Source: Paenibacillus kyungheensis (GTDB taxonomy: Bacteria; Bacillota; Bacilli; Paenibacillales; Paenibacillaceae). Taken from it: 64,000 nt of DNA. Position 1 is the first letter of the stretch. Each line of letters starts with the position of its first letter. The notes beneath the pieces are model-generated. The model did no database searches, was not told where the DNA came from, and worked only from the letters and a program-made list of their open reading frames with translations. The stretch covers positions 3,324,001 through 3,388,000 of the forward strand of contig NZ_CP117416.1 of assembly GCF_028606985.1 (NCBI RefSeq). The letters are read 5' to 3'. Position numbers and translations under genes: made by a program. Positions 1-64,000 of the stretch are shown piece by piece.

Positions 1-770
1 AGTACGCTCAATACAGAAGAAGCCATCATGCTACCCCAATCGGTCTGATACAATCCTTTAAATAAGTATATTCCCGGTGTTAGTGTACGGTGCTGTTCAT
101 CATTAATAAATACGAATCCGAACATAAATTCATTCCATGAATTCAAAAACCCGAACATACTTGTAGAGACTAGACTGGGTAATGACACAGGTAACAAAAT
201 CCGAAAAATAGTACCTACTCGTGTGCAACCATCGATTTCGGCAGACTCTTCCATATCAATTGGAATCGAGTCAAAAAAACCTTTCATCATAAATGTACAT
301 AATGGCACTGTAAATGTTGTATACGCCAATATAAGCGAATTATACGTATTAATTAAATGCAGTTCTTTCATCGTTAGGTATAAAGGAATTAATAATAACA
401 CTCCTGGAATCATCTGTGAGAGTAACATCGCTACCCCAAACAACTTCACACCGCGAAAGCGAACAAATCGACTTAACGCATATCCTGCAAAAATAGAAAT
501 GATCAATGAAGCTGCTGTCACCACTAAAGAAACATACACGCTATTTTTGAAAAAGGTTAAAAAGCTAGAACCTGTTAATACATTAATAAAGTGTTCTATT
601 GTAGGATGCTGAATCAAAAAACTGGGTGTTAATGTACGAATCTCATTATCAGGTTTTAATGAAGTCACTACCATCCATAAGAATGGAAACAAACAATAGA
701 AAGAAAATCCGATGAGTACAATATAAGTAATACTTTGTACTATCCATTGTTTCCGTTTGCTTATAAGCAT
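1..770 (-). CDS. Carbohydrate ABC transporter permease, MalG type (3' end cut by window edge)
   Basis: Inner-membrane permease that would pair with the MalF-type permease just upstream to import a sugar or oligosaccharide. The ATG at 768-770 follows AAGGAG. The reading frame is open to the window edge, giving about 256 residues of a family usually 275-295 long, so only the last few tens are missing. A first membrane segment lies at about residues 12-35 and a MalG-type EAA loop (EESAEIDG, then ILLPVSLP) at about 173-195, where the ATPase docks. The gap to the upstream permease is 24 nt, so the two are co-transcribed with the binding-protein gene. No ATPase gene is visible; this subclass normally shares an MsmX-type ATPase encoded elsewhere. 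Confidence 0.9.
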   Translation of the reverse strand, partial: MLISKRKQWIVQSITYIVLIGFSFYCLFPFLWMVVTSLKPDNEIRTLTPSFLIQHPTIEHFINVLTGSSFLTFFKNSVYVSLVVTAASLIISIFAGYALSRFVRFRGVKLFGVAMLLSQMIPGVLLLIPLYLTMKELHLINTYNSLILAYTTFTVPLCTFMMKGFFDSIPIDMEESAEIDGCTRVGTIFRILLPVSLPSLVSTSMFGFLNSWNEFMFGFVFINDEQHRTLTPGIYLFKGLYQTDWGSMMASSVLSV

Positions 771-794
771 ATCTATCTACTCCTTACCTATAGT

Positions 795-1688
795 CTAGTT
801 TTTAGATTTACGACTATTGATCACATAATACATAATAAATGCTGTCATCATTACTCCAAGCATCATAGAAGATAATGCCGAAGCATTTCCAAAGTTATAA
901 TCTTCCATCGCATAGCGATAAATCTGAATCGGCAACGTCTCTGAAGAATACAATGGGCCACCTTGTGTCATAATCCATATAAAGTCGAAGTTGATAGCTG
1001 TCCAAATTAAATGTACAAAAATAAGGGTTAACGATATCGTTTTTAACTGTGGTAATACGATATAAAAAAAGCGCACGCGGATGCCTGCACCATCAATAGC
1101 TGCTGCTTCCATCACTTCTTTGGATACAGTTTGTAATCCAGCTAATAAGCTGATTGTAAAGAAAGGAAAGCTTCTCCATATGTTCACAAAAACGATAGTG
1201 AATAAAGCAGTATTCATTTCTCCTAACCAATAGTACGGTTTATCAATGACACCTAATTGGATCAACCAATAGTTAATTACGCCATAATCAGGTGCAAGCA
1301 TCCATGTCCAAGTCATCCCTGCAATAACGATCGGCACTACCCACGGTATAATAATGATTCCACGAAATAATGTTCTCCCACGTATAGGTTGATTCAAAGC
1401 AATAGCTGAACTTAAACCAAGTATATATTCTCCAGTTACAGACAATAACGTCCAGATAATTGTATTTCGTAATGCAGTCAAAAAATATTCATTTGATAAT
1501 ACTTCTCGATAATTGGCTAAATGAGCAAAACCCGTTTGAGTTGCATTGAGCATATTTTTGAATTGAAAACTATCCCACACTACTGTAATTAAAGGGTACG
1601 CATTTAAAAGTAAAAAAAAAGCAAAAGCAGGTAAAACAAAATAATAAGCAACTAATCGTATTCGTTTTTCTCTCAATGTCAACATCAT
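795..1688 (-). CDS. Carbohydrate ABC transporter permease, MalF/UgpA type
   Basis: Inner-membrane partner of the MalG-type permease. About six hydrophobic segments can be traced, beginning with YYFVLPAFAFFLLL. The ATPase-docking EAA loop (EVMEAAAIDGAG, then IVLPQ) sits near residues 195-215. The length of just under 300 residues is normal for the family. The start is uncertain: a TTG at 1706 gives a longer product starting MKKVVN, while the ATG at 1688 has a weak GTGGTG in front of it. I chose the ATG. Gene order binding protein, MalF, MalG is the standard one for CUT1-type importers. The substrate cannot be read from the permease; the adjacent glycoside hydrolase suggests a plant or microbial oligosaccharide. 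Confidence 0.9.
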   Translation of the reverse strand: MMLTLREKRIRLVAYYFVLPAFAFFLLLNAYPLITVVWDSFQFKNMLNATQTGFAHLANYREVLSNEYFLTALRNTIIWTLLSVTGEYILGLSSAIALNQPIRGRTLFRGIIIIPWVVPIVIAGMTWTWMLAPDYGVINYWLIQLGVIDKPYYWLGEMNTALFTIVFVNIWRSFPFFTISLLAGLQTVSKEVMEAAAIDGAGIRVRFFYIVLPQLKTISLTLIFVHLIWTAINFDFIWIMTQGGPLYSSETLPIQIYRYAMEDYNFGNASALSSMMLGVMMTAFIMYYVINSRKSKN

Positions 1689-1776
1689 ATTCACCACTTT
1701 TTTCAAGATAGCCTAAATAAATAATGTGGTTTGAACAATATCTATTTAGGCTTTAGCTCGTTCAAGTTAAACGAAA

Positions 1777-3090
1777 TTAACTGCCACTCAATTGATTGGT
1801 TTTTTGCAAATTCTCATTAATAGCTTGTGACAACCAAGTAGCTATTTGTTCAGGTGAATCGTTTTTGAGCATCAAGCGAGCAATAGAGTCTTCCATTGAT
1901 TGACTGATCCCACTTAAAGATACTGGCGGAAACGAAACGCCTTGCGAGGTCAATTTCATAAACTCTTTGCCCCATTTATCACTTTCTACATCGGTTCGAG
2001 CAGATTTGGATGGGTTGACAGCTTGTTGATATTCTTTGCTCATTAAAAATGAAGCAAATTCCCAAGCTTGTTTGGTATGTTCGGTGTTATACACAAATAA
2101 TGGCGCTACCTCCATAAACGTAGCTGGTTGGTCGCTATACGGTGGAGCAGCAATTTTGACATCACTCATTCCTTCTGGATTTTCGGATGTACGTCCTTCA
2201 ATCCAAGCTCCATTTACAACCATTGCGTATTGAGCCAATACAAAGTTCTGATCTTCTTCTTCCCAACCCCATGTTTTGGCATTAGGATCTACTACCTGTT
2301 GCGCATTCATATCTTTATAAAATTGGAACACTTCTGCTACTTTTTGTAATGCTTGCGGATTATCTTGCCACGTATTTTTATATTTTCCATCTGCTTGTTT
2401 TTCTGCTATAGATAGACCTTTTTGCGCTAAATATGTCATCAACTCTTGTGAAGCACGAACTCCTGTACCAGCAAATCCAAAAGCATATTTGTTTGTTTTT
2501 GCTTTGATAACAGGTCCCATTTGAAGTAACTCATCCCACGTTTTTGGTGGTGCATCATAACCAGCTTGTTTTAAAATATTCTCATGATATAGCAATGCTC
2601 TTATACCTAAATAGTTAGGCAAAGCTTTTACTTTTTCATCAATTGTTAACGCCTTCATTACATTTGGATAAAAAATATCTTTGTCTTTCCATTCATTCAT
2701 ATAAGGTGTCAAATCAGCAAGCGCATTCATTTGATTAAACTCGCCTACCCATTCGCCTAGCCCCCAACTAAGGTCAGGAGAATCACCGGCTGTTATAGCA
2801 GCTACTAATTTGTCATGCAATACATCATACGTAATCACTTGTAGATTGATATTGATATCTGTATGTTCTTGATCGAACTTTTTGATCTGTTGTTCTATCG
2901 TTTTACCTTCCGTCGTACTAGGATCAAGTGCAGCCCAAAAATTTAGAGTTACTGCTTGATCAGTGGAACCTTCATTAGATGTTGTAGCGTTAGAAGCACT
3001 GCCACTACAGCCTGTCATCATAACAATTGCTGCCATAGCTACAATCGCTAACTTGCTCATCTTTTTGTATCTCATTGGTTGTTGTCTCAT
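1777..3090 (-). CDS. Sugar ABC transporter substrate-binding lipoprotein (family 1 extracellular)
   Basis: Lipid-anchored extracellular receptor that captures sugar and delivers it to the two permeases downstream. The start is set by AAAGGGGAG seven bases before the ATG at 3088-3090, giving MRQQPMRYKK. This is followed by a hydrophobic segment and a lipobox MTGC, then a Ser/Asn/Thr-rich linker. The rest (about 437 residues) has the family 1 look: FWAALDP near the N-terminus, GDSPDLSWG, and a C-terminal helical half with WEFASFL. A longer frame upstream to 3204 would add 38 residues ahead of the signal peptide and is unlikely. The promoter region carries a perfect match to the cre consensus. 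The regulator and sensor pair follows immediately upstream. Confidence 0.93.
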   Translation of the reverse strand: MRQQPMRYKKMSKLAIVAMAAIVMMTGCSGSASNATTSNEGSTDQAVTLNFWAALDPSTTEGKTIEQQIKKFDQEHTDININLQVITYDVLHDKLVAAITAGDSPDLSWGLGEWVGEFNQMNALADLTPYMNEWKDKDIFYPNVMKALTIDEKVKALPNYLGIRALLYHENILKQAGYDAPPKTWDELLQMGPVIKAKTNKYAFGFAGTGVRASQELMTYLAQKGLSIAEKQADGKYKNTWQDNPQALQKVAEVFQFYKDMNAQQVVDPNAKTWGWEEEDQNFVLAQYAMVVNGAWIEGRTSENPEGMSDVKIAAPPYSDQPATFMEVAPLFVYNTEHTKQAWEFASFLMSKEYQQAVNPSKSARTDVESDKWGKEFMKLTSQGVSFPPVSLSGISQSMEDSIARLMLKNDSPEQIATWLSQAINENLQKTNQLSGS

Positions 3091-3128
3091 GGTCTTCTCC
3101 CCTTTATATTTCATGAATGAAGTAGTTT

Positions 3129-3180
3129 CTGAATTTATTGTAAGCGATATCAATAATCCTTTATATGTGAATAAATTCAG
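3129..3180 (-). promoter_or_regulatory. cre-like catabolite site inside an 11-bp inverted repeat, upstream of the binding-protein gene
   Basis: TGTAAGCGATATCA at 3139-3152 matches every fixed position of the Bacillus cre consensus TGWNANCGNTNWCA, as I recall it, and is nearly palindromic. It lies about 50-60 bp before the chosen start of the sugar-binding protein gene. It is flanked by a perfect 11-bp inverted repeat, CTGAATTTATT at 3129-3139 and AATAAATTCAG at 3170-3180, so the site would sit in the loop of a hairpin if transcribed. CcpA repression is inferred from the match; the role of the outer repeat is unknown. Confidence 0.6.
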
Positions 3181-3206
3181 ATAAATGTTTAATTTATTCA
3201 ACATTA

Positions 3207-4835
3207 TTAAGACTCATTATTTTCGGTTTTATGATGTTGCTTAAATAGACTTGGTTGAGTACCTACTATTTTTTTAAACACCTGACTAAAATAACGTGCA
3301 TCGCTATATCCTACTTTTTCAGCAATCTCATATGTTTTTAAATCTGTGCTTACCAATAATGTTTTAGCTTTTTCTATCCTGATTTTTGTCAAAAACTCTA
3401 AAAATCCTTCACCTGTTTCGTTTTTAAATAACGTACAAAAATAATTTTTATTAATAAAAAATCGTTGTGAAATATTTTCTAAAGTGACAGTATTATAATT
3501 TTCTTGGCTGTATACTTTGATTGTTTTGATTAACTGACTACCTGATTTGGTACGTAAATTCCCGGAAACTTGTTGTACATGTAGCTCTATTATTTGTTGA
3601 AAGATATATTTTACTTTTTCAATATTTAGCTCTACTAAATGGAATTTGGCTTCTACTAATAACAACATCATTTGAGCATGATCAGTGCTTGCTTCGACCC
3701 GGTTAAGTAACTGAACAATACCTATCTTGATTTCTCGACTACTCATCTTGTCGATTGCTTCCTTTTTAAATACGTGATTGAGCTTGTCTATAAATTGTTG
3801 CCCACTACGTTCCGAGGCGGTTTCAATTGTAATTTTCAACAATGTATTTAGCTCTTTCCATATTTCTTCACCAACAGATTTATGATGTTGAACTTCAGCT
3901 TCATCTTTACCGAAAAAAGCAATGGTATCTGTGTGGGATAGTGTTAAATGATCGATAGCATGAATCGATTCAGTATATGCTTTCTTTATAGCTGTAATAC
4001 GCTGCTTTTTAGCACTCACACCAATTTTGATTGTAATATGCAAATAAGCAGTTAATGCAGTATGAATTCTTTTAAGCCAATGTGTAAACAAATGTTCCGA
4101 TATATCTGCACGTACAAAAAATAAAAATTCATTCAATTCATTCAAGTTTCTAAACACTTCTGTGTCTGCGTAATACGTTGCAACGTTTTCTTTAATAATA
4201 TTTCGAGCAGCAAAATAAAAAATAGACAAATCTCCTTTGTAACGACTATTCATATTAGAGGTTAAATCAAATAATTTGATAGTAACGATATAATACGGAT
4301 ACTCTGGTAATGGAAATTTAAGTTGATCTGCTTCAACAATCAATTCATTTTCTTCTCGTTGTGCTGTACTTAGAAGATGACTTAACCATTCATCTTGCAT
4401 TAATTGGATACCTTGATATAATCGAGCATTCTGATTACGAGATTCATGTTGTTGTTTGGATTCTTGTTTTATTTGCTCTTCTAATTTACTTAGTAAGATT
4501 AGCAATTCAGCTTCATTTAACGGTTTGAGTAAGTAATCGACTACATTTAATAAAAAGGCAGGACGTGAATAATCAAAATCGTTATATCCGCTTAAAGCAA
4601 TCGCTTTGGCAGTATAAGAGGAATTTTTTAACCATGCCAAAAATTCTAAGCCATCCATATGAGGCATTCGAATATCAGTTAAGATCACATCAGGTTGATG
4701 TTGTTCTACCATTTGACATGCTTCTTCTCCGTTATACGCATGACCTACAATAGACCAACCATAGTGTTCCCAATGGATACATTGTTTTAATTGATTGTGT
4801 ATAGTCATTTCATCATCTACAATAAGAACTTTCAT
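3207..4835 (-). CDS. YesN-type response regulator, receiver plus AraC DNA-binding domain
   Basis: Cytoplasmic transcription factor expected to switch on the adjacent sugar transporter when its sensor kinase signals. The receiver domain begins MKVLIVDDE, with the phospho-acceptor Asp54 in TDIRMP and the conserved Lys104 in YLLKP. A long helical middle region follows. The last 100 or so residues hold two AraC helix-turn-helix motifs (TLENISQRFFINKNYF and YEIAEKVGYSDARYFSQVFKK). At 542 residues it is typical of YesN-like proteins. Its start overlaps the end of the kinase gene by 4 nt, so the two are translationally coupled. It ends about 117 nt before the start of the binding-protein gene that it probably controls. 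Confidence 0.95.
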   Translation of the reverse strand: MKVLIVDDEMTIHNQLKQCIHWEHYGWSIVGHAYNGEEACQMVEQHQPDVILTDIRMPHMDGLEFLAWLKNSSYTAKAIALSGYNDFDYSRPAFLLNVVDYLLKPLNEAELLILLSKLEEQIKQESKQQHESRNQNARLYQGIQLMQDEWLSHLLSTAQREENELIVEADQLKFPLPEYPYYIVTIKLFDLTSNMNSRYKGDLSIFYFAARNIIKENVATYYADTEVFRNLNELNEFLFFVRADISEHLFTHWLKRIHTALTAYLHITIKIGVSAKKQRITAIKKAYTESIHAIDHLTLSHTDTIAFFGKDEAEVQHHKSVGEEIWKELNTLLKITIETASERSGQQFIDKLNHVFKKEAIDKMSSREIKIGIVQLLNRVEASTDHAQMMLLLVEAKFHLVELNIEKVKYIFQQIIELHVQQVSGNLRTKSGSQLIKTIKVYSQENYNTVTLENISQRFFINKNYFCTLFKNETGEGFLEFLTKIRIEKAKTLLVSTDLKTYEIAEKVGYSDARYFSQVFKKIVGTQPSLFKQHHKTENNES

Positions 4836-6565
4836 CTGGGGTTAAACTCCTTTAAGGGCAGACGGAACACAATCATTGTTCCAGTACCTGCTTTACTATA
4901 TACTTGTATGCCATATTGAGTTCCACAAATGAACTTAATACGTGTCTGAATATTAATTAATCCGATAGAATCTAATGTTTGTTGTGAAGCGGTATGATAC
5001 TGCTCTAACACAGATGATAATTGGTGAAGATTTTCTTCAGATATGCCTATTCCGTTATCTAATAATCGAATAATAATTTCAGAGTGAATATAGTCTATAG
5101 AAGCGGTAAGACGCATTAGTTTCCTACTATTCAGCTGTGGAATTAATCCATGTTCGACTGCATTTTCAATAACAGGTTGCAAAATAAGTTTGGGAATCCA
5201 TACCGAGTTTATTTCAGGACTTACATGAATACGAATTCCTATGCCTTCTGGCAATCGCTTGTTGATAATTAATAAGTAATTACGAATATGAGAAATTTCA
5301 CTTTTGACTTGAACCCATTCTTCATTGATATTGATATTGTATCTATACATATTGCTAAGCGATTGACAGATTATACGCATCTCTGGAACTTGATTTACAG
5401 CAGCAATATTGGAAATTAGTTGTAAGGTATTGAACAAAAAATGGGGCGATATCTGAGCTTGTAATGCTTTAATTTGTGACTGTTGATTAATCAATTGTAA
5501 TTTCAATTCATAGTTCATATGATTTTGGATTTTGTCGATCATACGATTAAAATGTTTACTCAAAAATCCGATTTCATCATAAGCTAAAATCTGCACTCTA
5601 GCATTGTAATTACCTTTTTCGATTTCATTCATTTTTTTCCGAAGTTCAATAATAGGACGAGTGATACTATAACTCAGCAAAATAGATAACAAAATCATAA
5701 TAACAAGCGAACCTATGATAATTGCAAATGCCAAATGTCGAAAAAAGATTAATTGCGGATTGGTTTGAAATTCATAATGCAAAATAAGACCATTTGAACC
5801 GAGTGGGGTTTGGATCATTTTGCTCTGTTTATCACTATCCGCATAATGATATGTTTTGCCGATCTGACTATGATCAGAATGATAAATAATGTTTTGATCA
5901 TGATCTGAAATAATAATTTTACCTTTATAAAAGGTATTGTATCGTTCTACCATCGTTGTGAATGGTTGTACTTGCATATCAATAGTTAACACAGCGAATG
6001 GATCACCCATCCATTTAATAGGATATAAATAATGAATAATAGGCTGATTATAAGGACTGTTATAATCAAATACGAGTGTTGGGGTTTTGTAAGGGGCATG
6101 CAAATGGTTAATTAGCGATTGATTATAAGAAGATTCTAATTGCAAATAATAATTAGGAAAAAATCCATTGTAATGTCTGCCTTTAAAATCAATTACATAC
6201 ATTCCTAAAATATGTTCGATATTAGAATTGTTATATATATTTAAATAAAATTGTTTGATTTGTAATCTTGTTTCATAATCCAATTCTTGTCGTGAATTAG
6301 ACTTGCTAATAGTATGTAGACTGTTCACAAGTTCATATTGAGAATAGATTAAATAGGAGCTTTCTTGTAACTGATCTAGATACTGCTCTAATTGGATTCT
6401 CAAATCTTGTTGGATTCGATTTTGAGCAATCTTTTGGTCTTCTCGATCATTTTGAGAGATTTGATATAAAATAATAAGCGAAGTTAAAATTAGTGGACAA
6501 ATCGTGGTAACTAGCATTGCTAATAAAATTTTTAAACGTACACTTTTATGCTTTATAGACATCAA
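4832..6565 (-). CDS. YesM-type sensor histidine kinase
   Basis: Membrane sensor that phosphorylates the adjacent AraC-type regulator. Order of parts: membrane segment at about residues 11-34, a roughly 240-residue extracellular sensing region, second membrane segment at about 277-299, HAMP region (RPIIELRKKMNEIEKG) at about 303-355, the His_kinase motif SPHFLFNTL with phospho-acceptor His375, and an ATPase domain with the N-box QPVIENAVEHG (Asn468) and a DNGIGIS G-box near 507. At 577 residues it has the usual length. It is coupled to the regulator by a 4-nt overlap. The ligand is not predictable from sequence; the extracellular region is likely to sense the binding protein or the sugar itself. 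Confidence 0.95.
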   Translation of the reverse strand: MMSIKHKSVRLKILLAMLVTTICPLILTSLIILYQISQNDREDQKIAQNRIQQDLRIQLEQYLDQLQESSYLIYSQYELVNSLHTISKSNSRQELDYETRLQIKQFYLNIYNNSNIEHILGMYVIDFKGRHYNGFFPNYYLQLESSYNQSLINHLHAPYKTPTLVFDYNSPYNQPIIHYLYPIKWMGDPFAVLTIDMQVQPFTTMVERYNTFYKGKIIISDHDQNIIYHSDHSQIGKTYHYADSDKQSKMIQTPLGSNGLILHYEFQTNPQLIFFRHLAFAIIIGSLVIMILLSILLSYSITRPIIELRKKMNEIEKGNYNARVQILAYDEIGFLSKHFNRMIDKIQNHMNYELKLQLINQQSQIKALQAQISPHFLFNTLQLISNIAAVNQVPEMRIICQSLSNMYRYNININEEWVQVKSEISHIRNYLLIINKRLPEGIGIRIHVSPEINSVWIPKLILQPVIENAVEHGLIPQLNSRKLMRLTASIDYIHSEIIIRLLDNGIGISEENLHQLSSVLEQYHTASQQTLDSIGLINIQTRIKFICGTQYGIQVYSKAGTGTMIVFRLPLKEFNPR

Positions 6566-6690
6566 TCATCCCACCTCATTCTCGGATGTATTTATTATAA
6601 TGAATATATTTAAAATTTAGTTAATATCTTGTCACTCTTATTTTCTTAGGTATGTAAGGATTAAGCATTGCGATTTTTGAAAGAAAACAG

Positions 6691-6724
6691 AGAGAAAACT
6701 GCCTTGTATCAGACAGTTTTCTCT
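6691..6724 (-). terminator. Rho-independent terminator after the glycoside hydrolase gene
   Basis: An 11-bp stem, AGAGAAAACTG at 6691-6701 with CAGTTTTCTCT at 6714-6724. On the minus strand it is followed by a T-rich run. It sits 11 nt beyond the stop of the secreted hydrolase and separates that gene from the kinase-regulator pair. Confidence 0.7.
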
Positions 6725-6734
6725 GCAATGTAGT

Positions 6735-8999
6735 TTAGCTTTGATTCGAAGAATAAACATCAGCTATAACCGAATCGTTATTTGCTATTGAATTGCCAGT
6801 ATTATTAATAATCGGCATTGCGATTTGAATACGATCGATGTTTGGCGCATAGGCTGAAGCGTTAGTAAATTTAATCGTATTTGTACCTGCTTTCAAATTC
6901 ACATCAAATACCATAGTCTTATAATTATTCCACTGACGCGTATTAAAGAAATTAGGACTTTGCGCTTGATCTCCATTAACTGTAATAGTAGCTACACGTT
7001 CGACAACGTTATTATTGTACGAATGTTCCCCTTTTACTTCTGCATTTGCAAATGTGACAACCATTCGGTACTTCCCTGCTTTTGGCGCAGTAATATCGTT
7101 AAATTGTAAAGTGTTACTCGCTCCATTGCCGATATAACCAACATATTTTCCACCAGATGCTGCTGCATCATCTGTTACAATTGCAGTCCCTCCTAATACA
7201 TTGCTGTTACTTTCAGCTTCATATGAATTGATCGCTGTTGTATTAGGGCTAATCTCTAAATAATCCAAGTTCACTGCATCGGATTCATCCGTTGTGAAGG
7301 CATTGTAACTGATACGATTAATACCTGCATTTAAAAATACAGAAGTTGTTTTTGTATTCCATGTATTCCAATTTGCTGTAGAATCCAGATTAACAGTTGT
7401 TAAATCACTTCCATTGAGAACTAATTTTAATTGACGGGTAGTAGGTGCATTGCTAAATGGGCCAGCACTATAGCGCAGATTCAAATTATAATAACCATTT
7501 GTAGGTGCACTCACTATAAATTCTGTTGACGCATTATTTGTATTTCCATAACCTTCTACAAAATAAGTGCCAGAATATCCTGTATTTGAACCATAAGTCA
7601 CTTTAGCTGTTCCATTTAATTTTGCATATTCAGCTTCATAACGATTTGAACTGTTGTTAATTGTTTGGCTATTTGTATTAGGACTTACAATAATTTGATA
7701 AGCAGAAAGAGCTTTTAAATTATGAATAGGTACTGTAATCTGACCATTGGTAACTGGATAATTTTGCTCTTGCACACTATAAGGATCATTTGCAGGATTG
7801 GTACCTGAATTATTTACGCCTATAATAGATACATGCACATTTTTGCTCATGTATGATGCAGTATCCAAACCTTTAATCACAACATCTGTTGAGTATACAT
7901 CTGAAGGATTAACAGAACCGCCAAATAGGATTCTAGCTTGTTTTTTATCGGGATCAAGAGCTGCTAATGCTTGTAATGATCCATTGGTTGTTGGTGGAGT
8001 AACTGTAACCGTATGACCTGTTAATTGACCATACCATTTGTACAACCACCAACCGCCTGTAGGTTTGTTGTTCTCGGTCACTAGATCATTTAATGTTCCG
8101 GCAGCCGTCCAATAAGCTAGCATTCCATCTACTTTGCTATTTTCTAAACGAGTCATCCATTGTATTAAATTACCAGGTACTCCAAGATCGCCAGAAATAC
8201 GTGCATATTCGTTAATTGCAATCGGTATAGCTGAAATTCCTAATTTTTTTTCAACATTACGATAATGATTGTAATGGTTATACCAGTCTGTAAAGAAATC
8301 ATTGCCCAGCTCATGCCATGTGGTGACATCCGGTAAAACATTATTATTTTTGGCATAAGTAAAGAAATCATCATAGAATTGAGCATGATAAGCAGCGAGA
8401 TTTGGCCCAGCTATTTTGGCTTGAGAGTCCAATGAGCGAATATGATTATAGACTGTTTTCCAATCTGCAAAAAATTTATTTCTTGCTTCTTGTCCACTCG
8501 CATTATTGTAATTATTTATGCCTTGATACCAGATGCCATCAGGCTCATTAAAAGGAACATAGACAAATTTGGAATGATTAGGATCTGCTACTACTTTGGG
8601 TACCATTACGTCAATCTTTTTCAAATAATCTTGTAATCCCAAATTCTCATAAGGCCAATTTTCATAAATATCCTGCATATAAATTTGAATTTCTTTGCCG
8701 CCTGCTTTAATAAATTCCGGTGCTACTTTTAAAGCATCCCCATTCGGATGTTGTGCGCCATCAGGAGCTTTCTGCGCAATCGCTTGAGGATTTAGAGGTG
8801 TTAACATAGTAGATGAAGGAACTCCATCGCTGCCCAACCCATATAAAAAACCAGATGCTCCGTACTTCATACTGCCAGTATTGCTAGCAAGGTCTACTAC
8901 AATCTGCGGGCTAGCTGCTTTAGCTGATCCTGATCCTCCCCATATACTCACCAGTACAGTTGTCACTACTAAAACTGAACTCCACTTTCTACTTCTCAT
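6735..8999 (-). CDS. Secreted clan-A glycoside hydrolase (GH39-like) with two CBM6/35-type modules
   Basis: Exported polysaccharide-degrading enzyme. Residues 1-29 are a signal peptide ending AKAAS. The catalytic (beta/alpha)8-type region covers about 30-335. FNEPDG places a likely acid/base at Glu152 and INEY a likely nucleophile at Glu264, with WHELGND near 228 between them, the arrangement of clan-A retaining enzymes. A beta-sandwich region follows to about 440. Two related carbohydrate-binding modules come next, each opening with YEAE (about 453-583 and 592-727). The family assignment (GH39-like) is from general resemblance and the exact substrate is unknown. The protein has no cell-wall sorting signal, so it is probably released. 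It lies upstream of the kinase-regulator-transporter set and is bounded by its own terminator and a cre-like site. Confidence 0.75.
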   Translation of the reverse strand: MRSRKWSSVLVVTTVLVSIWGGSGSAKAASPQIVVDLASNTGSMKYGASGFLYGLGSDGVPSSTMLTPLNPQAIAQKAPDGAQHPNGDALKVAPEFIKAGGKEIQIYMQDIYENWPYENLGLQDYLKKIDVMVPKVVADPNHSKFVYVPFNEPDGIWYQGINNYNNASGQEARNKFFADWKTVYNHIRSLDSQAKIAGPNLAAYHAQFYDDFFTYAKNNNVLPDVTTWHELGNDFFTDWYNHYNHYRNVEKKLGISAIPIAINEYARISGDLGVPGNLIQWMTRLENSKVDGMLAYWTAAGTLNDLVTENNKPTGGWWLYKWYGQLTGHTVTVTPPTTNGSLQALAALDPDKKQARILFGGSVNPSDVYSTDVVIKGLDTASYMSKNVHVSIIGVNNSGTNPANDPYSVQEQNYPVTNGQITVPIHNLKALSAYQIIVSPNTNSQTINNSSNRYEAEYAKLNGTAKVTYGSNTGYSGTYFVEGYGNTNNASTEFIVSAPTNGYYNLNLRYSAGPFSNAPTTRQLKLVLNGSDLTTVNLDSTANWNTWNTKTTSVFLNAGINRISYNAFTTDESDAVNLDYLEISPNTTAINSYEAESNSNVLGGTAIVTDDAAASGGKYVGYIGNGASNTLQFNDITAPKAGKYRMVVTFANAEVKGEHSYNNNVVERVATITVNGDQAQSPNFFNTRQWNNYKTMVFDVNLKAGTNTIKFTNASAYAPNIDRIQIAMPIINNTGNSIANNDSVIADVYSSNQS

Positions 9000-9045
9000 A
9001 GCATCAAGCTCCTTTTAACATATAGTTTTTACAACCATCAAAAAA

Positions 9046-9059
9046 AGTAAGCGATTACA
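9046..9059 (-). promoter_or_regulatory. cre-like site upstream of the secreted hydrolase
   Basis: On the minus strand TGTAATCGCTTACT fits the cre consensus at all but the last position. It lies about 47-60 bp before the hydrolase start, where a CcpA or other LacI-family repressor would block transcription. It resembles the site at 15044-15057 before the beta-mannosidase. Assignment is by pattern only. Confidence 0.45.
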
Positions 9060-9164
9060 TTTTCGTTTACAATACATACTTTATCAGTTACAAAAGCGGC
9101 TTTATAGGAGACAAAACTTAGAATACTGTTTTTTATATTCAGAAATTCGATATTTTTGACAAAG

Positions 9165-9197
9165 AAAAAAGACTAGCATATTTGCTAGCCTTTTTTT
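9165..9197. terminator. Bidirectional Rho-independent terminator between the hydrolase promoter and resE
   Basis: Short stem CTAGCA at 9173-9178 with TGCTAG at 9183-9188, extended by an A-run on one side and a T-run on the other, so it can act in both directions. The resE stop codon overlaps its edge, so this mainly ends the rluB-resD-resE transcript. Confidence 0.75.
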
Positions 9198-10644
9198 ATT
9201 TGTTATATGTTCCTATTGCATTTGACGACACTTCTTCAGAATGCTGAATCGGGAGCAATAACGTAAATTCAGTGCCTTTGCCGATAATACTATCTGCTGT
9301 AATACTTCCATGATGAGCTTCTACGATATTACGTACAATCGCAAGACCCAGACCTGTACCACCAGCTTCGCCGCGTACACGAGCTTTATCTGCTTTGTAA
9401 AAGCGTTCAAAAATAAAAGGAAGATCGTCCATCGGTATACCTGCTCCTGTATCCTGGAATACCACACGCACATGCTCTTTTTCCATATGAGCTGTTACGG
9501 TAATTGTTCCACCAGCAGAAGTATGGCGAAAAGCATTATCAAGCAAGTTGGTGAATATTTGCTCTAACCGATCGACATCGGCATACAAATGCAAGAACTC
9601 GTCACGTACAAAGTTAAGTTTGAGTTCTCTTTCTTTGGCTCGAACAGTAAATTTGCGATAGACTCGATCCATTAATTCATTTAGATCAATCTCATCAAAA
9701 TTCATATCGATATGACCAGCTTCCATGCGTGCAAGATCTAATAAATCTTGCACTAATCTACCCATACGTAATGATTCATCATAGATGACCTGCACCAATT
9801 CGTCGCTTTCTTCTTTGGACGTAGCCATCCCATCAAGCAATGCTTCACTATACCCTTGAATCATCTGCAAAGGTGTACGAATCTCATGAGATACATTAGC
9901 TACAAAGTCACGACGCATCTTCTCTGCTTTGACCTCATCTGTCACGTTACGCATTACCGATACGGTTCCGCGTACATCGTTACCCGAGTATAAAGGAGCC
10001 ATATTAACAGACCAGACTTGCTGTTTGACATGAATATTAGAACTTTGATCCTGACGTTCTCGAATAACGCTCTGGAACATCGGATATAGAGGTTCTGGCA
10101 CTTTGCTATCAGCCGTTGTTCCATCTTGTTCTTGACGTTCCCAGCCTGCTTTGTGCCACGTATCCATAATCATTTCGCCTGGTGGATTATGCAGAATCAT
10201 ATTTCCGGATTTATCGAATGTAATCACTGCATCTCCCATACTGCGGAGTATGCTTGCCATTTGTTCTTTTTCCAGCTGTAAATTCTGAATATTTTTTTCC
10301 AATTCTTCTGCCATATGATTAAATGCGCTTGCTAATTGACCAATCTCATCACTGGTTTGCAAAGATACGCGGGTATTGTATTTTCCTTTGCGAATCCCGT
10401 CTGCGGCTTGAATTAATTGCTGCATCGGTTGTGTAATTTTGGTCAATAAAAAAAGAGCAAAAAAAGTAGTCATCGAGAATCCTACGATCGAGACATAGGT
10501 AAATAACCGTTTGATCGAACCGGAATTGGTAAATGTACTATCGATATAAGGTAGCAAAAATAAACCGAGTGTTAACAGTACACAAGCCACTAATGCGCTA
10601 ATCGTCAGCCACAACTTACCGACAAGCGTTCTCCAGAAGTCCAC
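9196..10644 (-). CDS. resE: ResE-type sensor histidine kinase with a very short extracytoplasmic loop
   Basis: Membrane kinase of the ResD-ResE system, which in Bacillus controls genes for respiration under oxygen limitation. Two membrane segments (about 11-33 and 47-68) enclose only about a dozen residues outside the membrane. HAMP follows at about 69-120, a PAS-like domain at about 125-235, the phospho-acceptor His253 in NVSHEIRTPL, and a full HATPase domain with DTGAG and GGTGLGLAI. The start is a GTG placed directly after the resD stop. Bacillus subtilis ResE, as I recall it, is about 100 residues longer with a large extracytoplasmic domain, so the sensing mode must differ here, perhaps through PAS. 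Identity rests on the linked ResD and position after rluB. Confidence 0.85.
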   Translation of the reverse strand: MDFWRTLVGKLWLTISALVACVLLTLGLFLLPYIDSTFTNSGSIKRLFTYVSIVGFSMTTFFALFLLTKITQPMQQLIQAADGIRKGKYNTRVSLQTSDEIGQLASAFNHMAEELEKNIQNLQLEKEQMASILRSMGDAVITFDKSGNMILHNPPGEMIMDTWHKAGWERQEQDGTTADSKVPEPLYPMFQSVIRERQDQSSNIHVKQQVWSVNMAPLYSGNDVRGTVSVMRNVTDEVKAEKMRRDFVANVSHEIRTPLQMIQGYSEALLDGMATSKEESDELVQVIYDESLRMGRLVQDLLDLARMEAGHIDMNFDEIDLNELMDRVYRKFTVRAKERELKLNFVRDEFLHLYADVDRLEQIFTNLLDNAFRHTSAGGTITVTAHMEKEHVRVVFQDTGAGIPMDDLPFIFERFYKADKARVRGEAGGTGLGLAIVRNIVEAHHGSITADSIIGKGTEFTLLLPIQHSEEVSSNAIGTYNK

Positions 10645-11361
10645 TTATTTTGGAACCTCTAACTTGTAACCAACGCCCCATACCGTAGTGATCATTGCGG
10701 CTGATTCAGGTGATACTTTATTTAGCTTCTCACGCAACCGTTTTACATGGGTATCTACTGTACGCAAATCACCAAAAAACTCGTAATTCCATACATCTTT
10801 GAGCAATTCTTCACGTGAGAATACTTTATCCGGCGATACCGCTAGAAAATGGAGCAATTCGTATTCTTTCGGCGTTAAGCTAATCTCGTGTCCACTTGCG
10901 GTTACACGATGCGCATCATGCTCAATAATCAGGTTTGGAAATACGATATTGTTGCTTGAATTGTTTTCTTGAGAAAGGTACGCTGTTGCTGAAGAGCGAC
11001 GCATAATCGCTTTGACCCGATAGATCACTTCACGCGGACTGAATGGCTTAACGACATAATCATCTGCGCCCACTTCAAATCCTTGCACACGATTGACTTC
11101 TTCCCCTTTAGCGGTAAGCATCAATACGGGTGTTGATTTGACTTGACGTAGACGACTACATACTTCGATACCATCGATTCCCGGCAACATTAGATCAAGC
11201 ATAATTAAGCCGTAATCTTCTGCTACTGCTTTGCGTAGCGCAGCTTCTCCGTCTTCAGCTTCATCAATCTCATAGCCTTCTTTTTCTAAATACATGCGTA
11301 GTAAACGGCGAATACGTTCTTCGTCATCCACTACTAAAATGCGATTCATCTGGTCACTCAT
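10645..11361 (-). CDS. resD: ResD-type response regulator (OmpR family)
   Basis: Cytoplasmic transcription factor of the ResDE pair. Receiver domain with acidic residues in VVDDEERIRRLLRMYLE, phospho-acceptor Asp56 in LDLMLPGIDG and Lys105 in VVKPFSPRE, then a winged-helix domain at about 137-236 with the strongly ResD-like stretch FGDLRTVDTHVKRLREKLN. The 238-residue length matches. The start ATG follows AGGAGG nine bases upstream. It is joined end to end with resE. In Bacillus subtilis the cytochrome c biogenesis genes resABC lie between rluB and resD; here rluB is separated from resD by only 48 nt and resABC are absent. Confidence 0.95.
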   Translation of the reverse strand: MSDQMNRILVVDDEERIRRLLRMYLEKEGYEIDEAEDGEAALRKAVAEDYGLIMLDLMLPGIDGIEVCSRLRQVKSTPVLMLTAKGEEVNRVQGFEVGADDYVVKPFSPREVIYRVKAIMRRSSATAYLSQENNSSNNIVFPNLIIEHDAHRVTASGHEISLTPKEYELLHFLAVSPDKVFSREELLKDVWNYEFFGDLRTVDTHVKRLREKLNKVSPESAAMITTVWGVGYKLEVPK

Positions 11362-11409
11362 TCACTAAAGCCTCCTAGCTGTCATCAATGGATATAAATG
11401 ATCTCTATG

Positions 11410-12132
11410 TTATGCTTTACCGCTGCTTTTTAGCTTATCAATTTCTTCTTTGGTCAGGTGGCGATATAGACCACGCTTCAAATTACCTACGAGTAATTCA
11501 CCAAAAGAAATCCGTTTCAACCGAATCACTTTATGAGATAAAGCTTCGAACATACGACGAATCTGACGGTTTCTACCTTCATGAATCGTTACACGTATCG
11601 TTGCTTGCTTCTTCTCTGTATCAATATCATAATAATCCGCTTCAGCAGGTTGAGTCATTCCATCTTCCAATTGAATCCCTTGGCGGAATTTCTCTAGTGC
11701 TGTACCGTGTGGTACGCCTTCTACCGTTACATGATATGTTTTGGGTACGTGATGTCTTGGATGAGTTAAGCGATTAGCCAGTTCTCCATCATTCGTCAAA
11801 ATTAAAAGACCTTCTGAATCGTAATCCAGTCGTCCTACAGGATATACACGTTCACGAACACCTTTAAGATAATCGCCTACAATTTTACGTCCTTCTGGAT
11901 CAGAAGCACTTGTAATAACCCCTTTAGGTTTGTTGAACATAATATATACTTTTTTCTCCGCAGCAATCGATCGTCCATTAACAATAATCTCGTCCACTGT
12001 TGGATCTGCTTTGGTTCCAAGCTCAGTGACAACTTCACCATTGAGAGTTACTTTACCTGCTACAATTAACTCTTCACATTTACGTCGGGAAGCTATACCT
12101 GCTTGTGCTAATATTTTTTGCAATCGTTCCAT
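11410..12132 (-). CDS. rluB: 23S rRNA pseudouridine synthase RluB-type
   Basis: Modifies a uridine in 23S rRNA to pseudouridine during ribosome assembly. N-terminal S4 RNA-binding domain (about residues 1-60, LQKILAQAGIASRRKCEELI), then the RsuA/RluB catalytic domain with the GRLDYDSEGLL motif holding the catalytic Asp103, and the conserved RNRQIRRMFE near residue 190. The 240-residue length is normal. Position immediately before resD matches Bacillus subtilis, where rluB follows spmAB; those sporulation genes are missing on its other side, where a beta-mannosidase gene now lies. Confidence 0.95.
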   Translation of the reverse strand: MERLQKILAQAGIASRRKCEELIVAGKVTLNGEVVTELGTKADPTVDEIIVNGRSIAAEKKVYIMFNKPKGVITSASDPEGRKIVGDYLKGVRERVYPVGRLDYDSEGLLILTNDGELANRLTHPRHHVPKTYHVTVEGVPHGTALEKFRQGIQLEDGMTQPAEADYYDIDTEKKQATIRVTIHEGRNRQIRRMFEALSHKVIRLKRISFGELLVGNLKRGLYRHLTKEEIDKLKSSGKA

Positions 12133-12284
12133 AATAGTTAATTCACCTCACACTAATGATACTCATCTATGCACAAAATCACAAGACACTCCCCAAGTTT
12201 ATTGTGATTTTAGGGAGTTTCATGTGATTTTGAAAGAATATATAGAGAAGCACAACTGACTATTTCATCAATCTAGATCAAATC

Positions 12285-14918
12285 TTACGAAATATGGATA
12301 AAATCTGCCATCGATTGAACTTGCAAATCTTCTGGCTTCGCAGGTACAAATTGTGGTGAATGAGATACCGATGGTTGTACAATATTGGATTCAGACTGCA
12401 TTTCGTTAGCATGGTGCACATCTTCTAGTGTCTGTAATTGCTTGAATTGAATTGTTTTGGTCACTCCAGGAATCAGATCAAAGAAGTTATCGCTAAATAT
12501 GCCTTCGCTTGCTGTATTTAACCATACCTGACGTGCCAACACATCTGTGGTCAATTCATAAGCAATAACGCCATCGACTTCTGTTTCTGCGATTTGAATA
12601 TTCGGTTGTTGTAAAGGTAACTCGGTTGCAGATACAAAATAAGCAATCTCTGTATGAAGTAGTTGATTTTCGTGCTCTAATTCTGCTACCAGAATCGCTT
12701 CTGCTGGATTGACGTCTCCAAGTAACTGTTCTGTCGTCAAAGATAGTAATTGAATCGCTTCTCCGCCTGCAAGGGTAAGAGATTGCGGCATTTCTTTGTA
12801 CAATGTACCGTCTATTCCAAGTACTTTGACACGAACTGTTAATGATTTGGGTGCAATCAGATCAGAGACAAGATGAATATTGACTGTACCTGAAGCTGAA
12901 TTATCAATCGATAATAAAATATCTTCAAAGCTACGTTTAGCATAATATTGAACAGCTTTCCAGCGACCATAGTAATCCATACTTGACCATGATGCGACAG
13001 GCCAGCAATCATTCATTTGCCAGTATAATGTTCCCATACAATACGGTTTACGGCGACGATGAGCTTCGATGGCAGTTTTCATCGCTTCAGCTTGTAGAAC
13101 CTGACTCATATACAGAAACGAAGGAAAATCTTTAGGTGCTGGTAAATATTTATCCATGTATTCTTTGATCAATCGATTGCCTGCTCCATTTTTCTGATGA
13201 CGAAGCATGACTTCAGATTCTAATTCCAAATCGGATTCTTCAGCATACGTACGAACCGATTTGTACTCTGGAAACGATTGGAACCCATACTCACTCATAA
13301 ATCGACCGATATACGTATTGTAGCGTTCAAATGGCTCACTGTTATGCCATACACCCCAATAGTGGATATCTCCAGAATCTGTTATGCCATGTGTATGTTG
13401 TTTTTCATTATTTGTCACTGCAACGATTGGCGATGACGGCCAGTATGAGATACCCGGATGCTCTACTCGCACTACTTCTGGTAATAACTCATGGAATAAT
13501 GACTCATAATCAGCCCAGATCTGTGCACGCTGTTCTGTATTGTAGTCTTTTTTCCAACCCCAACCACCATCTTCTACATATTGAGACCACGCAGAATCGA
13601 TCTCATTATTACCACACCAGAGTACAATACTTGGATGATTACGTAGTCGGCGAATATTATCTTCGGCTTCGGCTTGAACACTATCTAAAAACTCTTCATC
13701 ACCTGGATACATACTGCAAGCAAACATAAAATCCTGCCATACCAGAATACCGTATTCGTCACAGAGGTCATAGAATTCATCATTTTCATAAATACCGCCA
13801 CCCCACACACGAAGCATATTCATATTGGATTCTATAGCGGTTACAATCTCATGACGATAACGCTCTAATGTCACTCGTGGTGAGAAGCTGTCATTCGGAA
13901 TATGGTTCGCCCCTTTAGCAAAGACAGGTACACCATTCAGTTCAAAATAAAACGAAGTGCCCGGATAATCTGGATGAGGTTCAGTCACCAGACGGATGGA
14001 GCGAATACCTGTCCGTTCTGATTTCACAGCCAGTGTCTGATTCTGCTCTAACACCTCTACTGTAAACGTATACAGATGAGCGTCTCCTAGACCTCTTGAC
14101 CACCATAATTTAGGATTATCCAGTAAAAGTGGAATCTGTACAGCATCTGTACCTTCCGCTAATGTCACTGTCTGTTCCCAATTCTGTCCATCCGTATATA
14201 CACGCAAGTTCACCTGACGTTCTTGTTCTGAATAAATTTGGACAACAGCTGTAAGATCAGCAGATTCTACATGCACTTGATTTTGACGAATATATACATT
14301 TTCGATACGTACGTCTGACCATGCGACTAATTCAGCTTCACGCCAGATACCACTAGTTACAAAACGTGGACCCCAATCCCAGCCATAATGATAAGGAGCT
14401 TTACGAGCAAATATACTCACTCTTTGATCTCCTAGCTCACCAACTTCAGATTGATCATTGCTCGCAGGTAATCCGTAACCTAATGCTTTTAGCTTCGGTA
14501 AGTCTTCCATAATAGGAGAGCGGAAATGAATACGAATATCGTTAGCGCCTAATTTTACATAGGGCTTTACATCTGCACGCCATGTGCGGAACATATTATC
14601 TGCTGATAGTACATGCTGTTCATTAACATATACATCTGCATAGGTATCCAGACCAGCAAATACAAGTTCAATATGCGAATGATTGAGCACAGGTGCTTCT
14701 ACATCAATCGTTGTTATGTACTCCCAATCTTTTTTATCAATCCATTGTACGTCTTTTTCATTCGTACCATAAAAAGGATTCGAAATTTTACCATTATCTA
14801 ATAAGTCAGTATGCACTGTTCCTGGCACAGTAGCCGGTAACCATTCTGATTCATCGACAGCTTTGAAAGTCCATTGCTTTAACGATTGACGAAATTGTAG
14901 CGCTTGCAAATTAGTCAT
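12285..14918 (-). CDS. Beta-mannosidase, glycoside hydrolase family 2
   Basis: Removes terminal beta-D-mannose from manno-oligosaccharides, in the cytoplasm since no signal peptide is present. N-terminal jelly-roll sugar-binding domain (about 1-200), immunoglobulin-like middle domain, then the TIM-barrel with catalytic acid/base Glu439 in WCGNNEIDSAW and nucleophile Glu543 in SEYGFQSFPE. The N-terminal signature SLKQWTFKAVDESEWLPATV and WGPRFVTSGIWR are typical of beta-mannosidases rather than beta-galactosidases. Length 877 is slightly above usual because of a low-complexity tail after about residue 845. It stands alone between rluB and a divergent iron transporter, at the place where sporulation genes lie in relatives, so it may be an insertion. 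A cre-like site lies upstream. Confidence 0.9.
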   Translation of the reverse strand: MTNLQALQFRQSLKQWTFKAVDESEWLPATVPGTVHTDLLDNGKISNPFYGTNEKDVQWIDKKDWEYITTIDVEAPVLNHSHIELVFAGLDTYADVYVNEQHVLSADNMFRTWRADVKPYVKLGANDIRIHFRSPIMEDLPKLKALGYGLPASNDQSEVGELGDQRVSIFARKAPYHYGWDWGPRFVTSGIWREAELVAWSDVRIENVYIRQNQVHVESADLTAVVQIYSEQERQVNLRVYTDGQNWEQTVTLAEGTDAVQIPLLLDNPKLWWSRGLGDAHLYTFTVEVLEQNQTLAVKSERTGIRSIRLVTEPHPDYPGTSFYFELNGVPVFAKGANHIPNDSFSPRVTLERYRHEIVTAIESNMNMLRVWGGGIYENDEFYDLCDEYGILVWQDFMFACSMYPGDEEFLDSVQAEAEDNIRRLRNHPSIVLWCGNNEIDSAWSQYVEDGGWGWKKDYNTEQRAQIWADYESLFHELLPEVVRVEHPGISYWPSSPIVAVTNNEKQHTHGITDSGDIHYWGVWHNSEPFERYNTYIGRFMSEYGFQSFPEYKSVRTYAEESDLELESEVMLRHQKNGAGNRLIKEYMDKYLPAPKDFPSFLYMSQVLQAEAMKTAIEAHRRRKPYCMGTLYWQMNDCWPVASWSSMDYYGRWKAVQYYAKRSFEDILLSIDNSASGTVNIHLVSDLIAPKSLTVRVKVLGIDGTLYKEMPQSLTLAGGEAIQLLSLTTEQLLGDVNPAEAILVAELEHENQLLHTEIAYFVSATELPLQQPNIQIAETEVDGVIAYELTTDVLARQVWLNTASEGIFSDNFFDLIPGVTKTIQFKQLQTLEDVHHANEMQSESNIVQPSVSHSPQFVPAKPEDLQVQSMADFIHIS

Positions 14919-15043
14919 AAGACAAATTCATCCTTCCAATATTAGGTTATGAGTACACCTTACTACGACTGCATTTAAGAAGCAAATCGACTACTACGCT
15001 CTAACGTCTATGTTACTAGATTACATGACTGAATACGACAATT

Positions 15044-15057
15044 TGCAATCGATTACA
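15044..15057 (-). promoter_or_regulatory. cre or LacI-type operator upstream of beta-mannosidase
   Basis: TGCAATCGATTACA is a 14-bp near-palindrome centred on CG with one mismatched pair, typical of LacI/CcpA-family operators. It lies about 130 bp before the beta-mannosidase start, on the other side of which is the divergent iron-uptake promoter. The remaining 339-bp intergenic stretch holds that promoter and nothing else I can name. Confidence 0.4.
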
Positions 15058-15167
15058 CGGTTTTACTGTTTTTAAGACTGACTTATCAATTGAATATTTT
15101 GGTATCTATTTTGCTTTCAAACTTACCCTCTTTCTGCATGATTTTGATTACATTTTTAAAATAAATA

Positions 15168-15196
15168 TTGACAAAAAAATCACATCGTTTTAAAGT
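15168..15196 (+). promoter_or_regulatory. SigA-type promoter of the iron-uptake operon
   Basis: TTGACA at 15168-15173 and TAAAGT at 15191-15196 are separated by exactly 17 bp. The predicted transcription start is just ahead of the Fur box, which fits repression by blocking initiation. Confidence 0.7.
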
Positions 15197-15211
15197 TTGA
15201 GAGTCGTTGTA

Positions 15212-15226
15212 TGATAATGATTATCA
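15212..15226 (+). promoter_or_regulatory. Perfect 7-1-7 Fur box
   Basis: TGATAATGATTATCA is an exact match to the 15-bp Bacillus Fur core (two 7-bp half sites around one base). It lies directly after the promoter and 32 bp before the binding-protein start. This shows that the downstream transporter is iron-repressed; a fur gene is present in this window at 34255-34728. Confidence 0.92.
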
Positions 15227-15257
15227 ATTTCATTCTATATTAAAGGGGAATTTACGT

Positions 15258-16208
15258 ATGAAAAAAATGTTGTTACCATTAATGATGGTGATTGTGTTGG
15301 TATTAAGCGCATGTGGCAATCAGTCTGGTAATACGGCCACTACCGATAAAGCAAGTTCTACAGAAACAGGCACTTCTGCTCCAGCTACTACTGGTACTAT
15401 CACTTATCAATCCGAGACAGGCCCTGTAGAAGTTCCTGCTAATCCACAACGTGTAATCGCTCTAGCAGGTTATGCAGGTAACTTAATTGCTCTTGGTGTT
15501 CCTCTAGTTGGTGTAGATTCATGGACCAAAGCTGATCCTAACTTTGCAGAGCAATTAAAAGATGTCGCTGAAGTATCTGATGATAATTTAGAAAAAATAA
15601 TCGAACTCAAACCAGATCTAATTATTGCGGCAAGCGATACTAAAAACATAGAAAAATTAAAAAAACTCGCTCCAGTTGTTACTTATACTTATAACAAAGT
15701 CGATTATTTAACACAGATTGAAGAAATCGCTAAAGCGGTAAATCAAGCAGACAAAGGCGCTGCGTGGATTGCTGACTTTAAAGAACGTGCACAAAAAGCA
15801 GGTGCTGAAATCAAAGCTAAAATCGGTGATGATGCTACTGTAACTGTTATGGAAGGCGATTCTAAGCAGCTGTATGTGTTCGGTAGCGCTTGGGGGCGGG
15901 GTACAGAAATCATTTATCAAGCGATGGGTCTGAAAATGCCTGAAAAAGTAAAAGAAATGACTTCGAAAAAAGGATATTATGATCTATCGCTTGAAGTATT
16001 GCCTGAATATTTAGGAGATTATGTTTTCTATAGTAAAGATCCTAGCGTAGATGCTTCGTTCCAGGATACAGATACGTACAAAAATATTCCGGCTGTTAAA
16101 AACAAGCGTGTATTTGAAGTAGATGCACGTGGATTCTACTTTAATGATGCAGCATCACTTGATTATCAGCTTGACTTTATTACCAAATCGTTGCTAGGTA
16201 AATCTTAA
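15258..16208 (+). CDS. Iron-siderophore ABC transporter substrate-binding lipoprotein
   Basis: Lipid-anchored receptor for an iron-siderophore complex, family of FecB/FeuA/FhuD-type proteins. The start MKKMLLPLMM follows AAAGGGG; an upstream in-frame ATG at 15207 would lie ahead of the Fur box and lacks a ribosome site. Signal peptide with lipobox LSAC, a Ser/Thr-rich linker, then the two-lobed fold with NPQRVIALAGYAGNLIALGV, ELKPDLIIAASD and a C-terminal RGFYFNDAASLDYQLDFI. It is about 316 residues, as expected. It is followed by a hairpin and two FecCD permeases. No ATPase gene is linked, so a shared YusV-type ATPase is presumed. The siderophore cannot be named. Confidence 0.93.
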   Translation: MKKMLLPLMMVIVLVLSACGNQSGNTATTDKASSTETGTSAPATTGTITYQSETGPVEVPANPQRVIALAGYAGNLIALGVPLVGVDSWTKADPNFAEQLKDVAEVSDDNLEKIIELKPDLIIAASDTKNIEKLKKLAPVVTYTYNKVDYLTQIEEIAKAVNQADKGAAWIADFKERAQKAGAEIKAKIGDDATVTVMEGDSKQLYVFGSAWGRGTEIIYQAMGLKMPEKVKEMTSKKGYYDLSLEVLPEYLGDYVFYSKDPSVDASFQDTDTYKNIPAVKNKRVFEVDARGFYFNDAASLDYQLDFITKSLLGKS

Positions 16209-16223
16209 ATGTAAATGACAAAT

Positions 16224-16256
16224 GAAAAGAAGGAGCGCCTAGCGTTCCTTCTTTTC
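16224..16256 (+). terminator. Intra-operon terminator or attenuator between binding protein and permeases
   Basis: Stem GAAAAGAAGGAGCG at 16224-16237 pairs with GCGTTCCTTCTTTTC, ending at 16256, about 48 nt after the binding-protein stop and 30 nt before the first permease. Partial termination here would give more binding protein than permease, a common arrangement. Confidence 0.7.
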
Positions 16257-16285
16257 TAAATACAGAGAAGGAAACGATCCGTATA

Positions 16286-17302
16286 ATGAAAAATGCTATG
16301 ACTACCAAACATTTTCAAGCTTTTCTGATCAAGTTAATATTGATGTTGTTGCTATTTGTTGTTGTATTTGTAATCGCTATTATGGTCGGTGCTAAAAATA
16401 TTTCATTATCTGATATCTGGAATGCGATATTTCATCCGCAAATCACAGGTGGCGATATTTCGATTATTCGTGAATTGCGTCTGCCGCGTGAGATTGGCGG
16501 CGTGCTGGTAGGAGCTGCGCTGGCTGTTGCCGGGGCTATTATGCAAGGTCTTACGCGTAATCCTTTAGCCGATCCCGGTTTACTCGGATTAAGTTCTGGT
16601 GCAAATGCTGCACTGGCTGTCGCTCTCGTTTTTCTACCAAGCGTTGGTTACTTCGGTATTATGATCGCTTGTTTTATCGGGGCTGCTGTAGGCATGTTAC
16701 TTGTTTTTGGATTGACCGCACTGCGTAAACGGAATATGTCGCCATTGCGTATGGTGCTGGCAGGAGCAGCCGTTTCGGCTTTGTTATCGGCTGTCGCTGA
16801 AGGAATCAGTCTACAATTTAAAATTTCTAAAAATGTAACGATGTGGACATCTGGCGGATTGATCGGTACTACATGGGGACAGATTCAAAGTATTACCCCT
16901 GTTATCGTAATCTGTATTGTGATCGCTATTCTCTGTTCACGTCAATTAACCATTCTTAGCTTAAATGAAAGCACTGCTGTAGGATTGGGTCTGCAAACAC
17001 ATCAGATCAAAATGATTTTATTTGTACTAATTACATTACTTGCAGGAGCATCAGTAGCATTGGTTGGAAATCTGGCATTTATCGGGCTGATGATTCCTCA
17101 TCTTGTACGTATGATTGCAGGTACTGATTATCGTACGATTTTGCCACTATCTGCGATTGCTGGCGCTACCTTTATGGTATTCGCAGATACGTTAGCACGC
17201 ATGATCAATGCTCCTTTTGAGACACCAATTGCAGCTATTATCGCTATTATTGGACTGCCTTTCTTTCTACTGATTGTGCGGAAAGGAGTGCGTTCATTAT
17301 GA
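16286..17302 (+). CDS. FecCD-family iron-siderophore ABC permease, first subunit
   Basis: Multi-spanning inner-membrane channel subunit for siderophore import. Typical family stretches are RELRLPREIGGVLVGAALAVAGAIMQGLTRNPLADPGLLG near residues 65-105, NESTAVGLGL, and LAFIGLMIPHLVRM (about 262-275), the ATPase-contact region. The 338-residue length matches, with about ten membrane segments. It overlaps the next permease by 4 nt (ATGA), so the two subunits are made together. Transcribed from the Fur-controlled promoter upstream. Confidence 0.95.
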   Translation: MKNAMTTKHFQAFLIKLILMLLLFVVVFVIAIMVGAKNISLSDIWNAIFHPQITGGDISIIRELRLPREIGGVLVGAALAVAGAIMQGLTRNPLADPGLLGLSSGANAALAVALVFLPSVGYFGIMIACFIGAAVGMLLVFGLTALRKRNMSPLRMVLAGAAVSALLSAVAEGISLQFKISKNVTMWTSGGLIGTTWGQIQSITPVIVICIVIAILCSRQLTILSLNESTAVGLGLQTHQIKMILFVLITLLAGASVALVGNLAFIGLMIPHLVRMIAGTDYRTILPLSAIAGATFMVFADTLARMINAPFETPIAAIIAIIGLPFFLLIVRKGVRSL

Positions 17303-18309
17303 TGAAGCAACTACAACCTGCCCGTCAGCAAAAAATGATTCTTGGTATATTGACCATTATTATTTTAATTACAATGGTGATTGCACTCAGTGTTGGTGCT
17401 TCTTCTGTATCGTTTGACCGACTGATTCCTACATTGCTGGGGAACGGTACATTTGTAGATGACTTTGTACTGTTCTCGATTCGATTGCCTCGTATGTTAG
17501 TGACATTGCTAGCAGGAATGGCGCTTGCTTTGGCGGGTTCTGTGTTGCAAGGTGTTACTCGCAATGAATTAGCTGATCCCGGGATTGTCGGTATTAATGC
17601 AGGTGCAGGTCTGGGTGTAACTGTATTTTTCTTATTTGCTCCACTTGAAGTTGGAACATTTGTCTACATATTGCCTGTCGTTGCTTTTGCAGGAGCATTG
17701 ATTACCGCTGTATTGATTTACCTCTTTTCCTATAGTCGTACTGAAGGTATGCAACCGATGAAATTCATTATCACAGGAGTCGGATTTTCATTAGCATTAT
17801 CCGGTTGTATGATTGTGTTGATCTCTTCGGTAGATCGAGTAAAAGTCGATTTTATTTCAAGATGGTTAGCTGGCAATGTGTGGGGAACAGATTGGCCATT
17901 TGTGATCGCACTGTTACCGTGGTTGATTGTGCTGGTTCCATTTGTATTGTACAAATCCCGTTCATTGAATCTATTAGCACTCAATGAAGGAACAGCGATT
18001 GGTGCAGGTGTACCGATTCAAAAAGATCGCATTTTGCTTATGTTAGCTGCTGTCGCTCTTGCCGCTTCTGCGGTATCTGTTACAGGCGGTATTGCTTTTA
18101 TCGGGCTGATGGCTCCTCATATCGCGAGGGCATTAGTAGGCCCACGACATCAACTATTTGTACCTGTATCGATTTTGATCGGTGGTTGGTTATTGTTGCT
18201 TGCAGATACAATCGGTCGTAACCTTGCTGATCCTGATGGAATGCCTGCGGGAATCGTAGTCGCTTTGATCGGAGCACCGTATTTTCTTTACTTGCTGTTG
18301 AAAAAGTAA
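17299..18309 (+). CDS. FecCD-family iron-siderophore ABC permease, second subunit
   Basis: Second half of the membrane channel. It shows the same family signatures as its partner: FSIRLPRMLVTLLAGMALALAGSVLQGVTRNELADPG, NEGTAIGAG and IAFIGLMAPHIARALVG. It is 336 residues with about ten membrane segments. It starts inside the stop of the first permease and is the last gene of the operon, followed by a strong terminator. The absence of a linked ATPase gene matches FeuABC-like systems in Bacillus, which use a shared ATPase. Confidence 0.95.
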   Translation: MMKQLQPARQQKMILGILTIIILITMVIALSVGASSVSFDRLIPTLLGNGTFVDDFVLFSIRLPRMLVTLLAGMALALAGSVLQGVTRNELADPGIVGINAGAGLGVTVFFLFAPLEVGTFVYILPVVAFAGALITAVLIYLFSYSRTEGMQPMKFIITGVGFSLALSGCMIVLISSVDRVKVDFISRWLAGNVWGTDWPFVIALLPWLIVLVPFVLYKSRSLNLLALNEGTAIGAGVPIQKDRILLMLAAVALAASAVSVTGGIAFIGLMAPHIARALVGPRHQLFVPVSILIGGWLLLLADTIGRNLADPDGMPAGIVVALIGAPYFLYLLLKK

Positions 18310-18353
18310 TACTTATCGAAAATAACTGTATAATTAACAGTAAAAAGATACGC

Positions 18354-18404
18354 AAAAAGCCAAAATGATTGTCGGATCAATTCCCAATCATTTTGGCTTT
18401 TTTT
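18354..18404. terminator. Strong bidirectional terminator between iron operon and scpB
   Basis: Stem AAAAAGCCAAAATGATTG at 18354-18371 pairs with CAATCATTTTGGCTTTTT at 18385-18402, with A- and T-runs at the outer edges. It ends the plus-strand iron operon and can also end the minus-strand scp transcript. Confidence 0.9.
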
Positions 18405-18463
18405 GGACTATATCATCTTATCTAAGATTCTATTCAGATTACTTGTGTGCTGGATAGCTCAGG

Positions 18464-19201
18464 TTAATCTAGTGGTGTATTTTTGGAAGAGTCCGACGGT
18501 GTAGCGATAGTCTGATCAGAAGTAGAACGTTCTTCTGCACCTAATCCCTGATCAGATACAATATCTTCTGCTATTTCTGTGAGCTCTTCACCCAATTCTT
18601 CTAACGCTTCTATATCTTCACTATGAACCTGTTCTTCCAAACGTTCGAACAATAGCTGTGTTTCCCCTTCGAGATCTTCCGCATTTTCAAAAGCAGACGC
18701 ATCGGGAAGTTCACGAATATTGCCAAGTCCGAAATAATCTAAAAATGATTTGGTCGTACCGTATAAAATAGGGCGTCCTATTGCTTCAGCCCGTCCAGTT
18801 TCTTGAATCAAATCTTTATTGACTAATGTGTAAATTGCACGCTCGGATTTGACACCACGAATCTCTTCAATCTCAATTCGTGTAATCGGCTGGCGATACG
18901 CTACAATCGATAATGTTTCAAGCGCAGCTTGAGATAAAGAAGAACGGGAAGGGGAGTATGCCAATCGTTCATAATATTCAGCATGTGCACGTATCGTAGA
19001 TAACTGATAGCCACCTGCGATATTAACCACCTGAATCCCCCGTCTTGCTTTTTTCAGATCAGCTTGCAGTTCTTCGATAGCGATCTGTACCGTTTGTACC
19101 GGTTGATCGGTCACTTCTGAAATCTGCTTCGCATTCAATCCTTCTTCTCCAGCCAGAAATAACATACCTTCAATAATCGACTTCAATTTCTGGGACTTCA
19201 T
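18464..19201 (-). CDS. scpB: Segregation and condensation protein B
   Basis: Winged-helix subunit of the SMC-ScpAB condensin complex, needed for chromosome organisation and segregation. The family core is clear: IIEGMLFLAGEEGLNAKQ at the N-terminus, ALETLSIVAYRQPITRIEIEEIRGV near 85-110 and RPILYGTT near 140. The acidic, low-complexity tail after about residue 175 makes it somewhat longer (245) than Bacillus ScpB. It overlaps the end of scpA by 32 nt, so the two are coupled. In Bacillus subtilis ypuI, dacB and spmAB follow; here the iron operon lies in that place. Confidence 0.95.
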   Translation of the reverse strand: MKSQKLKSIIEGMLFLAGEEGLNAKQISEVTDQPVQTVQIAIEELQADLKKARRGIQVVNIAGGYQLSTIRAHAEYYERLAYSPSRSSLSQAALETLSIVAYRQPITRIEIEEIRGVKSERAIYTLVNKDLIQETGRAEAIGRPILYGTTKSFLDYFGLGNIRELPDASAFENAEDLEGETQLLFERLEEQVHSEDIEALEELGEELTEIAEDIVSDQGLGAEERSTSDQTIATPSDSSKNTPLD

Positions 19202-19964
19202 TGTTACTTATTTCACCTCTCCACTCCATCACGATATCGTCAAAAAGCCGGCTTTGGTAGCAGGAAATTTGCTTCATTTTCATTAATTCCAGCACAGCCA
19301 AAAAAGTCACCACGATCTCATGACGATACATTTCCTGGTGTAGCAGTTTGGAAAACAACAAGCTTTCTCCTTTTCCTAACCCTTGAAACCGGGTAGACAC
19401 TTCACGTATCCGATCCTTCACCGAAATCTCATCACGCTGAATCCGGGTCACCTGTGTACGGCGTACGACTTTACGAAGAGCTTTACGAAAAGCCTCCATC
19501 AAATCTATCGTATGCAGACCTTCCACTGGATTCACATCGTCTTTCGGCATAAAAGGGGTCAAGTCTTCCGGCTCTTTTGTAAAAATCAGGCTACGCTCGG
19601 TTTCCATTTCTCGCAAATGCACAGCAATTCCTTTGTACTTGCGGTATTCCACCAGCTTGCGTACTAACTCTGCACGCGGGTCCAGATCGTCTTCCTCATA
19701 ATAATCAAAATCATCCATCTCCATCACAGGCGGACGTGGCAATAGCAATTTGCTTTTGATCGACAATAATGTCGCTGCCATCACTAGAAATTCACTGGTC
19801 ACTTCAAGTTCCAATTCTTTCATGCTATGAAGATATTCCAGATATTGATCTGTAATTTTGCTGATCGGAATATCCTGGATATTAATTTCAGATTCATCAA
19901 TTAAATGAAGCAACAAATCGAGCGGCCCTTCAAACGTTTCCAGTTTGTACAGTACAGTCGTCAC
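19170..19964 (-). CDS. scpA: Segregation and condensation protein A (kleisin)
   Basis: Kleisin subunit bridging the SMC dimer. The start is taken at GTG 19962-19964, seven bases after AAGAGGAG, giving the usual N-terminus TTVLYKLETFEGPLDLLLHLI. An ATG at 19985 lies ahead of that ribosome site and is unlikely. LEYLHSMKELELEVTSEFLVMAATLLSIKSKLLLP and the C-terminal winged-helix segment are typical. About 264 residues. It sits directly downstream of the riboflavin operon, separated by a terminator, the same order as in Bacillus subtilis. Confidence 0.95.
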   Translation of the reverse strand: MTTVLYKLETFEGPLDLLLHLIDESEINIQDIPISKITDQYLEYLHSMKELELEVTSEFLVMAATLLSIKSKLLLPRPPVMEMDDFDYYEEDDLDPRAELVRKLVEYRKYKGIAVHLREMETERSLIFTKEPEDLTPFMPKDDVNPVEGLHTIDLMEAFRKALRKVVRRTQVTRIQRDEISVKDRIREVSTRFQGLGKGESLLFSKLLHQEMYRHEIVVTFLAVLELMKMKQISCYQSRLFDDIVMEWRGEISNNEVPEIEVDY

Positions 19965-20042
19965 TGGACCACTCCTCTTAATCAATAGATTCTCATCTCT
20001 TATTGTATCTTAATCGCGCACTTTTCACAGTATATATTCAGC

Positions 20043-20077
20043 AAAAAAAGGGCAATCCCTGTTTCTGCCCTTTTTTT
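20043..20077. terminator. Bidirectional terminator after the riboflavin operon
   Basis: AAAAAAAGGGCA at 20043-20054 pairs with TGCCCTTTTTTT at 20066-20077. It closes the minus-strand rib operon. The 190 nt between it and the ribH stop are AT-rich and hold nothing I can name; in Bacillus subtilis a ribT gene follows ribH, and it is absent here. Confidence 0.85.
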
Positions 20078-20269
20078 CGCTTATTATTTTATTATCATAC
20101 GATAAATATTGTAGATATAATATATACATTTGCAGTAAACACGACATCAATAACATCAAAACAATCTTTTATTGTACAAGATGAATGATTACCAAATGAA
20201 CTAAAACATATACCATATCAAACTACATTCAAGCGTACGTGCTTATTGCTCAAAGATAGACTTGATCTA

Positions 20270-20746
20270 TTATTTCATCATTTTAGTTAAATTCGCCATT
20301 TCGATCGCTGCGTTAGCTGAATCCCAACCTTTATTACCTGCTTTGGTTCCTGCGCGTTCAATCGCTTGTTCAATACTTTCAGTCGTTACAATACCGAAAA
20401 TAACAGGTACGCCTGTTTTCAAATTAATCGCAGATACGCCTTTAGCTACTTCATTACATACATAATCATAATGAGTTGTAGATCCGCGGATTACTGTACC
20501 TAATGTGATCACTGCATCATACTTTCCGCTTTCAGCCATTTTTTGCGCAACTAAAGGAATTTCAAAAGCTCCTGGAACCCATGCCACATCAATATCATTT
20601 TCAGCAGTACCATGACGCTTGAGTGCATCAAGTGCTCCACCTAACAATTTGGTGGTAATAAACTCATTAAAACGTCCAACAACGATACCAAATTTAAGAT
20701 CCTGCGCGATTAAATGTCCTTCAAAAATATTAGCCATAGTGTTCAT
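20270..20746 (-). CDS. ribH: 6,7-dimethyl-8-ribityllumazine synthase
   Basis: Condenses the 4-carbon DHBP with the pyrimidine intermediate to form lumazine, the penultimate step of riboflavin synthesis; the family assembles as a 60-mer capsid. Motifs: [12 protein letters not shown] near 20-31, [10 protein letters not shown], and [13 protein letters not shown] with the conserved His92. Length 158 is normal. Either of two nearby ATGs (MNTMANIF) could be used. Last gene of the FMN-riboswitch operon, 15 nt after ribB. Confidence 0.97.
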
Positions 20747-20761
20747 CCTCTTTTCGGTAGA

Positions 20762-21409
20762 TTAGTTTGAGTGGGTATTCACAGTTGGAGACGTCTGCTC
20801 CAAATAAGCTATTAAAGCTTGAATGCTGATCAATTGAAGATGGTGTTGCTTGGCGATTGCTTCAAGCTCCGGTAAACGCGCCATCGTGCCGTCTGTATTC
20901 ATAATTTCACAGATCACACCAGCAGGTGGAGCATCACATAAGCGTGCCAAATCAATCGCTGCTTCTGTATGCCCGGGACGTTGCCGTACACCGCCTTCAC
21001 TTGCAATCAATGGAAACATATGACCCGGACGGCGAAAATGGGCTGGTGTAGCTTCTGGATCGGTCAGACCTATTACTGTCATAGATCGCTCTTGTGCAGA
21101 GATACCTGTAGAAGTGCTAATATGATCGACGGATACCGTAAAAGCTGTGCCATGATAATCAGTATTTTGTGCTACCATCGGAATCAGTTCTAACTCGGCA
21201 GCACGTCCACTTGTGATCGGAGCACATACCAAGCCTCGACCTTCTGTGACCATAAAGTTGATCACTTCAGGGGTAGCACGATCTGCCAAAGCGATAAAGT
21301 CGCCTTCATTTTCCCGATCTTCATCATCGACTACGATAATCACTTTGCCCTGTTTAAGATCAGCTACTGCTGCTTCTATCGCATCTAAGTTTGTAGATTT
21401 GTGATTCAT
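20762..21409 (-). CDS. ribB: 3,4-dihydroxy-2-butanone 4-phosphate synthase, standalone (no GTP cyclohydrolase II domain)
   Basis: Makes the 4-carbon unit for riboflavin from ribulose 5-phosphate. All family motifs are present: [12 protein letters not shown] with the catalytic acidic loop (about 28-38), [38 protein letters not shown] and [17 protein letters not shown]. The protein stops at residue 215 just where the second domain, GTP cyclohydrolase II, begins in the fused RibBA usual in Firmicutes. Only 15 nt separate its stop from ribH, so no remnant of the second domain survives. The organism must obtain the GTP cyclohydrolase step from a gene elsewhere, or not make riboflavin. Confidence 0.95.
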
Positions 21410-21424
21410 CGATATAACCTCCCT

Positions 21425-21710
21425 CTTGAACCATGTCGCGCTTATAGTACCAAGCGCTTATTGTAAGATATTTTGCTTTGCAAAAATCATTTTTTTATTG
21501 AAACCTTGTCGCGCTTATGGTGCCAAGCGCTTACTGTAAGATATTTTGCTTTGCAAAAATCATTTTTTTATTGAATCTTGTCGCGCTTATGGTGCCAAGC
21601 GCTTACTGTAAGATATTTTGCTTTGCAAAAATCATCCTTTATTAAACCTTGTCGCGCTTTTACTTCCAAGCGCTTACATATATCCATTTTCTTGCAAAAA
21701 TCGGCTTGTG
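21425..21710. repeat. Tandem 71-73-bp repeat, three good copies plus a diverged fourth, between ribE and ribB
   Basis: The marker TGTCGCGCTT recurs at 21434, 21507, 21579 and 21650, giving periods of 73, 72 and 71 bp. Each unit contains GCGCTT and AAGCGC as inverted arms around a short loop, then GATATTTTGC and GCAAAAATC as a second small hairpin. The first three copies differ at a few bases; the fourth is diverged after its first third and runs into the 3' end of ribE. The array is transcribed within the rib operon and would form a string of hairpins. No spacers separate the copies, so it is not CRISPR. Confidence 0.9.
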
Positions 21711-22345
21711 ATTGATGGCTTTTTCTGACTGGTGGCATCATTCGCTGTATTCGATTGGTATTGTAGTAAATGCTCCACATACTTACCAAGCACATCGCAT
21801 TCAATATTGACCATATCGCCTGCTTTTCGATAAGCAAGTACAGTTTCTTTGAGTGTATGTGGAATGATAGAGATTGTGAATGAAGTCGTTGTTACCGATA
21901 CAACCGTCAAGCTGATGCCATCGACAGTGATAGACCCTTTCGGAATAATATAACGAAATAAATCATGATCGGTCGGAGCAATCTGGAAAATAACAGCATT
22001 CTGGTTGCTTTGTATTTGTTCAATATGTGCTGTGCCATCCACATGACCTTGTACGATATGCCCTCCGAAGCGTCCATTCGCTATCATTGCTCGCTCTAGA
22101 TTAATAGGGCTGCCTGTTTTTAACTGTTTAAGACTAGAAGAACGATACGTTTCTGGCATGACATCTACAGTAAATAGAGAATCTGCTATCGTGGTAACCG
22201 TTAAGCATACCCCGTTGCATGAGACACTATCTCCAATCTGAAGTCCGTCCATAATACGTGATGCTTGAATACCAAGAACCATCGTTTCACCGCGCCGTCC
22301 ATTTTGTCGGAGTGTACCTATTTCTTCGATTAGTCCGGTAAACAT
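21674..22345 (-). CDS. ribE: Riboflavin synthase alpha chain
   Basis: Dismutates two lumazines to riboflavin. The start is the ATG at 22343-22345 (MFTGLIEEIGTL), six bases after AAAGGAGG; longer frames would start before the ribosome site. Two duplicated lumazine-binding halves are visible: SVSCNGVCLTVT with NLERAM and GGHIVQGHVDGTA, then ITVDGISLTVV with NIECDVLGKYVEH. The 3' end, coding NGYM, is formed by the diverged last copy of the tandem repeat, so the repeat array has probably altered the C-terminus. Second gene of the riboflavin operon. Confidence 0.95.
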   Translation of the reverse strand: MFTGLIEEIGTLRQNGRRGETMVLGIQASRIMDGLQIGDSVSCNGVCLTVTTIADSLFTVDVMPETYRSSSLKQLKTGSPINLERAMIANGRFGGHIVQGHVDGTAHIEQIQSNQNAVIFQIAPTDHDLFRYIIPKGSITVDGISLTVVSVTTTSFTISIIPHTLKETVLAYRKAGDMVNIECDVLGKYVEHLLQYQSNTANDATSQKKPSITSRFLQENGYM

Positions 22346-22386
22346 AGACATCCTCCTTTCTACCAAGATGGTCTGCTATTTGAATA

Positions 22387-23487
22387 TTAGAGATGATGAT
22401 AACGTGGTAATCCACTGATATAAATATTGTCATCTAACGTCTCTATTTCGATCTCATCTAGTGTTACAGCTTGATTCATTTTTTCAAATCCATCAAAAGC
22501 GAATGTTGATAACGTACCGCCAATAATCTTAGGAGCGAAAAATAAAGTAACTCGATCGATTAGTCCTGCTTCAAGCATCGAACCATTTAAGGTACCGCCA
22601 CCTTCTAACAAAATCGAAGAAATCTCAAGTTCGCCAAGCTTTTTCATCGCAAAAGGAAGATCTACATACGGCCCGCTACCACAGATGATAACGGTGATAC
22701 CACGTTCTTGCAGTTCATGGATACGATCCCGATCCGCTTGATAAGTAGTGACAATAATCGTAGGCGCTACGTCTGTATTTAATAACTTGGCGGTATCTGG
22801 AATACGTAGTTGTGAGTCAATCACAATACGGGTAGGCTGAACGCCAGTCACTTCTGTACGTGTCGTCAGCTCAGGATCATCGGCTAATACTGTGCCGATT
22901 CCCACCATAATACCTTGATGACGATGACGCATCGTATGAACAATCGCACGAGCATCGCTATTGGAGATCCATTTGCTATCACCGGTACGAGACGCTAGAC
23001 GACCATCTAACGTACTGGCTGTTTTGAGCGTCACAAAAGGGAGCCCTGTTGTAATATATTTGTTAAACGTTTCGTTAAGTCGTGCCGAGCGCTTCGCCAA
23101 TACACCGGTCACCACTTCGATTCCATGATTACGCAGTCGTTCGATTCCAGAACCTGCTACCTGTGGATTCGGATCTACAGCAGCAACAACGACTCGTTTT
23201 ACTTTTTCTTTGATCAGACGATCACTACAAGGTGGCGTTTTGCCATAATGACTGCATGGTTCTAACGTCACATATGCTGTAGCGCCTTCTGCTTGATCTC
23301 CTGCCATATTAAGTGCATGTACTTCAGCATGTCCGGTTCCTCGCTGTAAATGTGCACCCATTCCTACGATTCTGCCGTCTTTCACAACCACACAACCGAC
23401 CACAGGGTTAATATCTGTCTGCCCTTGAGCTTTTTCTGCCAAGTCCAGTGCTAGGGTCATGTAAAATTCATCATTGATTACGTTCAT
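22387..23487 (-). CDS. ribD: Bifunctional diaminohydroxyphosphoribosylaminopyrimidine deaminase / 5-amino-6-(5-phosphoribosylamino)uracil reductase
   Basis: Carries out the second and third steps of riboflavin synthesis. The N-terminal zinc deaminase domain shows His53 and Glu55 in TGHAEVHAL and the cysteines Cys78 and Cys87 in LEPCSHYGKTPPC. The C-terminal reductase domain begins near residue 147 (PFVTLKTASTLDGRLA) and includes SILLEGGGTLNGSML. Length 366 is normal. First gene of the operon, about 470 nt downstream of the FMN riboswitch and about 155 nt after the attenuator hairpin. Confidence 0.97.
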   Translation of the reverse strand: MNVINDEFYMTLALDLAEKAQGQTDINPVVGCVVVKDGRIVGMGAHLQRGTGHAEVHALNMAGDQAEGATAYVTLEPCSHYGKTPPCSDRLIKEKVKRVVVAAVDPNPQVAGSGIERLRNHGIEVVTGVLAKRSARLNETFNKYITTGLPFVTLKTASTLDGRLASRTGDSKWISNSDARAIVHTMRHRHQGIMVGIGTVLADDPELTTRTEVTGVQPTRIVIDSQLRIPDTAKLLNTDVAPTIIVTTYQADRDRIHELQERGITVIICGSGPYVDLPFAMKKLGELEISSILLEGGGTLNGSMLEAGLIDRVTLFFAPKIIGGTLSTFAFDGFEKMNQAVTLDEIEIETLDDNIYISGLPRYHHL

Positions 23488-23640
23488 TATTCAGGGCTCC
23501 TTTGACACCATAAAAAATTCATAACTGCATGCTTTGTGCTTGATCAAAGTGCTGTTACGAGTTTGATCGTAGTATCATCATATTTAGTTACTATTCATAA
23601 TTTAATAACTAAATTATAAAGTGTATACCGATATAATGAC

Positions 23641-23690
23641 AAGCAAAAAGCCCTGTAAACCGGAAGAGTATCCGAATGTTTACAGGGCTT
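23641..23690 (-). terminator. Attenuator-type terminator in the rib leader
   Basis: A 13-bp stem, AAGCCCTGTAAAC at 23648-23660 with GTTTACAGGGCTT at 23678-23690, followed on the minus strand by TTTTT. It lies between the FMN aptamer and ribD and is the likely off-switch. It is about 265 nt beyond the aptamer, a long distance for a direct expression platform. Within the leader I see nothing else except AT-rich sequence. Confidence 0.85.
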
Positions 23691-23954
23691 AACATAATAA
23701 TGTATAGGAGTAAGAATCTAATGTACCTCTTATAGAGTGCGCATATGTCTGTATATCTACAGCGCAAAGACTGTATACGTACTACTGGCTTCAGTTTGAT
23801 CCACTGATCCAATTTTTACATATGTGCTACATATAGAATCTATTTAGATGCCAAAGAAACCTAAAGATGCTCAGGTATCTTGCTTCATCAAAATAGTAAA
23901 CTATACACTCAAATAAGTGCACCTTAATTCAGAAATCGCTGTGCAAGCGACCTC

Positions 23955-24114
23955 TGTATCCCTCTCCCATCCAGACTATACTGTCGGCTCCGGATTCTCA
24001 CCAGATCCACCGTCTATGGTTATTACACATAGCCGGGTCACGGACTTAGAGATCACATATTATCTTGATCTCAACACCGCCGGTGGGGAATTTCGCCCCG
24101 CCCCGAAGGATAAA
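23955..24114 (-). ncRNA. FMN riboswitch (RFN element)
   Basis: On the minus strand the leader opens with TATCCTTCGGGGC and runs through the conserved blocks GGCGGT, CCCGGCTATGTG, GACGGTGGATCTGGTGAGA and GACAGTATAGTCTGGATGGG to AGAGGGA, the sequence signature of the RFN element. It binds FMN and shuts down the riboflavin operon when flavin is plentiful. It precedes ribD with an intervening terminator. Confidence 0.97.
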
Positions 24115-24152
24115 TTATGAAGTTATTATCACTATTTCACTGTGATGCTGAA

Positions 24153-24181
24153 ATCATATCATCCACACACGCAAAAATCAA
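24153..24181 (-). promoter_or_regulatory. Promoter of the riboflavin operon
   Basis: On the minus strand TTGATT (24176-24181) and TATGAT (24153-24158) are 17 bp apart. The predicted start lies about 30 nt ahead of the FMN riboswitch, as expected for a rib leader. Confidence 0.65.
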
Positions 24182-24363
24182 GAAACCTAACTTTTTCTAT
24201 ACGCTACATGCTGTGATATCATCATTATTTATTTTATCTACAAGTGCTTTCATGATTCTGCTACCTCTATTGTTGTATAATAAATTCGCGTTTTATTTTT
24301 TAAAATGATAGATTGTTTTTCGTCTAATATCCTTACCATTATACTAATCGAAAGGTGATTATT

Positions 24364-24735
24364 ATGTTTTTAATCAACAAAAAACTAATCCGCAAATTGA
24401 CTGCACCTTATCAAGAAATGAATATGCAGATCTGTTATGCTACACCTCAACACTTTTCAGCGTATTCCAGTAAAGCTGTATTGCTACTTAATGATGAGAA
24501 ACTTATCGTTTTATTTCTTAACTTCTTTTCTTCCAAAGTGATCCATACCGTTGAATTACCGATTGCTGATCTACAAGAGCATCATTATAATCAAGGAATT
24601 TCACTGGCTTCAACATGGTCATTTCAAAGTAACGGACAATCGTGGCGCTTTCAGATTCTCAAAAAGATTATCCCACTTGGTAAGATGCAACAACAGTTTT
24701 TAGACTTTCTACATGACCATATAATCTATACATAA
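24364..24735 (+). CDS. Conserved-looking small protein of unknown function, possibly PH-like
   Basis: I do not recognise this 123-residue protein. The ATG at 24364 lies six bases after AAAGGTG; a GTG nine bases earlier overlaps that ribosome site and is unlikely. There is no signal peptide or clear membrane segment. The alternating hydrophobic pattern (KAVLLLNDEKLIVLFLNFFSSKVIHTVELPIADL, then WRFQILKKIIPLG, then a final helix) suggests a small beta-barrel ending in a helix, as in bacterial pleckstrin-like domains; that is inference only. It is a lone plus-strand gene between two minus-strand units and ends at a shared terminator. Confidence 0.7.
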   Translation: MFLINKKLIRKLTAPYQEMNMQICYATPQHFSAYSSKAVLLLNDEKLIVLFLNFFSSKVIHTVELPIADLQEHHYNQGISLASTWSFQSNGQSWRFQILKKIIPLGKMQQQFLDFLHDHIIYT

Positions 24736-24744
24736 ATAGAACGC

Positions 24745-24797
24745 AAAAAAACCCCTAATAACCCTCTGCTACAGTTGTAAAAGAAGGGTTATTAGGG
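24745..24797. terminator. Terminator between the small plus-strand gene and the amidohydrolase
   Basis: CCCTAATAACCCT at 24753-24765 pairs perfectly with AGGGTTATTAGGG at 24785-24797. The A-run at 24745-24751 becomes a T-run on the minus strand, so it mainly ends the amidohydrolase transcript. Confidence 0.88.
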
Positions 24798-24844
24798 TTG
24801 TGAAATATCTGCCTCTGTGTATTTAGTAGATATCTCCTAACCGT

Positions 24845-26446
24845 TTACGCTTGATAAGCAATCTGTCCATTCACCACTGTCATACGCACAGCCGTCTGCA
24901 ACAGAGATTCGGAATCGGTAGTAATATCTCGATCAATTACTGTAAAATCAGCCGCTTTGCCAACGTGAATACTACCACGTTCTTGTTCTTCGCCTGCTGC
25001 TTGTGCACTCCCTACTGTAAACAAATGAATCGCTTCAGCAATACTAAGTCGCTCCTGTGGGAAATATCCTTCGGCTGGCTCTGTAACATAAGGTCTACGA
25101 CGGGTAACTGCGGCATGGATACCGAGCATCGGGTCAAGCGGTTCAATAGGTGCATCGCTTCCACCTGCACAGATCACACCAGCATCTATTAACTTTTTCC
25201 AGGCGTACAAATAATCAGTACGTTCTGCACCTACACGCTCCATCACCCAGGGAAAATCACTGGCAACAAATCGAGGCTGGATATCTGCAATAAGTGGTAA
25301 TTGCGTCATTCGCTCAAGCAGTTGTTGATCCAATACCTGCGCATGGATAAATCGATCGGGCAAGTGTGAAATACCTTGCAACGGATGAGCTTCCATCGTT
25401 GATAATGTAAGATCTGCCGCACCATCACCAATGGCATGTACAGCAATCGGATAGCCTAGCGAACGGGCATAGGATGTAATTTCATTTAACTGTGCCGTCG
25501 TATGAATCGCCATTCCGCGTGTATGAGGTGCATCACTATACGGTTGTTGTAATAGCGCTGTACGCCCTCCAATCGCTCCGTCAGAGAACAATTTGGCTGC
25601 ACCAATACGTAACCATTCATCTCCGTCACCTGCCCGTAATCCCAATGCTTGGGCTTCTTGTAAATGAGTATAAAAAATCAATTGATGGGTGCGGAATGGT
25701 AGTCCTTCTGCATGCAATTCACGATAAATCTGTAGCATAGTCTCTATACTGCCCAAAAATCGTAAATCTTCGGTATGGGATGCGGTTAATCCTAATCGAA
25801 GTGCATCCTGACAAGCGCGCCGAATCGCTTCTTTTTTGGTAGTATAATCTGGTTCTGGCTGTACTGCGGTAAAAGCTGCTGAAGCTTCTTCATAAATCCA
25901 TCCGTTCAACTCTCCAGCTTCATCCCTTCCAAACGAACCTGCTTCAGGATCAGGTGAAGATGAGGTCACTCCTGCTTTGGCAAAGGCTACACTATTACCT
26001 AAAAAAGCATGAAAACAGGTACGGGTCAGATAAATAGGATGATTTGTCGTAATCTCATCTAACTCTGTTCGTAGTGGCGGAATCGGTGGATCAAAATTAT
26101 TCTCATTCCAGTTCAATCCAACAATCCATTCCCCTACAGGCATTACTTCTGCACGCTGACGGATCAACTGAATCATATCTTCTTTGGAGGTCACGTCTGA
26201 GAAATCGAGCATAGATAATTTCATTCCATGCATAGATAAATGCATATGCGAATCGACTAAGCCGGGCAATACATAAGCGCCATCCCAGTCCACTTGACGG
26301 TAATCTTTGCCTGATAATTGTAGCGATAATTCTTGCGTCGTACCGATTGCAGAGATGATTCCATTTTCTATGTAAACTGCATCTGCTTCTGCGGGAAGAT
26401 GAGAGCTAAATGCAAATTTGCCATGGGTGAATAATGTTCCTGACAT
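24845..26446 (-). CDS. YtcJ-like metal-dependent amidohydrolase
   Basis: Predicted cytoplasmic metal hydrolase of the amidohydrolase superfamily. The first metal motif is His67-x-His69 in VDSHMHLSMHG, AVHAIGDGAADL lies near residue 335, and the last motif is AGGSDAPIEPLDP. The N- and C-terminal strands form the composite beta-sandwich (ENGIISAIGT and GKAADFTVID). Length 533 matches the YtcJ-like group. The substrate is not known for this group, so no specific reaction is claimed. It stands as a single gene downstream of ppiB with a terminator on each side. Confidence 0.9.
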   Translation of the reverse strand: MSGTLFTHGKFAFSSHLPAEADAVYIENGIISAIGTTQELSLQLSGKDYRQVDWDGAYVLPGLVDSHMHLSMHGMKLSMLDFSDVTSKEDMIQLIRQRAEVMPVGEWIVGLNWNENNFDPPIPPLRTELDEITTNHPIYLTRTCFHAFLGNSVAFAKAGVTSSSPDPEAGSFGRDEAGELNGWIYEEASAAFTAVQPEPDYTTKKEAIRRACQDALRLGLTASHTEDLRFLGSIETMLQIYRELHAEGLPFRTHQLIFYTHLQEAQALGLRAGDGDEWLRIGAAKLFSDGAIGGRTALLQQPYSDAPHTRGMAIHTTAQLNEITSYARSLGYPIAVHAIGDGAADLTLSTMEAHPLQGISHLPDRFIHAQVLDQQLLERMTQLPLIADIQPRFVASDFPWVMERVGAERTDYLYAWKKLIDAGVICAGGSDAPIEPLDPMLGIHAAVTRRRPYVTEPAEGYFPQERLSIAEAIHLFTVGSAQAAGEEQERGSIHVGKAADFTVIDRDITTDSESLLQTAVRMTVVNGQIAYQA

Positions 26447-26474
26447 TGGTTTACACTCCTTTAGCAGATTTTTA

Positions 26475-26513
26475 GTAAAAAAAGAGCCTGCATTATAAAT
26501 GCAGACCCTTATT
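26475..26513 (-). terminator. Terminator after ppiB
   Basis: GGTCTGCATT and AATGCAGGC on the minus strand form a stem with a TAT loop, followed by a run of seven T. It separates ppiB from the amidohydrolase gene. Confidence 0.8.
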
Positions 26514-26529
26514 GCTGTTGGAAAAAAGC

Positions 26530-26961
26530 TTACGCTTCTACAACTGCAACAGTTTCCATTTTGTCGCTACCTTTAAGAGCATCAACATATTCCAAACCTT
26601 TTACTACTTTACCGAACACTGTATGTTGTCCATCCAAGTGTGGTTGTGGTTGGTAGCAGATGTAGAACTGGCTTCCGCCTGTGTTGCGTCCTGCATGAGC
26701 CATAGCCAAAGAACCGCGCTCGTGTTTGTTCGGGTTGATTTCGCAGTTGATTGTGTAACCTGGGCCACCAGTACCTGTACCGTTAGGGCATCCGCCTTGT
26801 GCTACAAAACCAGGGATAACACGGTGGAATGTTAATCCATTGTAGAAACCTTCGTTTGCTAATTTTTCAAAGTTAGCAACCGTATTCGGTGCATCTTGTT
26901 CAAACAGGTCGATTACTACTTCGCCGCCGTTTGCAAGTTTGATGTTCGCTTGTTTAGACAT
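26530..26961 (-). CDS. ppiB: Peptidyl-prolyl cis-trans isomerase, cyclophilin type
   Basis: Cytoplasmic protein-folding enzyme. Cyclophilin core motifs are [13 protein letters not shown] (catalytic Arg near residue 47), [11 protein letters not shown] and [15 protein letters not shown]. The 143-residue length matches Bacillus PpiB. A GAGAGGAG ribosome site precedes the ATG. Position between the riboflavin operon and lysA corresponds to the Bacillus subtilis order. The 255-nt region upstream contains a 9-bp inverted repeat listed separately. Confidence 0.96.
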
Positions 26962-26997
26962 AATATAATAAATCTCCTCTCAATTAAAAACAGAAAT

Positions 26998-27065
26998 TAG
27001 GATGCTTGCCTCTACTTCACTCTAGTACGATTAAGCAAGAATTAGTTCTGTAGGACAGCATCCTA
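26998..27065. other. Inverted repeat in the lysA-ppiB spacer
   Basis: TAGGATGCT at 26998-27006 pairs with AGCATCCTA at 27057-27065 around a 50-nt loop. It may be a terminator arm of lysA without a T-run or a structured leader of ppiB; the sequence does not decide. The rest of the spacer up to 27216 is AT-rich with nothing recognisable. Confidence 0.35.
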
Positions 27066-27216
27066 TTTAGTTTACTATGAAAATGAATTCTGCGCAAAGG
27101 CATGTTCACTTGTTTATCGTTTTATATGGTGAGCAATACACTCAAAATTCCAGTTCATATAGAGATAATGACAGCATTTTTTTATATACTATCGTTGCTA
27201 TAGTGATTCTATTTAT

Positions 27217-28551
27217 TTATGAAGCGGTAATCGTAGCTTTGCTTAGGCGTGCAGGAATAACGTCATTGCCTGTAATATCTGCAAGTGTTTCCCGCTCTAC
27301 AATCACATCACTTTTGCCGTCTTTGACTAATACCACTGCCGGGCGACGAATTCGATTGTAATTGCTTGCCATTGAATAATTGTATGCACCTGTGCACGCT
27401 ATAGCTAATAGATCGCCAGCTACCGGAGAAGCAAGTTCAATATCCCAGATCAACATATCGCCACTTTCGCAACATTTACCAGCTACGGATACCAGTTCTG
27501 TCTCTTCATCTGTTGCTCGATTGGCAATCACTGCTTCGTATTTCGCTTCATATAGAGCGAGACGCGGATTATCTGTCATACCGCCATCTACTGATACATA
27601 TTTACGTACATTAGGAATATCTTTGTTCGAGCCTACTGTGTATAATGTCGTTCCGGCATCGCCTACAATACTGCGACCGGGTTCTACCCAGATTTGCGGT
27701 AATGTTCCTTCTAATTTGGCAAAGTGTTCTTTCACCGCTGTCGTGATCGCTTCTACATAATCAGCTACTTGTAATGGCGTATCTTCGGCTGTATACCGAA
27801 TACCAAATCCTCCACCCAGATTAATCACCGTAAATGAAATGCCTTCTTGTTGCTGCACTTCAAGCGCAAAAGCCGCAACACGCTCTACAGCTACTTGAAA
27901 ACCATCCACTTCAAAAATCTGTGAACCGATATGAGAATGAATACCAAGCAATTTGACATTTTGCAATTGATGAGCTTCTTTAACGGCTTGATAAGCTGTT
28001 CCATTGCCTACATCGAATCCAAATTTGGAATCTTCTTGACCGGTTGAAATATATTCATGGGTATGTGCTTCTACCCCTGGCGTTACACGTAACAAAATAT
28101 TAGGAATCAGATTTTTGGAAGCGGCTATCGCATTTAATACTTGCAGTTCGACAAAGTTATCGACTACAAAGCAACCAATTCCTGCATCTAAAGCCATCTC
28201 TAATTCATCAGGTGTTTTGTTATTACCATGAAAATGTATCCGTTCTACAGGGAATCCAGCTTGCATCGCTGTGTATAATTCACCCTCAGATACCACATCC
28301 ATCGACAATCCTTCTTCTTCTACAATCCGGCACATCGCCATCGTACAAAAAGCTTTGCTAGCATAAGCTACTTGAAAAGTTAATCCTGATGCTTCAAAAG
28401 CTTGCATATATTCCTGACAACGACTACGAATTAAATGTTCATCCATAATATATAAAGGTGTACCATATTGTTTTTTTAACTGAACGGTATCACAACCACC
28501 GATCACAAGATGACCTTGATCATTTATTTGACTTGTTCCATGTAAATACAT
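27217..28551 (-). CDS. lysA: Diaminopimelate decarboxylase
   Basis: PLP enzyme for the last step of lysine synthesis. The start is the ATG at 28549-28551 (MYLHGTSQI), seven bases after GGAGGA; the longer frame starting MNGGQQ would read through that ribosome site. Motifs: VAYASKAF carrying the PLP lysine, HGNNK, LGIHSHIGSQI, NLGGGFGIRY, EPGRSIVGDAG, CCESGD and the C-terminal ACTGAYNYSMASNYN. About 444 residues, as expected. In Bacillus subtilis lysA neighbours the spoVA-sigF sporulation cluster; here a carboxypeptidase gene lies on that side instead. No lysine riboswitch is visible upstream. Confidence 0.97.
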   Translation of the reverse strand: MYLHGTSQINDQGHLVIGGCDTVQLKKQYGTPLYIMDEHLIRSRCQEYMQAFEASGLTFQVAYASKAFCTMAMCRIVEEEGLSMDVVSEGELYTAMQAGFPVERIHFHGNNKTPDELEMALDAGIGCFVVDNFVELQVLNAIAASKNLIPNILLRVTPGVEAHTHEYISTGQEDSKFGFDVGNGTAYQAVKEAHQLQNVKLLGIHSHIGSQIFEVDGFQVAVERVAAFALEVQQQEGISFTVINLGGGFGIRYTAEDTPLQVADYVEAITTAVKEHFAKLEGTLPQIWVEPGRSIVGDAGTTLYTVGSNKDIPNVRKYVSVDGGMTDNPRLALYEAKYEAVIANRATDEETELVSVAGKCCESGDMLIWDIELASPVAGDLLAIACTGAYNYSMASNYNRIRRPAVVLVKDGKSDVIVERETLADITGNDVIPARLSKATITAS

Positions 28552-28772
28552 CTGTTGTCCTCCGTTCATTCACTTGAAGTGTATAGTCAGTATAACCATT
28601 GTGCATATTATAGCAGAATGGACTATTTTGCTGAACATTTGTGTTTTATGTGACTTTACGAAGAGTGGACTTGCTTATTAATGTACTTACATATGGAAAA
28701 AATAAGCATTTACGATACTTCAAACAAGATGCTACTATGCTGTATAGAGACACCGTAATATCGCATTACATC

Positions 28773-28797
28773 AGGGTTGTAAATGATTACAATCCCT
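28773..28797. promoter_or_regulatory. Bulged palindrome before the carboxypeptidase gene
   Basis: AGGGTTGTAA pairs with TTACAATCCCT around ATGA, with one bulged base. It lies about 35 bp before the carboxypeptidase start and could be an operator or an mRNA leader hairpin. No regulator can be named. Confidence 0.35.
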
Positions 28798-28831
28798 ATA
28801 TTTTATCATTTATTTACCGAGGAGGATGGCA

Positions 28832-30391
28832 TTGAAAAAGATTGGATACCTTATGCTTACATTTATACTATTTGTACCGACTCTACTATTGCAGAATGTA
28901 GCAGAAGCGGCAAATCATACGGTGGTTAACCCGTCTGTCACCTATACATATGCAGCGATGACCCGCCATATTCAATCGTTAGCTCAGAAGTATCCTGATC
29001 TGATCCAGTACAAATCGATAGGTAAAACCAAATATGGTCGTGATATATGGGCAGTAGGACTGGGTCATGGACAAGCTACTGTATTTATCAATGGTTCTCA
29101 TCATGCCCGCGAATGGATGACGACTACAATCAATATGTATATGTTAGAACAATATGCGATAGCGTATAGCGCCAATCGTCCATTTGAAGGATATAATACA
29201 CGTCAGATTTTAGACCGGACAACGATCTGGTTCGTCCCAATGGTCAATCCAGATGGAGTAACATTACAACAGCAAGGAACCGATGCTTTTCCAGCTTCAG
29301 TTCGGCAAGCGTTAGTACAAATGAATGGCGGAAGCACCAACTTTAAACGCTGGAAAGCTAATGCTCAAGGTATCGACCCGAATCGCCAGTATGATGCTTA
29401 TTGGCGCACGATAGAAGATAATATTCCATATCCATTCTGGAAAAACCATAAAGGAACATCTGCTGTTCAGACTGCTGAAAATCAAGCGACCACTTCATTT
29501 ACATACGAAATCGATCCTGAGATCGCTGTTTCGTATCATTCTGCAGGACGTATTCTGTATTGGAATTTCCATACCCTTCCACAAAATCTCAGTCGTGATA
29601 AACGATTAGCGAACATCTTCACAAGCTTTACCGGATATCGACAGGTGCGTCCGAACAACAACCCTTCTGGTGGCGGATATACGGATTGGTTTATCACTAC
29701 CTTTGGCAGACCTGCGTTTACACCGGAGATCGGAATCAAAACAGGCGAGACCAATTTGCCTTTATCTGCTTTCAACGAAGAATGGCAACGAAATAAAAAA
29801 GTCGGACTATGGATTGCTCAAGAAGGATATTCACTCTGGTTGAAAAAGAATCCAACTACACCTGCTTCACCGACAACACCAACACAGCCACCAGCTAATC
29901 CATTACGTCGATCTTTAAATGTCACTTTAGATGGTGTAAATGTGAAAAAAGAAATCCCTGCTTTTGTCCAAAACAAAGTTGCTTATATTTCTTATAAACC
30001 ATTACTCACACTGTACGGATTCGCTTTTTTCTGGGATCAAGCTAACCAGAAGATTACAGCAACATCCAGCGCTTCCGGGACAGCCACATTTACACTAAAC
30101 CAAACAGCCGCTGAAATTAACGGCGTATCGTCCGCACTTCAAGGCGCACCCATAAATGTAGATGGAACCGTATATGTACCTATTTCATTGATTAGTCAAT
30201 TGACAGGAATAGCAATGACTATGAATGAAAAAGGAGACACTGTAATACTAACCAGTCCAGACACAACTATTCCGTCACCAGCAGCAGAAATCATAACAGA
30301 AGATGCTAACCCTTCTTCAACGCCTATACCAGAGCCATCACCTACAGAACAACCCACTGTAGCCCCCGACCCTGATGCAGGCGAATCCTAA
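28832..30391 (+). CDS. Secreted M14-family zinc carboxypeptidase with copper-amine-oxidase-like C-terminal domain
   Basis: Exported metallopeptidase that trims C-terminal residues or gamma-D-Glu peptides. A TTG start at 28832 is chosen because GAGGAGG lies six bases upstream; the ATG at 28826 touches that ribosome site. Signal peptide to about residue 27 (AEAA). Peptidase domain about 35-340 with zinc ligands in SHHAREWM (His91, Glu94) and SYHSAG (His236), and catalytic Glu299 in FTPEIG (numbered from TTG). A Pro/Thr linker leads to a domain of about 115 residues like the Cu_amine_oxidN stalk domain common in Paenibacillus secreted proteins (LNVTLDGVNVKKEIPAF), then a Pro/Glu-rich tail. The last 25 codons are unusually A/C-rich. 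It occupies the place held by sporulation genes in relatives. Confidence 0.88.
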   Translation: MKKIGYLMLTFILFVPTLLLQNVAEAANHTVVNPSVTYTYAAMTRHIQSLAQKYPDLIQYKSIGKTKYGRDIWAVGLGHGQATVFINGSHHAREWMTTTINMYMLEQYAIAYSANRPFEGYNTRQILDRTTIWFVPMVNPDGVTLQQQGTDAFPASVRQALVQMNGGSTNFKRWKANAQGIDPNRQYDAYWRTIEDNIPYPFWKNHKGTSAVQTAENQATTSFTYEIDPEIAVSYHSAGRILYWNFHTLPQNLSRDKRLANIFTSFTGYRQVRPNNNPSGGGYTDWFITTFGRPAFTPEIGIKTGETNLPLSAFNEEWQRNKKVGLWIAQEGYSLWLKKNPTTPASPTTPTQPPANPLRRSLNVTLDGVNVKKEIPAFVQNKVAYISYKPLLTLYGFAFFWDQANQKITATSSASGTATFTLNQTAAEINGVSSALQGAPINVDGTVYVPISLISQLTGIAMTMNEKGDTVILTSPDTTIPSPAAEIITEDANPSSTPIPEPSPTEQPTVAPDPDAGES

Positions 30392-30458
30392 GTAAAACAA
30401 GCATCACTTTCTTCTCCAAGCTTATTTGCACTATGACAATAAAACGATAAACCATCAA

Positions 30459-30497
30459 AAATCTCGCTAGATCATAATGACCTAGCGAGATTTTTTT
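30459..30497 (+). terminator. Terminator after the carboxypeptidase gene
   Basis: AAATCTCGCTAG at 30459-30470 pairs with CTAGCGAGATTT starting at 30482, followed by a T-run to 30497. It lies 68 nt beyond the carboxypeptidase stop. Confidence 0.88.
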
Positions 30498-30841
30498 AAT
30501 CCCATTATACATTCACAATTATTTCTATCCTGCAATCATTGCCAACCTATAAATAGCTAAAACAAAATATTTAAAATAAAAAAATCTATCTAACATCTAT
30601 AAAATCATATCACCATACCCATAAACAAGTAATATTCCCCATTCTTATACAAAAAATCTATAAAGAAGCTTAAATACATTTCATAAATAAGCTATTCTTA
30701 AATCAAACTAATTTCAAAACCCATTTTGAAATCAGCCTACTTCTAAAAACGAAAGGAATCATGACCAACAATCATCATTATTTTTCCCATCTAACATAAA
30801 TTCTCTCGAATACTACATCCTTTTCATATCATCAAATAACG

Positions 30842-30887
30842 AAAAAAAGCTTCCAATCCTATACCATAGGATTCAGAAGCCTTTTTC
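30842..30887. terminator. Second, bidirectional terminator-like hairpin in the gene-free region
   Basis: GCTTC and ATCCTAT pair with ATAGGAT and GAAGC around ACC, flanked by an A-run and a T-run so that either strand can terminate. It has no adjacent gene end of its own on the plus strand; it may be a back-up for the minus-strand punA transcript, whose stop is 260 nt away, or a relic of a lost gene. Confidence 0.6.
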
Positions 30888-30982
30888 ACATTATCCTTCT
30901 TTCAAGCACTTAACTTACTTATTCACTACCTGCCAACCCCACCATAAATCTGGCTTTTGTTTCATGACTGCGGTCTTCCTCA

Positions 30983-31110
30983 GCGGAGCGAAAGGAAAAA
31001 ATCATTCTGAAAGTCGCCTTTGAAGTGGAATCCCGACTGTATCGCAGTCTAATCAAGGGATTCCATTTCAACAGCGACGGTAAGAATCATTTTTTCTTGT
31101 AGCGGTCTCC
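30983..31110 (+). repeat. Long covarying hairpin element, copy A
   Basis: Nested stems on the plus strand: AAAAAATCATTCT (30996-31008) with AGAATCATTTTTT (31083-31095, one mismatch); GTCGC (31013-31017) with GCGAC (31074-31078); TTGAA with TTCAA; GGAATCCC with GGGATTCC; and an apical GACTG/CAGTC hairpin followed by an unpaired AATCA. The same architecture and the same unpaired segments occur at 52347-52518 on the other strand with different stem sequences. A shared tail CCACCCACC follows. No open frame. It lies between the carboxypeptidase and punA genes, reading in the direction of the former. Confidence 0.8.
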
Positions 31111-31147
31111 ACCCACCCCAGTCATCTTCAAAACCACCCCAAAACCA

Positions 31148-31972
31148 TTACATTTGAGGAATAATCGCCAATACCAATTTCAAGAACTGATCACGTACAC
31201 GATCAGCTGTCTCCATTACTTCATCATGAGATAACGGTTGATCCAAAATACCTGCTGCCATATTCGTAATACAAGAAATACCTAATACTTCGATCCCTGC
31301 ATGACGCGCTACAATCGTTTCTGACACCGTAGACATTCCTACAGCATCTGCACCTAATGTACGCAACATCACGATCTCAGCAGGCGTTTCGTACGTTGGA
31401 CCAAGCAATCCAGCATACACACCCTCTTGAACTTTCAAGCCTTGTTGTGCTGCTGTTTCTTTGAATACCGCACGTAGACGACGGCTATACGCTTCAGACA
31501 TATCAGGGAAACGTACACCTAGTGCAGAATCGTTCGGTCCGATCAATGGGTTACGACCTGTCATATTCAAATGATCGCTCAGTACCATCAGATCTCCTGG
31601 CTCGTAAGAAGTATTTACGCCACCCGCTGCATTGGTAACCAGCAATGTAGAGATTCCCAATTCCTTCATAACACGTACAGGGAATGCTGTTACTTCCGGG
31701 CCGTATCCTTCATACATATGGAAGCGACCTTTCATCATCACTACAGGGCGACCTTGAATCGTACCTAGTAACAATTCGCCTTCATGACCTTCTACTGTCG
31801 ATACAGGGAAATGTGGAATATGATGATAATCAATCGCTACGCTATCTTCGATCAAATCTGCTAAAATACCTAAGCCTGAACCCAAAATCAATCCGATTTC
31901 TGGTTTGATATCACTTTGACTACGAATATAAGCAGCTGCTTCTTGAATCGTTGCTTGTGTAATAGTTGTCAT
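31148..31972 (-). CDS. punA: Purine-nucleoside phosphorylase
   Basis: Cleaves purine nucleosides with phosphate to base and ribose 1-phosphate in nucleoside salvage. Trimeric PNP-family motifs: IGLILGSGLGILA near the N-terminus, HEGELLLG, RFHMYEGY, TNAAGGVNTSYEPGDLM and the specificity region GLLGPTYETPAEI. The 274-residue length fits PunA/PupG. Downstream partner of deoB (73-nt gap), as in Bacillus subtilis drm-pupG. In that species dacF and the spoIIA operon come next; they are not here. Confidence 0.96.
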   Translation of the reverse strand: MTTITQATIQEAAAYIRSQSDIKPEIGLILGSGLGILADLIEDSVAIDYHHIPHFPVSTVEGHEGELLLGTIQGRPVVMMKGRFHMYEGYGPEVTAFPVRVMKELGISTLLVTNAAGGVNTSYEPGDLMVLSDHLNMTGRNPLIGPNDSALGVRFPDMSEAYSRRLRAVFKETAAQQGLKVQEGVYAGLLGPTYETPAEIVMLRTLGADAVGMSTVSETIVARHAGIEVLGISCITNMAAGILDQPLSHDEVMETADRVRDQFLKLVLAIIPQM

Positions 31973-32045
31973 TACTATATCCTCCTTGAATATCTATTCA
32001 TTTATAAAATGACTGCAAGCCACTATATACATAGTCGTCTGCATG

Positions 32046-33236
32046 TTATTTTAATTTATCTAAAAAGCTTTCTCCATGCAATGGACCACCTGTTCTAAAA
32101 TTATCTGCAATCGTGGCACCAATATCACTATACGTAGCCCGAATGCCTAGATCCGTACCCGGCTGAAGAGATGGACTATAGACTAACAAAGGTACATACT
32201 CGCGTGTATGATCGGTTCCTTTGTGCACCGGATCATTACCATGGTCTGCGGTAATAATCAGCAAATCTTGTTCACCTATAGCAGATAACATATCAGGCAA
32301 AGCTTGATCGAATTGTTCTAATGCTCTAGCGTACCCTTGCGGATCACGACGATGTCCGTATAACGAATCAAAATCAATCAGATTGGTAAATAACAATCCG
32401 TTAAAGTCCTGTCGCAACAAGTTGGTTGTCACTTGAATCCCATTTTCATTTCCTTTGGTCGGATGGGTTGCTGTGATGCCGTGACCTGAGAAAATATCGT
32501 TGATTTTGCCGACTGAAATAATATCATAACCAAAGTTCTGCAGTGTATTCAATATAGTAGGTTCTGGTGGATTCACCGCAAAATCACGACGATTGGCGGT
32601 ACGCACAAATTGTCCAGGTTCCCCGCGATAAGGACGGGCAATAATACGTCCAACAGAATGTTCAGGCGACATGGTCAGTTGACGTGCAATTTTGCAAGCT
32701 TCATACAATTTATTTAGTGGAATAATATCTTCATGAGCCGCTATCTGCATCACACTGTCGGCAGAAGTATAAATGATCCATGCTCCACTTTTCATCTGTT
32801 CTTCGCCATATTGTTCGATCATATCTAACCCTGCACCTGATTTGTTACCGATTACACGTCTACCGGTAAGCTTTTCGAGTTCAGTGATTAGATCCTGAGG
32901 GAACCCATGTGGATACGTATTAAATGGAGAGCTAATCTGCAAGCCCATCATTTCCCAATGACCGGTCATCGTATCTTTGCCGATCGACGTTTGTGCCATT
33001 TTGCCATAATACGCTTGTGGTTGTTCTACCGGTTCCAATGGTGATAAAGACGTAATATTTGCGAGTCCCAATTGTTGCAAATGAGGGATCTTAATATCTG
33101 GAACTTGTTCCAAAATGTGACCTAATGTATGTGCACCTTTATCACCGAATTTCGATGCGTCAGGTAATTCACCGATACCTACACTATCCATTACAATAAC
33201 GCTAATACGTTTAAACCGTGTGTCTGATTGTGTCAT
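32046..33236 (-). CDS. deoB: Phosphopentomutase
   Basis: Interconverts ribose 1-phosphate and ribose 5-phosphate, feeding the product of PunA into central metabolism. Alkaline-phosphatase fold with metal residues in VIVMDSVGIGELPDA and ITADHGNDP, plus DTMTGHWEMMG, SGAGLDMIEQYGEE and GHRRDPQGYA. The start is the ATG at 33234-33236 (MTQSDTRF), eight bases after GGGAGG; a TTG two codons earlier is too close to that site. About 396 residues, normal. It follows xerD by about 28 nt, as in Bacillus subtilis. Confidence 0.96.
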   Translation of the reverse strand: MTQSDTRFKRISVIVMDSVGIGELPDASKFGDKGAHTLGHILEQVPDIKIPHLQQLGLANITSLSPLEPVEQPQAYYGKMAQTSIGKDTMTGHWEMMGLQISSPFNTYPHGFPQDLITELEKLTGRRVIGNKSGAGLDMIEQYGEEQMKSGAWIIYTSADSVMQIAAHEDIIPLNKLYEACKIARQLTMSPEHSVGRIIARPYRGEPGQFVRTANRRDFAVNPPEPTILNTLQNFGYDIISVGKINDIFSGHGITATHPTKGNENGIQVTTNLLRQDFNGLLFTNLIDFDSLYGHRRDPQGYARALEQFDQALPDMLSAIGEQDLLIITADHGNDPVHKGTDHTREYVPLLVYSPSLQPGTDLGIRATYSDIGATIADNFRTGGPLHGESFLDKLK

Positions 33237-33264
33237 GATCAATGCCTCCCTATTCTGTGGTGAA

Positions 33265-34164
33265 TCAGGTTACATTGGCACGTGGATGGTGAGCTTCATA
33301 CACATCTTTCATATTCTTTTTGGATACCTGTGTGTAAATCTGAGTCGTCGAAATATCAGCATGTCCTAACATTTCTTGTACTGAACGCAAGTCGGCTCCG
33401 CTCTCCAACAGATGAGTCGCAAAAGAATGACGCAACGTATGAGGTGTAATATCTGCTTCTATTCCAGCTTCACGAGCATACTTTTTGATAATTTTCCAAA
33501 AGCCTTGTCGTGTAAGTCTTGTGCCAAGCTGATTCACAAAGAGTGCCAGTTCTTCAGGATGATTACGAATGAGTTGCTGGCGACCCTGTTCTATATATTC
33601 ACCTACACGCTTCGCTGTGACACCTGTGATCGGAATAATCCGTTCTTTGCCTGCATTATTCGCACAGCGCAAAAACTTCAAATCCAGACGCACATCATCG
33701 ACATTGACCGATATTAATTCAGAAACGCGTATACCTGTAGCATACAACATTTCTAACATGGCACGATCACGTCTGCCTTGCGGTGACTGACGGTCAGGAG
33801 CATCGATTAAATGTCCTACTTGTTCGATCGTCATCACATTCGGTAGACGCTTTTCTGCTTTGGGCGCTTCCATATGTACTGAAGGATCTTGCTGAATAAT
33901 CCCTTCTCTTACAAGATGATGACAAAATGAACGAATTGAAACAGTCATCCGCGTAATCGTGGACGATGCTCTCCCCATTTGTCTCATTTCTCCTAAAAAA
34001 AGAGCGATATGTGTTTTACGAATTTGATCCGGCGTTTGTAAATCGCGCTGTTTTGCAAATTCTAGAAATTGATTCAAATCACGTTGGTACGATTCTAGGG
34101 TATTTCGAGATAGTGCTTTTTCTTCGGCTAAATAGCGGATAAACGTCTGCAAATATTCATTCAT
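33265..34164 (-). CDS. xerD: Site-specific tyrosine recombinase XerD
   Basis: Resolves chromosome dimers at dif together with a partner recombinase. N-terminal SAM-like core-binding domain (about 1-90) and catalytic domain with Arg146 (TGIRVSEL), Lys173, His242 and Arg245 (HTLRHSFATHL), His268 (LGHADISTTQIYTQV) and nucleophile Tyr277. The 299-residue length and location between fur and deoB match Bacillus subtilis ripX/xerD. Nothing suggests an integrase of a mobile element. Confidence 0.95.
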   Translation of the reverse strand: MNEYLQTFIRYLAEEKALSRNTLESYQRDLNQFLEFAKQRDLQTPDQIRKTHIALFLGEMRQMGRASSTITRMTVSIRSFCHHLVREGIIQQDPSVHMEAPKAEKRLPNVMTIEQVGHLIDAPDRQSPQGRRDRAMLEMLYATGIRVSELISVNVDDVRLDLKFLRCANNAGKERIIPITGVTAKRVGEYIEQGRQQLIRNHPEELALFVNQLGTRLTRQGFWKIIKKYAREAGIEADITPHTLRHSFATHLLESGADLRSVQEMLGHADISTTQIYTQVSKKNMKDVYEAHHPRANVT

Positions 34165-34198
34165 CGGAAATCAGGTCCCTTCATAGGAATGGTTACGG

Positions 34199-34243
34199 CA
34201 AAAAGACTCTCTCCCGAACAGCCAAATATCGGGCGAGAGTCTC
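34199..34243 (-). terminator. Terminator after fur
   Basis: AGACTCTC (34204-34211) pairs with GAGAGTCT (34235-34242), with inner CCCGA/TCGGG, and on the minus strand a TCTTTTT run follows. It ends fur transcription before xerD. Confidence 0.85.
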
Positions 34244-34254
34244 TGGTATCCATT

Positions 34255-34728
34255 TTAGTTGTCAGGTTGTTCGTCTTGATTGCTATCGTTTTTGTCTTTG
34301 CAACGGTAGCAAATTCCGTAAAAGTCGAGTCTATGGTCCAGAACCGTAAAATCGAATTCTTTATCCAGTCGTTCTTCGAGTGGTCCTAGCCAATCTTCGC
34401 GGATCTCATCCATACTTCCGCATTGCACACATATAAGATGATGATGATGGTGCTTGCTGGTGTCGGTACGCAAATCATATCGCGCTACACCGTCACCGAA
34501 GTTGATTTTTTCCACGACATGCAGTTCACTCAGAAGTTCAAGGGTACGGTACACAGTGGCAAGACCGATTTCGGGAGCTTTTTGCTTCACTAACATGAAG
34601 ACATCCTCTGCACTTAGATGATCTTCTTCATTCTCAAGAAGCACTCGAACGGTGGCTTCCCGCTGGGGCGTTAATTTATAACCTTTGGATTGCAATTGTT
34701 GTTTAATTTTATCGATCCGTGCTTCCAT
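34255..34728 (-). CDS. fur: Ferric uptake regulator
   Basis: Iron-responsive repressor. Winged-helix domain at about 1-85 (GYKLTPQREATVRVLLENEEDHLSAEDVF, GLATVYRTLELL), then the metal-binding dimerisation domain with HHHHHL and two CxxC pairs (Cys100/Cys103 and Cys140/Cys143) for structural zinc. The 157-residue length is normal. It would act on the perfect Fur box at 15212-15226 in this window. In Bacillus subtilis spoIIM lies just upstream between fur and the EndoQ gene; here the 157-nt gap holds no gene. Confidence 0.95.
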   Translation of the reverse strand: MEARIDKIKQQLQSKGYKLTPQREATVRVLLENEEDHLSAEDVFMLVKQKAPEIGLATVYRTLELLSELHVVEKINFGDGVARYDLRTDTSKHHHHHLICVQCGSMDEIREDWLGPLEERLDKEFDFTVLDHRLDFYGICYRCKDKNDSNQDEQPDN

Positions 34729-34885
34729 TCTATACCTCCCCCTGTGGAAATCACTGCATCGTGTAAATGCTCACTTCTATTATTATAGGGGGAATTCTTT
34801 GACAAAGTCAAACTTTTTAGAACAGGTGTGTCTGCTTGCAATTCAAAGCAAATCCCTAAGTTTATCACGTCAATATGCTATGATG

Positions 34886-36070
34886 TTACTTCTTCATGAC
34901 TTTGCCATATGTTCCGCCACCACCGGAGCTTAACAGCAGTTCGCCACTGCGCGCTTGAACAATCGACAAAGCTATTTCAGCACCTACAATATCGGTGAGT
35001 TGTTGAGTCGAACTCTGGTGCAATATATTCATCTCTGTCCCAAATTCAGCCAGCAATCGATTCATCTTCGCAGGTCCTAAGCCCGGAATAAATGAAAGGG
35101 GCACCTGATAATGATATGGAGGACGCTTAGGATCAACAATCGATTGTTCTCGATCTGCAATCTGAAGAATCCGATCCATCACACCTACTGTTAATTTGGT
35201 ACTACCACAATAAGGGCAACGCTCAATAGCCGGTGAAGCATCATCAATAATGCTATTACAGTTCATACAGTACGTACGATGGTATTTGCCAAGTCTAGGA
35301 TCTAGTCCATAATTCGCAACAATATGACGTCCTTCTTCTCCGCGTAATACCGATACCCATTCATCAAAACTTGCTTCACGCATCGCAAAAATATTGTATT
35401 CCCGTCCAATTTTGCCAAGTGAATGCGCATCTGAGTTAGTCAGTAGCGGATAGCGATCAAGTTCACTAATATAACTAGACATCGTAGTGTCGGCACTTAA
35501 CCCCAGTTCTCCACCATCTATCTGATTCAAATCTAACACTTCACTCATACGTGCTACTGTACTTCCGTAGATTCCTTTATGCGGAGTAAACATATGAGCA
35601 GGCATAAAAATGCCGTTACGTTGTTTCACTTGCTTCTGTAATTCGTGAAACGATACATACAGACGCTGTGAACTTAGTTGGACATTTTTCATATGCTTGC
35701 TCATCCATTGACTAAAGTCAGTGATCGTCGCTAGATCACGAAAATAGACCAGTACATGGGCTTCATGATAACCAGGTTCACGTATCTCAATCTCTGAACC
35801 CAGTAGAATGGTTGTATCCTGATAACGAATCCCTCCACCGGGCACTTCGACCATTTCACCGCTAGCGATATAGTTGCGGATATCTTGCTGTACACCGGGA
35901 GAATGACAATCGATAATTCCAGTTAATCCGATTCCTTTGCGTTCTGAAGATTCTTTGGCGATATTAGCAAAAGTCAGATTACGGCTACCACTGATCTTCA
36001 CCGGTTGTCCATCTTCACTCCTACCGATATGAATATGAAGATCAGCGTAGACAGATTGCAATTCACTCAC
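34886..36070 (-). CDS. Endonuclease Q family protein (YqxK-like), PHP domain with zinc finger and helix-hairpin-helix
   Basis: Predicted DNA-repair nuclease; EndoQ enzymes nick DNA 5' of deaminated bases. PHP domain with metal ligands in ADLHIHIGRS and GIIDCHSPGV, HVLVYF, MPAHMFTPHKG and LTNSDAHSLGKIGREYN. A four-cysteine zinc module (CMNC, CPYC) comes next, then a helix-hairpin-helix segment (IPGLGPAKMNRLLAEFG). The preferred start is a GTG at 36068-36070, whose GTGA overlaps the nudF stop; an ATG at 36104-36106 would overlap nudF by 40 nt and add 12 residues before the usual N-terminus. Position downstream of nudF matches Bacillus subtilis. Confidence 0.9.
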   Translation of the reverse strand: MSELQSVYADLHIHIGRSEDGQPVKISGSRNLTFANIAKESSERKGIGLTGIIDCHSPGVQQDIRNYIASGEMVEVPGGGIRYQDTTILLGSEIEIREPGYHEAHVLVYFRDLATITDFSQWMSKHMKNVQLSSQRLYVSFHELQKQVKQRNGIFMPAHMFTPHKGIYGSTVARMSEVLDLNQIDGGELGLSADTTMSSYISELDRYPLLTNSDAHSLGKIGREYNIFAMREASFDEWVSVLRGEEGRHIVANYGLDPRLGKYHRTYCMNCNSIIDDASPAIERCPYCGSTKLTVGVMDRILQIADREQSIVDPKRPPYHYQVPLSFIPGLGPAKMNRLLAEFGTEMNILHQSSTQQLTDIVGAEIALSIVQARSGELLLSSGGGGTYGKVMKK

Positions 36071-36627
36071 AGACTTGGTTTGCCTGTCACTTTGATTAGA
36101 TGCCAAGCTTGTACCGCCATAATCGTCTTCGCATCGCTAATACGTCCGTCACGAATCTGTTCATATGCTTCTTCCAGTGTAATCTCTGTCACTTCCAGAA
36201 ATTCATCGTCATCTGGATTGAGCTCACCTGCTTCTAGATTTTCAGCAAGGTATAAATGAATGATCTCATCTGCAAATCCTGGTGATGTATAAAAGGAGTT
36301 CAGCAAGGTCACTTGATCACAACGATAGCCTGTTTCTTCTGCCAGTTCACGCTTGATCGCTTCTTCAGGTTGTTCCCCTTTTTCCAATTTACCAGCAGGA
36401 ATTTCCACTTCTGTCCGACCTAATGCTTGACGATATTGCTCTACGACTAACATACGATCATTGTGAATTGCCAATACAGCTACTGCTCCCGGATGACGAA
36501 CAATCTCGCGCTTACTGGTATTACCATTGGGAAGTTGTACAGTATCCACTTGTAAAGAGATTACTTTCCCTTCAAAGATAGATTCGGTGGACAGTGTAAT
36601 TTCGTCTAATGCTTTGTTCGCTGTCAT
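36067..36627 (-). CDS. nudF: ADP-ribose pyrophosphatase, Nudix family
   Basis: Hydrolyses ADP-ribose to AMP and ribose 5-phosphate. The Nudix box spans about residues 79-101 (GKLEKGEQPEEAIKRELAEETG), with an upstream VVEQYRQALGR typical of the ADP-ribose subgroup. The 186-residue length is normal. It overlaps the EndoQ gene start by 4 nt, so the two repair or housekeeping enzymes are translationally coupled. Confidence 0.95.
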   Translation of the reverse strand: MTANKALDEITLSTESIFEGKVISLQVDTVQLPNGNTSKREIVRHPGAVAVLAIHNDRMLVVEQYRQALGRTEVEIPAGKLEKGEQPEEAIKRELAEETGYRCDQVTLLNSFYTSPGFADEIIHLYLAENLEAGELNPDDDEFLEVTEITLEEAYEQIRDGRISDAKTIMAVQAWHLIKVTGKPSL

Positions 36628-36672
36628 CTCAATTCCTCCACTTATCGTTTATCGTTCAATACGTTGGTTGTT

Positions 36673-37812
36673 TTATTTCCACTCTGTTAATTGAGCAGTC
36701 TCACGTACAATTTCTGTTACTAGATGGGCTGCACGAATCAATTCGTCTTTGTGAATACGCTCATCTGTTGTATGAATAAATTCGTAGCCTACCGCTAGAT
36801 TCGCTGTCGGAATCCCAAAGCTATTGAAAATATTCGCGTCACTACCGCCGCCTGTATGGAAAATATCGTTAGGTACGCCTAGCTTGCTCGCTGCACGTTG
36901 CGCCAGTTGTACTACTGCATCATCTTCTGTAAATTTGAACCCTGGATAGACGATAACACTTTGAAATTTACCGGTCGCTCCAAAATCAGCACATGTGCTC
37001 TCTAGAGATTGCTTCATAGCCGCTAATTGCGCTTCTACTTTTTCATGTACAAGACTGCGTGCTTCTGCTTCCAAGCGTGCATAATCACAGATTACATTGG
37101 TTGCTTCGCCGCCTTCAAATTTACCAATATTCGCAGTAGTCTCATGGTCAATCCGTCCTAATTTCATTCGTGAGATTGCTTTGCCAGCCACTTGAATCGC
37201 ACTGATGCCATCTTCAGGATTTACCCCTGCATGAGCAGACTTGCCGAAAATCTCCATAACGATGCGTGCTTGAGTAGGTGCAGCCACAGCAATTGTACCT
37301 ACTGTTCCATTGGAATCAAGCGCATAGCCAAAGTCAGCATCGACCAAAGATGAATCCATTGAACGTGCACCCATCAGACCTGATTCTTCACCCGCAGTAA
37401 TAATCAGTTGAATCTGCCCATGCTCGATTTGTTGTTCTTTTAATACACGAATCATTTCAAAAAGAGCAGCGATGCCTGCTTTGTCATCTGCACCTAGAAT
37501 CGTATCGGTAGAACTTGTAATATAACCAGCTTCATCGATAACCGGTACGATACCAATACCCGGCTTGACTGTATCCATATGAGAAGTGAAAAATAATTTA
37601 GGAATTGCTTTGTCTGTATTAGCAGGCAATGTCGCAATCAAATTCCCTGCCGCATGACCGGTCTTAGCAGCAGATTCGTCTTCAATCACCGTGAATCCAA
37701 GAGCGATTAGCTTTTCAGTCAAATGATCGGCTATTGCACGTTCTTGTTTGGTTTCACTATCAATTTGGACAAGCTCTTTAAATTCTTCTATTAAACGAGA
37801 TTCAGATATCAC
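36673..37812 (-). CDS. M20-family metallopeptidase, tripeptidase-like (YqjE type)
   Basis: Cytoplasmic zinc aminopeptidase of the PepT/YqjE group. Metal and catalytic residues: His78 and Asp80 in FFTSHMDTV, Asp109 in GADDKAGIA, Glu142-Glu143 in TAGEESGLMG, then VAAPTQARIVMEIFGKSAHAGVNPEDG in the lid domain and HTTDERIH near the C-terminus. The 379-residue length fits. It precedes nudF by 45 nt and may be co-transcribed. Peptide preference cannot be read from sequence. Confidence 0.92.
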   Translation of the reverse strand: MISESRLIEEFKELVQIDSETKQERAIADHLTEKLIALGFTVIEDESAAKTGHAAGNLIATLPANTDKAIPKLFFTSHMDTVKPGIGIVPVIDEAGYITSSTDTILGADDKAGIAALFEMIRVLKEQQIEHGQIQLIITAGEESGLMGARSMDSSLVDADFGYALDSNGTVGTIAVAAPTQARIVMEIFGKSAHAGVNPEDGISAIQVAGKAISRMKLGRIDHETTANIGKFEGGEATNVICDYARLEAEARSLVHEKVEAQLAAMKQSLESTCADFGATGKFQSVIVYPGFKFTEDDAVVQLAQRAASKLGVPNDIFHTGGGSDANIFNSFGIPTANLAVGYEFIHTTDERIHKDELIRAAHLVTEIVRETAQLTEWK

Positions 37813-37950
37813 AATATTCGCCCCTTTGAGTTTACGTAAATATACACATATTCGCGTACTTCCTTTTGCAAAATAGCCTTATAATCGGTATGATGAGATG
37901 GATTGGTACATGTACCAATCCCTATTTTACAGACATAAAGGAGTACACTT

Positions 37951-38046
37951 ATGGAAAAGAAAAAATGGTTCAAAGTCTTTATTTATATCATGTTGATTGC
38001 AATGGTCGGTTCTACTCTACTGATGGTCATTCAACCGTTTTTATAA
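37951..38046 (+). CDS. prli42: Prli42-like stressosome-associated membrane microprotein
   Basis: A 31-residue protein starting MEKKKWFKVFIYIML and ending VIQPFL. It has a positively charged N-terminus and one membrane segment, the pattern of Prli42, which in Listeria anchors the stressosome at the membrane and helps sense oxidative stress. The ATG is eight bases after AAGGAG, a strong site. Its stop overlaps the convergent lipB stop by 6 nt. The role is by family resemblance; no stressosome genes are in this window. Confidence 0.8.
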   Translation: MEKKKWFKVFIYIMLIAMVGSTLLMVIQPFL

Positions 38047-38733
38047 GGATAATGGTTCGTCCGGCTGTGCATACTCAAAATGGCGCATAAAATGTGGCAA
38101 AATCTCCTGGGCCACTTGCTCAACTGTAAATGTACGGCCGGTGATATCCTCCAGCGAAGTCACTCCATATTGCTCGATGCCACATGGAACTATACCGCTA
38201 AACCCTTCATTTTGAATCCCCGAAGAAATATTAAACGCAAATCCATGACTGGTAATAAACCCTTTACGATGACGACATTTATTAAATTTAATGCCTATCG
38301 CAGCGATTTTGAGATCACCGATCCATACGCCGGTGTATTCTTCTTTGCGTCCAGCTTCAATACCCTGCTCTGCTAAATAATCAATAATAACTTGTTCCAG
38401 TGTTCTTAAATATCGATGAGGATCGATGCCTTTGGCGGCATCCAGTAACAGAATCGGGTAACCGACTAACTGTCCTGGGCCATGGTATGTAATATCACCG
38501 CCTCGATCAATCTGAAACAGTGTAATGCCTCGCTCTGCCAGCTCTTGTTCATTCCATAACAAATGTTCTGGATGACGCTGAGAACCGATAGTATACGTCG
38601 GTGGATGCTGAAGAAGCAGAAGGTGTTCCTCTTGCTCACCGGCATCAATCCCGCGAACAATCTCCTTCTGCTTCTCCCACGCTTGCGCGTAATCCATCGA
38701 GGGCGTATAGGAGACTTGAATGAATTTACTCAT
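38041..38733 (-). CDS. lipB: Lipoyl(octanoyl) transferase
   Basis: Moves octanoyl from acyl carrier protein to lipoyl domains. LipB-type motifs: QHPPTYTIG, DRGGDITYHGPGQLVGYPI near 77-95, Lys142 in LKIAAIG, SHGFAFNI and the catalytic Cys184 in IVPCGIEQYGVTSL. The 230-residue length is normal. It lies 74 nt after the E2 gene of the branched-chain dehydrogenase on the other side, a lipoylated substrate, so the neighbourhood is functional: this gene is upstream of the E2 gene's terminus and reads in the same direction. Confidence 0.94.
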   Translation of the reverse strand: MSKFIQVSYTPSMDYAQAWEKQKEIVRGIDAGEQEEHLLLLQHPPTYTIGSQRHPEHLLWNEQELAERGITLFQIDRGGDITYHGPGQLVGYPILLLDAAKGIDPHRYLRTLEQVIIDYLAEQGIEAGRKEEYTGVWIGDLKIAAIGIKFNKCRHRKGFITSHGFAFNISSGIQNEGFSGIVPCGIEQYGVTSLEDITGRTFTVEQVAQEILPHFMRHFEYAQPDEPLSL

Positions 38734-38807
38734 ATGCAGACACGTCCCTTCCCTGATGACTATTCTATTGTAGTGTACCTTTATCTTAATTTACCGTATT
38801 GAGGTTC

Positions 38808-40277
38808 TTAATACAACTTTGTATCGGTATTATAGCTTTCCAGATTGTCTTTGACACGTTGTAAGAAACGTCCACAGATAACACCATCTAGAATACGATG
38901 ATCTAAGGATAGACATAGATTCGCCATTGAACGAACAGCAATCATATCGTTAATAACAACAGGTTTTTTGACAATCGATTCAAATGTCAAAATCGCTGCT
39001 TGTGGATAGTTAATAATCGGATACGATAAAATCGAACCAAACGAACCCGTATTATTCACTGTAAATGTACCGCCCTGCATATCATCCAATTTGAGCTTAC
39101 CATCACGTGTACGGCGTGCCAAATCTTCAACTTCATGGGCAAGACCAGCGATATTTTTTTGATCTGCTTTGTGAATAACAGGCGTCATCACTGAATCTTC
39201 TGTACCTACAGCAAGCGCAATATTGATATCGCGTTTGACAATAATTTTGTCAACTGCCCAGACAGAGTTCATAATTGGATAATCTTTAATCGCATTGACT
39301 ACCGCTTTGAGTAAGAACGATAGATAGGTTAAATTGATGCCTTCTTTACGCTTAAATTCATCTTTTACTTTGTTGCGTAACATAACTAGATTCGTTACAT
39401 CGACTTCAATCATGGTCCATGCGTGTGGAATCTCGGATACACTTTGACGCATATTACGTGCAATCGCATTACGAAGAGGTGTAACATTGATCAAATGCTC
39501 GCTTTGACCCAATTGATTTGCTTGATCTTCTTCCATAACGATTTTAGGAATAGCTGGTGTCTCTGATAAATGAATACCGGAATGACGTACTTCATATTCA
39601 GTAGAAGACGTCGGCATATTTGCGGCTGTTGGTGCTGTTGTATTGCTAGCTGTTGAAGGTGCTTGCTGTGCTGCATTGCTATTATTCGAAACAGGTGTAG
39701 CTGTTGGTGTATGAGCTGTGCCGTTATCCAATGCTTTGAGCACATCACGACGAGTAACACGTCCACCTGCTCCTGTACCTTGAATACCGGATAGATTCAC
39801 ATTATGTTCTGCTGCAAGAGACTGGACAGCAGGTGAATATCGTCCACTCATTGATCCATTATTAGAACTTTGAGCTGTTGCCGGACGTGCAGATGGTGTA
39901 GATGCTACAGATGATGCGGATTGAGAAGTAGCTGGTGTTGCTAACGTCTCTGCAGGTAGATCATCATGCACTGTAATTTCAGGTGAGGCTGGAGAAATAT
40001 CTTCTGTAGTCGCAGATGGTGCTTGCTCGGTATGAATCTGACAGATCACTTCACCGACAGCTACTTCCTGACCTTCTAATGCAATAATATCGCCCATAAT
40101 ACCTTCTAATACAGAAGGAATCTCAGCGTTGACTTTATCGGTGATCACTTCACAGATCGGTTCATATTGATCTACAGATTCGCCTGGTTGTTTGAGCCAT
40201 TTGGCAATCGTTGCAGATACAAGAGATTCCGCAAGTTGTGGCATTACCACATCTGTCGGATTTCCTTTTGCAGACAT
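38808..40277 (-). CDS. bkdB: Branched-chain 2-oxo acid dehydrogenase E2, dihydrolipoyl acyltransferase
   Basis: Core of the complex that makes branched-chain acyl-CoA primers for fatty acids. Order of parts: lipoyl domain about 8-80 with lipoyl Lys48 in VITDKVNAE; an Ala/Thr/Ser-rich linker; a peripheral subunit-binding domain about 148-185 (YSPAVQSLAAEHNVNLSGI); a second Thr/Ala-rich linker; and the catalytic domain with His460 in LSLDHRILDG. The 489-residue length is normal with long linkers. The E1beta gene lies upstream after a 110-nt spacer with hairpins. Substrate class is from gene order and resemblance; a pyruvate complex is a less likely alternative. Confidence 0.88.
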   Translation of the reverse strand: MSAKGNPTDVVMPQLAESLVSATIAKWLKQPGESVDQYEPICEVITDKVNAEIPSVLEGIMGDIIALEGQEVAVGEVICQIHTEQAPSATTEDISPASPEITVHDDLPAETLATPATSQSASSVASTPSARPATAQSSNNGSMSGRYSPAVQSLAAEHNVNLSGIQGTGAGGRVTRRDVLKALDNGTAHTPTATPVSNNSNAAQQAPSTASNTTAPTAANMPTSSTEYEVRHSGIHLSETPAIPKIVMEEDQANQLGQSEHLINVTPLRNAIARNMRQSVSEIPHAWTMIEVDVTNLVMLRNKVKDEFKRKEGINLTYLSFLLKAVVNAIKDYPIMNSVWAVDKIIVKRDINIALAVGTEDSVMTPVIHKADQKNIAGLAHEVEDLARRTRDGKLKLDDMQGGTFTVNNTGSFGSILSYPIINYPQAAILTFESIVKKPVVINDMIAVRSMANLCLSLDHRILDGVICGRFLQRVKDNLESYNTDTKLY

Positions 40278-40299
40278 ATCATTTCACTCCTAAAGGATT

Positions 40300-40369
40300 A
40301 GATATTTTGCTATGCAAACATCTTCTCACAATTTGTATAGTTACGCTGATGGCATCAACACATCAGCGT
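40300..40369 (-). other. Two small hairpins in the E2-E1beta spacer, one resembling the rib-operon repeat
   Basis: AGATATTTTGCTATGCAAACATCT at 40300-40323 differs at only a few positions from the corresponding part of the 72-bp repeat at 21440-21640. A 9-bp stem, ACGCTGATG at 40343-40351 with CATCAGCGT at 40361-40369, follows. Neither has a T-run, so they are more likely mRNA-processing or stability structures than terminators. Confidence 0.5.
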
Positions 40370-40387
40370 TAAAGTCATTCGTTCATT

Positions 40388-41374
40388 TTAAAATAAAGCT
40401 AGATCACGCATAGCTGTTTTTACTTTATCTTTGTTCAACATAAAGAATTTCTCTTGCGGTGGATTGATAGGCATTGGTGGTGTATCCGGTCCAGCAAGAC
40501 GACGAATAGGCGCATCTAGTTCGAATAAACATTCTTCTGCGATAATCGCCGCAACTTCTCCGCCTACACCGCCTGTTAGATTATCTTCATGCACAATCAA
40601 TACTTTACCAGTATGACGAGCAGCATCAATAATTGCTTGACGATCTAAAGGTTGAATCGTACGCAGATCCAGAACATGACTGGTAATGCCGTCTTCTTGT
40701 TCTAATTCTTCTGCCGCTTGCATAATAAAGTGTAACGGTAAGCTATAACTAATCACTGTAATATCATCGCCTGAACGTAGCAGATTCGCTTCACCGATTG
40801 GCACAACATAATCATCATCAGGTACATCACCTTTGATTAGTTTGTAACATTTTTTATTTTCAAAAAAGAGTACTGGATCAGGGTCACGAACAGCGGCTTT
40901 CAATAGACCTTTAGCATCATAAGCCGAATAAGGTGCTACAATCTTTAATCCTGCTGTACCAAAAAATACAGATTCCATACACTGAGAATGGTAAAGACCT
41001 CCGAATACGCCACCTCCGATAGGAGCACGTACTACTAATGGACAACTCCAATCGTTATTGGAACGGTAACGAATTTTGGCAGCTTCACTAATAATTTGAT
41101 TCGTTGCTGGTAACATAAAATCAGAATATTGCATCTCTGCGATAGGCTTCATCCCGTACATCGCTGCTCCGATGGCTACACCTGCGATAGCAGATTCTGC
41201 AAGCGGTGTATCCATTACACGATCTTCTCCAAATTGTTCCTGCAATCCTTTGGTGGTTGTAAATACGCCACCTTTAAGTCCTACATCTTCTCCCAAAACA
41301 AATACATTATCGTCCAGCGCCATTTCTTCTTTCATTGCCAGACGAATTGCATCGATATATTCCATCATAGCCAT
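40388..41374 (-). CDS. bkdAB: Branched-chain 2-oxo acid dehydrogenase E1 beta subunit
   Basis: Transketolase-like beta subunit forming the thiamine diphosphate site with E1alpha. Motifs: MMEYIDAIRLAMKEEMALDDNVFVLGEDVG, DTPLAESAIAGVAIGAAM, EMQYSDFMLPATNQI, RAPIGGGVFGGLYHSQ and HEDNLTGGVGGEVAAII. The 328-residue length is typical. The start overlaps the E1alpha stop by one base (TAATG), so E1 subunits are made in equal amounts. Confidence 0.92.
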   Translation of the reverse strand: MAMMEYIDAIRLAMKEEMALDDNVFVLGEDVGLKGGVFTTTKGLQEQFGEDRVMDTPLAESAIAGVAIGAAMYGMKPIAEMQYSDFMLPATNQIISEAAKIRYRSNNDWSCPLVVRAPIGGGVFGGLYHSQCMESVFFGTAGLKIVAPYSAYDAKGLLKAAVRDPDPVLFFENKKCYKLIKGDVPDDDYVVPIGEANLLRSGDDITVISYSLPLHFIMQAAEELEQEDGITSHVLDLRTIQPLDRQAIIDAARHTGKVLIVHEDNLTGGVGGEVAAIIAEECLFELDAPIRRLAGPDTPPMPINPPQEKFFMLNKDKVKTAMRDLALF

Positions 41375-42402
41375 TACTGATTACCCTCCTCATCGCCTGC
41401 AAACACATGCAGCAATGTATCTTCAGCACGCGGATAAGGGGCATTGTCCGCATATTCCGTAGCTTCTTTCATAATTTGAACGTATTCTTTGCTTAATTCT
41501 GCATCTTGCTCTTCTGTCCAAATACCACAATCCATCAGGTATTTTTTATAACGAGGCAAGCTATCTTTTTTCCAGTTTTCATCGACTTCTTCTTGAGTAC
41601 GATAAGCCAGATCATTATCTGATGTAGAGTGCGGAGACAGACGATATAACATCGCTTCAATCAAAGTAGGTCCTTCACCATTGATCGCACGTTCGCGCGC
41701 TTCTTTGGTAACACGATATACTTCAAGCACATCATTACCATCTACTTGTACACCCGGGAATCCATAACCTAATGCACGGTCGCTGATTTTACCACTGATC
41801 TGCTTATGTGCAGGTACAGAGATCGCATACTGGTTATTTTGACACATCATAATAACTGGCAATTTATGTACGCCAGCAAAGTTACAGCCTTCGTGGAAAT
41901 CACCTTGATTGCTTGATCCTTCACCAAATGTAACAAAAGAAACTAACTTTTTCTTTTTCATTTTGGCTGCAAGTGCAACACCGACTGCATGAGGAACTTG
42001 AGTCGTTACCGGGCTGGAACCTGTCACAATGCGTAGACGTTTGCTACCAAAGTGACCTGGCATTTGTCGTCCACCACTATTCGGATCTTCTGCTTTGGCA
42101 AACGCAGACAACATCAATTCACGTGCTGTCATACCGACAGATAGAACGAATCCATAATCACGATAATACGGTAAAAAATAATCTTCTTCCCGATCCAGAG
42201 CAAATGCAGCACCCACTTGTGCCGCTTCATGTCCTACACCGGATACGTGGAAATTGATTTTACCTGCACGTTGTAATAAATGACAACGTTCGTCGAATTT
42301 ACGTGCCAAAAGCATATATTTGTACATCTCGATTGCTTGAGCATCGGTCAATCCTATTTGTTCATGTCTAGTTTGTTGGTCAATAGTACCTTCCGCTTTC
42401 AT
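41374..42402 (-). CDS. bkdAA: Branched-chain 2-oxo acid dehydrogenase E1 alpha subunit
   Basis: Thiamine-diphosphate subunit that decarboxylates 2-oxo acids derived from valine, leucine and isoleucine. The cofactor motif runs from FGEGSSNQGDFHEGCNFAG to QNNQYAIS (about residues 158-195). Also RKFDERCHLLQRAGKI near the start, GRQMPGHFGS, and the RLSPHSTSDND loop. The 342-residue length is normal. GGAGGTACCT-type ribosome site precedes the ATG. First gene of the E1alpha-E1beta-E2 unit; a terminator separates it from the E3 gene upstream. Confidence 0.92.
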   Translation of the reverse strand: MKAEGTIDQQTRHEQIGLTDAQAIEMYKYMLLARKFDERCHLLQRAGKINFHVSGVGHEAAQVGAAFALDREEDYFLPYYRDYGFVLSVGMTARELMLSAFAKAEDPNSGGRQMPGHFGSKRLRIVTGSSPVTTQVPHAVGVALAAKMKKKKLVSFVTFGEGSSNQGDFHEGCNFAGVHKLPVIMMCQNNQYAISVPAHKQISGKISDRALGYGFPGVQVDGNDVLEVYRVTKEARERAINGEGPTLIEAMLYRLSPHSTSDNDLAYRTQEEVDENWKKDSLPRYKKYLMDCGIWTEEQDAELSKEYVQIMKEATEYADNAPYPRAEDTLLHVFAGDEEGNQ

Positions 42403-42714
42403 AGCAGGTACCTCCTTAAAATTAGATAAGCTTTATAGCGAAGCTAGCTTGTCTTTTTGATTAAAATAGAAGATTGTACAATACGTGTCCGTCACTACAA
42501 CAACCTTTGATCAGTTATTTTAAGCTACTGGAACAGATTATTCAACAATCGGGTTGTTCGACTTCAAGTACAGGTTAATGCTTGTCTTAAAACCTGGTAC
42601 TAAGACTTGAGCCTAAACCTATTATAATCACATCACGGGCAAAAAGAAAAGACGGATTTCTCCATCTTCGCTTATAAATCGTTATATTTAGTGTCAAAAA
42701 GAGTAGAATTAAGA
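42403..42714 (-). other. 312-nt spacer between E3 and E1alpha with terminator and hairpin
   Basis: At 42641-42670 a stem (AAGATGG with CCGTCTT on the minus strand) followed by TTTTCTTTTT forms a terminator for the E3 gene. Further along, near 42567-42613, AGTACAGGTT and AACCTGGTACT with flanking TTCAAGT/ACTTGAG form a long imperfect hairpin in the E1alpha leader. No coding frame is credible. A separate E1alpha promoter is therefore likely. Confidence 0.6.
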
Positions 42715-44139
42715 TTACATTCCGATAGATTTACCATCTACAGCTAACATCGCTTCACCCAAAATTTCGGCAAGTGTCGGATGAGCATGAACCGTCTGAG
42801 CAACTTCCCACGGCGTGGCATCAAGGAATTGCGCCAGTGCCGCCTCGCTAATCAAGTCGGTCGCTTGTGGTCCTATAATCTGAACGCCGAGCAGATCATC
42901 TGTCTTACGATCGGCGATCACTTTCACAAAACCGTCACTTTCTCCATAGACTAGAGCTTTACCGATCGCTTTGAAAGGAAACTTGCCTACTTTGACATCT
43001 ATTCCTTGCGCTGTTGCTTCTTGTTCTGTAATACCTGTGCTTGCCACTTCCGGACGTGTATAGACGCAACGGGAGACTTGAAGCGGATTGTAGTGAACCT
43101 CTTCTCCGCAAATATGATTCACTGCTGCGATGCCTTCATGACTGGCTGCATGTGCTAATTGAAGCCCGCCAATGACATCGCCAATTGCATAAATATGTGA
43201 TTCTGTAGTCTGCATCTTGTTATTGACTTTGATAAATCCGTTCACGATCTGTACATCGGTATTAGCAAGTCCGATCGTTTCGGCATTAGCTTGGCGACCG
43301 ATCGATACCAGTACTTTGGATACGGTTAACACATGCTCTTGTTCTTGATGACGGATCGTAATTGATAATTGCTGTTGATCCGATGCAGGTGCATATGTAT
43401 CTGTAAGCAAAGTCGCTTCTGTATAAATAGTTACTCCGCGTTTTTCGAGCAATTTACGCAATTCGCGAGCCACTTCTTGATCTTCAGCAGGTAGAATTTG
43501 AGAAGCCGCTTCAACCACAGTAATCTTCACACCAAAATCACTTAACATCGAAGCCCATTCCATTCCGATCACACCGCCACCGACAATTAACATCGATTCA
43601 GGCAATGATTCCAATTGAAGCGCATGATCACTATTCAGAATAAGTTGACCATCTGCTTCAAGACCTGGAAGAACACGAGGACGAGACCCTGTAGCGATAA
43701 TTAGATTTTTGGAGACTACCGTTTCCATTTCGCCATCTTCATACTCTACAGCAACTGCTCCACTTTGCGGAGAAAAGATAGAAGGCCCGATTACACGTCC
43801 TTTACCTTGAACAACTTTGATTTTATTTTTACGCATCAAATACTGTACACCTTGATGCAATTGATCGACAATACCTTGCTTACGGGCTTGTACTTTGGCA
43901 AATTGTAATGTGATATTGTCTGCTGCGATGCCATAGTCTTCGCTTTCTTGCATAAGTGCAAACACCTCTGCACTACGCAGTAAGCTTTTGCTTGGAATAC
44001 AGCCGCGATGTAGACAAGTTCCGCCTAATTTATCCTGTTCAATAATCACTACTTCTTTCCCTAATTGAGCCGCACGAATCGCAGCCACATAGCCACCTGT
44101 TCCTCCACCTAGTATTGCAATATCACAATTAATCGTCAT
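42715..44139 (-). CDS. lpdA: Dihydrolipoyl dehydrogenase (E3)
   Basis: FAD enzyme that reoxidises the lipoyl group of E2. FAD motif ILGGGTGGYVAAIRAAQLG near 10-28, redox-active Cys42 and Cys47 in GGTCLHRGCIPSK, NAD motif IVGGGVIGMEWA, second FAD motif IYAIGDVIGG, and the C-terminal HAHPTLAE His-Glu pair. The 474-residue length is normal. It belongs with the E1/E2 genes downstream though separated by a terminator, so it may be made in different amount, perhaps serving other complexes. Confidence 0.95.
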   Translation of the reverse strand: MTINCDIAILGGGTGGYVAAIRAAQLGKEVVIIEQDKLGGTCLHRGCIPSKSLLRSAEVFALMQESEDYGIAADNITLQFAKVQARKQGIVDQLHQGVQYLMRKNKIKVVQGKGRVIGPSIFSPQSGAVAVEYEDGEMETVVSKNLIIATGSRPRVLPGLEADGQLILNSDHALQLESLPESMLIVGGGVIGMEWASMLSDFGVKITVVEAASQILPAEDQEVARELRKLLEKRGVTIYTEATLLTDTYAPASDQQQLSITIRHQEQEHVLTVSKVLVSIGRQANAETIGLANTDVQIVNGFIKVNNKMQTTESHIYAIGDVIGGLQLAHAASHEGIAAVNHICGEEVHYNPLQVSRCVYTRPEVASTGITEQEATAQGIDVKVGKFPFKAIGKALVYGESDGFVKVIADRKTDDLLGVQIIGPQATDLISEAALAQFLDATPWEVAQTVHAHPTLAEILGEAMLAVDGKSIGM

Positions 44140-44200
44140 CGTTAACAGTCACTCTCTTTTCTATATCTATATACAATACTATTGCGTTAAACTGAGTATT

Positions 44201-44908
44201 TTACAATTTTCGTTTTAAAATAAGCATTGATTCTGCACCTTTTTGAAAAATGTAAGGCGTCGGCTTTTCTTCGCTTATCCATTCTCCTGCACTTGCTGTA
44301 AAGATCGCTTCTTCTATAAAAGAAACACGTTCTCCTTGCAGATTGACTAACGGAAAAATGCGTATTTCTTGGGTAGTTACACGCATCATCTCACGCAAAC
44401 ATTGAATATGAAACGACAAATCTAACCGATCTGCATACATAAACAAAAAATGAGCTGATAACGTCAAATCTACAGACTTATCCGGTAATTGTAACTGTGG
44501 CAAAGTAGCCGGAATATAACGTTGATCATACTGTGCTCGATCCTTACAGAACGTTTCCAGTGCAAATAGTCGTGTATTTCCTAATTGCTCTACCGTTCCC
44601 ATCATCGTCCAGTCATATTCATGGTGTGCCGTCTGCATATGTTCTAACATATGGGCAATATCTTGTGTTCCTTTAGCGTGCAGAGCATCAGTATCAAATG
44701 TATACGCGATATCTGTAGCTATCACATCCAACCCATGCTTTGAAGCTTCAGCTGTAAACGAGCATGCACCTGCTGGACAATCCAATATTCGCCGTCCTTG
44801 CAACTGCTCTTTGGTTAGATCAAACATCGACATATACTCATTGTACGTTCTGCCTATAAATATAATCCGATCTAAATGAAGACCACCTGCCTGTAACTTT
44901 TCACTCAT
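44201..44908 (-). CDS. Class I SAM-dependent methyltransferase-like protein
   Basis: Cytoplasmic protein of 235 residues with a Rossmann-type methyltransferase core. RRILDCPAGACSFTAEASKHGLDVIATD (about 39-66) is the SAM-binding loop with an acidic end of strand 2, and LPDKSVDLTLSAHFLFMYADRLD (about 141-163) is the usual post-motif region; a C-terminal strand pair closes the fold. The glycine-rich motif reads CPAGACS, with fewer glycines than canonical. The substrate is unknown. The gene stands alone between lpdA and a decayed region. Confidence 0.8.
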   Translation of the reverse strand: MSEKLQAGGLHLDRIIFIGRTYNEYMSMFDLTKEQLQGRRILDCPAGACSFTAEASKHGLDVIATDIAYTFDTDALHAKGTQDIAHMLEHMQTAHHEYDWTMMGTVEQLGNTRLFALETFCKDRAQYDQRYIPATLPQLQLPDKSVDLTLSAHFLFMYADRLDLSFHIQCLREMMRVTTQEIRIFPLVNLQGERVSFIEEAIFTASAGEWISEEKPTPYIFQKGAESMLILKRKL

Positions 44909-45456
44909 CTCAGCTCAATTCCTTTCTCAGCTCAACTATGCTCGGCTCATCTATCCTTTTGGTGCAACCTCTATGTTGCCCGTCTATTTTAACATATCTA
45001 TAGCTACAAGTCTGCTCAGTTCTTATGCTGCTGCGCTCATTACCGTACTGCACAGCCTGTTCATGATGTTCAATGATACACAGATGCAGGAAATGATTGA
45101 ACGGCTGCAAAGTATCGAGACTATTCAGCAACTTTGTATATGGTTATTCATTTTAGGTATCCAAAGGAGAGCTGATTCATGAACACTACCGTCAAGAACA
45201 TAATACATTATGATTTACAAATGAGGCGATTTTGACCCACTTATAGGAGCAGCCTGCTTCCTTATTTCATGAGGAAACAGGCTTCTCCTATGCTACGATA
45301 TCGGCAACAGTTGCTCATCTGTATGTGGTCGATCATATATAAATGCAAAAAAAGAATGCCGCCGCATCCTATGGTTGAAGAGCTATAATCAATTCTTGAT
45401 TGAACTATTTTAGCATATCATAATGTGGGGTCGGCATAGAATGAATAATTATATAT

Positions 45457-45502
45457 AAAAAATCCTCTAAACTGTGGAATAGACCACAATTCAGAGGATT
45501 TT
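45457..45502 (-). terminator. Terminator following the permease remnant
   Basis: AATCCTCT and AGAGGATT arms with inner GTGG/CCAC and two mismatches. On the minus strand the stem is followed by a run of six T. It overlaps the frame of the remnant permease, which now reads through it. Confidence 0.8.
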
Positions 45503-45656
45503 CGTTGAGAGAGATTATACTATAATTACGTCCACAAGCGAAGTAGATCAATAATCCTACCAACAACCAGATAAAGAACACGATTCCAATCAATGCTGTA
45601 AGGCGAATCATTAGGTATAAGCAGAGGCAATAGTCCTTAACTGGCTCACTTGATTC
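45500..45656 (-). pseudogene. C-terminal remnant of an APC-family amino acid permease
   Basis: The minus-strand frame reads CLCLYLMIRLTALIGIVF and then FIWLLVGLLIYFACGRNYSII, the usual last membrane segment and tail of APC/YfnA-type amino acid transporters (...WLxIGLxIYFxYGxxHS). Upstream the frame is closed, so perhaps 50 codons of about 460 survive. The frame continues through the terminator, meaning the original stop is lost. Identification is by pattern recall and should be confirmed. Confidence 0.55.
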
Positions 45657-45781
45657 AGTTTAATCATTTACTCGTAATCGGTCATAAATTATTGATGCCA
45701 GACAGCTACAATTTAGGACTGCGATTGGACAGTGAGCATGTTGTAGTGAATATGGAGATTATGGAACTTCTACAGCGTTAG
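45641..45781 (+). pseudogene. Possible 3' remnant of an unidentified gene
   Basis: A 46-codon plus-strand frame between two stops reads HLIQFNHLLVIGHKLL and then MPDSYNLGLRLDSEH to a final MELLQR. It looks like the end of a real protein rather than random sequence, but it has no ribosome site and I cannot name the family. It converges on the NTF2-like gene, overlapping its stop by 4 nt. Confidence 0.25.
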
Positions 45782-46191
45782 CTCAAGCTGGCAATTTCCT
45801 TAAATTCAGCTTTTTGGTCTAACGGACAGGACAACTCATAGCAACGCAGTATCTTCTCTCCTTGTAGCTCAAAAATAGCAATTAGCTCCACCTGTCCACG
45901 CTTGCCGTTTTTCTTTTCCACATCGACTGTATAACGTAAAGTGGCTGTTTGTAACGGTTCGTCATACACATAATGGGTAAATGGCGAAATTTGTACAGAT
46001 TGTAACTCTTGTCGCAGCATACGAATATGATGCTTAAATTCCGCTAGATCACTACATACACCATCGGTAACCTGTACGTATTCTGGTACAAAATACTGAT
46101 CAATACAGGTATCATCCATACCGATAACAATATCGCGGTACATTCCGTTTAAAAATATCATTGCTTCGGATTTGTTTAATTGTCTAATCAT
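45778..46191 (-). CDS. NTF2/SnoaL-like fold protein
   Basis: A 137-residue cytoplasmic protein. It has an N-terminal helix pair (FLNGMYRDIVIGMDDTCIDQYF), the typical YVQVTDG strand, and a curved sheet (TATLRYTVDVEKK, VELIAIFELQGEKILRCYELSCPL), the pattern of SnoaL/DUF4440-type proteins. These often bind small hydrophobic ligands or act as polyketide cyclases or isomerases, but the cavity residues do not indicate a reaction. It lies 118 nt downstream of a MarR regulator in the same direction and may be its target. Confidence 0.75.
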   Translation of the reverse strand: MIRQLNKSEAMIFLNGMYRDIVIGMDDTCIDQYFVPEYVQVTDGVCSDLAEFKHHIRMLRQELQSVQISPFTHYVYDEPLQTATLRYTVDVEKKNGKRGQVELIAIFELQGEKILRCYELSCPLDQKAEFKEIASLS

Positions 46192-46309
46192 TGTGTAATC
46201 CTCCAGTTTGTATAAAAGTGATTTATCTATATTTCATTAGATGCGCGCGTTTTTGTACATTCAGGCAGATTCAGCTACTAAGCCATATTGATATCAAATA
46301 TCAAAGTCA

Positions 46310-46774
46310 TTATATATACTCTGTCCACGTATGCAAAAAGCGAATAATTGTAGACAGTTCTGCCTCATCAAACTGACTAAACAACTGCTCATATTGTTCC
46401 AGTAGACGATCATGAAGTCGTTCATGAATGGTGGCGAGCTGCTCGCCTGTTGGTGTAAGTGTATAATAGACTTCTTTCAGGTTATGGGGGCTGCGCACTT
46501 CTCGAATTAGCTCATGCTTCAGAAGTATAGCGGTCGCTTTTGTAACAGCTGGTCGTGAAATGCGTAATTGCTCAGCCAGATTCATATTGTTTACCTCTCC
46601 CTGGATGTGCAAAATAGACAATAGATGTAACTGCGTAATCGTCCATTTGCGAGCGGGCGCCTCCATCTCTGCTGCCATTTGTTCAGCCAGTTGCTGTTGT
46701 CGCTGTATATTATCTTCACGTTTCAGCAATAGCTGCTCTACCGCTTGAAATGCTTTCTCATGCATTGAATTCAT
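46310..46774 (-). CDS. MarR-family transcriptional regulator
   Basis: Winged-helix repressor of 154 residues. Dimerisation helices at both ends flank LHLLSILHIQGEVNNMNLAEQLRISRPAVTKATAILLKHELI, the helix-turn-helix at about 48-88, and a wing YYTLTPTGEQLATIHERLH. Two palindromic sites upstream are the likely self-operator. Such regulators usually respond to small aromatic compounds or oxidants; no cysteine switch is visible in the DNA-binding part. Confidence 0.93.
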   Translation of the reverse strand: MNSMHEKAFQAVEQLLLKREDNIQRQQQLAEQMAAEMEAPARKWTITQLHLLSILHIQGEVNNMNLAEQLRISRPAVTKATAILLKHELIREVRSPHNLKEVYYTLTPTGEQLATIHERLHDRLLEQYEQLFSQFDEAELSTIIRFLHTWTEYI

Positions 46775-46796
46775 AACTGCACTCCTTTTTACATTA

Positions 46797-46830
46797 TTAA
46801 CCGGTTAATAATAATAGTTTACTGGTTAAC
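46797..46830. promoter_or_regulatory. Paired palindromic operator upstream of the MarR gene
   Basis: TTAACCGGTTAA at 46797-46808 is a perfect 12-bp palindrome. TTTACTGGTTAAC at 46818-46830 is an imperfect copy. Their centres are 21 bp apart, two DNA turns, so two MarR dimers could bind on one face. They lie 23-56 bp before the MarR start. Confidence 0.75.
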
Positions 46831-46895
46831 AATATGTCTGTCAACCATGCTTTTTTGCCACACTGTTCTACCTGTATGAGTTGTATAAACCATAT

Positions 46896-46953
46896 CAAGC
46901 CAGTTCTCCTATCCAACTGATTATGAAATACAGTGGGTAGAGAAGCTGGCTTG
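46896..46953. other. Long imperfect hairpin in the MarR-71 aa gene spacer
   Basis: CAAGCCAG plus further pairs reaching ACTG match CAGT and reach CTGGCTTG on the other arm, about 23 nt per arm with mismatches and an 11-nt loop. No clear T-run follows on either strand. It may be a weak terminator for the small gene beyond it (stop at 47064). Confidence 0.4.
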
Positions 46954-47063
46954 TTATTGATCGGGATAGCTGTAAAGTAATAGTCTTATATCCGGTAGTT
47001 AACTATTCTATGCAATGTATTCGTATCACAATGATGTGTTTACTCGTGATTTTTTCAGAAAAA

Positions 47064-47279
47064 TTATTCGTACAATGCATCACGTAAACGACTGGACATT
47101 TTGGGCTGTTGAGCATTCACTTTAAGCAATGCTGTACGTAGACGTTTATTTTCGGCAGACACGGTCTGTAACGTATGAAGTAATTGCTCAATTAAAGGAG
47201 CATCACCTGCTGTCCATTCTGATCGTGTTAACAACTCATTCAGTTGTTGTTCTAAAGAAATTCGCTCTTCTTCAGTCAT
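47064..47279 (-). CDS. Small acidic coiled-coil protein of unknown function
   Basis: A 71-residue protein that I do not recognise. The ATG follows GAGGAG by seven bases, so it is probably translated. The sequence is almost entirely helical: an acidic N-terminal helix (EEERISLEQQLNELL), a break at WTAGDAP, then a heptad-like helix (IEQLLHTLQTVSAENKRLRTAL). This would suit a small dimerising or adaptor protein. No membrane segment or signal peptide. It stands alone between the MarR gene and the GH88 gene. Confidence 0.6.
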   Translation of the reverse strand: MTEEERISLEQQLNELLTRSEWTAGDAPLIEQLLHTLQTVSAENKRLRTALLKVNAQQPKMSSRLRDALYE

Positions 47280-47423
47280 CGTTATTCTCCTCTGTTATAC
47301 ATTATTATTCATTATTGGGTATGTTGCTTGATCATCATTGGATTCTACCTATACAGGTTATATCCACACCCTATCATATTTTACGATGATCGCTATGGTA
47401 TACACTGTATCTGTAACATCAAC

Positions 47424-47451
47424 AAACCGGGCAACAGTATGCGCCCGGTTT
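47424..47451 (-). terminator. Terminator-like hairpin after the GH88 gene
   Basis: AAACCGGGC at 47424-47432 pairs with GCCCGGTTT at 47443-47451 around a 10-nt loop, 111 nt beyond the GH88 stop. The T-run is weak (TTTGTTG on the minus strand). Stem stability argues for a terminator of the polysaccharide locus. Confidence 0.6.
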
Positions 47452-47561
47452 AATACTAACAATAGATTAATACTTATCAGGTACATCAGTACCCTTTTAT
47501 AGTTCCACAAATGATAATAATCGTCAATCTATTTACGTTACAGATAGATCAAGCCTATTCT

Positions 47562-48755
47562 TCAATAAGCTTCCGGTGTGAACAATCCTTGCTTACCTTG
47601 AAGTTTCACTAACGCTTCTGCAAAAAAGTAATCTCCATAAATAATCGAGACATTTAGATACTTCTGCTCTGGATAATGAACCGTTCCTTTGGAGATCAAT
47701 CCTTCGCCCCCTGTTTCTCGCGACGAAAATTGTTCATATAATCCTTGCACTAATAATTCACCTGCACGTTGATAAAAAGATTGCTCTTGCTCGGGTACAT
47801 GGCGAGCCAGTTCTAACAATCCACTGGCTGCTATGGCTGCGGCTGACGAATCCCAAGCTATCCGATGCTCATCCGGTGCACGAAAATCCCAAAAAGGCAC
47901 AATGTCTTCGCCTAATTCGGTCAGGAAAAATTGAGCTGTCTGCTTGGCAATCTCCAGATAACGCTGTTCTCCTGTGTAGGCATAAGACAAAGCAAATCCA
48001 TGAAGTGCCCATGCTGTTCCTCTAGCCCATGCGGAACCGGGAGCGAATCCTTGTCCGCCATGTTCTTTTACCTTTTCTCCGGTAAATGGATCAAATTCAA
48101 CTGCATGACAGATCGAATGGTCTTCCCGTACAAATTCTTTTGCTATCGTATCGGCATGCTCTATTGCAAGTGCTTGATAACGTGGATCTCCTGTTTCTTT
48201 GGATGCCCAGTACAGTAGCGGTAGATTCATCATACTATCAATAATAGCAACCCCGCGTGTATCCATAAAAGTAGAACCAAAATTCCATGCACGAATATAA
48301 CGACCACGCACATTATATCTGGCGGCTAATAGATTCGCTGCTAACAATCCACGACGACGAGATTCTAAATTACCGGATAATCGGTAATGTGCTACTCCGC
48401 TAAGAAGCCATGTGAATCCTAGATCATGATCGACTTTTTCTGGATCATAGAGACATTGCTCCAATTGAACTTCACAACTTTCCGCCCATGCAGAGACATC
48501 GATGCGGTTGTTAATCGCTTGTTCTTGCGTAGAGGAATCTGTAGCTGAATTCGGGCGTGCAGGTGTAGAATGCACCAACCATAACAATCCCGGCCAAAAT
48601 CCTGCTGTCCACCACTCTGCTTCACGACGATCATATTCACCTTGTTCAGCCACATGAGGAAATTGATCTTGAATCACTGTGGCTGTGGTGGATGTTTGTT
48701 GAACGACCCAATTCCATGCTTCTGTCTGCCAGACGGTCGGTGCTGTAGTATTCAT
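47562..48755 (-). CDS. Unsaturated glucuronyl hydrolase, glycoside hydrolase family 88
   Basis: Removes the unsaturated uronic acid that polysaccharide lyases leave at the non-reducing end of oligosaccharides. (alpha/alpha)6-barrel with the two catalytic aspartates typical of the family: Asp111 in DHDLGFTWLLSG and Asp173 in IIDSMMNLPLLYW. GSAWARGTAWALHGFA near 229-244 is also typical. The 397-residue length is normal and there is no signal peptide, so it acts in the cytoplasm on imported unsaturated products, consistent with the heparinase-type lyase in the same locus. Starts 4 nt inside the regulator stop. Confidence 0.93.
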   Translation of the reverse strand: MNTTAPTVWQTEAWNWVVQQTSTTATVIQDQFPHVAEQGEYDRREAEWWTAGFWPGLLWLVHSTPARPNSATDSSTQEQAINNRIDVSAWAESCEVQLEQCLYDPEKVDHDLGFTWLLSGVAHYRLSGNLESRRRGLLAANLLAARYNVRGRYIRAWNFGSTFMDTRGVAIIDSMMNLPLLYWASKETGDPRYQALAIEHADTIAKEFVREDHSICHAVEFDPFTGEKVKEHGGQGFAPGSAWARGTAWALHGFALSYAYTGEQRYLEIAKQTAQFFLTELGEDIVPFWDFRAPDEHRIAWDSSAAAIAASGLLELARHVPEQEQSFYQRAGELLVQGLYEQFSSRETGGEGLISKGTVHYPEQKYLNVSIIYGDYFFAEALVKLQGKQGLFTPEAY

Positions 48756-50365
48756 ATCGTATCTCCTTTGCTTTTCACAGGCGTATGCCCTGTATACAAT
48801 TTGTATAGCTTGAGAAAATAACTTTTGTACTGATAACCTAACATCTGGGATACTTCATCAACTGTACCATTTCCTGCGGTAATCCATTCTTTAGCACGTT
48901 GCATTTTGACACGGGTCGCATATTCGATAAAGGTCTCACCGGTTTCTTTTTTGAATAATCGACTAAAATAACTGGCATTCAAATGCAAATGTTCTGCCAC
49001 CTCTTCTAATTTGACCAGACGATTCATATGTTGTTCGACATAATTGCGAGCATGAATAATTTCAGAGCGACAATGCGCTTGTAATGTCCAATCTCTTGAT
49101 AATACAGCCAGCGCTCCAAAGCGGATATTCATCCATTCGGTAAGTTCATGGATATGACGAATATGCCCCATTTCACGATGTAATTCTTCTACAGAAAAAG
49201 CAAACGGTCGCTCATGCAATTGTTGTTGCTTTAATTGCCAGTCGATTGCTAATTTGAGCATAAATGTTTTGACTGTTTCTGGATGATAACGTTCTTGCTT
49301 GAGGCGTTCAATCCAATTGTTAATCCAGAGATTAATCTCACCATCAGGCAAAAGTGCCAATGACAATGATTCTGCCGCAGTTCCATAATTGGCAAATAAA
49401 TCACTTTCTTTTTGAAAATCTAGTCGATAGCTAGTATCGCATAGTGTAGATGGTGGTAAGTAAAAATAACGATCAGCTTCTGCTTGCAATTGAATAGTAT
49501 CGTTTATCGCTTCTTGCAAATGCATTGTTTTGGAACCACATACGGTAACAATCTCTGCTTTGGCAAATTTCTGCACACTATAGATCAATTGGTATATCAC
49601 TTCATGCAGTATTTTTTCTTGTTCAGCACTAGAGCGAATCGGCAAAGCAAACCAGATAAAGCCTTCGCCAGGGCTTTTGCTCAAATGCACAGCGGTTCCT
49701 GAATGTTCTACTATTTCTTCGACGATATTTTCTACAGTAAATGAAAGCAAATCTAGATCATGAAATCGCTGTTTGCGCTCTTCATTGGCTGTGACAGTGT
49801 AATAGACAGGTAGCATCAATTTACCACGTGTGTCTAATCCGAAATGAGTCAATCGCTGAATCCCATACTCTTCATCTTGAATACTGCCAGATAGCAATTC
49901 ACTGGTGAATTTGCGCTTAATTAATAATCGATGTCGCAAATGATCTTCTTGTAGTCGTTGATGTTCACTGGAATGCGATTGAGCTTGATCCAGTCGCTGG
50001 CGTATCTGTTCAAGAATAGGTACCAATTGATCTGCGGTTAGATTTTCTTTGAGCAAATAATCTTGTACACCTAGCTTCACCGCTTGTTGTGCATAAGCAA
50101 ATTCTCCATGACAAGAAATAATGACTGACATTAGTGATGGATGTGTCTGCTTGAGCGTGGAAATTAATTGAATCCCATCGATCTTAGGCATTCCAATATC
50201 GGTAATCAATACATCTGGAGTGTGTTCCTGTCCATAAGTAAGCGCTTCCTCTGGATCACTAAAAGAACCTGCTAATTGAAAGCCGAGTTGCTCCCACGGG
50301 ACAGCACGAGACAAATAATGAAGTACGGGCATGCTATCATCGACCAGTATGACGCTATACATCAT
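48752..50365 (-). CDS. YesN-type response regulator of the uronate-glycan locus
   Basis: Receiver plus AraC DNA-binding protein expected to activate the locus. VILVDDSMPV opens the receiver, with Asp56 (TDIGMPKIDG) and Lys106 (YLLKENL); a long helical middle region follows, and AraC motifs close it (LEEVAEHLHLNASYFSRLFKKETGETF, VDEVSQMLGYQYKSYFLKLYK). Three consecutive ATG codons follow AAAGGAGG; the middle one, six bases away, is taken as start, and an upstream ATG at 50389 precedes the ribosome site. The kinase gene is 57 nt upstream and GH88 is coupled downstream. Confidence 0.94.
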   Translation of the reverse strand: MMYSVILVDDSMPVLHYLSRAVPWEQLGFQLAGSFSDPEEALTYGQEHTPDVLITDIGMPKIDGIQLISTLKQTHPSLMSVIISCHGEFAYAQQAVKLGVQDYLLKENLTADQLVPILEQIRQRLDQAQSHSSEHQRLQEDHLRHRLLIKRKFTSELLSGSIQDEEYGIQRLTHFGLDTRGKLMLPVYYTVTANEERKQRFHDLDLLSFTVENIVEEIVEHSGTAVHLSKSPGEGFIWFALPIRSSAEQEKILHEVIYQLIYSVQKFAKAEIVTVCGSKTMHLQEAINDTIQLQAEADRYFYLPPSTLCDTSYRLDFQKESDLFANYGTAAESLSLALLPDGEINLWINNWIERLKQERYHPETVKTFMLKLAIDWQLKQQQLHERPFAFSVEELHREMGHIRHIHELTEWMNIRFGALAVLSRDWTLQAHCRSEIIHARNYVEQHMNRLVKLEEVAEHLHLNASYFSRLFKKETGETFIEYATRVKMQRAKEWITAGNGTVDEVSQMLGYQYKSYFLKLYKLYTGHTPVKSKGDTI

Positions 50366-50421
50366 CATCAACCTCCTTTGATATCTCAAGCTAAATTATG
50401 TTCTATAGCTAGGGCTCCAAT

Positions 50422-52314
50422 CTATTGCTTATGCGGCAATCCGATCTTGATCTCTGTTCCTTCGCCGGGATGACTTTCGATGTGGACTTGTACAGCAGAA
50501 CCATAGATCATTTGCAAACGACGGATCACATTCGTCAAACCAATTCCTGAAATGGCAGGCACAGAGGGTGAACTTGACTTGTATTCTGCTGAGCTATGAT
50601 CGGATGATGCCTGTTCACTCGTGTTGTCTGTATCTGCTGTTGCTACATCTCTTTTGGATAAGTCCGTATGTGTAGATGCTGATAATGATAAAGGATGTTG
50701 AGCGTATTCTATGTTTGGTTTCTGAATCTGATCTATCACTTGTTGTACCGCTTGCAAACGTTCTTCATTCATCCCTTCGCCACTATCACGAATACTGATC
50801 CATAGCACATTATCTTTCAACCAGGATTGTATCCACAAAATACCGCCGTACTTCGACAATCCATGATGGTAAGCGTTCTCAACCAGCGGTTGAACAATAA
50901 ATCGAGGAACATAGATACCGACCGTATCTGTAGCTAATTCCATTTCTACATGTACTTTAACTTCGCGCTGAAAATCCACTAGACGAATATAATGTTGTAC
51001 CGTTTCTATTTCTTCTTGTAGTGGAATACACTCATTGCCCCGATTCACTGTCATGCGTAGCAATGAAGATAGTGAGCCTAGTAACACTGCCGCTTCTTCA
51101 GAACCTTTTAACAATAGATCCATCCGGATCGCACCCAAAATATTAAAAAGAAAATGAGGATTGATCTGTGCTTGAAGCATTTCTAGTTCTGCTTTGCGAC
51201 GTTCGCTTTGTTCGCATTCTATCTGAATAATCATCTCTTCAACTCGATCTAACATCGCATCTAGCGATTGACCGAGTACACCTGCTTCATCTTCTCCACG
51301 AATACCGGAACGAATACTGAGATTATCGTTATCAATTTTGCGAACAACTCCTGTTAATTTGACAATCGGACGGGTCAGACGTGCAATCCCTAGTACCAGC
51401 AAAATCAGAAAAACGATCAACACCGCCATCTGTACAAAATTAGTCACTTGATAGATACGATTAATCTTTTCAGCGGCAACGCCATAAGGAACTAATCCTT
51501 CCAATCTCCATCCAGCGACAGACATGTCTCTTTCCAGTTCAAGAATACCTTCTCGTTGTTGATATAGCTGTGTAAAATCACTACCGATCCATGCGTTATT
51601 CGGATGAGAAATAATCTTGTTATCTGCTCCGACGATCATCATCTGAATCGTAGAATTATATTTATTGAGTACAGCTTTGAGTTGTTCTTCATTCATACTT
51701 ACGATCACATAACCATAGACTTTACCTGATAATAAGCGTAAACTGCGAGCTACCGAAAGCATATACGTTGGTGGTTCTTCTTTCGATTGCAGATACGATG
51801 GATGAAGTAAAAAGTTCAGCTTCCCACCTGTTACAAATGAACCGCTATTGGTCAGTTGATGGATATCGAGCTTATCAAGCTGGTATTGATCCGACTGGAA
51901 ATTGCTATATACCATTTTACCATTTCCTGTCCAGACAGAAATATAGACTTGTTCGCCTGCATAAGAAAGATTGTCTAGCTTTTTGGTAACATCAGATGCT
52001 TCGGTCTGTCCTACATAGATTCCGCTACGTCGATATTTGAGTGCTAGATTGAGTTCTTGATCCAAGTACAGATAATTGGAAATATAGATCAGCCGATTGA
52101 TCTGATCGGTTAAGTACAGATTCGCTGCATCCAATGAATTGCCTGCATTTTGCAAAACGGTTTCTTTCATCATGTCTTTGGTTAGCCAGCTAGATAACAT
52201 TGTGCCTGCGCCGATCGTTAACAGTAAGCAACAGGCTACGGAGGCAATTAGCTTGCCCCTTAGTGAAGTGTGCCAGATTCTCCTCCATGCCTTCATGCTC
52301 ATATGACCTTTCAT
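50422..52314 (-). CDS. YesM-type sensor histidine kinase with a low-complexity insert in the ATPase domain
   Basis: Membrane sensor for the locus. Membrane segments at about 22-44 and 295-313 enclose a Cache-like extracellular domain (YVIVSMNEEQLKAVL, ADNKIISHPN). HAMP about 313-365, phospho-acceptor His387 in NPHFLFNIL, N-box QPLVENAYHHG (Asn480) and DSGEGM (Asp510). Odd feature: about 50 Ser/Thr/Asp-rich residues (533-586) are inserted in the ATP-lid region before GIGLTN. Length 630, against roughly 580 usual. The true start is one of three nearby ATGs. It lies 3' of the hairpin element and binding-protein gene. Confidence 0.93.
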   Translation of the reverse strand: MKGHMSMKAWRRIWHTSLRGKLIASVACCLLLTIGAGTMLSSWLTKDMMKETVLQNAGNSLDAANLYLTDQINRLIYISNYLYLDQELNLALKYRRSGIYVGQTEASDVTKKLDNLSYAGEQVYISVWTGNGKMVYSNFQSDQYQLDKLDIHQLTNSGSFVTGGKLNFLLHPSYLQSKEEPPTYMLSVARSLRLLSGKVYGYVIVSMNEEQLKAVLNKYNSTIQMMIVGADNKIISHPNNAWIGSDFTQLYQQREGILELERDMSVAGWRLEGLVPYGVAAEKINRIYQVTNFVQMAVLIVFLILLVLGIARLTRPIVKLTGVVRKIDNDNLSIRSGIRGEDEAGVLGQSLDAMLDRVEEMIIQIECEQSERRKAELEMLQAQINPHFLFNILGAIRMDLLLKGSEEAAVLLGSLSSLLRMTVNRGNECIPLQEEIETVQHYIRLVDFQREVKVHVEMELATDTVGIYVPRFIVQPLVENAYHHGLSKYGGILWIQSWLKDNVLWISIRDSGEGMNEERLQAVQQVIDQIQKPNIEYAQHPLSLSASTHTDLSKRDVATADTDNTSEQASSDHSSAEYKSSSPSVPAISGIGLTNVIRRLQMIYGSAVQVHIESHPGEGTEIKIGLPHKQ

Positions 52315-52346
52315 TGTGGATTAAAAGTTTTCATCAAAAATGGTGG

Positions 52347-52518
52347 GTGGGAGCGTGAAGGAGGTTGTCCGCTTCGGTGAAGGAATTGTCCTTGTCATCG
52401 CTGTTGAACAAAAATACCTTGATTGACCTGAACGGTCGGTATTTTTATTCAAAGGCGACCGCTTCGCTTTTTCAGGACAATTTCCTTTACCTCCGCTCCG
52501 ACGCTCCTTAGCTCCCAC
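52347..52518 (-). repeat. Long covarying hairpin element, copy B
   Basis: Same architecture as 30983-31110 but on the minus strand. Plus-strand coordinates of pairs: GTGGGAGC (52347-52354) with GCTCCCAC (52511-52518); GGAATTGTCC (52382-52391) with GGACAATTTCC (52475-52485); ATCGC with GCGAC; TTGAA with TTCAA; AAAAATACC with GGTATTTTT (52438-52446); apical GACC with GGTC around TGAAC. Unpaired segments match copy A (AATCAAGG and CAACAGCGA on the minus strand) while stems differ. It lies between the binding-protein gene and the kinase gene and reads in their direction. Confidence 0.8.
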
Positions 52519-52540
52519 GCAATTTCTTGATGTAAAGCTT

Positions 52541-52920
52541 TCTTAATTTGGGGTAGCCGTTTTGGGGCTGAAAGAAATTAGTTTGTGTTATAAGAATTTT
52601 TGGTTTTGTGGTGATTGGGATTTCTTTGTTTTAGCTTTAGTATAGAGTTTGGTTATTATAATAAGGATGTTTAGGTGAATGATATGATTTTATTTTTAGT
52701 TGGTTTAGTTGGTATATAGGCTTGTTTTTATTTTAGAGAAATTCATTTCATTTCATTTTTTTCGTTTGGTTTATGATTTGGTTTTATTTTATCTTTTTTG
52801 TATAGATTCTATAAATGCTATAGATTAGCTTTTGTTGGCGTCTATGATTTGTTGGACGATGGCTTTGGCGTTGGTGATGGTGGTGTCGATGTCTTGTTTT
52901 TGTAGGATATATTTTTCGAA
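52541..52920 (-). other. G-poor, C-rich tract (minus strand) 5' of hairpin copy B
   Basis: On the plus strand C is nearly absent. I count 9 C against 52 G in 52561-52800, so the minus strand has C over G by nearly six to one. The bias continues into the last 32 or so codons of the binding-protein gene (20 G against 5 C in 52861-52920) and has faded in 52921-52980. The gene-free region 52315-52824 (510 nt) contains only this tract and the hairpin. Confidence 0.75.
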
Positions 52921-54144
52921 CTCGGCGTTGACTTCTTGTTCGATTTCACTCAAATATGGGACAGCAGGAGCTTTGTTGATGCCTTTGCTGACTTTGAAAG
53001 TATAGATGAGTGAGTCTAGATCGACATTTTCTGGATGGGTACCATTGTTGATAATACTCTCCAATGCTTTGCTTACATCTGCTTTTTGCCAAGAAGAAAT
53101 ATCTGTGCCTTGCGCTTGAATACCTTCTGTAGTCATCCAGCGGATAAATTTCATCGAAGCGTCTTGTTTGTCTGAACCTGCACCGATTCCATAGTAATCG
53201 TAGTCATTGCTAGAATAGATTTCTTTGGTATCTGCGCTATTTTTGGGATAAGGTGCGACAGCTACTTTGAAGTCTGGTGCAGATTCTTTGCTACCTGCGA
53301 TATTAGAGTTCATCCAGCTTCCCATAACTAACATACTTGCCGATCCACCTAGAAATTGATCACGATAGTTTAACTTTTGAGAAATAGCATCGCTATAAGG
53401 AACAGCCGATTTGTCTTCATGTTCTGCATTATAACGAAGTTCAAACGATGCCTTAAAGTTCGGATCGTCCATATTGGATGTTCCATCTGCTTTGAGATAG
53501 CTATTGTTCTCCGGTTGATTCAATAGTTCTAGTAGCGTCTGAGATGCCCATGTATGGAAGTATACACCATAGTAGCTATGATCCGGTGCTGTTAATTTTT
53601 TGGCATATTCTCGAAATTCGTCCCATGTCCAATCGGTAGGTACTTTTAAGCCTGCTTTATCCAGACGATCTTTATTTAACAATACATACGTAATCGCACG
53701 CTTACCTGGTAGTGCATAACGTTTACCATCGACAGCGAAGTCTGCTAGATATTCATCTTCATATTTAAAATCAATCAGATCGTCTAGCGGTGCAAATAGT
53801 CCCATATCGACACGTTGAGCATACGTATTGGCATTGTTGACCATCACAACATCGATCGGATCACCTGAACCTGCGGCAAGGTCTAACTTTTTGATATATT
53901 CATCGGTATCACTTTTTTCAGACAAGCCTACATATTGTACTTCGATATCTGGATTCTTTTTTTGCCATGCTGCATAGACATCATCCCAATGGAATTGATC
54001 TTTGGTATACCATGTGTAAAATGTGATTTTTGTTTTGCCATCTGCGGTTGTTGCTGTATCTTTAGCCGGGCCACATCCTGCGAGTACCAATAGTAGACAA
54101 CAACTTATAATAATCATTGATTTCCATCGTAGATTCAATTTCAT
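52825..54144 (-). CDS. Sugar ABC transporter substrate-binding lipoprotein of the uronate-glycan locus
   Basis: Lipid-anchored receptor for oligosaccharides, probably unsaturated products given the neighbours. The start ATG at 54142-54144 follows GGGGG by seven bases; a longer frame to 54228 would run into the permease gene upstream. Signal peptide and lipobox LAGC, then a family 1 binding-protein fold (ITFYTWYTKDQFHWDDVY, AAGSGDPIDVVMVNNANTYAQRV, a C-terminal FIRWMTTEG). About 439 residues. The last 32 codons use mostly A- or C-ending codons, unlike the rest. Follows the permeases by 49 nt. Confidence 0.93.
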   Translation of the reverse strand: MKLNLRWKSMIIISCCLLLVLAGCGPAKDTATTADGKTKITFYTWYTKDQFHWDDVYAAWQKKNPDIEVQYVGLSEKSDTDEYIKKLDLAAGSGDPIDVVMVNNANTYAQRVDMGLFAPLDDLIDFKYEDEYLADFAVDGKRYALPGKRAITYVLLNKDRLDKAGLKVPTDWTWDEFREYAKKLTAPDHSYYGVYFHTWASQTLLELLNQPENNSYLKADGTSNMDDPNFKASFELRYNAEHEDKSAVPYSDAISQKLNYRDQFLGGSASMLVMGSWMNSNIAGSKESAPDFKVAVAPYPKNSADTKEIYSSNDYDYYGIGAGSDKQDASMKFIRWMTTEGIQAQGTDISSWQKADVSKALESIINNGTHPENVDLDSLIYTFKVSKGINKAPAVPYLSEIEQEVNAEFEKYILQKQDIDTTITNAKAIVQQIIDANKS

Positions 54145-54193
54145 GATAATCCCCCTTAGAATGTATACATTGTATATAAAAAATAAATCACGT

Positions 54194-55075
54194 TTATCCT
54201 TTGACACCACCGAGTGCAATGCCACCAATCACATGTTTTTGAGCCAGTAAAAAGACGATCACTAGCGGTAAAATAGCCGAGCATGTACCTGCCATAATCA
54301 GCGAATAGTATTCGCCGGTCGCATCGGCAAAACGGTTAATTCCTAGTTGAACCGTAAATAGTTCTGGGGAACGTAGAAAGATCAGCGGTGCTTGATAATC
54401 GTTCCATGTCCAGATAAAGCGCAGAATCGCATATGTAGCGATAAATGGTTGCACTAACGGTAATGCTATTTGAGCAAAAATCCGTAGATGCCCTGCTCCA
54501 TCAATCTTAGCGGATTCAATAAATTCACTATGAATCGACATAAATGCTTGGCGCAACATAAATGTGCCTAGTGCGCTGAACGATTCGAGCAATACCAATC
54601 CGATATGGGTATCAAAAAGCCCTAGACTGCGATACATAATAAATTGAGGAACCAGTACCGCTTGCCCTGGAATCATAAAAGTCAGTAAGACGATAATAAA
54701 TAATGTATCCCGACCGCGAAAATAGATTTTGGAGAACGCATATGCTGCCATTGCTGAGGTAATGACTGAGATTAGAATCGTCATCACCGATACTTTGATC
54801 GAGTTCCAGTAATACAGCATAAATGGCGGATCACCGAACCAGACAGCACGATAATTTTCGACTACATTCCAGTTATGCGGAATCCATTGTACCGGATATT
54901 TGAATACATCAGCTTCTGGCTTGAACGATGCTGACAACATCCAGATAAAAGGTAGTAAAAAGATAATTCCTATCACCAGCATGATAACGGTTACAATAAT
55001 TTTCGTCAAAGACAGTTTATCTTTTGTTGGACGTTGAGATGAAGATACATGTGGAGCTGAAATCGGATGTTCCAA
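54194..55075 (-). CDS. Carbohydrate ABC transporter permease, MalG type, uronate-glycan locus
   Basis: Inner-membrane permease subunit, 293 residues with about six membrane segments beginning near residue 27. The ATPase-docking loop FIESAKIDGAG followed by IALPLVQP is at about 188-212. The start is a TTG eight bases after AAGGAGGTG. Binding-protein gene downstream, MalF partner 31 nt upstream. The conserved C-terminal GGIALGGVKG ends the protein as in many CUT1 MalG proteins. Confidence 0.94.
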   Translation of the reverse strand: MEHPISAPHVSSSQRPTKDKLSLTKIIVTVIMLVIGIIFLLPFIWMLSASFKPEADVFKYPVQWIPHNWNVVENYRAVWFGDPPFMLYYWNSIKVSVMTILISVITSAMAAYAFSKIYFRGRDTLFIIVLLTFMIPGQAVLVPQFIMYRSLGLFDTHIGLVLLESFSALGTFMLRQAFMSIHSEFIESAKIDGAGHLRIFAQIALPLVQPFIATYAILRFIWTWNDYQAPLIFLRSPELFTVQLGINRFADATGEYYSLIMAGTCSAILPLVIVFLLAQKHVIGGIALGGVKG

Positions 55076-55106
55076 CAGCTACACCTCCTTATAGCATCAT
55101 AATAAT

Positions 55107-56039
55107 TTAGTAGTTAACCCACTTTTTCTGACCCCAAAATTGAACAACCGTAATCAGTAAAATCACAGCGAACAGAAAGACCGATTCTGCGGCGGCATAT
55201 CCCATTTTCAAATTCACAAAAGCTTGATCATAAATTTCATAGACCATAACATTGGTTGATTTGGCAGGGCCACCTTGTGTCAGTACAGCGATCAGATCGA
55301 ACGTTTTGAACGAATAAATGATACCTGTAATCAATAAGAAAAATGTAGTTGGTGATAACATCGGTACAGTGATCGAACGGAACTTACGCCATGATGAAGC
55401 TCCATCAATATCGGCGGCTTCGTACAAGTCTTTGGGAATCGACTGTAACCCTGCTAGATAGACGACCATATTGAAGCCTATCGATGTCCAGACTGTAATC
55501 ATCATAATCGAAGGTAGCGCATACGTAGGATCTGCTAACCATTTCGGTGGATTAGTAACACCTAGAGACATTAGAAATCCATTTACAGGCCCTTGAGAAG
55601 GATGAAATAAAATCTGAAATACAATCGCTACGGCAACCACACTTGAGATATACGGCATAAAGTAAATAATTTTGAAAAAGCTTTTGAAATACACTTTTTC
55701 ATCTACTACAATCGCTATAACTAATGAAAATAAAAGTGTAAATGGTACAGCTAATAGTAATTTGATATTGTTCAGCATCGATACAAAAAACGATTTATCT
55801 TGAAACAAATGACGGAAATTATCAAGTCCGATCATCTCAACTCCGCGAAACCCTTGAATAAAGTTCCATTTGGTTAAACTTATAAAAAAGAGTGAGACCA
55901 TCGGAATCAAAATAAAAACGGTAAGTCCGATCAACATTGGAGCAGCAAATAGATAACCAGCAATCGTTTCTTTGGCTGTTGTTGAAAGCCAGCGCTTGGA
56001 CGAAGATGAAGCTGTAGATTGCGATGCAGAACGTTCCAC
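55107..56039 (-). CDS. Carbohydrate ABC transporter permease, MalF type, uronate-glycan locus
   Basis: Partner permease. The start is a GTG at 56037-56039, eight bases after AAGGAGG; a longer frame from 56138 has no ribosome site and adds 33 unrelated residues. A Ser-rich cytoplasmic N-terminus precedes the first membrane segment at about residue 28 (YLFAAPMLIGLTVFILIPM); the EAA loop (LYEAADIDGASSW, then ITVPML) lies near 200-225. About 310 residues. First gene of the transporter operon, preceded by a palindrome and, further upstream, by the terminator of the next gene. Confidence 0.93.
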   Translation of the reverse strand: MERSASQSTASSSSKRWLSTTAKETIAGYLFAAPMLIGLTVFILIPMVSLFFISLTKWNFIQGFRGVEMIGLDNFRHLFQDKSFFVSMLNNIKLLLAVPFTLLFSLVIAIVVDEKVYFKSFFKIIYFMPYISSVVAVAIVFQILFHPSQGPVNGFLMSLGVTNPPKWLADPTYALPSIMMITVWTSIGFNMVVYLAGLQSIPKDLYEAADIDGASSWRKFRSITVPMLSPTTFFLLITGIIYSFKTFDLIAVLTQGGPAKSTNVMVYEIYDQAFVNLKMGYAAAESVFLFAVILLITVVQFWGQKKWVNY

Positions 56040-56124
56040 GATTGGTACCTCCTTGTAGAATAGTGCCACAGCCGCGGACTGTAACAGGTATTCAGTTGAT
56101 ATCTTATGTTCTAAGTGTATCGTG

Positions 56125-56136
56125 GAACAATTGTTC
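56125..56136. promoter_or_regulatory. Perfect palindrome upstream of the transporter operon
   Basis: GAACAATTGTTC is a 12-bp perfect palindrome about 90 bp before the MalF start, within the only region available for an operon promoter. It may bind the AraC-type regulator or a repressor; no factor can be assigned. Confidence 0.4.
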
Positions 56137-56298
56137 ATTTAAGACACAGAACTGACCTGTTTACAAACAATTTTTACCTTTTACGATTTCATGAGAAATT
56201 ATTTTTCTGTTATGAACTATTATTAGGATCTATTAGTTGTTTATCAGCAGAAAATTACATTAAGTGTATTCACAACTATAGATAATAAAATAGACAAC

Positions 56299-56338
56299 AA
56301 AAAAAGCAGTCTGGTTATTATATCCAGACTACTTTTTG
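56299..56338. terminator. Bidirectional terminator after the large unassigned gene
   Basis: AGTCTGG at 56308-56314 pairs with CCAGACT at 56324-56330, with an A-run before and a T-run after. It lies 48 nt beyond the stop of the 677-residue protein gene and shows that the transporter genes have their own promoter. Confidence 0.85.
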
Positions 56339-56385
56339 TATAAGCATCATCAGCTAGACTATATTTTATGCTCAATCCTATCTGA

Positions 56386-58419
56386 TTATAAAAAGAGTTC
56401 AAAAGAAATACGTGAACCTGTGGCTTCAATTCTTGCTCCTCGTAATAATCCGTTACGACTGGCTACCTCATTCGCTTCGTTAGGAAACGTAATCGTCGCT
56501 TGCGGGGTACGGGGTACGATTCGTATATACTGATCACGATAAGTCACTGTAATCACTTCTACCTGTTCTTGCTCTGTCATCGTTGCTGATGATGCCCCCA
56601 CCTTATCTGCTGTATCCCATTCATTTATCGATTGTTCTGCACGAGCTGTTAATGATTGACGATCGATTCGTTCTGTCTTGATCGTAGATGATGCTTGTCC
56701 GTCAGATAGAAATAAAGGAATCCACGCACCGATCTGCTTGATCTGTTCTGTAGAGTTACCAGCTTCTGCTTCATCATTAGCAACAACTTCATACGTTACC
56801 ACGATATGTCCGGGAGACTGTTCATAAGTCGCAACTACATAATTAATGCCTTGTAATGGCCCCTGCCATCGTATGACCAGATGATTATGATCTGCGGTGG
56901 TCGAAGATTGCTCAATACGATAAGAGCCTCCACCATCAGACGGATCAACTCCTGTATCACGATCAAAAGGAGTCGCAGTCGGTATTCCTTCTGCTAGATG
57001 ATGCCATACGTTATCTTCTGTCTGCCACGCAGGCATATGAATAAGCGGGAAAATATCACCTGCGTTAAACTCTGTAAATCCTTGATCTCTATGTCCGGGA
57101 GAAGAAGTAGCTAGATTCGCGTGTAATCCGGCACGCTGAATACGTGCTATACCTGGAATGATATACGGATCATTCAGTGCCGTATGAATGACTATCTGCT
57201 GGTCTGGTACTGAACTAAAGACCGTCTCAAACCAACCATCTGCTTGAAGAGTACGACTTCCTAACTCTGCCGGAATAGGATAAGATGTAATCTCTTCGGG
57301 TTGTTCATACCAGAGCGTATAGGCCAGTGCAGCCGCTGTCCATAGATTATACGTCGTATGATTGCTATACACTTCATATCCATGTCGTTGCTCTGCCGGA
57401 AAATGATTACGAACGATCTGCACATATCCTTCAGAAGTTTGCCACTTTTCTATCGCTGCCCATGTCTTATCCGCTGCACGCCGAAATGCTCCAGCCCATT
57501 GTAATGCTCCATCTGCATACGCTTGCTGGGCTTGCATCGTAAATACAAATGCTGCTGCCGCTTCATTCCATTGATGCTGTGCACTGCGCCCCCGTGGAGG
57601 TAATTCTCCAAGTGGTGATAGTGTTAATAATGAACTGATCGCTCCATGCTGTAACTGACTTTGCAAAGCGGTTGCTGTTGTACCAGCATATCCCGATAAC
57701 ATCATCACACCCAGATGATAACGAGTCGCAATATCGTAAGCAAACGGGCTATTGGGTCGATCTAGCGGCCCATCTTCATACCAGCCAAGTGATGTAAAGC
57801 GAGGCAGATGGTACTTTTGCAAATAGTTGTCTATCCATGTCGTATCCTTAGAAGCTATACCTTCGGCTTGCCGTATCACTTCTCCAGACAACATAATCGC
57901 ATTCCAGTTGATCATACGATTCGGATTTTTCATTTTGCTCATCGTAAATAAATAAGTCTGCTCCGGTTCAATCGTTGCTAATGCTTGTCGCCATAGTTCG
58001 GCTTGCTCTGGCATTTTTTCTTTAAGAATACGATAAGCTCCCATAATCATCACAATAAAAAAATCAGGATGCTGATCCGGTGTTCGCTCGGATACTAACA
58101 ATTCAATACTATGAGTTAACGCAGACGCCGCAGAGTCAATTAAGTCTTCTCGTCCGCTACTCACTAATACCGCCGCCGCAAGAGCATACGAAGGTGTCGA
58201 ATAATAACGTTCGGCTTGCGAATAAGGATCGATAATCGCTCCATCGGCTTGCTGATGACTCGCATAATAATCTACCATTTGACTGAGCATCTTCACTTTG
58301 CGTTCATGTGTCCAATCTGATGCAGGTAAAGGCTGACTTTGATGCAATAGTTGTTCATATTTACGTGCCTCATCTGCCCACCCATAAGAAGATGGATTCC
58401 ATCTATTCCACTGTTTCAA
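56386..58419 (-). CDS. Large cytoplasmic protein of the uronate-glycan locus, probable polysaccharide lyase or hydrolase of unassigned family
   Basis: A 677-residue protein I cannot place in a named family. The start is a TTG seven bases after AAGGGG. There is no signal peptide. The first 370 residues are helical with repeated Trp/Tyr and motifs such as WYEDGPLDRPNSPFAYDIATRYH (about 213-235) and YSNHTTYNLWTAAALAYT (about 350-367), as in (alpha/alpha)-toroid lyases. From about 390 the sequence becomes beta-rich, as in the sandwich domains of such lyases. It shares the locus with a heparinase II/III-type protein and GH88, which supports action on the same uronic-acid glycan; that is inference. 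Flanked by a terminator downstream. Confidence 0.7.
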   Translation of the reverse strand: MKQWNRWNPSSYGWADEARKYEQLLHQSQPLPASDWTHERKVKMLSQMVDYYASHQQADGAIIDPYSQAERYYSTPSYALAAAVLVSSGREDLIDSAASALTHSIELLVSERTPDQHPDFFIVMIMGAYRILKEKMPEQAELWRQALATIEPEQTYLFTMSKMKNPNRMINWNAIMLSGEVIRQAEGIASKDTTWIDNYLQKYHLPRFTSLGWYEDGPLDRPNSPFAYDIATRYHLGVMMLSGYAGTTATALQSQLQHGAISSLLTLSPLGELPPRGRSAQHQWNEAAAAFVFTMQAQQAYADGALQWAGAFRRAADKTWAAIEKWQTSEGYVQIVRNHFPAEQRHGYEVYSNHTTYNLWTAAALAYTLWYEQPEEITSYPIPAELGSRTLQADGWFETVFSSVPDQQIVIHTALNDPYIIPGIARIQRAGLHANLATSSPGHRDQGFTEFNAGDIFPLIHMPAWQTEDNVWHHLAEGIPTATPFDRDTGVDPSDGGGSYRIEQSSTTADHNHLVIRWQGPLQGINYVVATYEQSPGHIVVTYEVVANDEAEAGNSTEQIKQIGAWIPLFLSDGQASSTIKTERIDRQSLTARAEQSINEWDTADKVGASSATMTEQEQVEVITVTYRDQYIRIVPRTPQATITFPNEANEVASRNGLLRGARIEATGSRISFELFL

Positions 58420-58551
58420 AATAACCCCTTCTTTCGGTCTTTTGATAGTTCATGATTACGTCTATTTCTTCATGAGTTCAGTGTAGCACCTTGCTTAATC
58501 CGATAAGATTCACAGATTTGACTGATTAAGCGACAATCTTGACTCTGGTTA

Positions 58552-60555
58552 TCATGCTAAAGATGGAATAGATGTAATTACAAATGATAGACCGATTACC
58601 ACAGTGATTGTATGTTCTGAATGTGAGATGCCTTCTAACGAAGAACTATTTGCTGTAATACTCTTTTGCTGTATAAATTGTTCTTGTATTCCCTGTTCTA
58701 TAGAAGCAACATGCTGAATCGATGTTCGATACAATACGATTGCCGCACCATGATGATCGACATGTTGAATCACTTCCACTGTGACCTTTTTTCGAGCTTG
58801 TGCAAGCTTTAGACAGACTTCTGCTTTGTTGCCAATCCAGCGCACAGTATCAGCTTCTATAATCGGCTCTATAGTGCTCATAAATCGTTCAACAATTGGC
58901 GGCATAGCGTGATCTAGTGAATGAGTACTACTTTCCTGTGCACTAAATCTATTCTTCTCTCCCTGCGGTTGAAGATTAAATGTAAATCGATCGATCAATT
59001 GCAACGTGGCTTCTGCTTGATCTTGTGAAACAGACCAATCCAGATCACGAGTATACTGTTGTAAAGTCGGATGTGCATAGGCTTTGGTGATATCTAGCTT
59101 CCATATCGCACGATCTGTCTGCCCCTCTCTCCATATACGCTGTTCTAACACATGAGACTCTGCTTCACGTCCACTTTGTTGCTCCTGACCATCTATCTGC
59201 GGAACCGAATGCCCTGCTGACGAAATATTCAAAATCTGTTCCCTGCCAGGCGCAAAATAAGCCTGTGTATACAACCCTGCTCCAAGATCAGATAATATAT
59301 TTTCTCCACCAGCATGAATAATGAACGAACCCAGATCATTATGATTGTGAGGTTCATCATTATGCCCGCCTTTGGTTGCCAGCGCTATCGTCATATCAGA
59401 CTTGGAAAGATTACTTTTGCAGATCATCCAATTCAGATCAGGTAAATAGACCCCACCTTCCTGTCCATCGACCTGCACAGAATCATAAGACGCAAAGGAA
59501 CTTTCATCTGACCATAACAAATTACGAATCAAATGCGCCCATCGGCGACAAGGATCATCTATCAATAGATTGATCTGAAAAGGTAACGAATACTCATGCC
59601 CTGTCCATTTGCCCAATTGCGATAATAATCCAGGTGGCAATATCTCTTGTTCATCACTATCCGAGAAATTAACAAATACTCCGTCTGACAAATGAAGATG
59701 TTCTGGAAAAGCCGCCATCTGTGCAATCTTAGTAGAACGCAATAGATGTTCATACTGTGGTTCTACACGTATCAACATATCTGCAAAATAAGTATAATAA
59801 CCGAATCCATAGACCCAATACCCTAACCCTTCTGCACATCCTCCATCTTCACCATATCCTGATAAAAAGTGACTCATTGCTTGAATCATCCGTTCCAGAA
59901 TCTGAACCCGTCTAGGATCGTCTTGCTTCAGTAATAATAAAGTGGCAATTCCGCATCCTGATCCACAGACAGCCGACCAATTATGATCTGCGGTCTCCCA
60001 GCCGAATAATGGATTAGGTTCGCTCAATGGCTTGAATATCCGTCGCTGCACTTCGGACTCGATCCGTTCTATAATGCGATCATCTAACCGCCCCTGAAAT
60101 AACGTACTTAGCTCGGCTAACATACCAGCTGTCTCTGCCGCAAACAAATCAATTTCTTCCCATACCGGTCGTTGTGCGTGTTGGTTGGACTGTGGCAAAT
60201 GTGCAGGTAAGCACCATGTATACTCATTGCAGATATCCCATAATGCTTCTTCTAATGCTTCTATGTATGATGTACTCTCATCGGTTGTGTGTAAGCTTAT
60301 GATCGCCAACGCTCCGATACGCCCTCTTTTCTCAAAATAAAGCTGTTGATACTGCTCCCGTCCTCCATGATCAGAAAATTCACGAAAAGCTTCAAACGAC
60401 AGTACAGGAATCGGAAGAATCAATGCTTCATCCGCTAGATGCTGTAACTCTGTCCACCATGCTGTATAGTTAGGATTGCTTAATGTATGTTGTACTCGAT
60501 TTTCCAGATCATCTATCCCCCAGAGTAAAGCAGAGGACTTGGTAGAAATATTCAT
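58552..60555 (-). CDS. Heparinase II/III-family polysaccharide lyase, cytoplasmic
   Basis: Predicted lyase acting on uronic-acid-containing oligosaccharides by beta-elimination. N-terminal (alpha/alpha) toroid to about residue 340 (TADHNWSAVCGSG near 193; GYGEDGGCAEGLGYWVYGFGYYTYFAD near 234-260), then the heparinase II/III beta-domain with GGHNDEPHNHNDLGSFIIH (about 400-418) and NISSAGHSVPQIDGQEQ, which hold the conserved catalytic and metal His/Asn. The start is the ATG at 60553-60555, six bases after GAGGTG. Length about 667. No signal peptide, so it works on imported fragments. Which glycan (heparin, hyaluronan, alginate or another) cannot be told. A cre site is upstream. Confidence 0.9.
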   Translation of the reverse strand: MNISTKSSALLWGIDDLENRVQHTLSNPNYTAWWTELQHLADEALILPIPVLSFEAFREFSDHGGREQYQQLYFEKRGRIGALAIISLHTTDESTSYIEALEEALWDICNEYTWCLPAHLPQSNQHAQRPVWEEIDLFAAETAGMLAELSTLFQGRLDDRIIERIESEVQRRIFKPLSEPNPLFGWETADHNWSAVCGSGCGIATLLLLKQDDPRRVQILERMIQAMSHFLSGYGEDGGCAEGLGYWVYGFGYYTYFADMLIRVEPQYEHLLRSTKIAQMAAFPEHLHLSDGVFVNFSDSDEQEILPPGLLSQLGKWTGHEYSLPFQINLLIDDPCRRWAHLIRNLLWSDESSFASYDSVQVDGQEGGVYLPDLNWMICKSNLSKSDMTIALATKGGHNDEPHNHNDLGSFIIHAGGENILSDLGAGLYTQAYFAPGREQILNISSAGHSVPQIDGQEQQSGREAESHVLEQRIWREGQTDRAIWKLDITKAYAHPTLQQYTRDLDWSVSQDQAEATLQLIDRFTFNLQPQGEKNRFSAQESSTHSLDHAMPPIVERFMSTIEPIIEADTVRWIGNKAEVCLKLAQARKKVTVEVIQHVDHHGAAIVLYRTSIQHVASIEQGIQEQFIQQKSITANSSSLEGISHSEHTITVVIGLSFVITSIPSLA

Positions 60556-60597
60556 GATATTCACCTCGTAGCTAGAATAGTTGTTGATTGTTTTGAA

Positions 60598-60611
60598 GAT
60601 AACGCTTTCAA
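60598..60611 (-). promoter_or_regulatory. cre-like site upstream of the heparinase-family gene
   Basis: On the minus strand TGAAAGCGTTATCT fits the cre consensus at all but possibly the last base. It is about 43-56 bp before the heparinase start, suggesting CcpA control of the enzyme genes. Confidence 0.6.
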
Positions 60612-60728
60612 CGATAAATGTATATCTATTATGAATTTTTCATATAATGAAATAATTATAAATGACTGGATATTTGAGCATTATAGGTTATGCTATATAA
60701 AAATATATACCGAATTGGAGGAATAATG

Positions 60729-60899
60729 ATGAGTGTAAATATTGAGTTGGAACAACATATTACTACTTTGACCGATGAGGAAAAAAATGATTTTATCAAA
60801 CATGTCTATTTAATCCTAAATAATCGTAGCAATTCGGATCTAATCGTTAGAGCTAAAATTAGTGAATTAGTAGGTCGTTATATCAATATCAGTAAATAA
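60729..60899 (+). CDS. Small acidic protein of unknown function
   Basis: A 56-residue protein starting MSVNIELEQHITTLTDEEKNDF, with an ATG seven bases after GGAGG; a neighbouring ATG three bases earlier is possible. It is charged and helical, without a membrane segment, and resembles small helix-bundle regulators such as Spo0E-like or anti-terminator helpers in size only. It is followed by a good terminator, which supports a real transcription unit. I cannot assign a family. It diverges from the heparinase-type gene. Confidence 0.6.
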   Translation: MSVNIELEQHITTLTDEEKNDFIKHVYLILNNRSNSDLIVRAKISELVGRYINISK

Positions 60900-60977
60900 C
60901 ATACATCGCATACGATGATGAACTATTCATGATATCATTCTGCATTTTTAAATATAGAATACTCATTTTTAGCAAAT

Positions 60978-61009
60978 AAAAAGTCGCTTTTTTATCAAAG
61001 CGACTTTTT
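60978..61009. terminator. Bidirectional terminator between the small gene and the VanZ-like gene
   Basis: AAAAAGTCGCTTT at 60978-60990 pairs with AAAGCGACTTTTT at 60997-61009 around a 6-nt loop. It serves both converging genes. Confidence 0.9.
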
Positions 61010-61053
61010 GTGTTGCATGCTATTTTTTTATTAAATGCTATTGGTATAGATGT

Positions 61054-61584
61054 CTAGCGAAACCGTAGTCCGCTCTTTTTATGCTTGCGTCTACGGATCA
61101 AAATATAAAATAACATAACTAATACGATCCCAATTCCATCGACTAATGTATCTGTAAAATGCCCTGTTCGTCCTGATACAAATGTCTGATGCCATTCATC
61201 CGACAACGCATATAGATAAGATACAATACCTGCCCAGACAATCGGCGCATACTCTCGGCGTGTCAGTGGAGAAAACACACGACATAACAAAAACGCCAGA
61301 ATCGCAAATTCAACCACATGCGCTATTTTACGAATAAAAAATTCAAAAAAATCATAAGGCGATGTGCCACTCACCAGATAACCATCATACGAAAATTCAA
61401 TCGTAGGTGTAAATGTAGACAACGTGGACTCTGGAATCAAGTCTGCCAAAAACGGCTTCAAATCCTGCTCAATATACGGCTGATTGGATTTGTAAAAAAT
61501 AAAAGCCATCCATGCTAAAGCCAGTACCGTCCATATGATCCAGCGAACGTACGGAAATTTTCGACTACTATAGATAGAACTCAT
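61054..61584 (-). CDS. VanZ-family membrane protein
   Basis: A 176-residue membrane protein with four to five hydrophobic segments. VanZ-family signatures are KSNQPY near 28, IAHVVEFAILAFLLCRV (about 87-103), and DEWHQTFVSGRTGHFTDTLVDGIGIVLVML (about 128-158) with the conserved Asp, His and Gly. VanZ gives low-level teicoplanin resistance in enterococci, but most family members are of unknown role; a link to resistance is not claimed. It ends at a terminator shared with the small gene at 60729. Confidence 0.92.
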   Translation of the reverse strand: MSSIYSSRKFPYVRWIIWTVLALAWMAFIFYKSNQPYIEQDLKPFLADLIPESTLSTFTPTIEFSYDGYLVSGTSPYDFFEFFIRKIAHVVEFAILAFLLCRVFSPLTRREYAPIVWAGIVSYLYALSDEWHQTFVSGRTGHFTDTLVDGIGIVLVMLFYILIRRRKHKKSGLRFR

Positions 61585-61667
61585 TCAGCTTATCCCTCCA
61601 AACATATGCAGCATAGTATATCATATCCTGCACATCTGATCATCCCACTGTCCAAAGCAACATATCA

Positions 61668-61698
61668 AAAAACAGCCCGATCTTTACCAGACTGTTTT
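61668..61698 (-). terminator. Weak terminator after the 163-residue protein gene
   Basis: AAAACAG and CTGTTTT arms (7 bp) around a 16-nt loop, with a T-run on the minus strand, 173 nt beyond the stop of the next gene upstream. Short stem, so only moderate support. Confidence 0.45.
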
Positions 61699-61871
61699 GG
61701 TTATTACACTATGTATTTTTCAGCACATACGGCTATCCTAGTATGTTTTTATCTTATCGACCCTATCGTGTCTTTAATCAAACATACTAGCTAGTCGTTA
61801 ACCTATTTATCAAGTACAAACTTGTCTAGACAAACAGTCATTTTTCACGTTGCAATTACAGAATTCTTATT

Positions 61872-62363
61872 CTATTCGATAGGAGCACGTTCTACAAAAT
61901 ATTTATTTGTCATATAGAAAGCTTCACCACGTGATGTTTCCACTTTTCCTTTTTTCGGATCAAGGAACACAATCTCTTTACACTTCGTGCAATACCATTT
62001 GGTACGCATAAATGGTGAATCTGTAGTATAAGCTGTTCCACATTTGCAATCCACTTTGATCAAAATCTCATTTGCTTTATAAGCAGTGCTCAAGTCCTCA
62101 GCAGGATGTTGTTCTTCCGGCTGAATCGGAACAATCACACGTTGATGATCAGAGAATTGATTTTGTACTTTAAAATCAGCAACTAATTCGGGATTCAACC
62201 CAAAAAATTCTTTACCTATATTAGTCACATAACGCGTATTGCTTCTATAACTTTCAAGCCATTCCTCGATCTGCTGGTTCGATAAAGGTACAGTACCTTT
62301 TATACCACTGTTCAAGGTGTATGTCATGATGTGCAAAGCATCGCTTGGTCTGCTTGAGTACAT
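61872..62363 (-). CDS. Hypothetical protein with a zinc-ribbon-like cysteine set
   Basis: A 163-residue protein that I do not recognise. The ATG follows AGAGGAGG with good spacing. The N-terminal half includes VPLSNQQIEEWLESYRSNTRYV and NIGKEFFGLNPELVADF. The C-terminal half has VDCKCGTAYT and then WYCTKCKEIVF, a CxC...CxxC set that could bind zinc as a ribbon. No signal peptide or membrane segment. A role in nucleic-acid or protein binding is possible but not shown. Confidence 0.65.
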   Translation of the reverse strand: MYSSRPSDALHIMTYTLNSGIKGTVPLSNQQIEEWLESYRSNTRYVTNIGKEFFGLNPELVADFKVQNQFSDHQRVIVPIQPEEQHPAEDLSTAYKANEILIKVDCKCGTAYTTDSPFMRTKWYCTKCKEIVFLDPKKGKVETSRGEAFYMTNKYFVERAPIE

Positions 62364-62470
62364 TAGAAACCTCCTCTTTCTTCAAAGCTAATGTACTATA
62401 AATCATCGTTTTTATCAAAGCACGAAATTAACTAAAATCCCATGATATTGAATTCGCTAGTACATATATG

Positions 62471-62493
62471 CCGTTTTATTCCCGGTAAAACGG
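62471..62493. other. Perfect 8-bp hairpin before the HNH gene terminus
   Basis: CCGTTTTA at 62471-62478 pairs with TAAAACGG at 62486-62493 around TTCCCGG. No T-run follows on the minus strand where the HNH gene ends 92 nt away; on the plus strand a T-rich stretch follows loosely. Function undecided. Confidence 0.4.
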
Positions 62494-62584
62494 ATTATTA
62501 CATTTTTGTTACAAATAAGTCAGCAAGCATCGGACCCTACTTTCTAGCCTATCCCCCCTATTCGCGATGATTATGTACCATTGC

Positions 62585-63037
62585 TTAACTTATATAATCG
62601 CCCAGATCGACATGCCAAGTTATCTGGTTGCGGGCAATCCACAATTGGACAGCATCATGAAAATGCTGAGCATATTGCTTACGGGAGACCTCATTTACAG
62701 TACAAAAATGCTCTATTAATTGATATTTTTCTACCCAATCATTCATCGTAGCAAAGCCAATATGCTTGATCATATGACATTGGAAACATAACGACTGAAA
62801 CCCGTTCAGGTACTGAACTTGTACGTCTGTATCAAATGTCCATATCTCATGGCAATGTAGCTTATCGATCGTATCCCCTTTGACACGATGACAGATACAG
62901 CAGCTATACTGATCACGCTTTTGAATATCCTGGCTGAATTGTCGCCACTGATAAGAAGTTAATCGATTACGAAGATTCAAGTGCATTGTCGATTCGGGAA
63001 TTAATTCTATTTCTAACTTTAATTCATTATGATTCAT
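62585..63037 (-). CDS. HNH-nuclease-like protein
   Basis: A 150-residue protein with an HNH-type zinc core: Cys46-x-x-Cys49 in YSCCICH, the central His61-Cys62-His63-Glu64 in LHCHEIWTFD, and Cys84-x-x-Cys87 in SLCFQCHMIKHIG. WRQFSQDIQKRDQYSCCICH precedes the core as in many small HNH proteins. Outside the core I see no methyltransferase, helicase or phage context, so it could be a housekeeping or mobile-element remnant nuclease. Three palindromic sites lie directly upstream and suggest tight regulation. Confidence 0.75.
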   Translation of the reverse strand: MNHNELKLEIELIPESTMHLNLRNRLTSYQWRQFSQDIQKRDQYSCCICHRVKGDTIDKLHCHEIWTFDTDVQVQYLNGFQSLCFQCHMIKHIGFATMNDWVEKYQLIEHFCTVNEVSRKQYAQHFHDAVQLWIARNQITWHVDLGDYIS

Positions 63038-63080
63038 AGAAGTTTCCTGTACCCAATCATTTTTGAGCTTCCTTAGATTA

Positions 63081-63122
63081 TAACACTAATGTTAATAATT
63101 TATAACACTAATGTTAACATTA
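63081..63122 (-). promoter_or_regulatory. Two direct repeats and an overlapping palindrome upstream of the HNH-like gene
   Basis: TAACACTAATGTTA occurs at 63081-63094 and 63103-63116, start to start 22 bp, each with TAACA/TGTTA half sites. TAATGTTAACATTA at 63109-63122 is a perfect 14-bp palindrome overlapping the second. On the minus strand the nearer copy is followed by TATAAT with a TG one base before, an extended -10 promoter. A repressor would block transcription here. Confidence 0.65.
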
Positions 63123-63241
63123 AGGCAAGACTAGAACTTGATTCAACGTACATAATTAATACGATTAAACTTTTGATCATTATATATCAATTATTCATTT
63201 TTTGAAATCGTTAAATCTAAGAAATGTAGATTTGGATCATT

Positions 63242-63844
63242 TTATTTGACAGTTAATTGAAATTTGCCGTTGATATTATTACCGATCTCATAATTATTGA
63301 TCGTCATATATACAACCGTCTTTTTATTCCACGTCGGTAAATGTTCACCTTCTGCATATAATTGTTGGACATCGTCAATCATCTGCTCACATTTGGCTTG
63401 TACCTGCTGATCCGGTAAATCATATACCCCCTGCGCGCTATAATACGGTTCCATCTTCGGTTGATTGTAAATATCAATATATAGATACTCTAATTGATGA
63501 GATGGATCTTTGTAAAAGTAAATTTTATTGACTACAAAATCATCTGTCGCCACATAATCTTCGATCTGATGGGTCATATCATGAATAGCAGTATCTTCTT
63601 CTATCGTCCGCACATTCTTTTGGACAGTTGTTAACTCTTGTTGATACCTCTCAAGCTTCTTGGTTAGCGCCTGATTGCTCTGCTCACTCTGGTATATCGT
63701 TGTATAAAGCTTCTGATTGCTTATCCACAATACGCCAGCCAGTGCAGTTACTACTATTAGTAGAACAACGGCTATGATCCAACCGGTATGCCTTCTTTTA
63801 TGCTGAATAACAGAAGTCGTCCAGTCTTTTTCTACAAACCGCAT
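63242..63844 (-). CDS. Membrane-anchored protein with coiled coil, unknown function
   Basis: About 200 residues. The start is the ATG at 63842-63844 (MRFVEKDWTT), five to seven bases after AAGGAGG; a longer frame from 63877 would begin before that site. A short charged cytoplasmic part is followed by one membrane segment (about 22-41, WIIAVVLLIVVTALAGVLWI), a coiled coil (about 45-85, LTKKLERYQQELTTVQKNV) and an extracellular globular part with strand-rich sequence ending FQLTVK. This resembles small cell-surface or division-associated proteins in layout only. No family recognised. The final 156 nt of the window beyond it hold nothing I can name. Confidence 0.65.
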   Translation of the reverse strand: MRFVEKDWTTSVIQHKRRHTGWIIAVVLLIVVTALAGVLWISNQKLYTTIYQSEQSNQALTKKLERYQQELTTVQKNVRTIEEDTAIHDMTHQIEDYVATDDFVVNKIYFYKDPSHQLEYLYIDIYNQPKMEPYYSAQGVYDLPDQQVQAKCEQMIDDVQQLYAEGEHLPTWNKKTVVYMTINNYEIGNNINGKFQLTVK

Positions 63845-64000
63845 AACAACCTCCTTCAATATTATTCTCGTTTGCATTATACATGAAATGAATCATAAAT
63901 CAGCACTTTTTTTACAAGCATGAGTAATGAATCAAGACTTTGGAATGAGGAAATAACAGCATTAGGTCTATCCACTTATTTTATAAATATTTGTCAAAAA

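Follow-up and report, generated by a model that had tools for sequence, protein, structure and literature searches.

A family of covarying intergenic hairpins in Paenibacillales, perhaps kept as DNA at gene borders

Results

Two hairpins and their neighbours

Two long hairpins, A and B, lie between genes in the window, by which we mean the whole 64,000-nucleotide stretch of Paenibacillus kyungheensis DNA under analysis. An original prediction placed A at 30983–31110 on the plus strand and B at 52347–52518 on the minus strand, and our own reading of both stretches confirmed that hairpins lie there, that the pieces GTCGCCTTTGAA, AATCAAGG and TTCAACAGCGA occur in each, and that there is a tail rich in CCACCCACC. 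Two details needed correction. A had been drawn too short: an outer, copy-specific stem closes the hairpin, which runs from 30965 to 31124. And the outer stems, said to pair in spite of their different sequences, do pair, but with one mismatch in A and a one-base bulge in B (where the arm is GGAAATTGTCC/GGACAATTCC). Folded as RNA, the two stretches have predicted energies of -69.5 kcal/mol (A) and -82.3 kcal/mol (B). Their parts, with P0 for the outermost stem and P4 for the apical one, are listed here with the neighbouring genes and one other structured element of the window:

23955..24114, minus: FMN riboswitch, 108.3 bits (Rfam, window)
30965..31124, plus: copy A, whole hairpin including the outer stem; 114.3 bits (covariance model), and P0 stem test
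30965..30970 with 31119..31124, plus: outer stem of A, TGACTG with CAGTCA
30982..31008, plus: A, conserved foot AGCGGAG, then the 5' arm of outer stem P1
about 31083..31099, plus: A, 3' arm of P1, with the foot AGCGG at 31101..31105
31009..31021, plus: A, internal loop GAAA, short helix TCGC, conserved CTTT loop
31074..31077, plus: A, GCGA, partner of the TCGC helix
31022..31069, plus: A, inner stem P3, apical stem P4 and bulge
31035..31039 with 31045..31049, plus: A, P4, GACTG/CAGTC
31050..31056, plus: A, conserved one-sided bulge TAATCAA
31106..31119, plus: A, C-rich tail TCTCCACCCACCCC
31148..31972, minus: 274-aa open reading frame beside A and antisense to it; A lies 38 nt past its stop
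50422..52314, minus: 630-aa open reading frame on the same strand as B, its start ~33 nt past B's 3' end (our gene-calling script chose a later start)
52347..52518, minus: copy B, whole hairpin including the outer stem; 127.0 bits (covariance model), and P0 test
52518..52511 with 52354..52347, minus: outer stem of B, GTGGGAGC with GCTCCCAC
52461..52467, minus: B, mini-hairpin GCGAAGC (C-GNA-G loop), an optional insert of the family that is missing from A

The gene beside A (31148..31972) we take to be purine nucleoside phosphorylase-like; by Pfam, PNP_UDP_1 is present in 2 of 58 neighbours of the family.

One family, many copies

How many such hairpins does the genome hold? By blastn, A finds 22 places and B finds 11, each counting itself, and A shares 93% identity over 82 bases with a copy at 3967484. 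The original prediction had named further copies as its check, and a covariance model (R1) built from an alignment of 22 copies finds them: 71 matches at E<=1 in the 5.26-Mb genome (best 3.4e-38), 12 of them antisense double hits of the same hairpins, which leaves at least 59 copies—a lower bound, because 150 of 1501 candidates were scored. That A and B belong to a single family of intergenic repeats is near certain.

The element is a rod-like hairpin of stacked stems (P0-P1-P2-P3-P4), with a core of ~140 bp that reaches up to ~170–200 bp when the outer stem is included. Its stems are mostly free in sequence yet paired, and its joints are fixed: AGCGGAG/GCAGCG; GAAA with the optional GCGAAGC mini-hairpin; TCGCCTTT/AACAGCGA; and the AATCAA bulge. 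Read from 5' to 3', it begins with the copy-specific outer stem P0 and the foot AGCGGAG opposite GCAGCG; then come stem P1 (~15–18 bp, its 5' arm purine-rich), the joint GAAA opposite GACA-like bases (where many copies add a mini-hairpin such as GCGAAGC), a short and almost invariant helix TCGC/GCGA, the joint CTTT opposite AACA, stem P3 (~13 bp), the one-sided bulge AATCAA and apical stem P4. The joints and the bulge are the parts most conserved across genera.

Some copies are built differently. A longer arm of the AGCTACAAGCTTTC...GAAAGCTACTTCGTAAGC type recurs in place of the mini-hairpin (our loci L237, L244, L242 at 1896-2072, and L141), and in P. nuruki (L368, near 14465) it takes the place of the inner hairpin. 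This arm may be another repeat, nested within the family's own. Elsewhere in this genome (L240, 1187500-1192300), two copies with a shortened inner hairpin stand on either side of one lipoprotein-like gene, which suggests a local duplication.

The original prediction had also claimed that the stems change in compensation, and counts of double changes against shuffles bear this out. RNAalifold reports double changes in 28 of 41 pairs among 22 copies. In an alignment of 58 copies (the weakest of the 59 falling below threshold), 94.6% of cells pair, 35 of the 41 pairs show a double change, and 524 cells are altered on both sides, against 149 when shuffled (0/500) and at most 96 in slid controls. 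The 35 matches from other genera (32 distinct rows) pair in 95.0% of cells, again with a double change in 35 of 41 pairs, and hold 259 double-changed cells against 72 shuffled (0/500), the relatives' rows being partly non-independent (orthologues, tandem copies, single elements under two locus ids). Alignments fitted to R1 and to the second model described below (R2) favour the modelled structure by construction. A test of P0 is independent of that bias, because P0 lies outside the model's paired part: own flanks pair better than swapped flanks in 47 of the 59 copies of this genome and, among chosen copies elsewhere, in 17 of 17 from the genus and 24 of 24 from other genera (some of the latter orthologous to one another). 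The covariation is genuine, and the outer stem is real.

Spread across genomes

The relatives were the other place to look, and the covariance-model search that had been suggested found the family in all 11 same-genus genomes, at 11 to 88 R1 matches each with antisense doubles included; in the whole of that search, 16 of 20 genomes had R1 matches, the window's own among them. The second model, R2, was built from 58 rows covering the genus and two other taxonomic families. At E<=1e-6, with 16 candidates scored per genome, it matched 157 of 198 genomes searched within the order; the matches fall in 28 of 43 genera. In a draw from the whole class, 27 of 299 genomes matched, all 27 in the window's own taxonomic family (10 candidates scored per genome), and 272 had no match, of which the 20 listed all belong to other families. 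As far as the sequences searched go, then, the family is confined to Paenibacillales, the order name that we take to hold for the genomes that carry it.

The family also turns up in plasmid records of two further named Paenibacillus. None of 50,697 phage records gave a match, and for that reason we rejected a phage origin. Nine viral contigs (L382-L390) contain a strict version of the pattern. A loose pattern scan of genome contigs returned 119 stretches, mostly chance occurrences in unrelated phyla as judged by their titles; two of them were put to the model, with a match in P. nuruki (L141) and none in P. lupini (L157). Tandem direct copies stand in four loci of other genomes (L278 in G060, L275 in G072, L099 in G016 and L087 in G012), where there are three at 181-184 bp, two at 184 bp, two at 172 bp and two 317 bp apart.

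Is the family one already known? The original prediction, which did not recognise it and called it a candidate undescribed element, held up: neither A nor B matches any of 4227 Rfam models at the gathering threshold, and seven copies searched against Rfam at E<=10 gave five chance-like matches. These were to one streptococcal sRNA and four microRNA families, and none came near its cut-off. With no credible Rfam match, a known RNA family was rejected. We found no description of such a repeat in Paenibacillus in the open-licence literature that we searched.

Where the copies sit

All 59 copies are intergenic by our own gene calls, which come from a codon-score script that leaves start codons and some gap lengths approximate. 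They sit asymmetrically: the 3' gap has a median of 57 nt and the 5' gap of 356, and the 5' gap is the larger in 51 of the 56 copies with both neighbours called, as it is in most copies chosen elsewhere (15 of 18 in the genus, 19 of 26 in other genera). The gene on the 3' side is read in the sense of the element in 37 cases and antisense in 21 (one is unknown); between same-direction genes the count is 30 sense to 10 antisense. Since the 3' gaps are short, many sense copies must, we infer, be transcribed into leaders.

Several intergenic regions hold an inverted pair whose 5' ends face each other, among them the spacers between what we take from protein sequence to be purC and purS, and purF and purM (SAICAR synthetase is among the neighbours by Pfam). 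Upstream of purM, at least one element at E<=0.01 occurs in 15 of 16 genus genomes and an inverted pair in 12 of 16, the weakest counted match having 24.9 bits; there is none in G002, and in P. nuruki the contig ends, so that one side is visible. In this genome, the purF-purM spacer (L227, 746800-751000) has a long run of AGAGCAA-type short tandem repeats between its inverted elements.

Do the neighbours have anything in common? Sorted by Pfam, the 58 genes on the 3' side belong to 84 families with at most three members each, counted without a background set, and on that count we rejected a common neighbour function; transport proteins recur. The RlaP family (RNA repair polymerase beta) appears twice among the neighbours, and two 262-aa genes that are nearly identical each have a broken-down copy 84-85 nt ahead of them (L238 and L243, at ~1151301 and ~3106612).

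The elements are co-oriented with replication 41:18, a count confounded with gene direction, and where gene direction is neutral the figure is 11:5 (p = 0.21). The orientation assumes an origin near base 1, where a small S4-like open reading frame and recF-like and gyrB-like genes presumably mark it, and a terminus in mid-genome.

Base composition around the 59 copies is skewed as well. On the element's strand, C exceeds G from ~-400 to +50 nt: the skew is -0.42 in the stretch 50-100 nt upstream and reaches -0.63 immediately downstream. Sense and antisense copies look the same in the upstream part. A C-rich tail of ~50 nt follows the element, weaker in other genera. One could imagine from this a transcription-termination unit, in which the C-rich, G-poor zone loads Rho and the hairpin makes the polymerase pause. 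The upstream zone is strong here but fades in the genus and is missing from other genera, where mainly the first 25 nt downstream keep the skew, and so it is not general; sense copies, moreover, would silence the gene they precede. Nor is there an intrinsic terminator, which we rejected because the tail is C-rich and not a run of T (C 0.35 and T 0.24 in the first 25 nt after the element). We think a termination unit very improbable. Promoters, finally, are not enriched in the spacers (44 toward the element against 50.5 shuffled, and 36 away against 51.6), on which ground we rejected an own promoter or small RNA gene.

Inheritance and turnover

All 14 P. nuruki (G006) loci compared, which make 12 distinct regions, fall at element sites of this genome, a favourable sample because the loci were picked from high-scoring matches. 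In the reverse test, eight elements of this genome have their region at least partly in 320 kb of G006 contig 85, and seven of the eight are present: six matched (one of these, at 42 bits, with its inside replaced), and one lies just beyond the end of the stretch. The eighth has suffered an internal deletion in P. nuruki that left the feet of the stem. Most sites checked are thus common to the two genomes, which belong to closely related species. Over 14 of 16 aligned orthologue pairs (two with large indels being left out), the core is identical at 1746 of 1910 positions, the 5' flank at 927 of 1323 and the 3' flank at 709 of 845.

Over larger distances the sites turn over. A is present in P. 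nuruki; in 10 further genomes of the genus the model finds no copy next to the phosphorylase gene. B is absent from G001 and G004. The A and B sites of more distant species have no element, their flanks being too diverged to show an empty site. A and B are either young or often lost.

Might the family then be a non-autonomous mobile element, MITE-like or transposed as a single strand, relic or still moving, its hairpin being the signal for a transposase? It is high in copy, dispersed and only intergenic; it occurs in tandem, with a period of ~172-205 bp, in other species; judged by eye, it has subtypes in which copies at distant sites share inner hairpins and differ in their outer stems; it is co-oriented with replication, with the confounding noted above; and a Y1 transposase was found in 7 of 13 tested carriers of the family against 0 of 5 non-carriers. 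Yet the Y1 family (PF01797) has 0 matches in this genome (G000) and in five others of the genus (G001, G005, G009, G010 and G011), carriers all, the ends have no direct repeat (5.75 for own ends against 5.72 for swapped, p = 0.99), and the sites are common to P. nuruki, where the single difference examined closely is the internal deletion with its stem feet kept. Shared sites, that deletion and the lack of a target duplication led us to reject a fresh transposon. As an account of what the element is, we regard the mobile one as a serious contender but an unlikely one; a mobile origin in the distant past is likely.

DNA or RNA?

In which molecule is the pairing kept? The original prediction took compensatory change as the mark of selection on RNA or on single-stranded DNA. 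The evidence leans to the DNA part of that statement. Selection on RNA does not follow from compensatory change in this case: a constraint at the level of DNA, or a correction of one arm by the other as the DNA replicates, fits better.

The argument turns on the pairs that are not Watson-Crick. A fold selected in RNA tolerates G·U and does not tolerate A·C. In the 58 copies, G·T to A·C stands at 61:34, and in the 35 matches from other genera at 23:21. Aligned with MAFFT and folded with RNAalifold, 30 chosen copies (14 from this genome and 16 from relatives) give 25:16, and 24 from other genera give 28:14; the same pipeline gives 44:3 for 30 SAM riboswitches of the same genus and, for 30 purine riboswitches, 31:6 (p = 9e-5 and 6e-6 when the controls are pooled and compared with each of the two element sets). 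If the count is limited to pairs that alternate between G-C and A-T, the family has 28:23 (1023 Watson-Crick cells) and 13:19 (537), against 14:0 for SAM (103 cells) and 15:3 for the purine riboswitch (157 cells). A less strict control, with each SAM sequence self-folded, gave 230:116, and its changes were 230 double and 636 single.

The orthologues in P. nuruki speak to the same point. Starting from Watson-Crick pairs in 18 orthologue pairs, counted both ways and with 37 reference G·T pairs set aside, 52 double Watson-Crick changes equal all single changes (52), of which 17 lead to G·T, 20 to A·C and 15 elsewhere; there are 6 other doubles besides.

The loops of the mini-hairpin are mostly GNA (GAA, GGA, GTA, GCA) or GNNA with T or C in third place (GATA, GTTA, GGTA, GGCA, GTCA), and cGNAg and cGNNAg are unusually stable loops in DNA. 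The GNRA tetraloops of RNA were never found among the readable mini-hairpins of the 136 rows looked at, where four rows had AAA or AGA loops and the others had no insert or one that our script could not read.

Some preference for one strand does exist: the 61:34 excess in this genome is one. On the element's own strand, antisense copies have 23:10 and sense copies 38:24. Antisense copies thus keep the same strand preference as sense copies, and this is not what a role inside the neighbour's mRNA would produce. Nor do antisense copies score lower: their median is 117.4 bits and that of sense copies 109.2 (p = 0.11).

These results bear on a second way to read the family, as a cis-acting structured RNA that works in mRNA 5' leaders when sense and at 3' ends when antisense, for instance as a decay barrier or processing signal that segments operons. 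The 30:10 bias between same-direction genes points that way, as do the 3' end that often lies no more than 60 nt from a start codon, the several copies between operon-like genes (the inverted pairs of purC-purS and purF-purM, for example) and the very stable RNA folds. Covariation of the kind seen in structured cis-regulatory RNAs is present, but a tolerance of G·U well above A·C is not, wobbles being rare and hardly above A·C at switching pairs. Against this reading too are the antisense copies, as conserved as the sense ones and with the same strand preference, the spacers without promoter enrichment, and the 3'-side genes without a shared function on the Pfam count, itself made without a background set. 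The RNA reading, in transcript ends, is one of the main rivals, and we find it doubtful.

A third way to read the family would do without function altogether: a neutral quasi-palindrome, in which template switching during replication copies arm onto arm. Double Watson-Crick changes as frequent as single ones (52:52, against 230:636 in the self-folded SAM control) are what such copying would give, and single changes of all kinds without a preference for G·T are what template correction predicts. Yet the joints and the bulge, which correction would erase, are the most conserved parts across genera, and identity between species is 91% in the core and 70% in the 5' spacer. A purely neutral origin of the pattern seems to us quite improbable.

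Our conclusion is that the constraint treats the two strands mostly alike, as one would expect of a cruciform or of arms that correct each other, and we hold with moderate confidence both to this and to DNA over RNA.

Discussion

What is the family, and what might it be for? In our best reading, these are extragenic palindromes that form a new family in the Paenibacillales and are maintained at gene borders as a DNA hairpin or cruciform, and we would give that reading an even chance. The arms would be kept complementary at the level of DNA, as a cruciform or a folded single strand, with arm-to-arm correction during replication perhaps doing part of the work, and the fixed joints would offer a putative surface for recognition by a protein. 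By analogy with REP, BIME and ERIC palindromes, the element may mark where transcription units end, as a border signal of a topological or insulating kind. This border function, argued from likeness, is the weakest step of the explanation, and the 30:10 sense bias between same-direction genes is something that a purely topological role does not predict.

One can go further—and we do so tentatively, thinking it improbable but worth stating—and imagine an order-wide structured-DNA code, in which each genome's dozens of hairpins would be recognised as folded shapes, at their fixed joints, by a dedicated and putative Paenibacillales protein, marking the borders of transcription units in either direction. 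Because the arms evolve in concert, the signal in such a code would be shape, not stem sequence.

How does the family compare with those already described? The ERIC (IRU) and RU repeats of enterobacteria are likewise imperfect palindromes of 100-170 bp, intergenic, dispersed and found inside operons, and the family resembles them in being dispersed, imperfectly palindromic and intergenic in 59 of 59 copies. Copies of ERIC and RU share sequence, however, and belong to another phylum, whereas here the stems vary and the joints are fixed, a separation that we draw from descriptions. REP, BIME and REPIN sequences are also extragenic palindromes at gene borders, in inverted pairs. REPs are 20-40 bp long, with a GTAG or CGTC tag and a RAYT partner, and the element here is a rod of 140-200 bp with the foot AGCGGAG/GCAGCG; since hairpin length, tag and Y1 (RAYT) transposase do not fit here, we rejected REP/RAYT membership. 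Closer in lineage, being an intergenic hairpin repeat of the Bacillota, is bcr1 of the Bacillus cereus group, which at ~155 bp is also close in size; it is described as mobile and conserved in sequence, and by that description it is unlike this family. The attC sites of integrons are, like this element, DNA hairpins that fold with stems free in sequence and with their unpaired bases conserved, but the arrays of cassettes that go with attC were not seen around this family. Riboswitches and other Rfam families share with it the covarying stems and conserved joints; its pairing, however, is not RNA-like, and it has no credible Rfam match. The family therefore stands outside REP/RAYT, all tested Rfam families and fresh MITEs, and its conservation is led by shape.

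For Paenibacillales, this means that the order has an abundant and order-wide feature without an entry in the copy of Rfam that we searched. The case carries a warning as well. Strong covariation tends to be accepted as proof of RNA structure, and in this family the way in which the pairs change speaks for DNA. The family, present in dozens of copies per genome, supplies many natural replicates for separating structure from sequence, and, if the DNA reading is true, it would be a tractable system for the long-standing question of what extragenic palindromes do.
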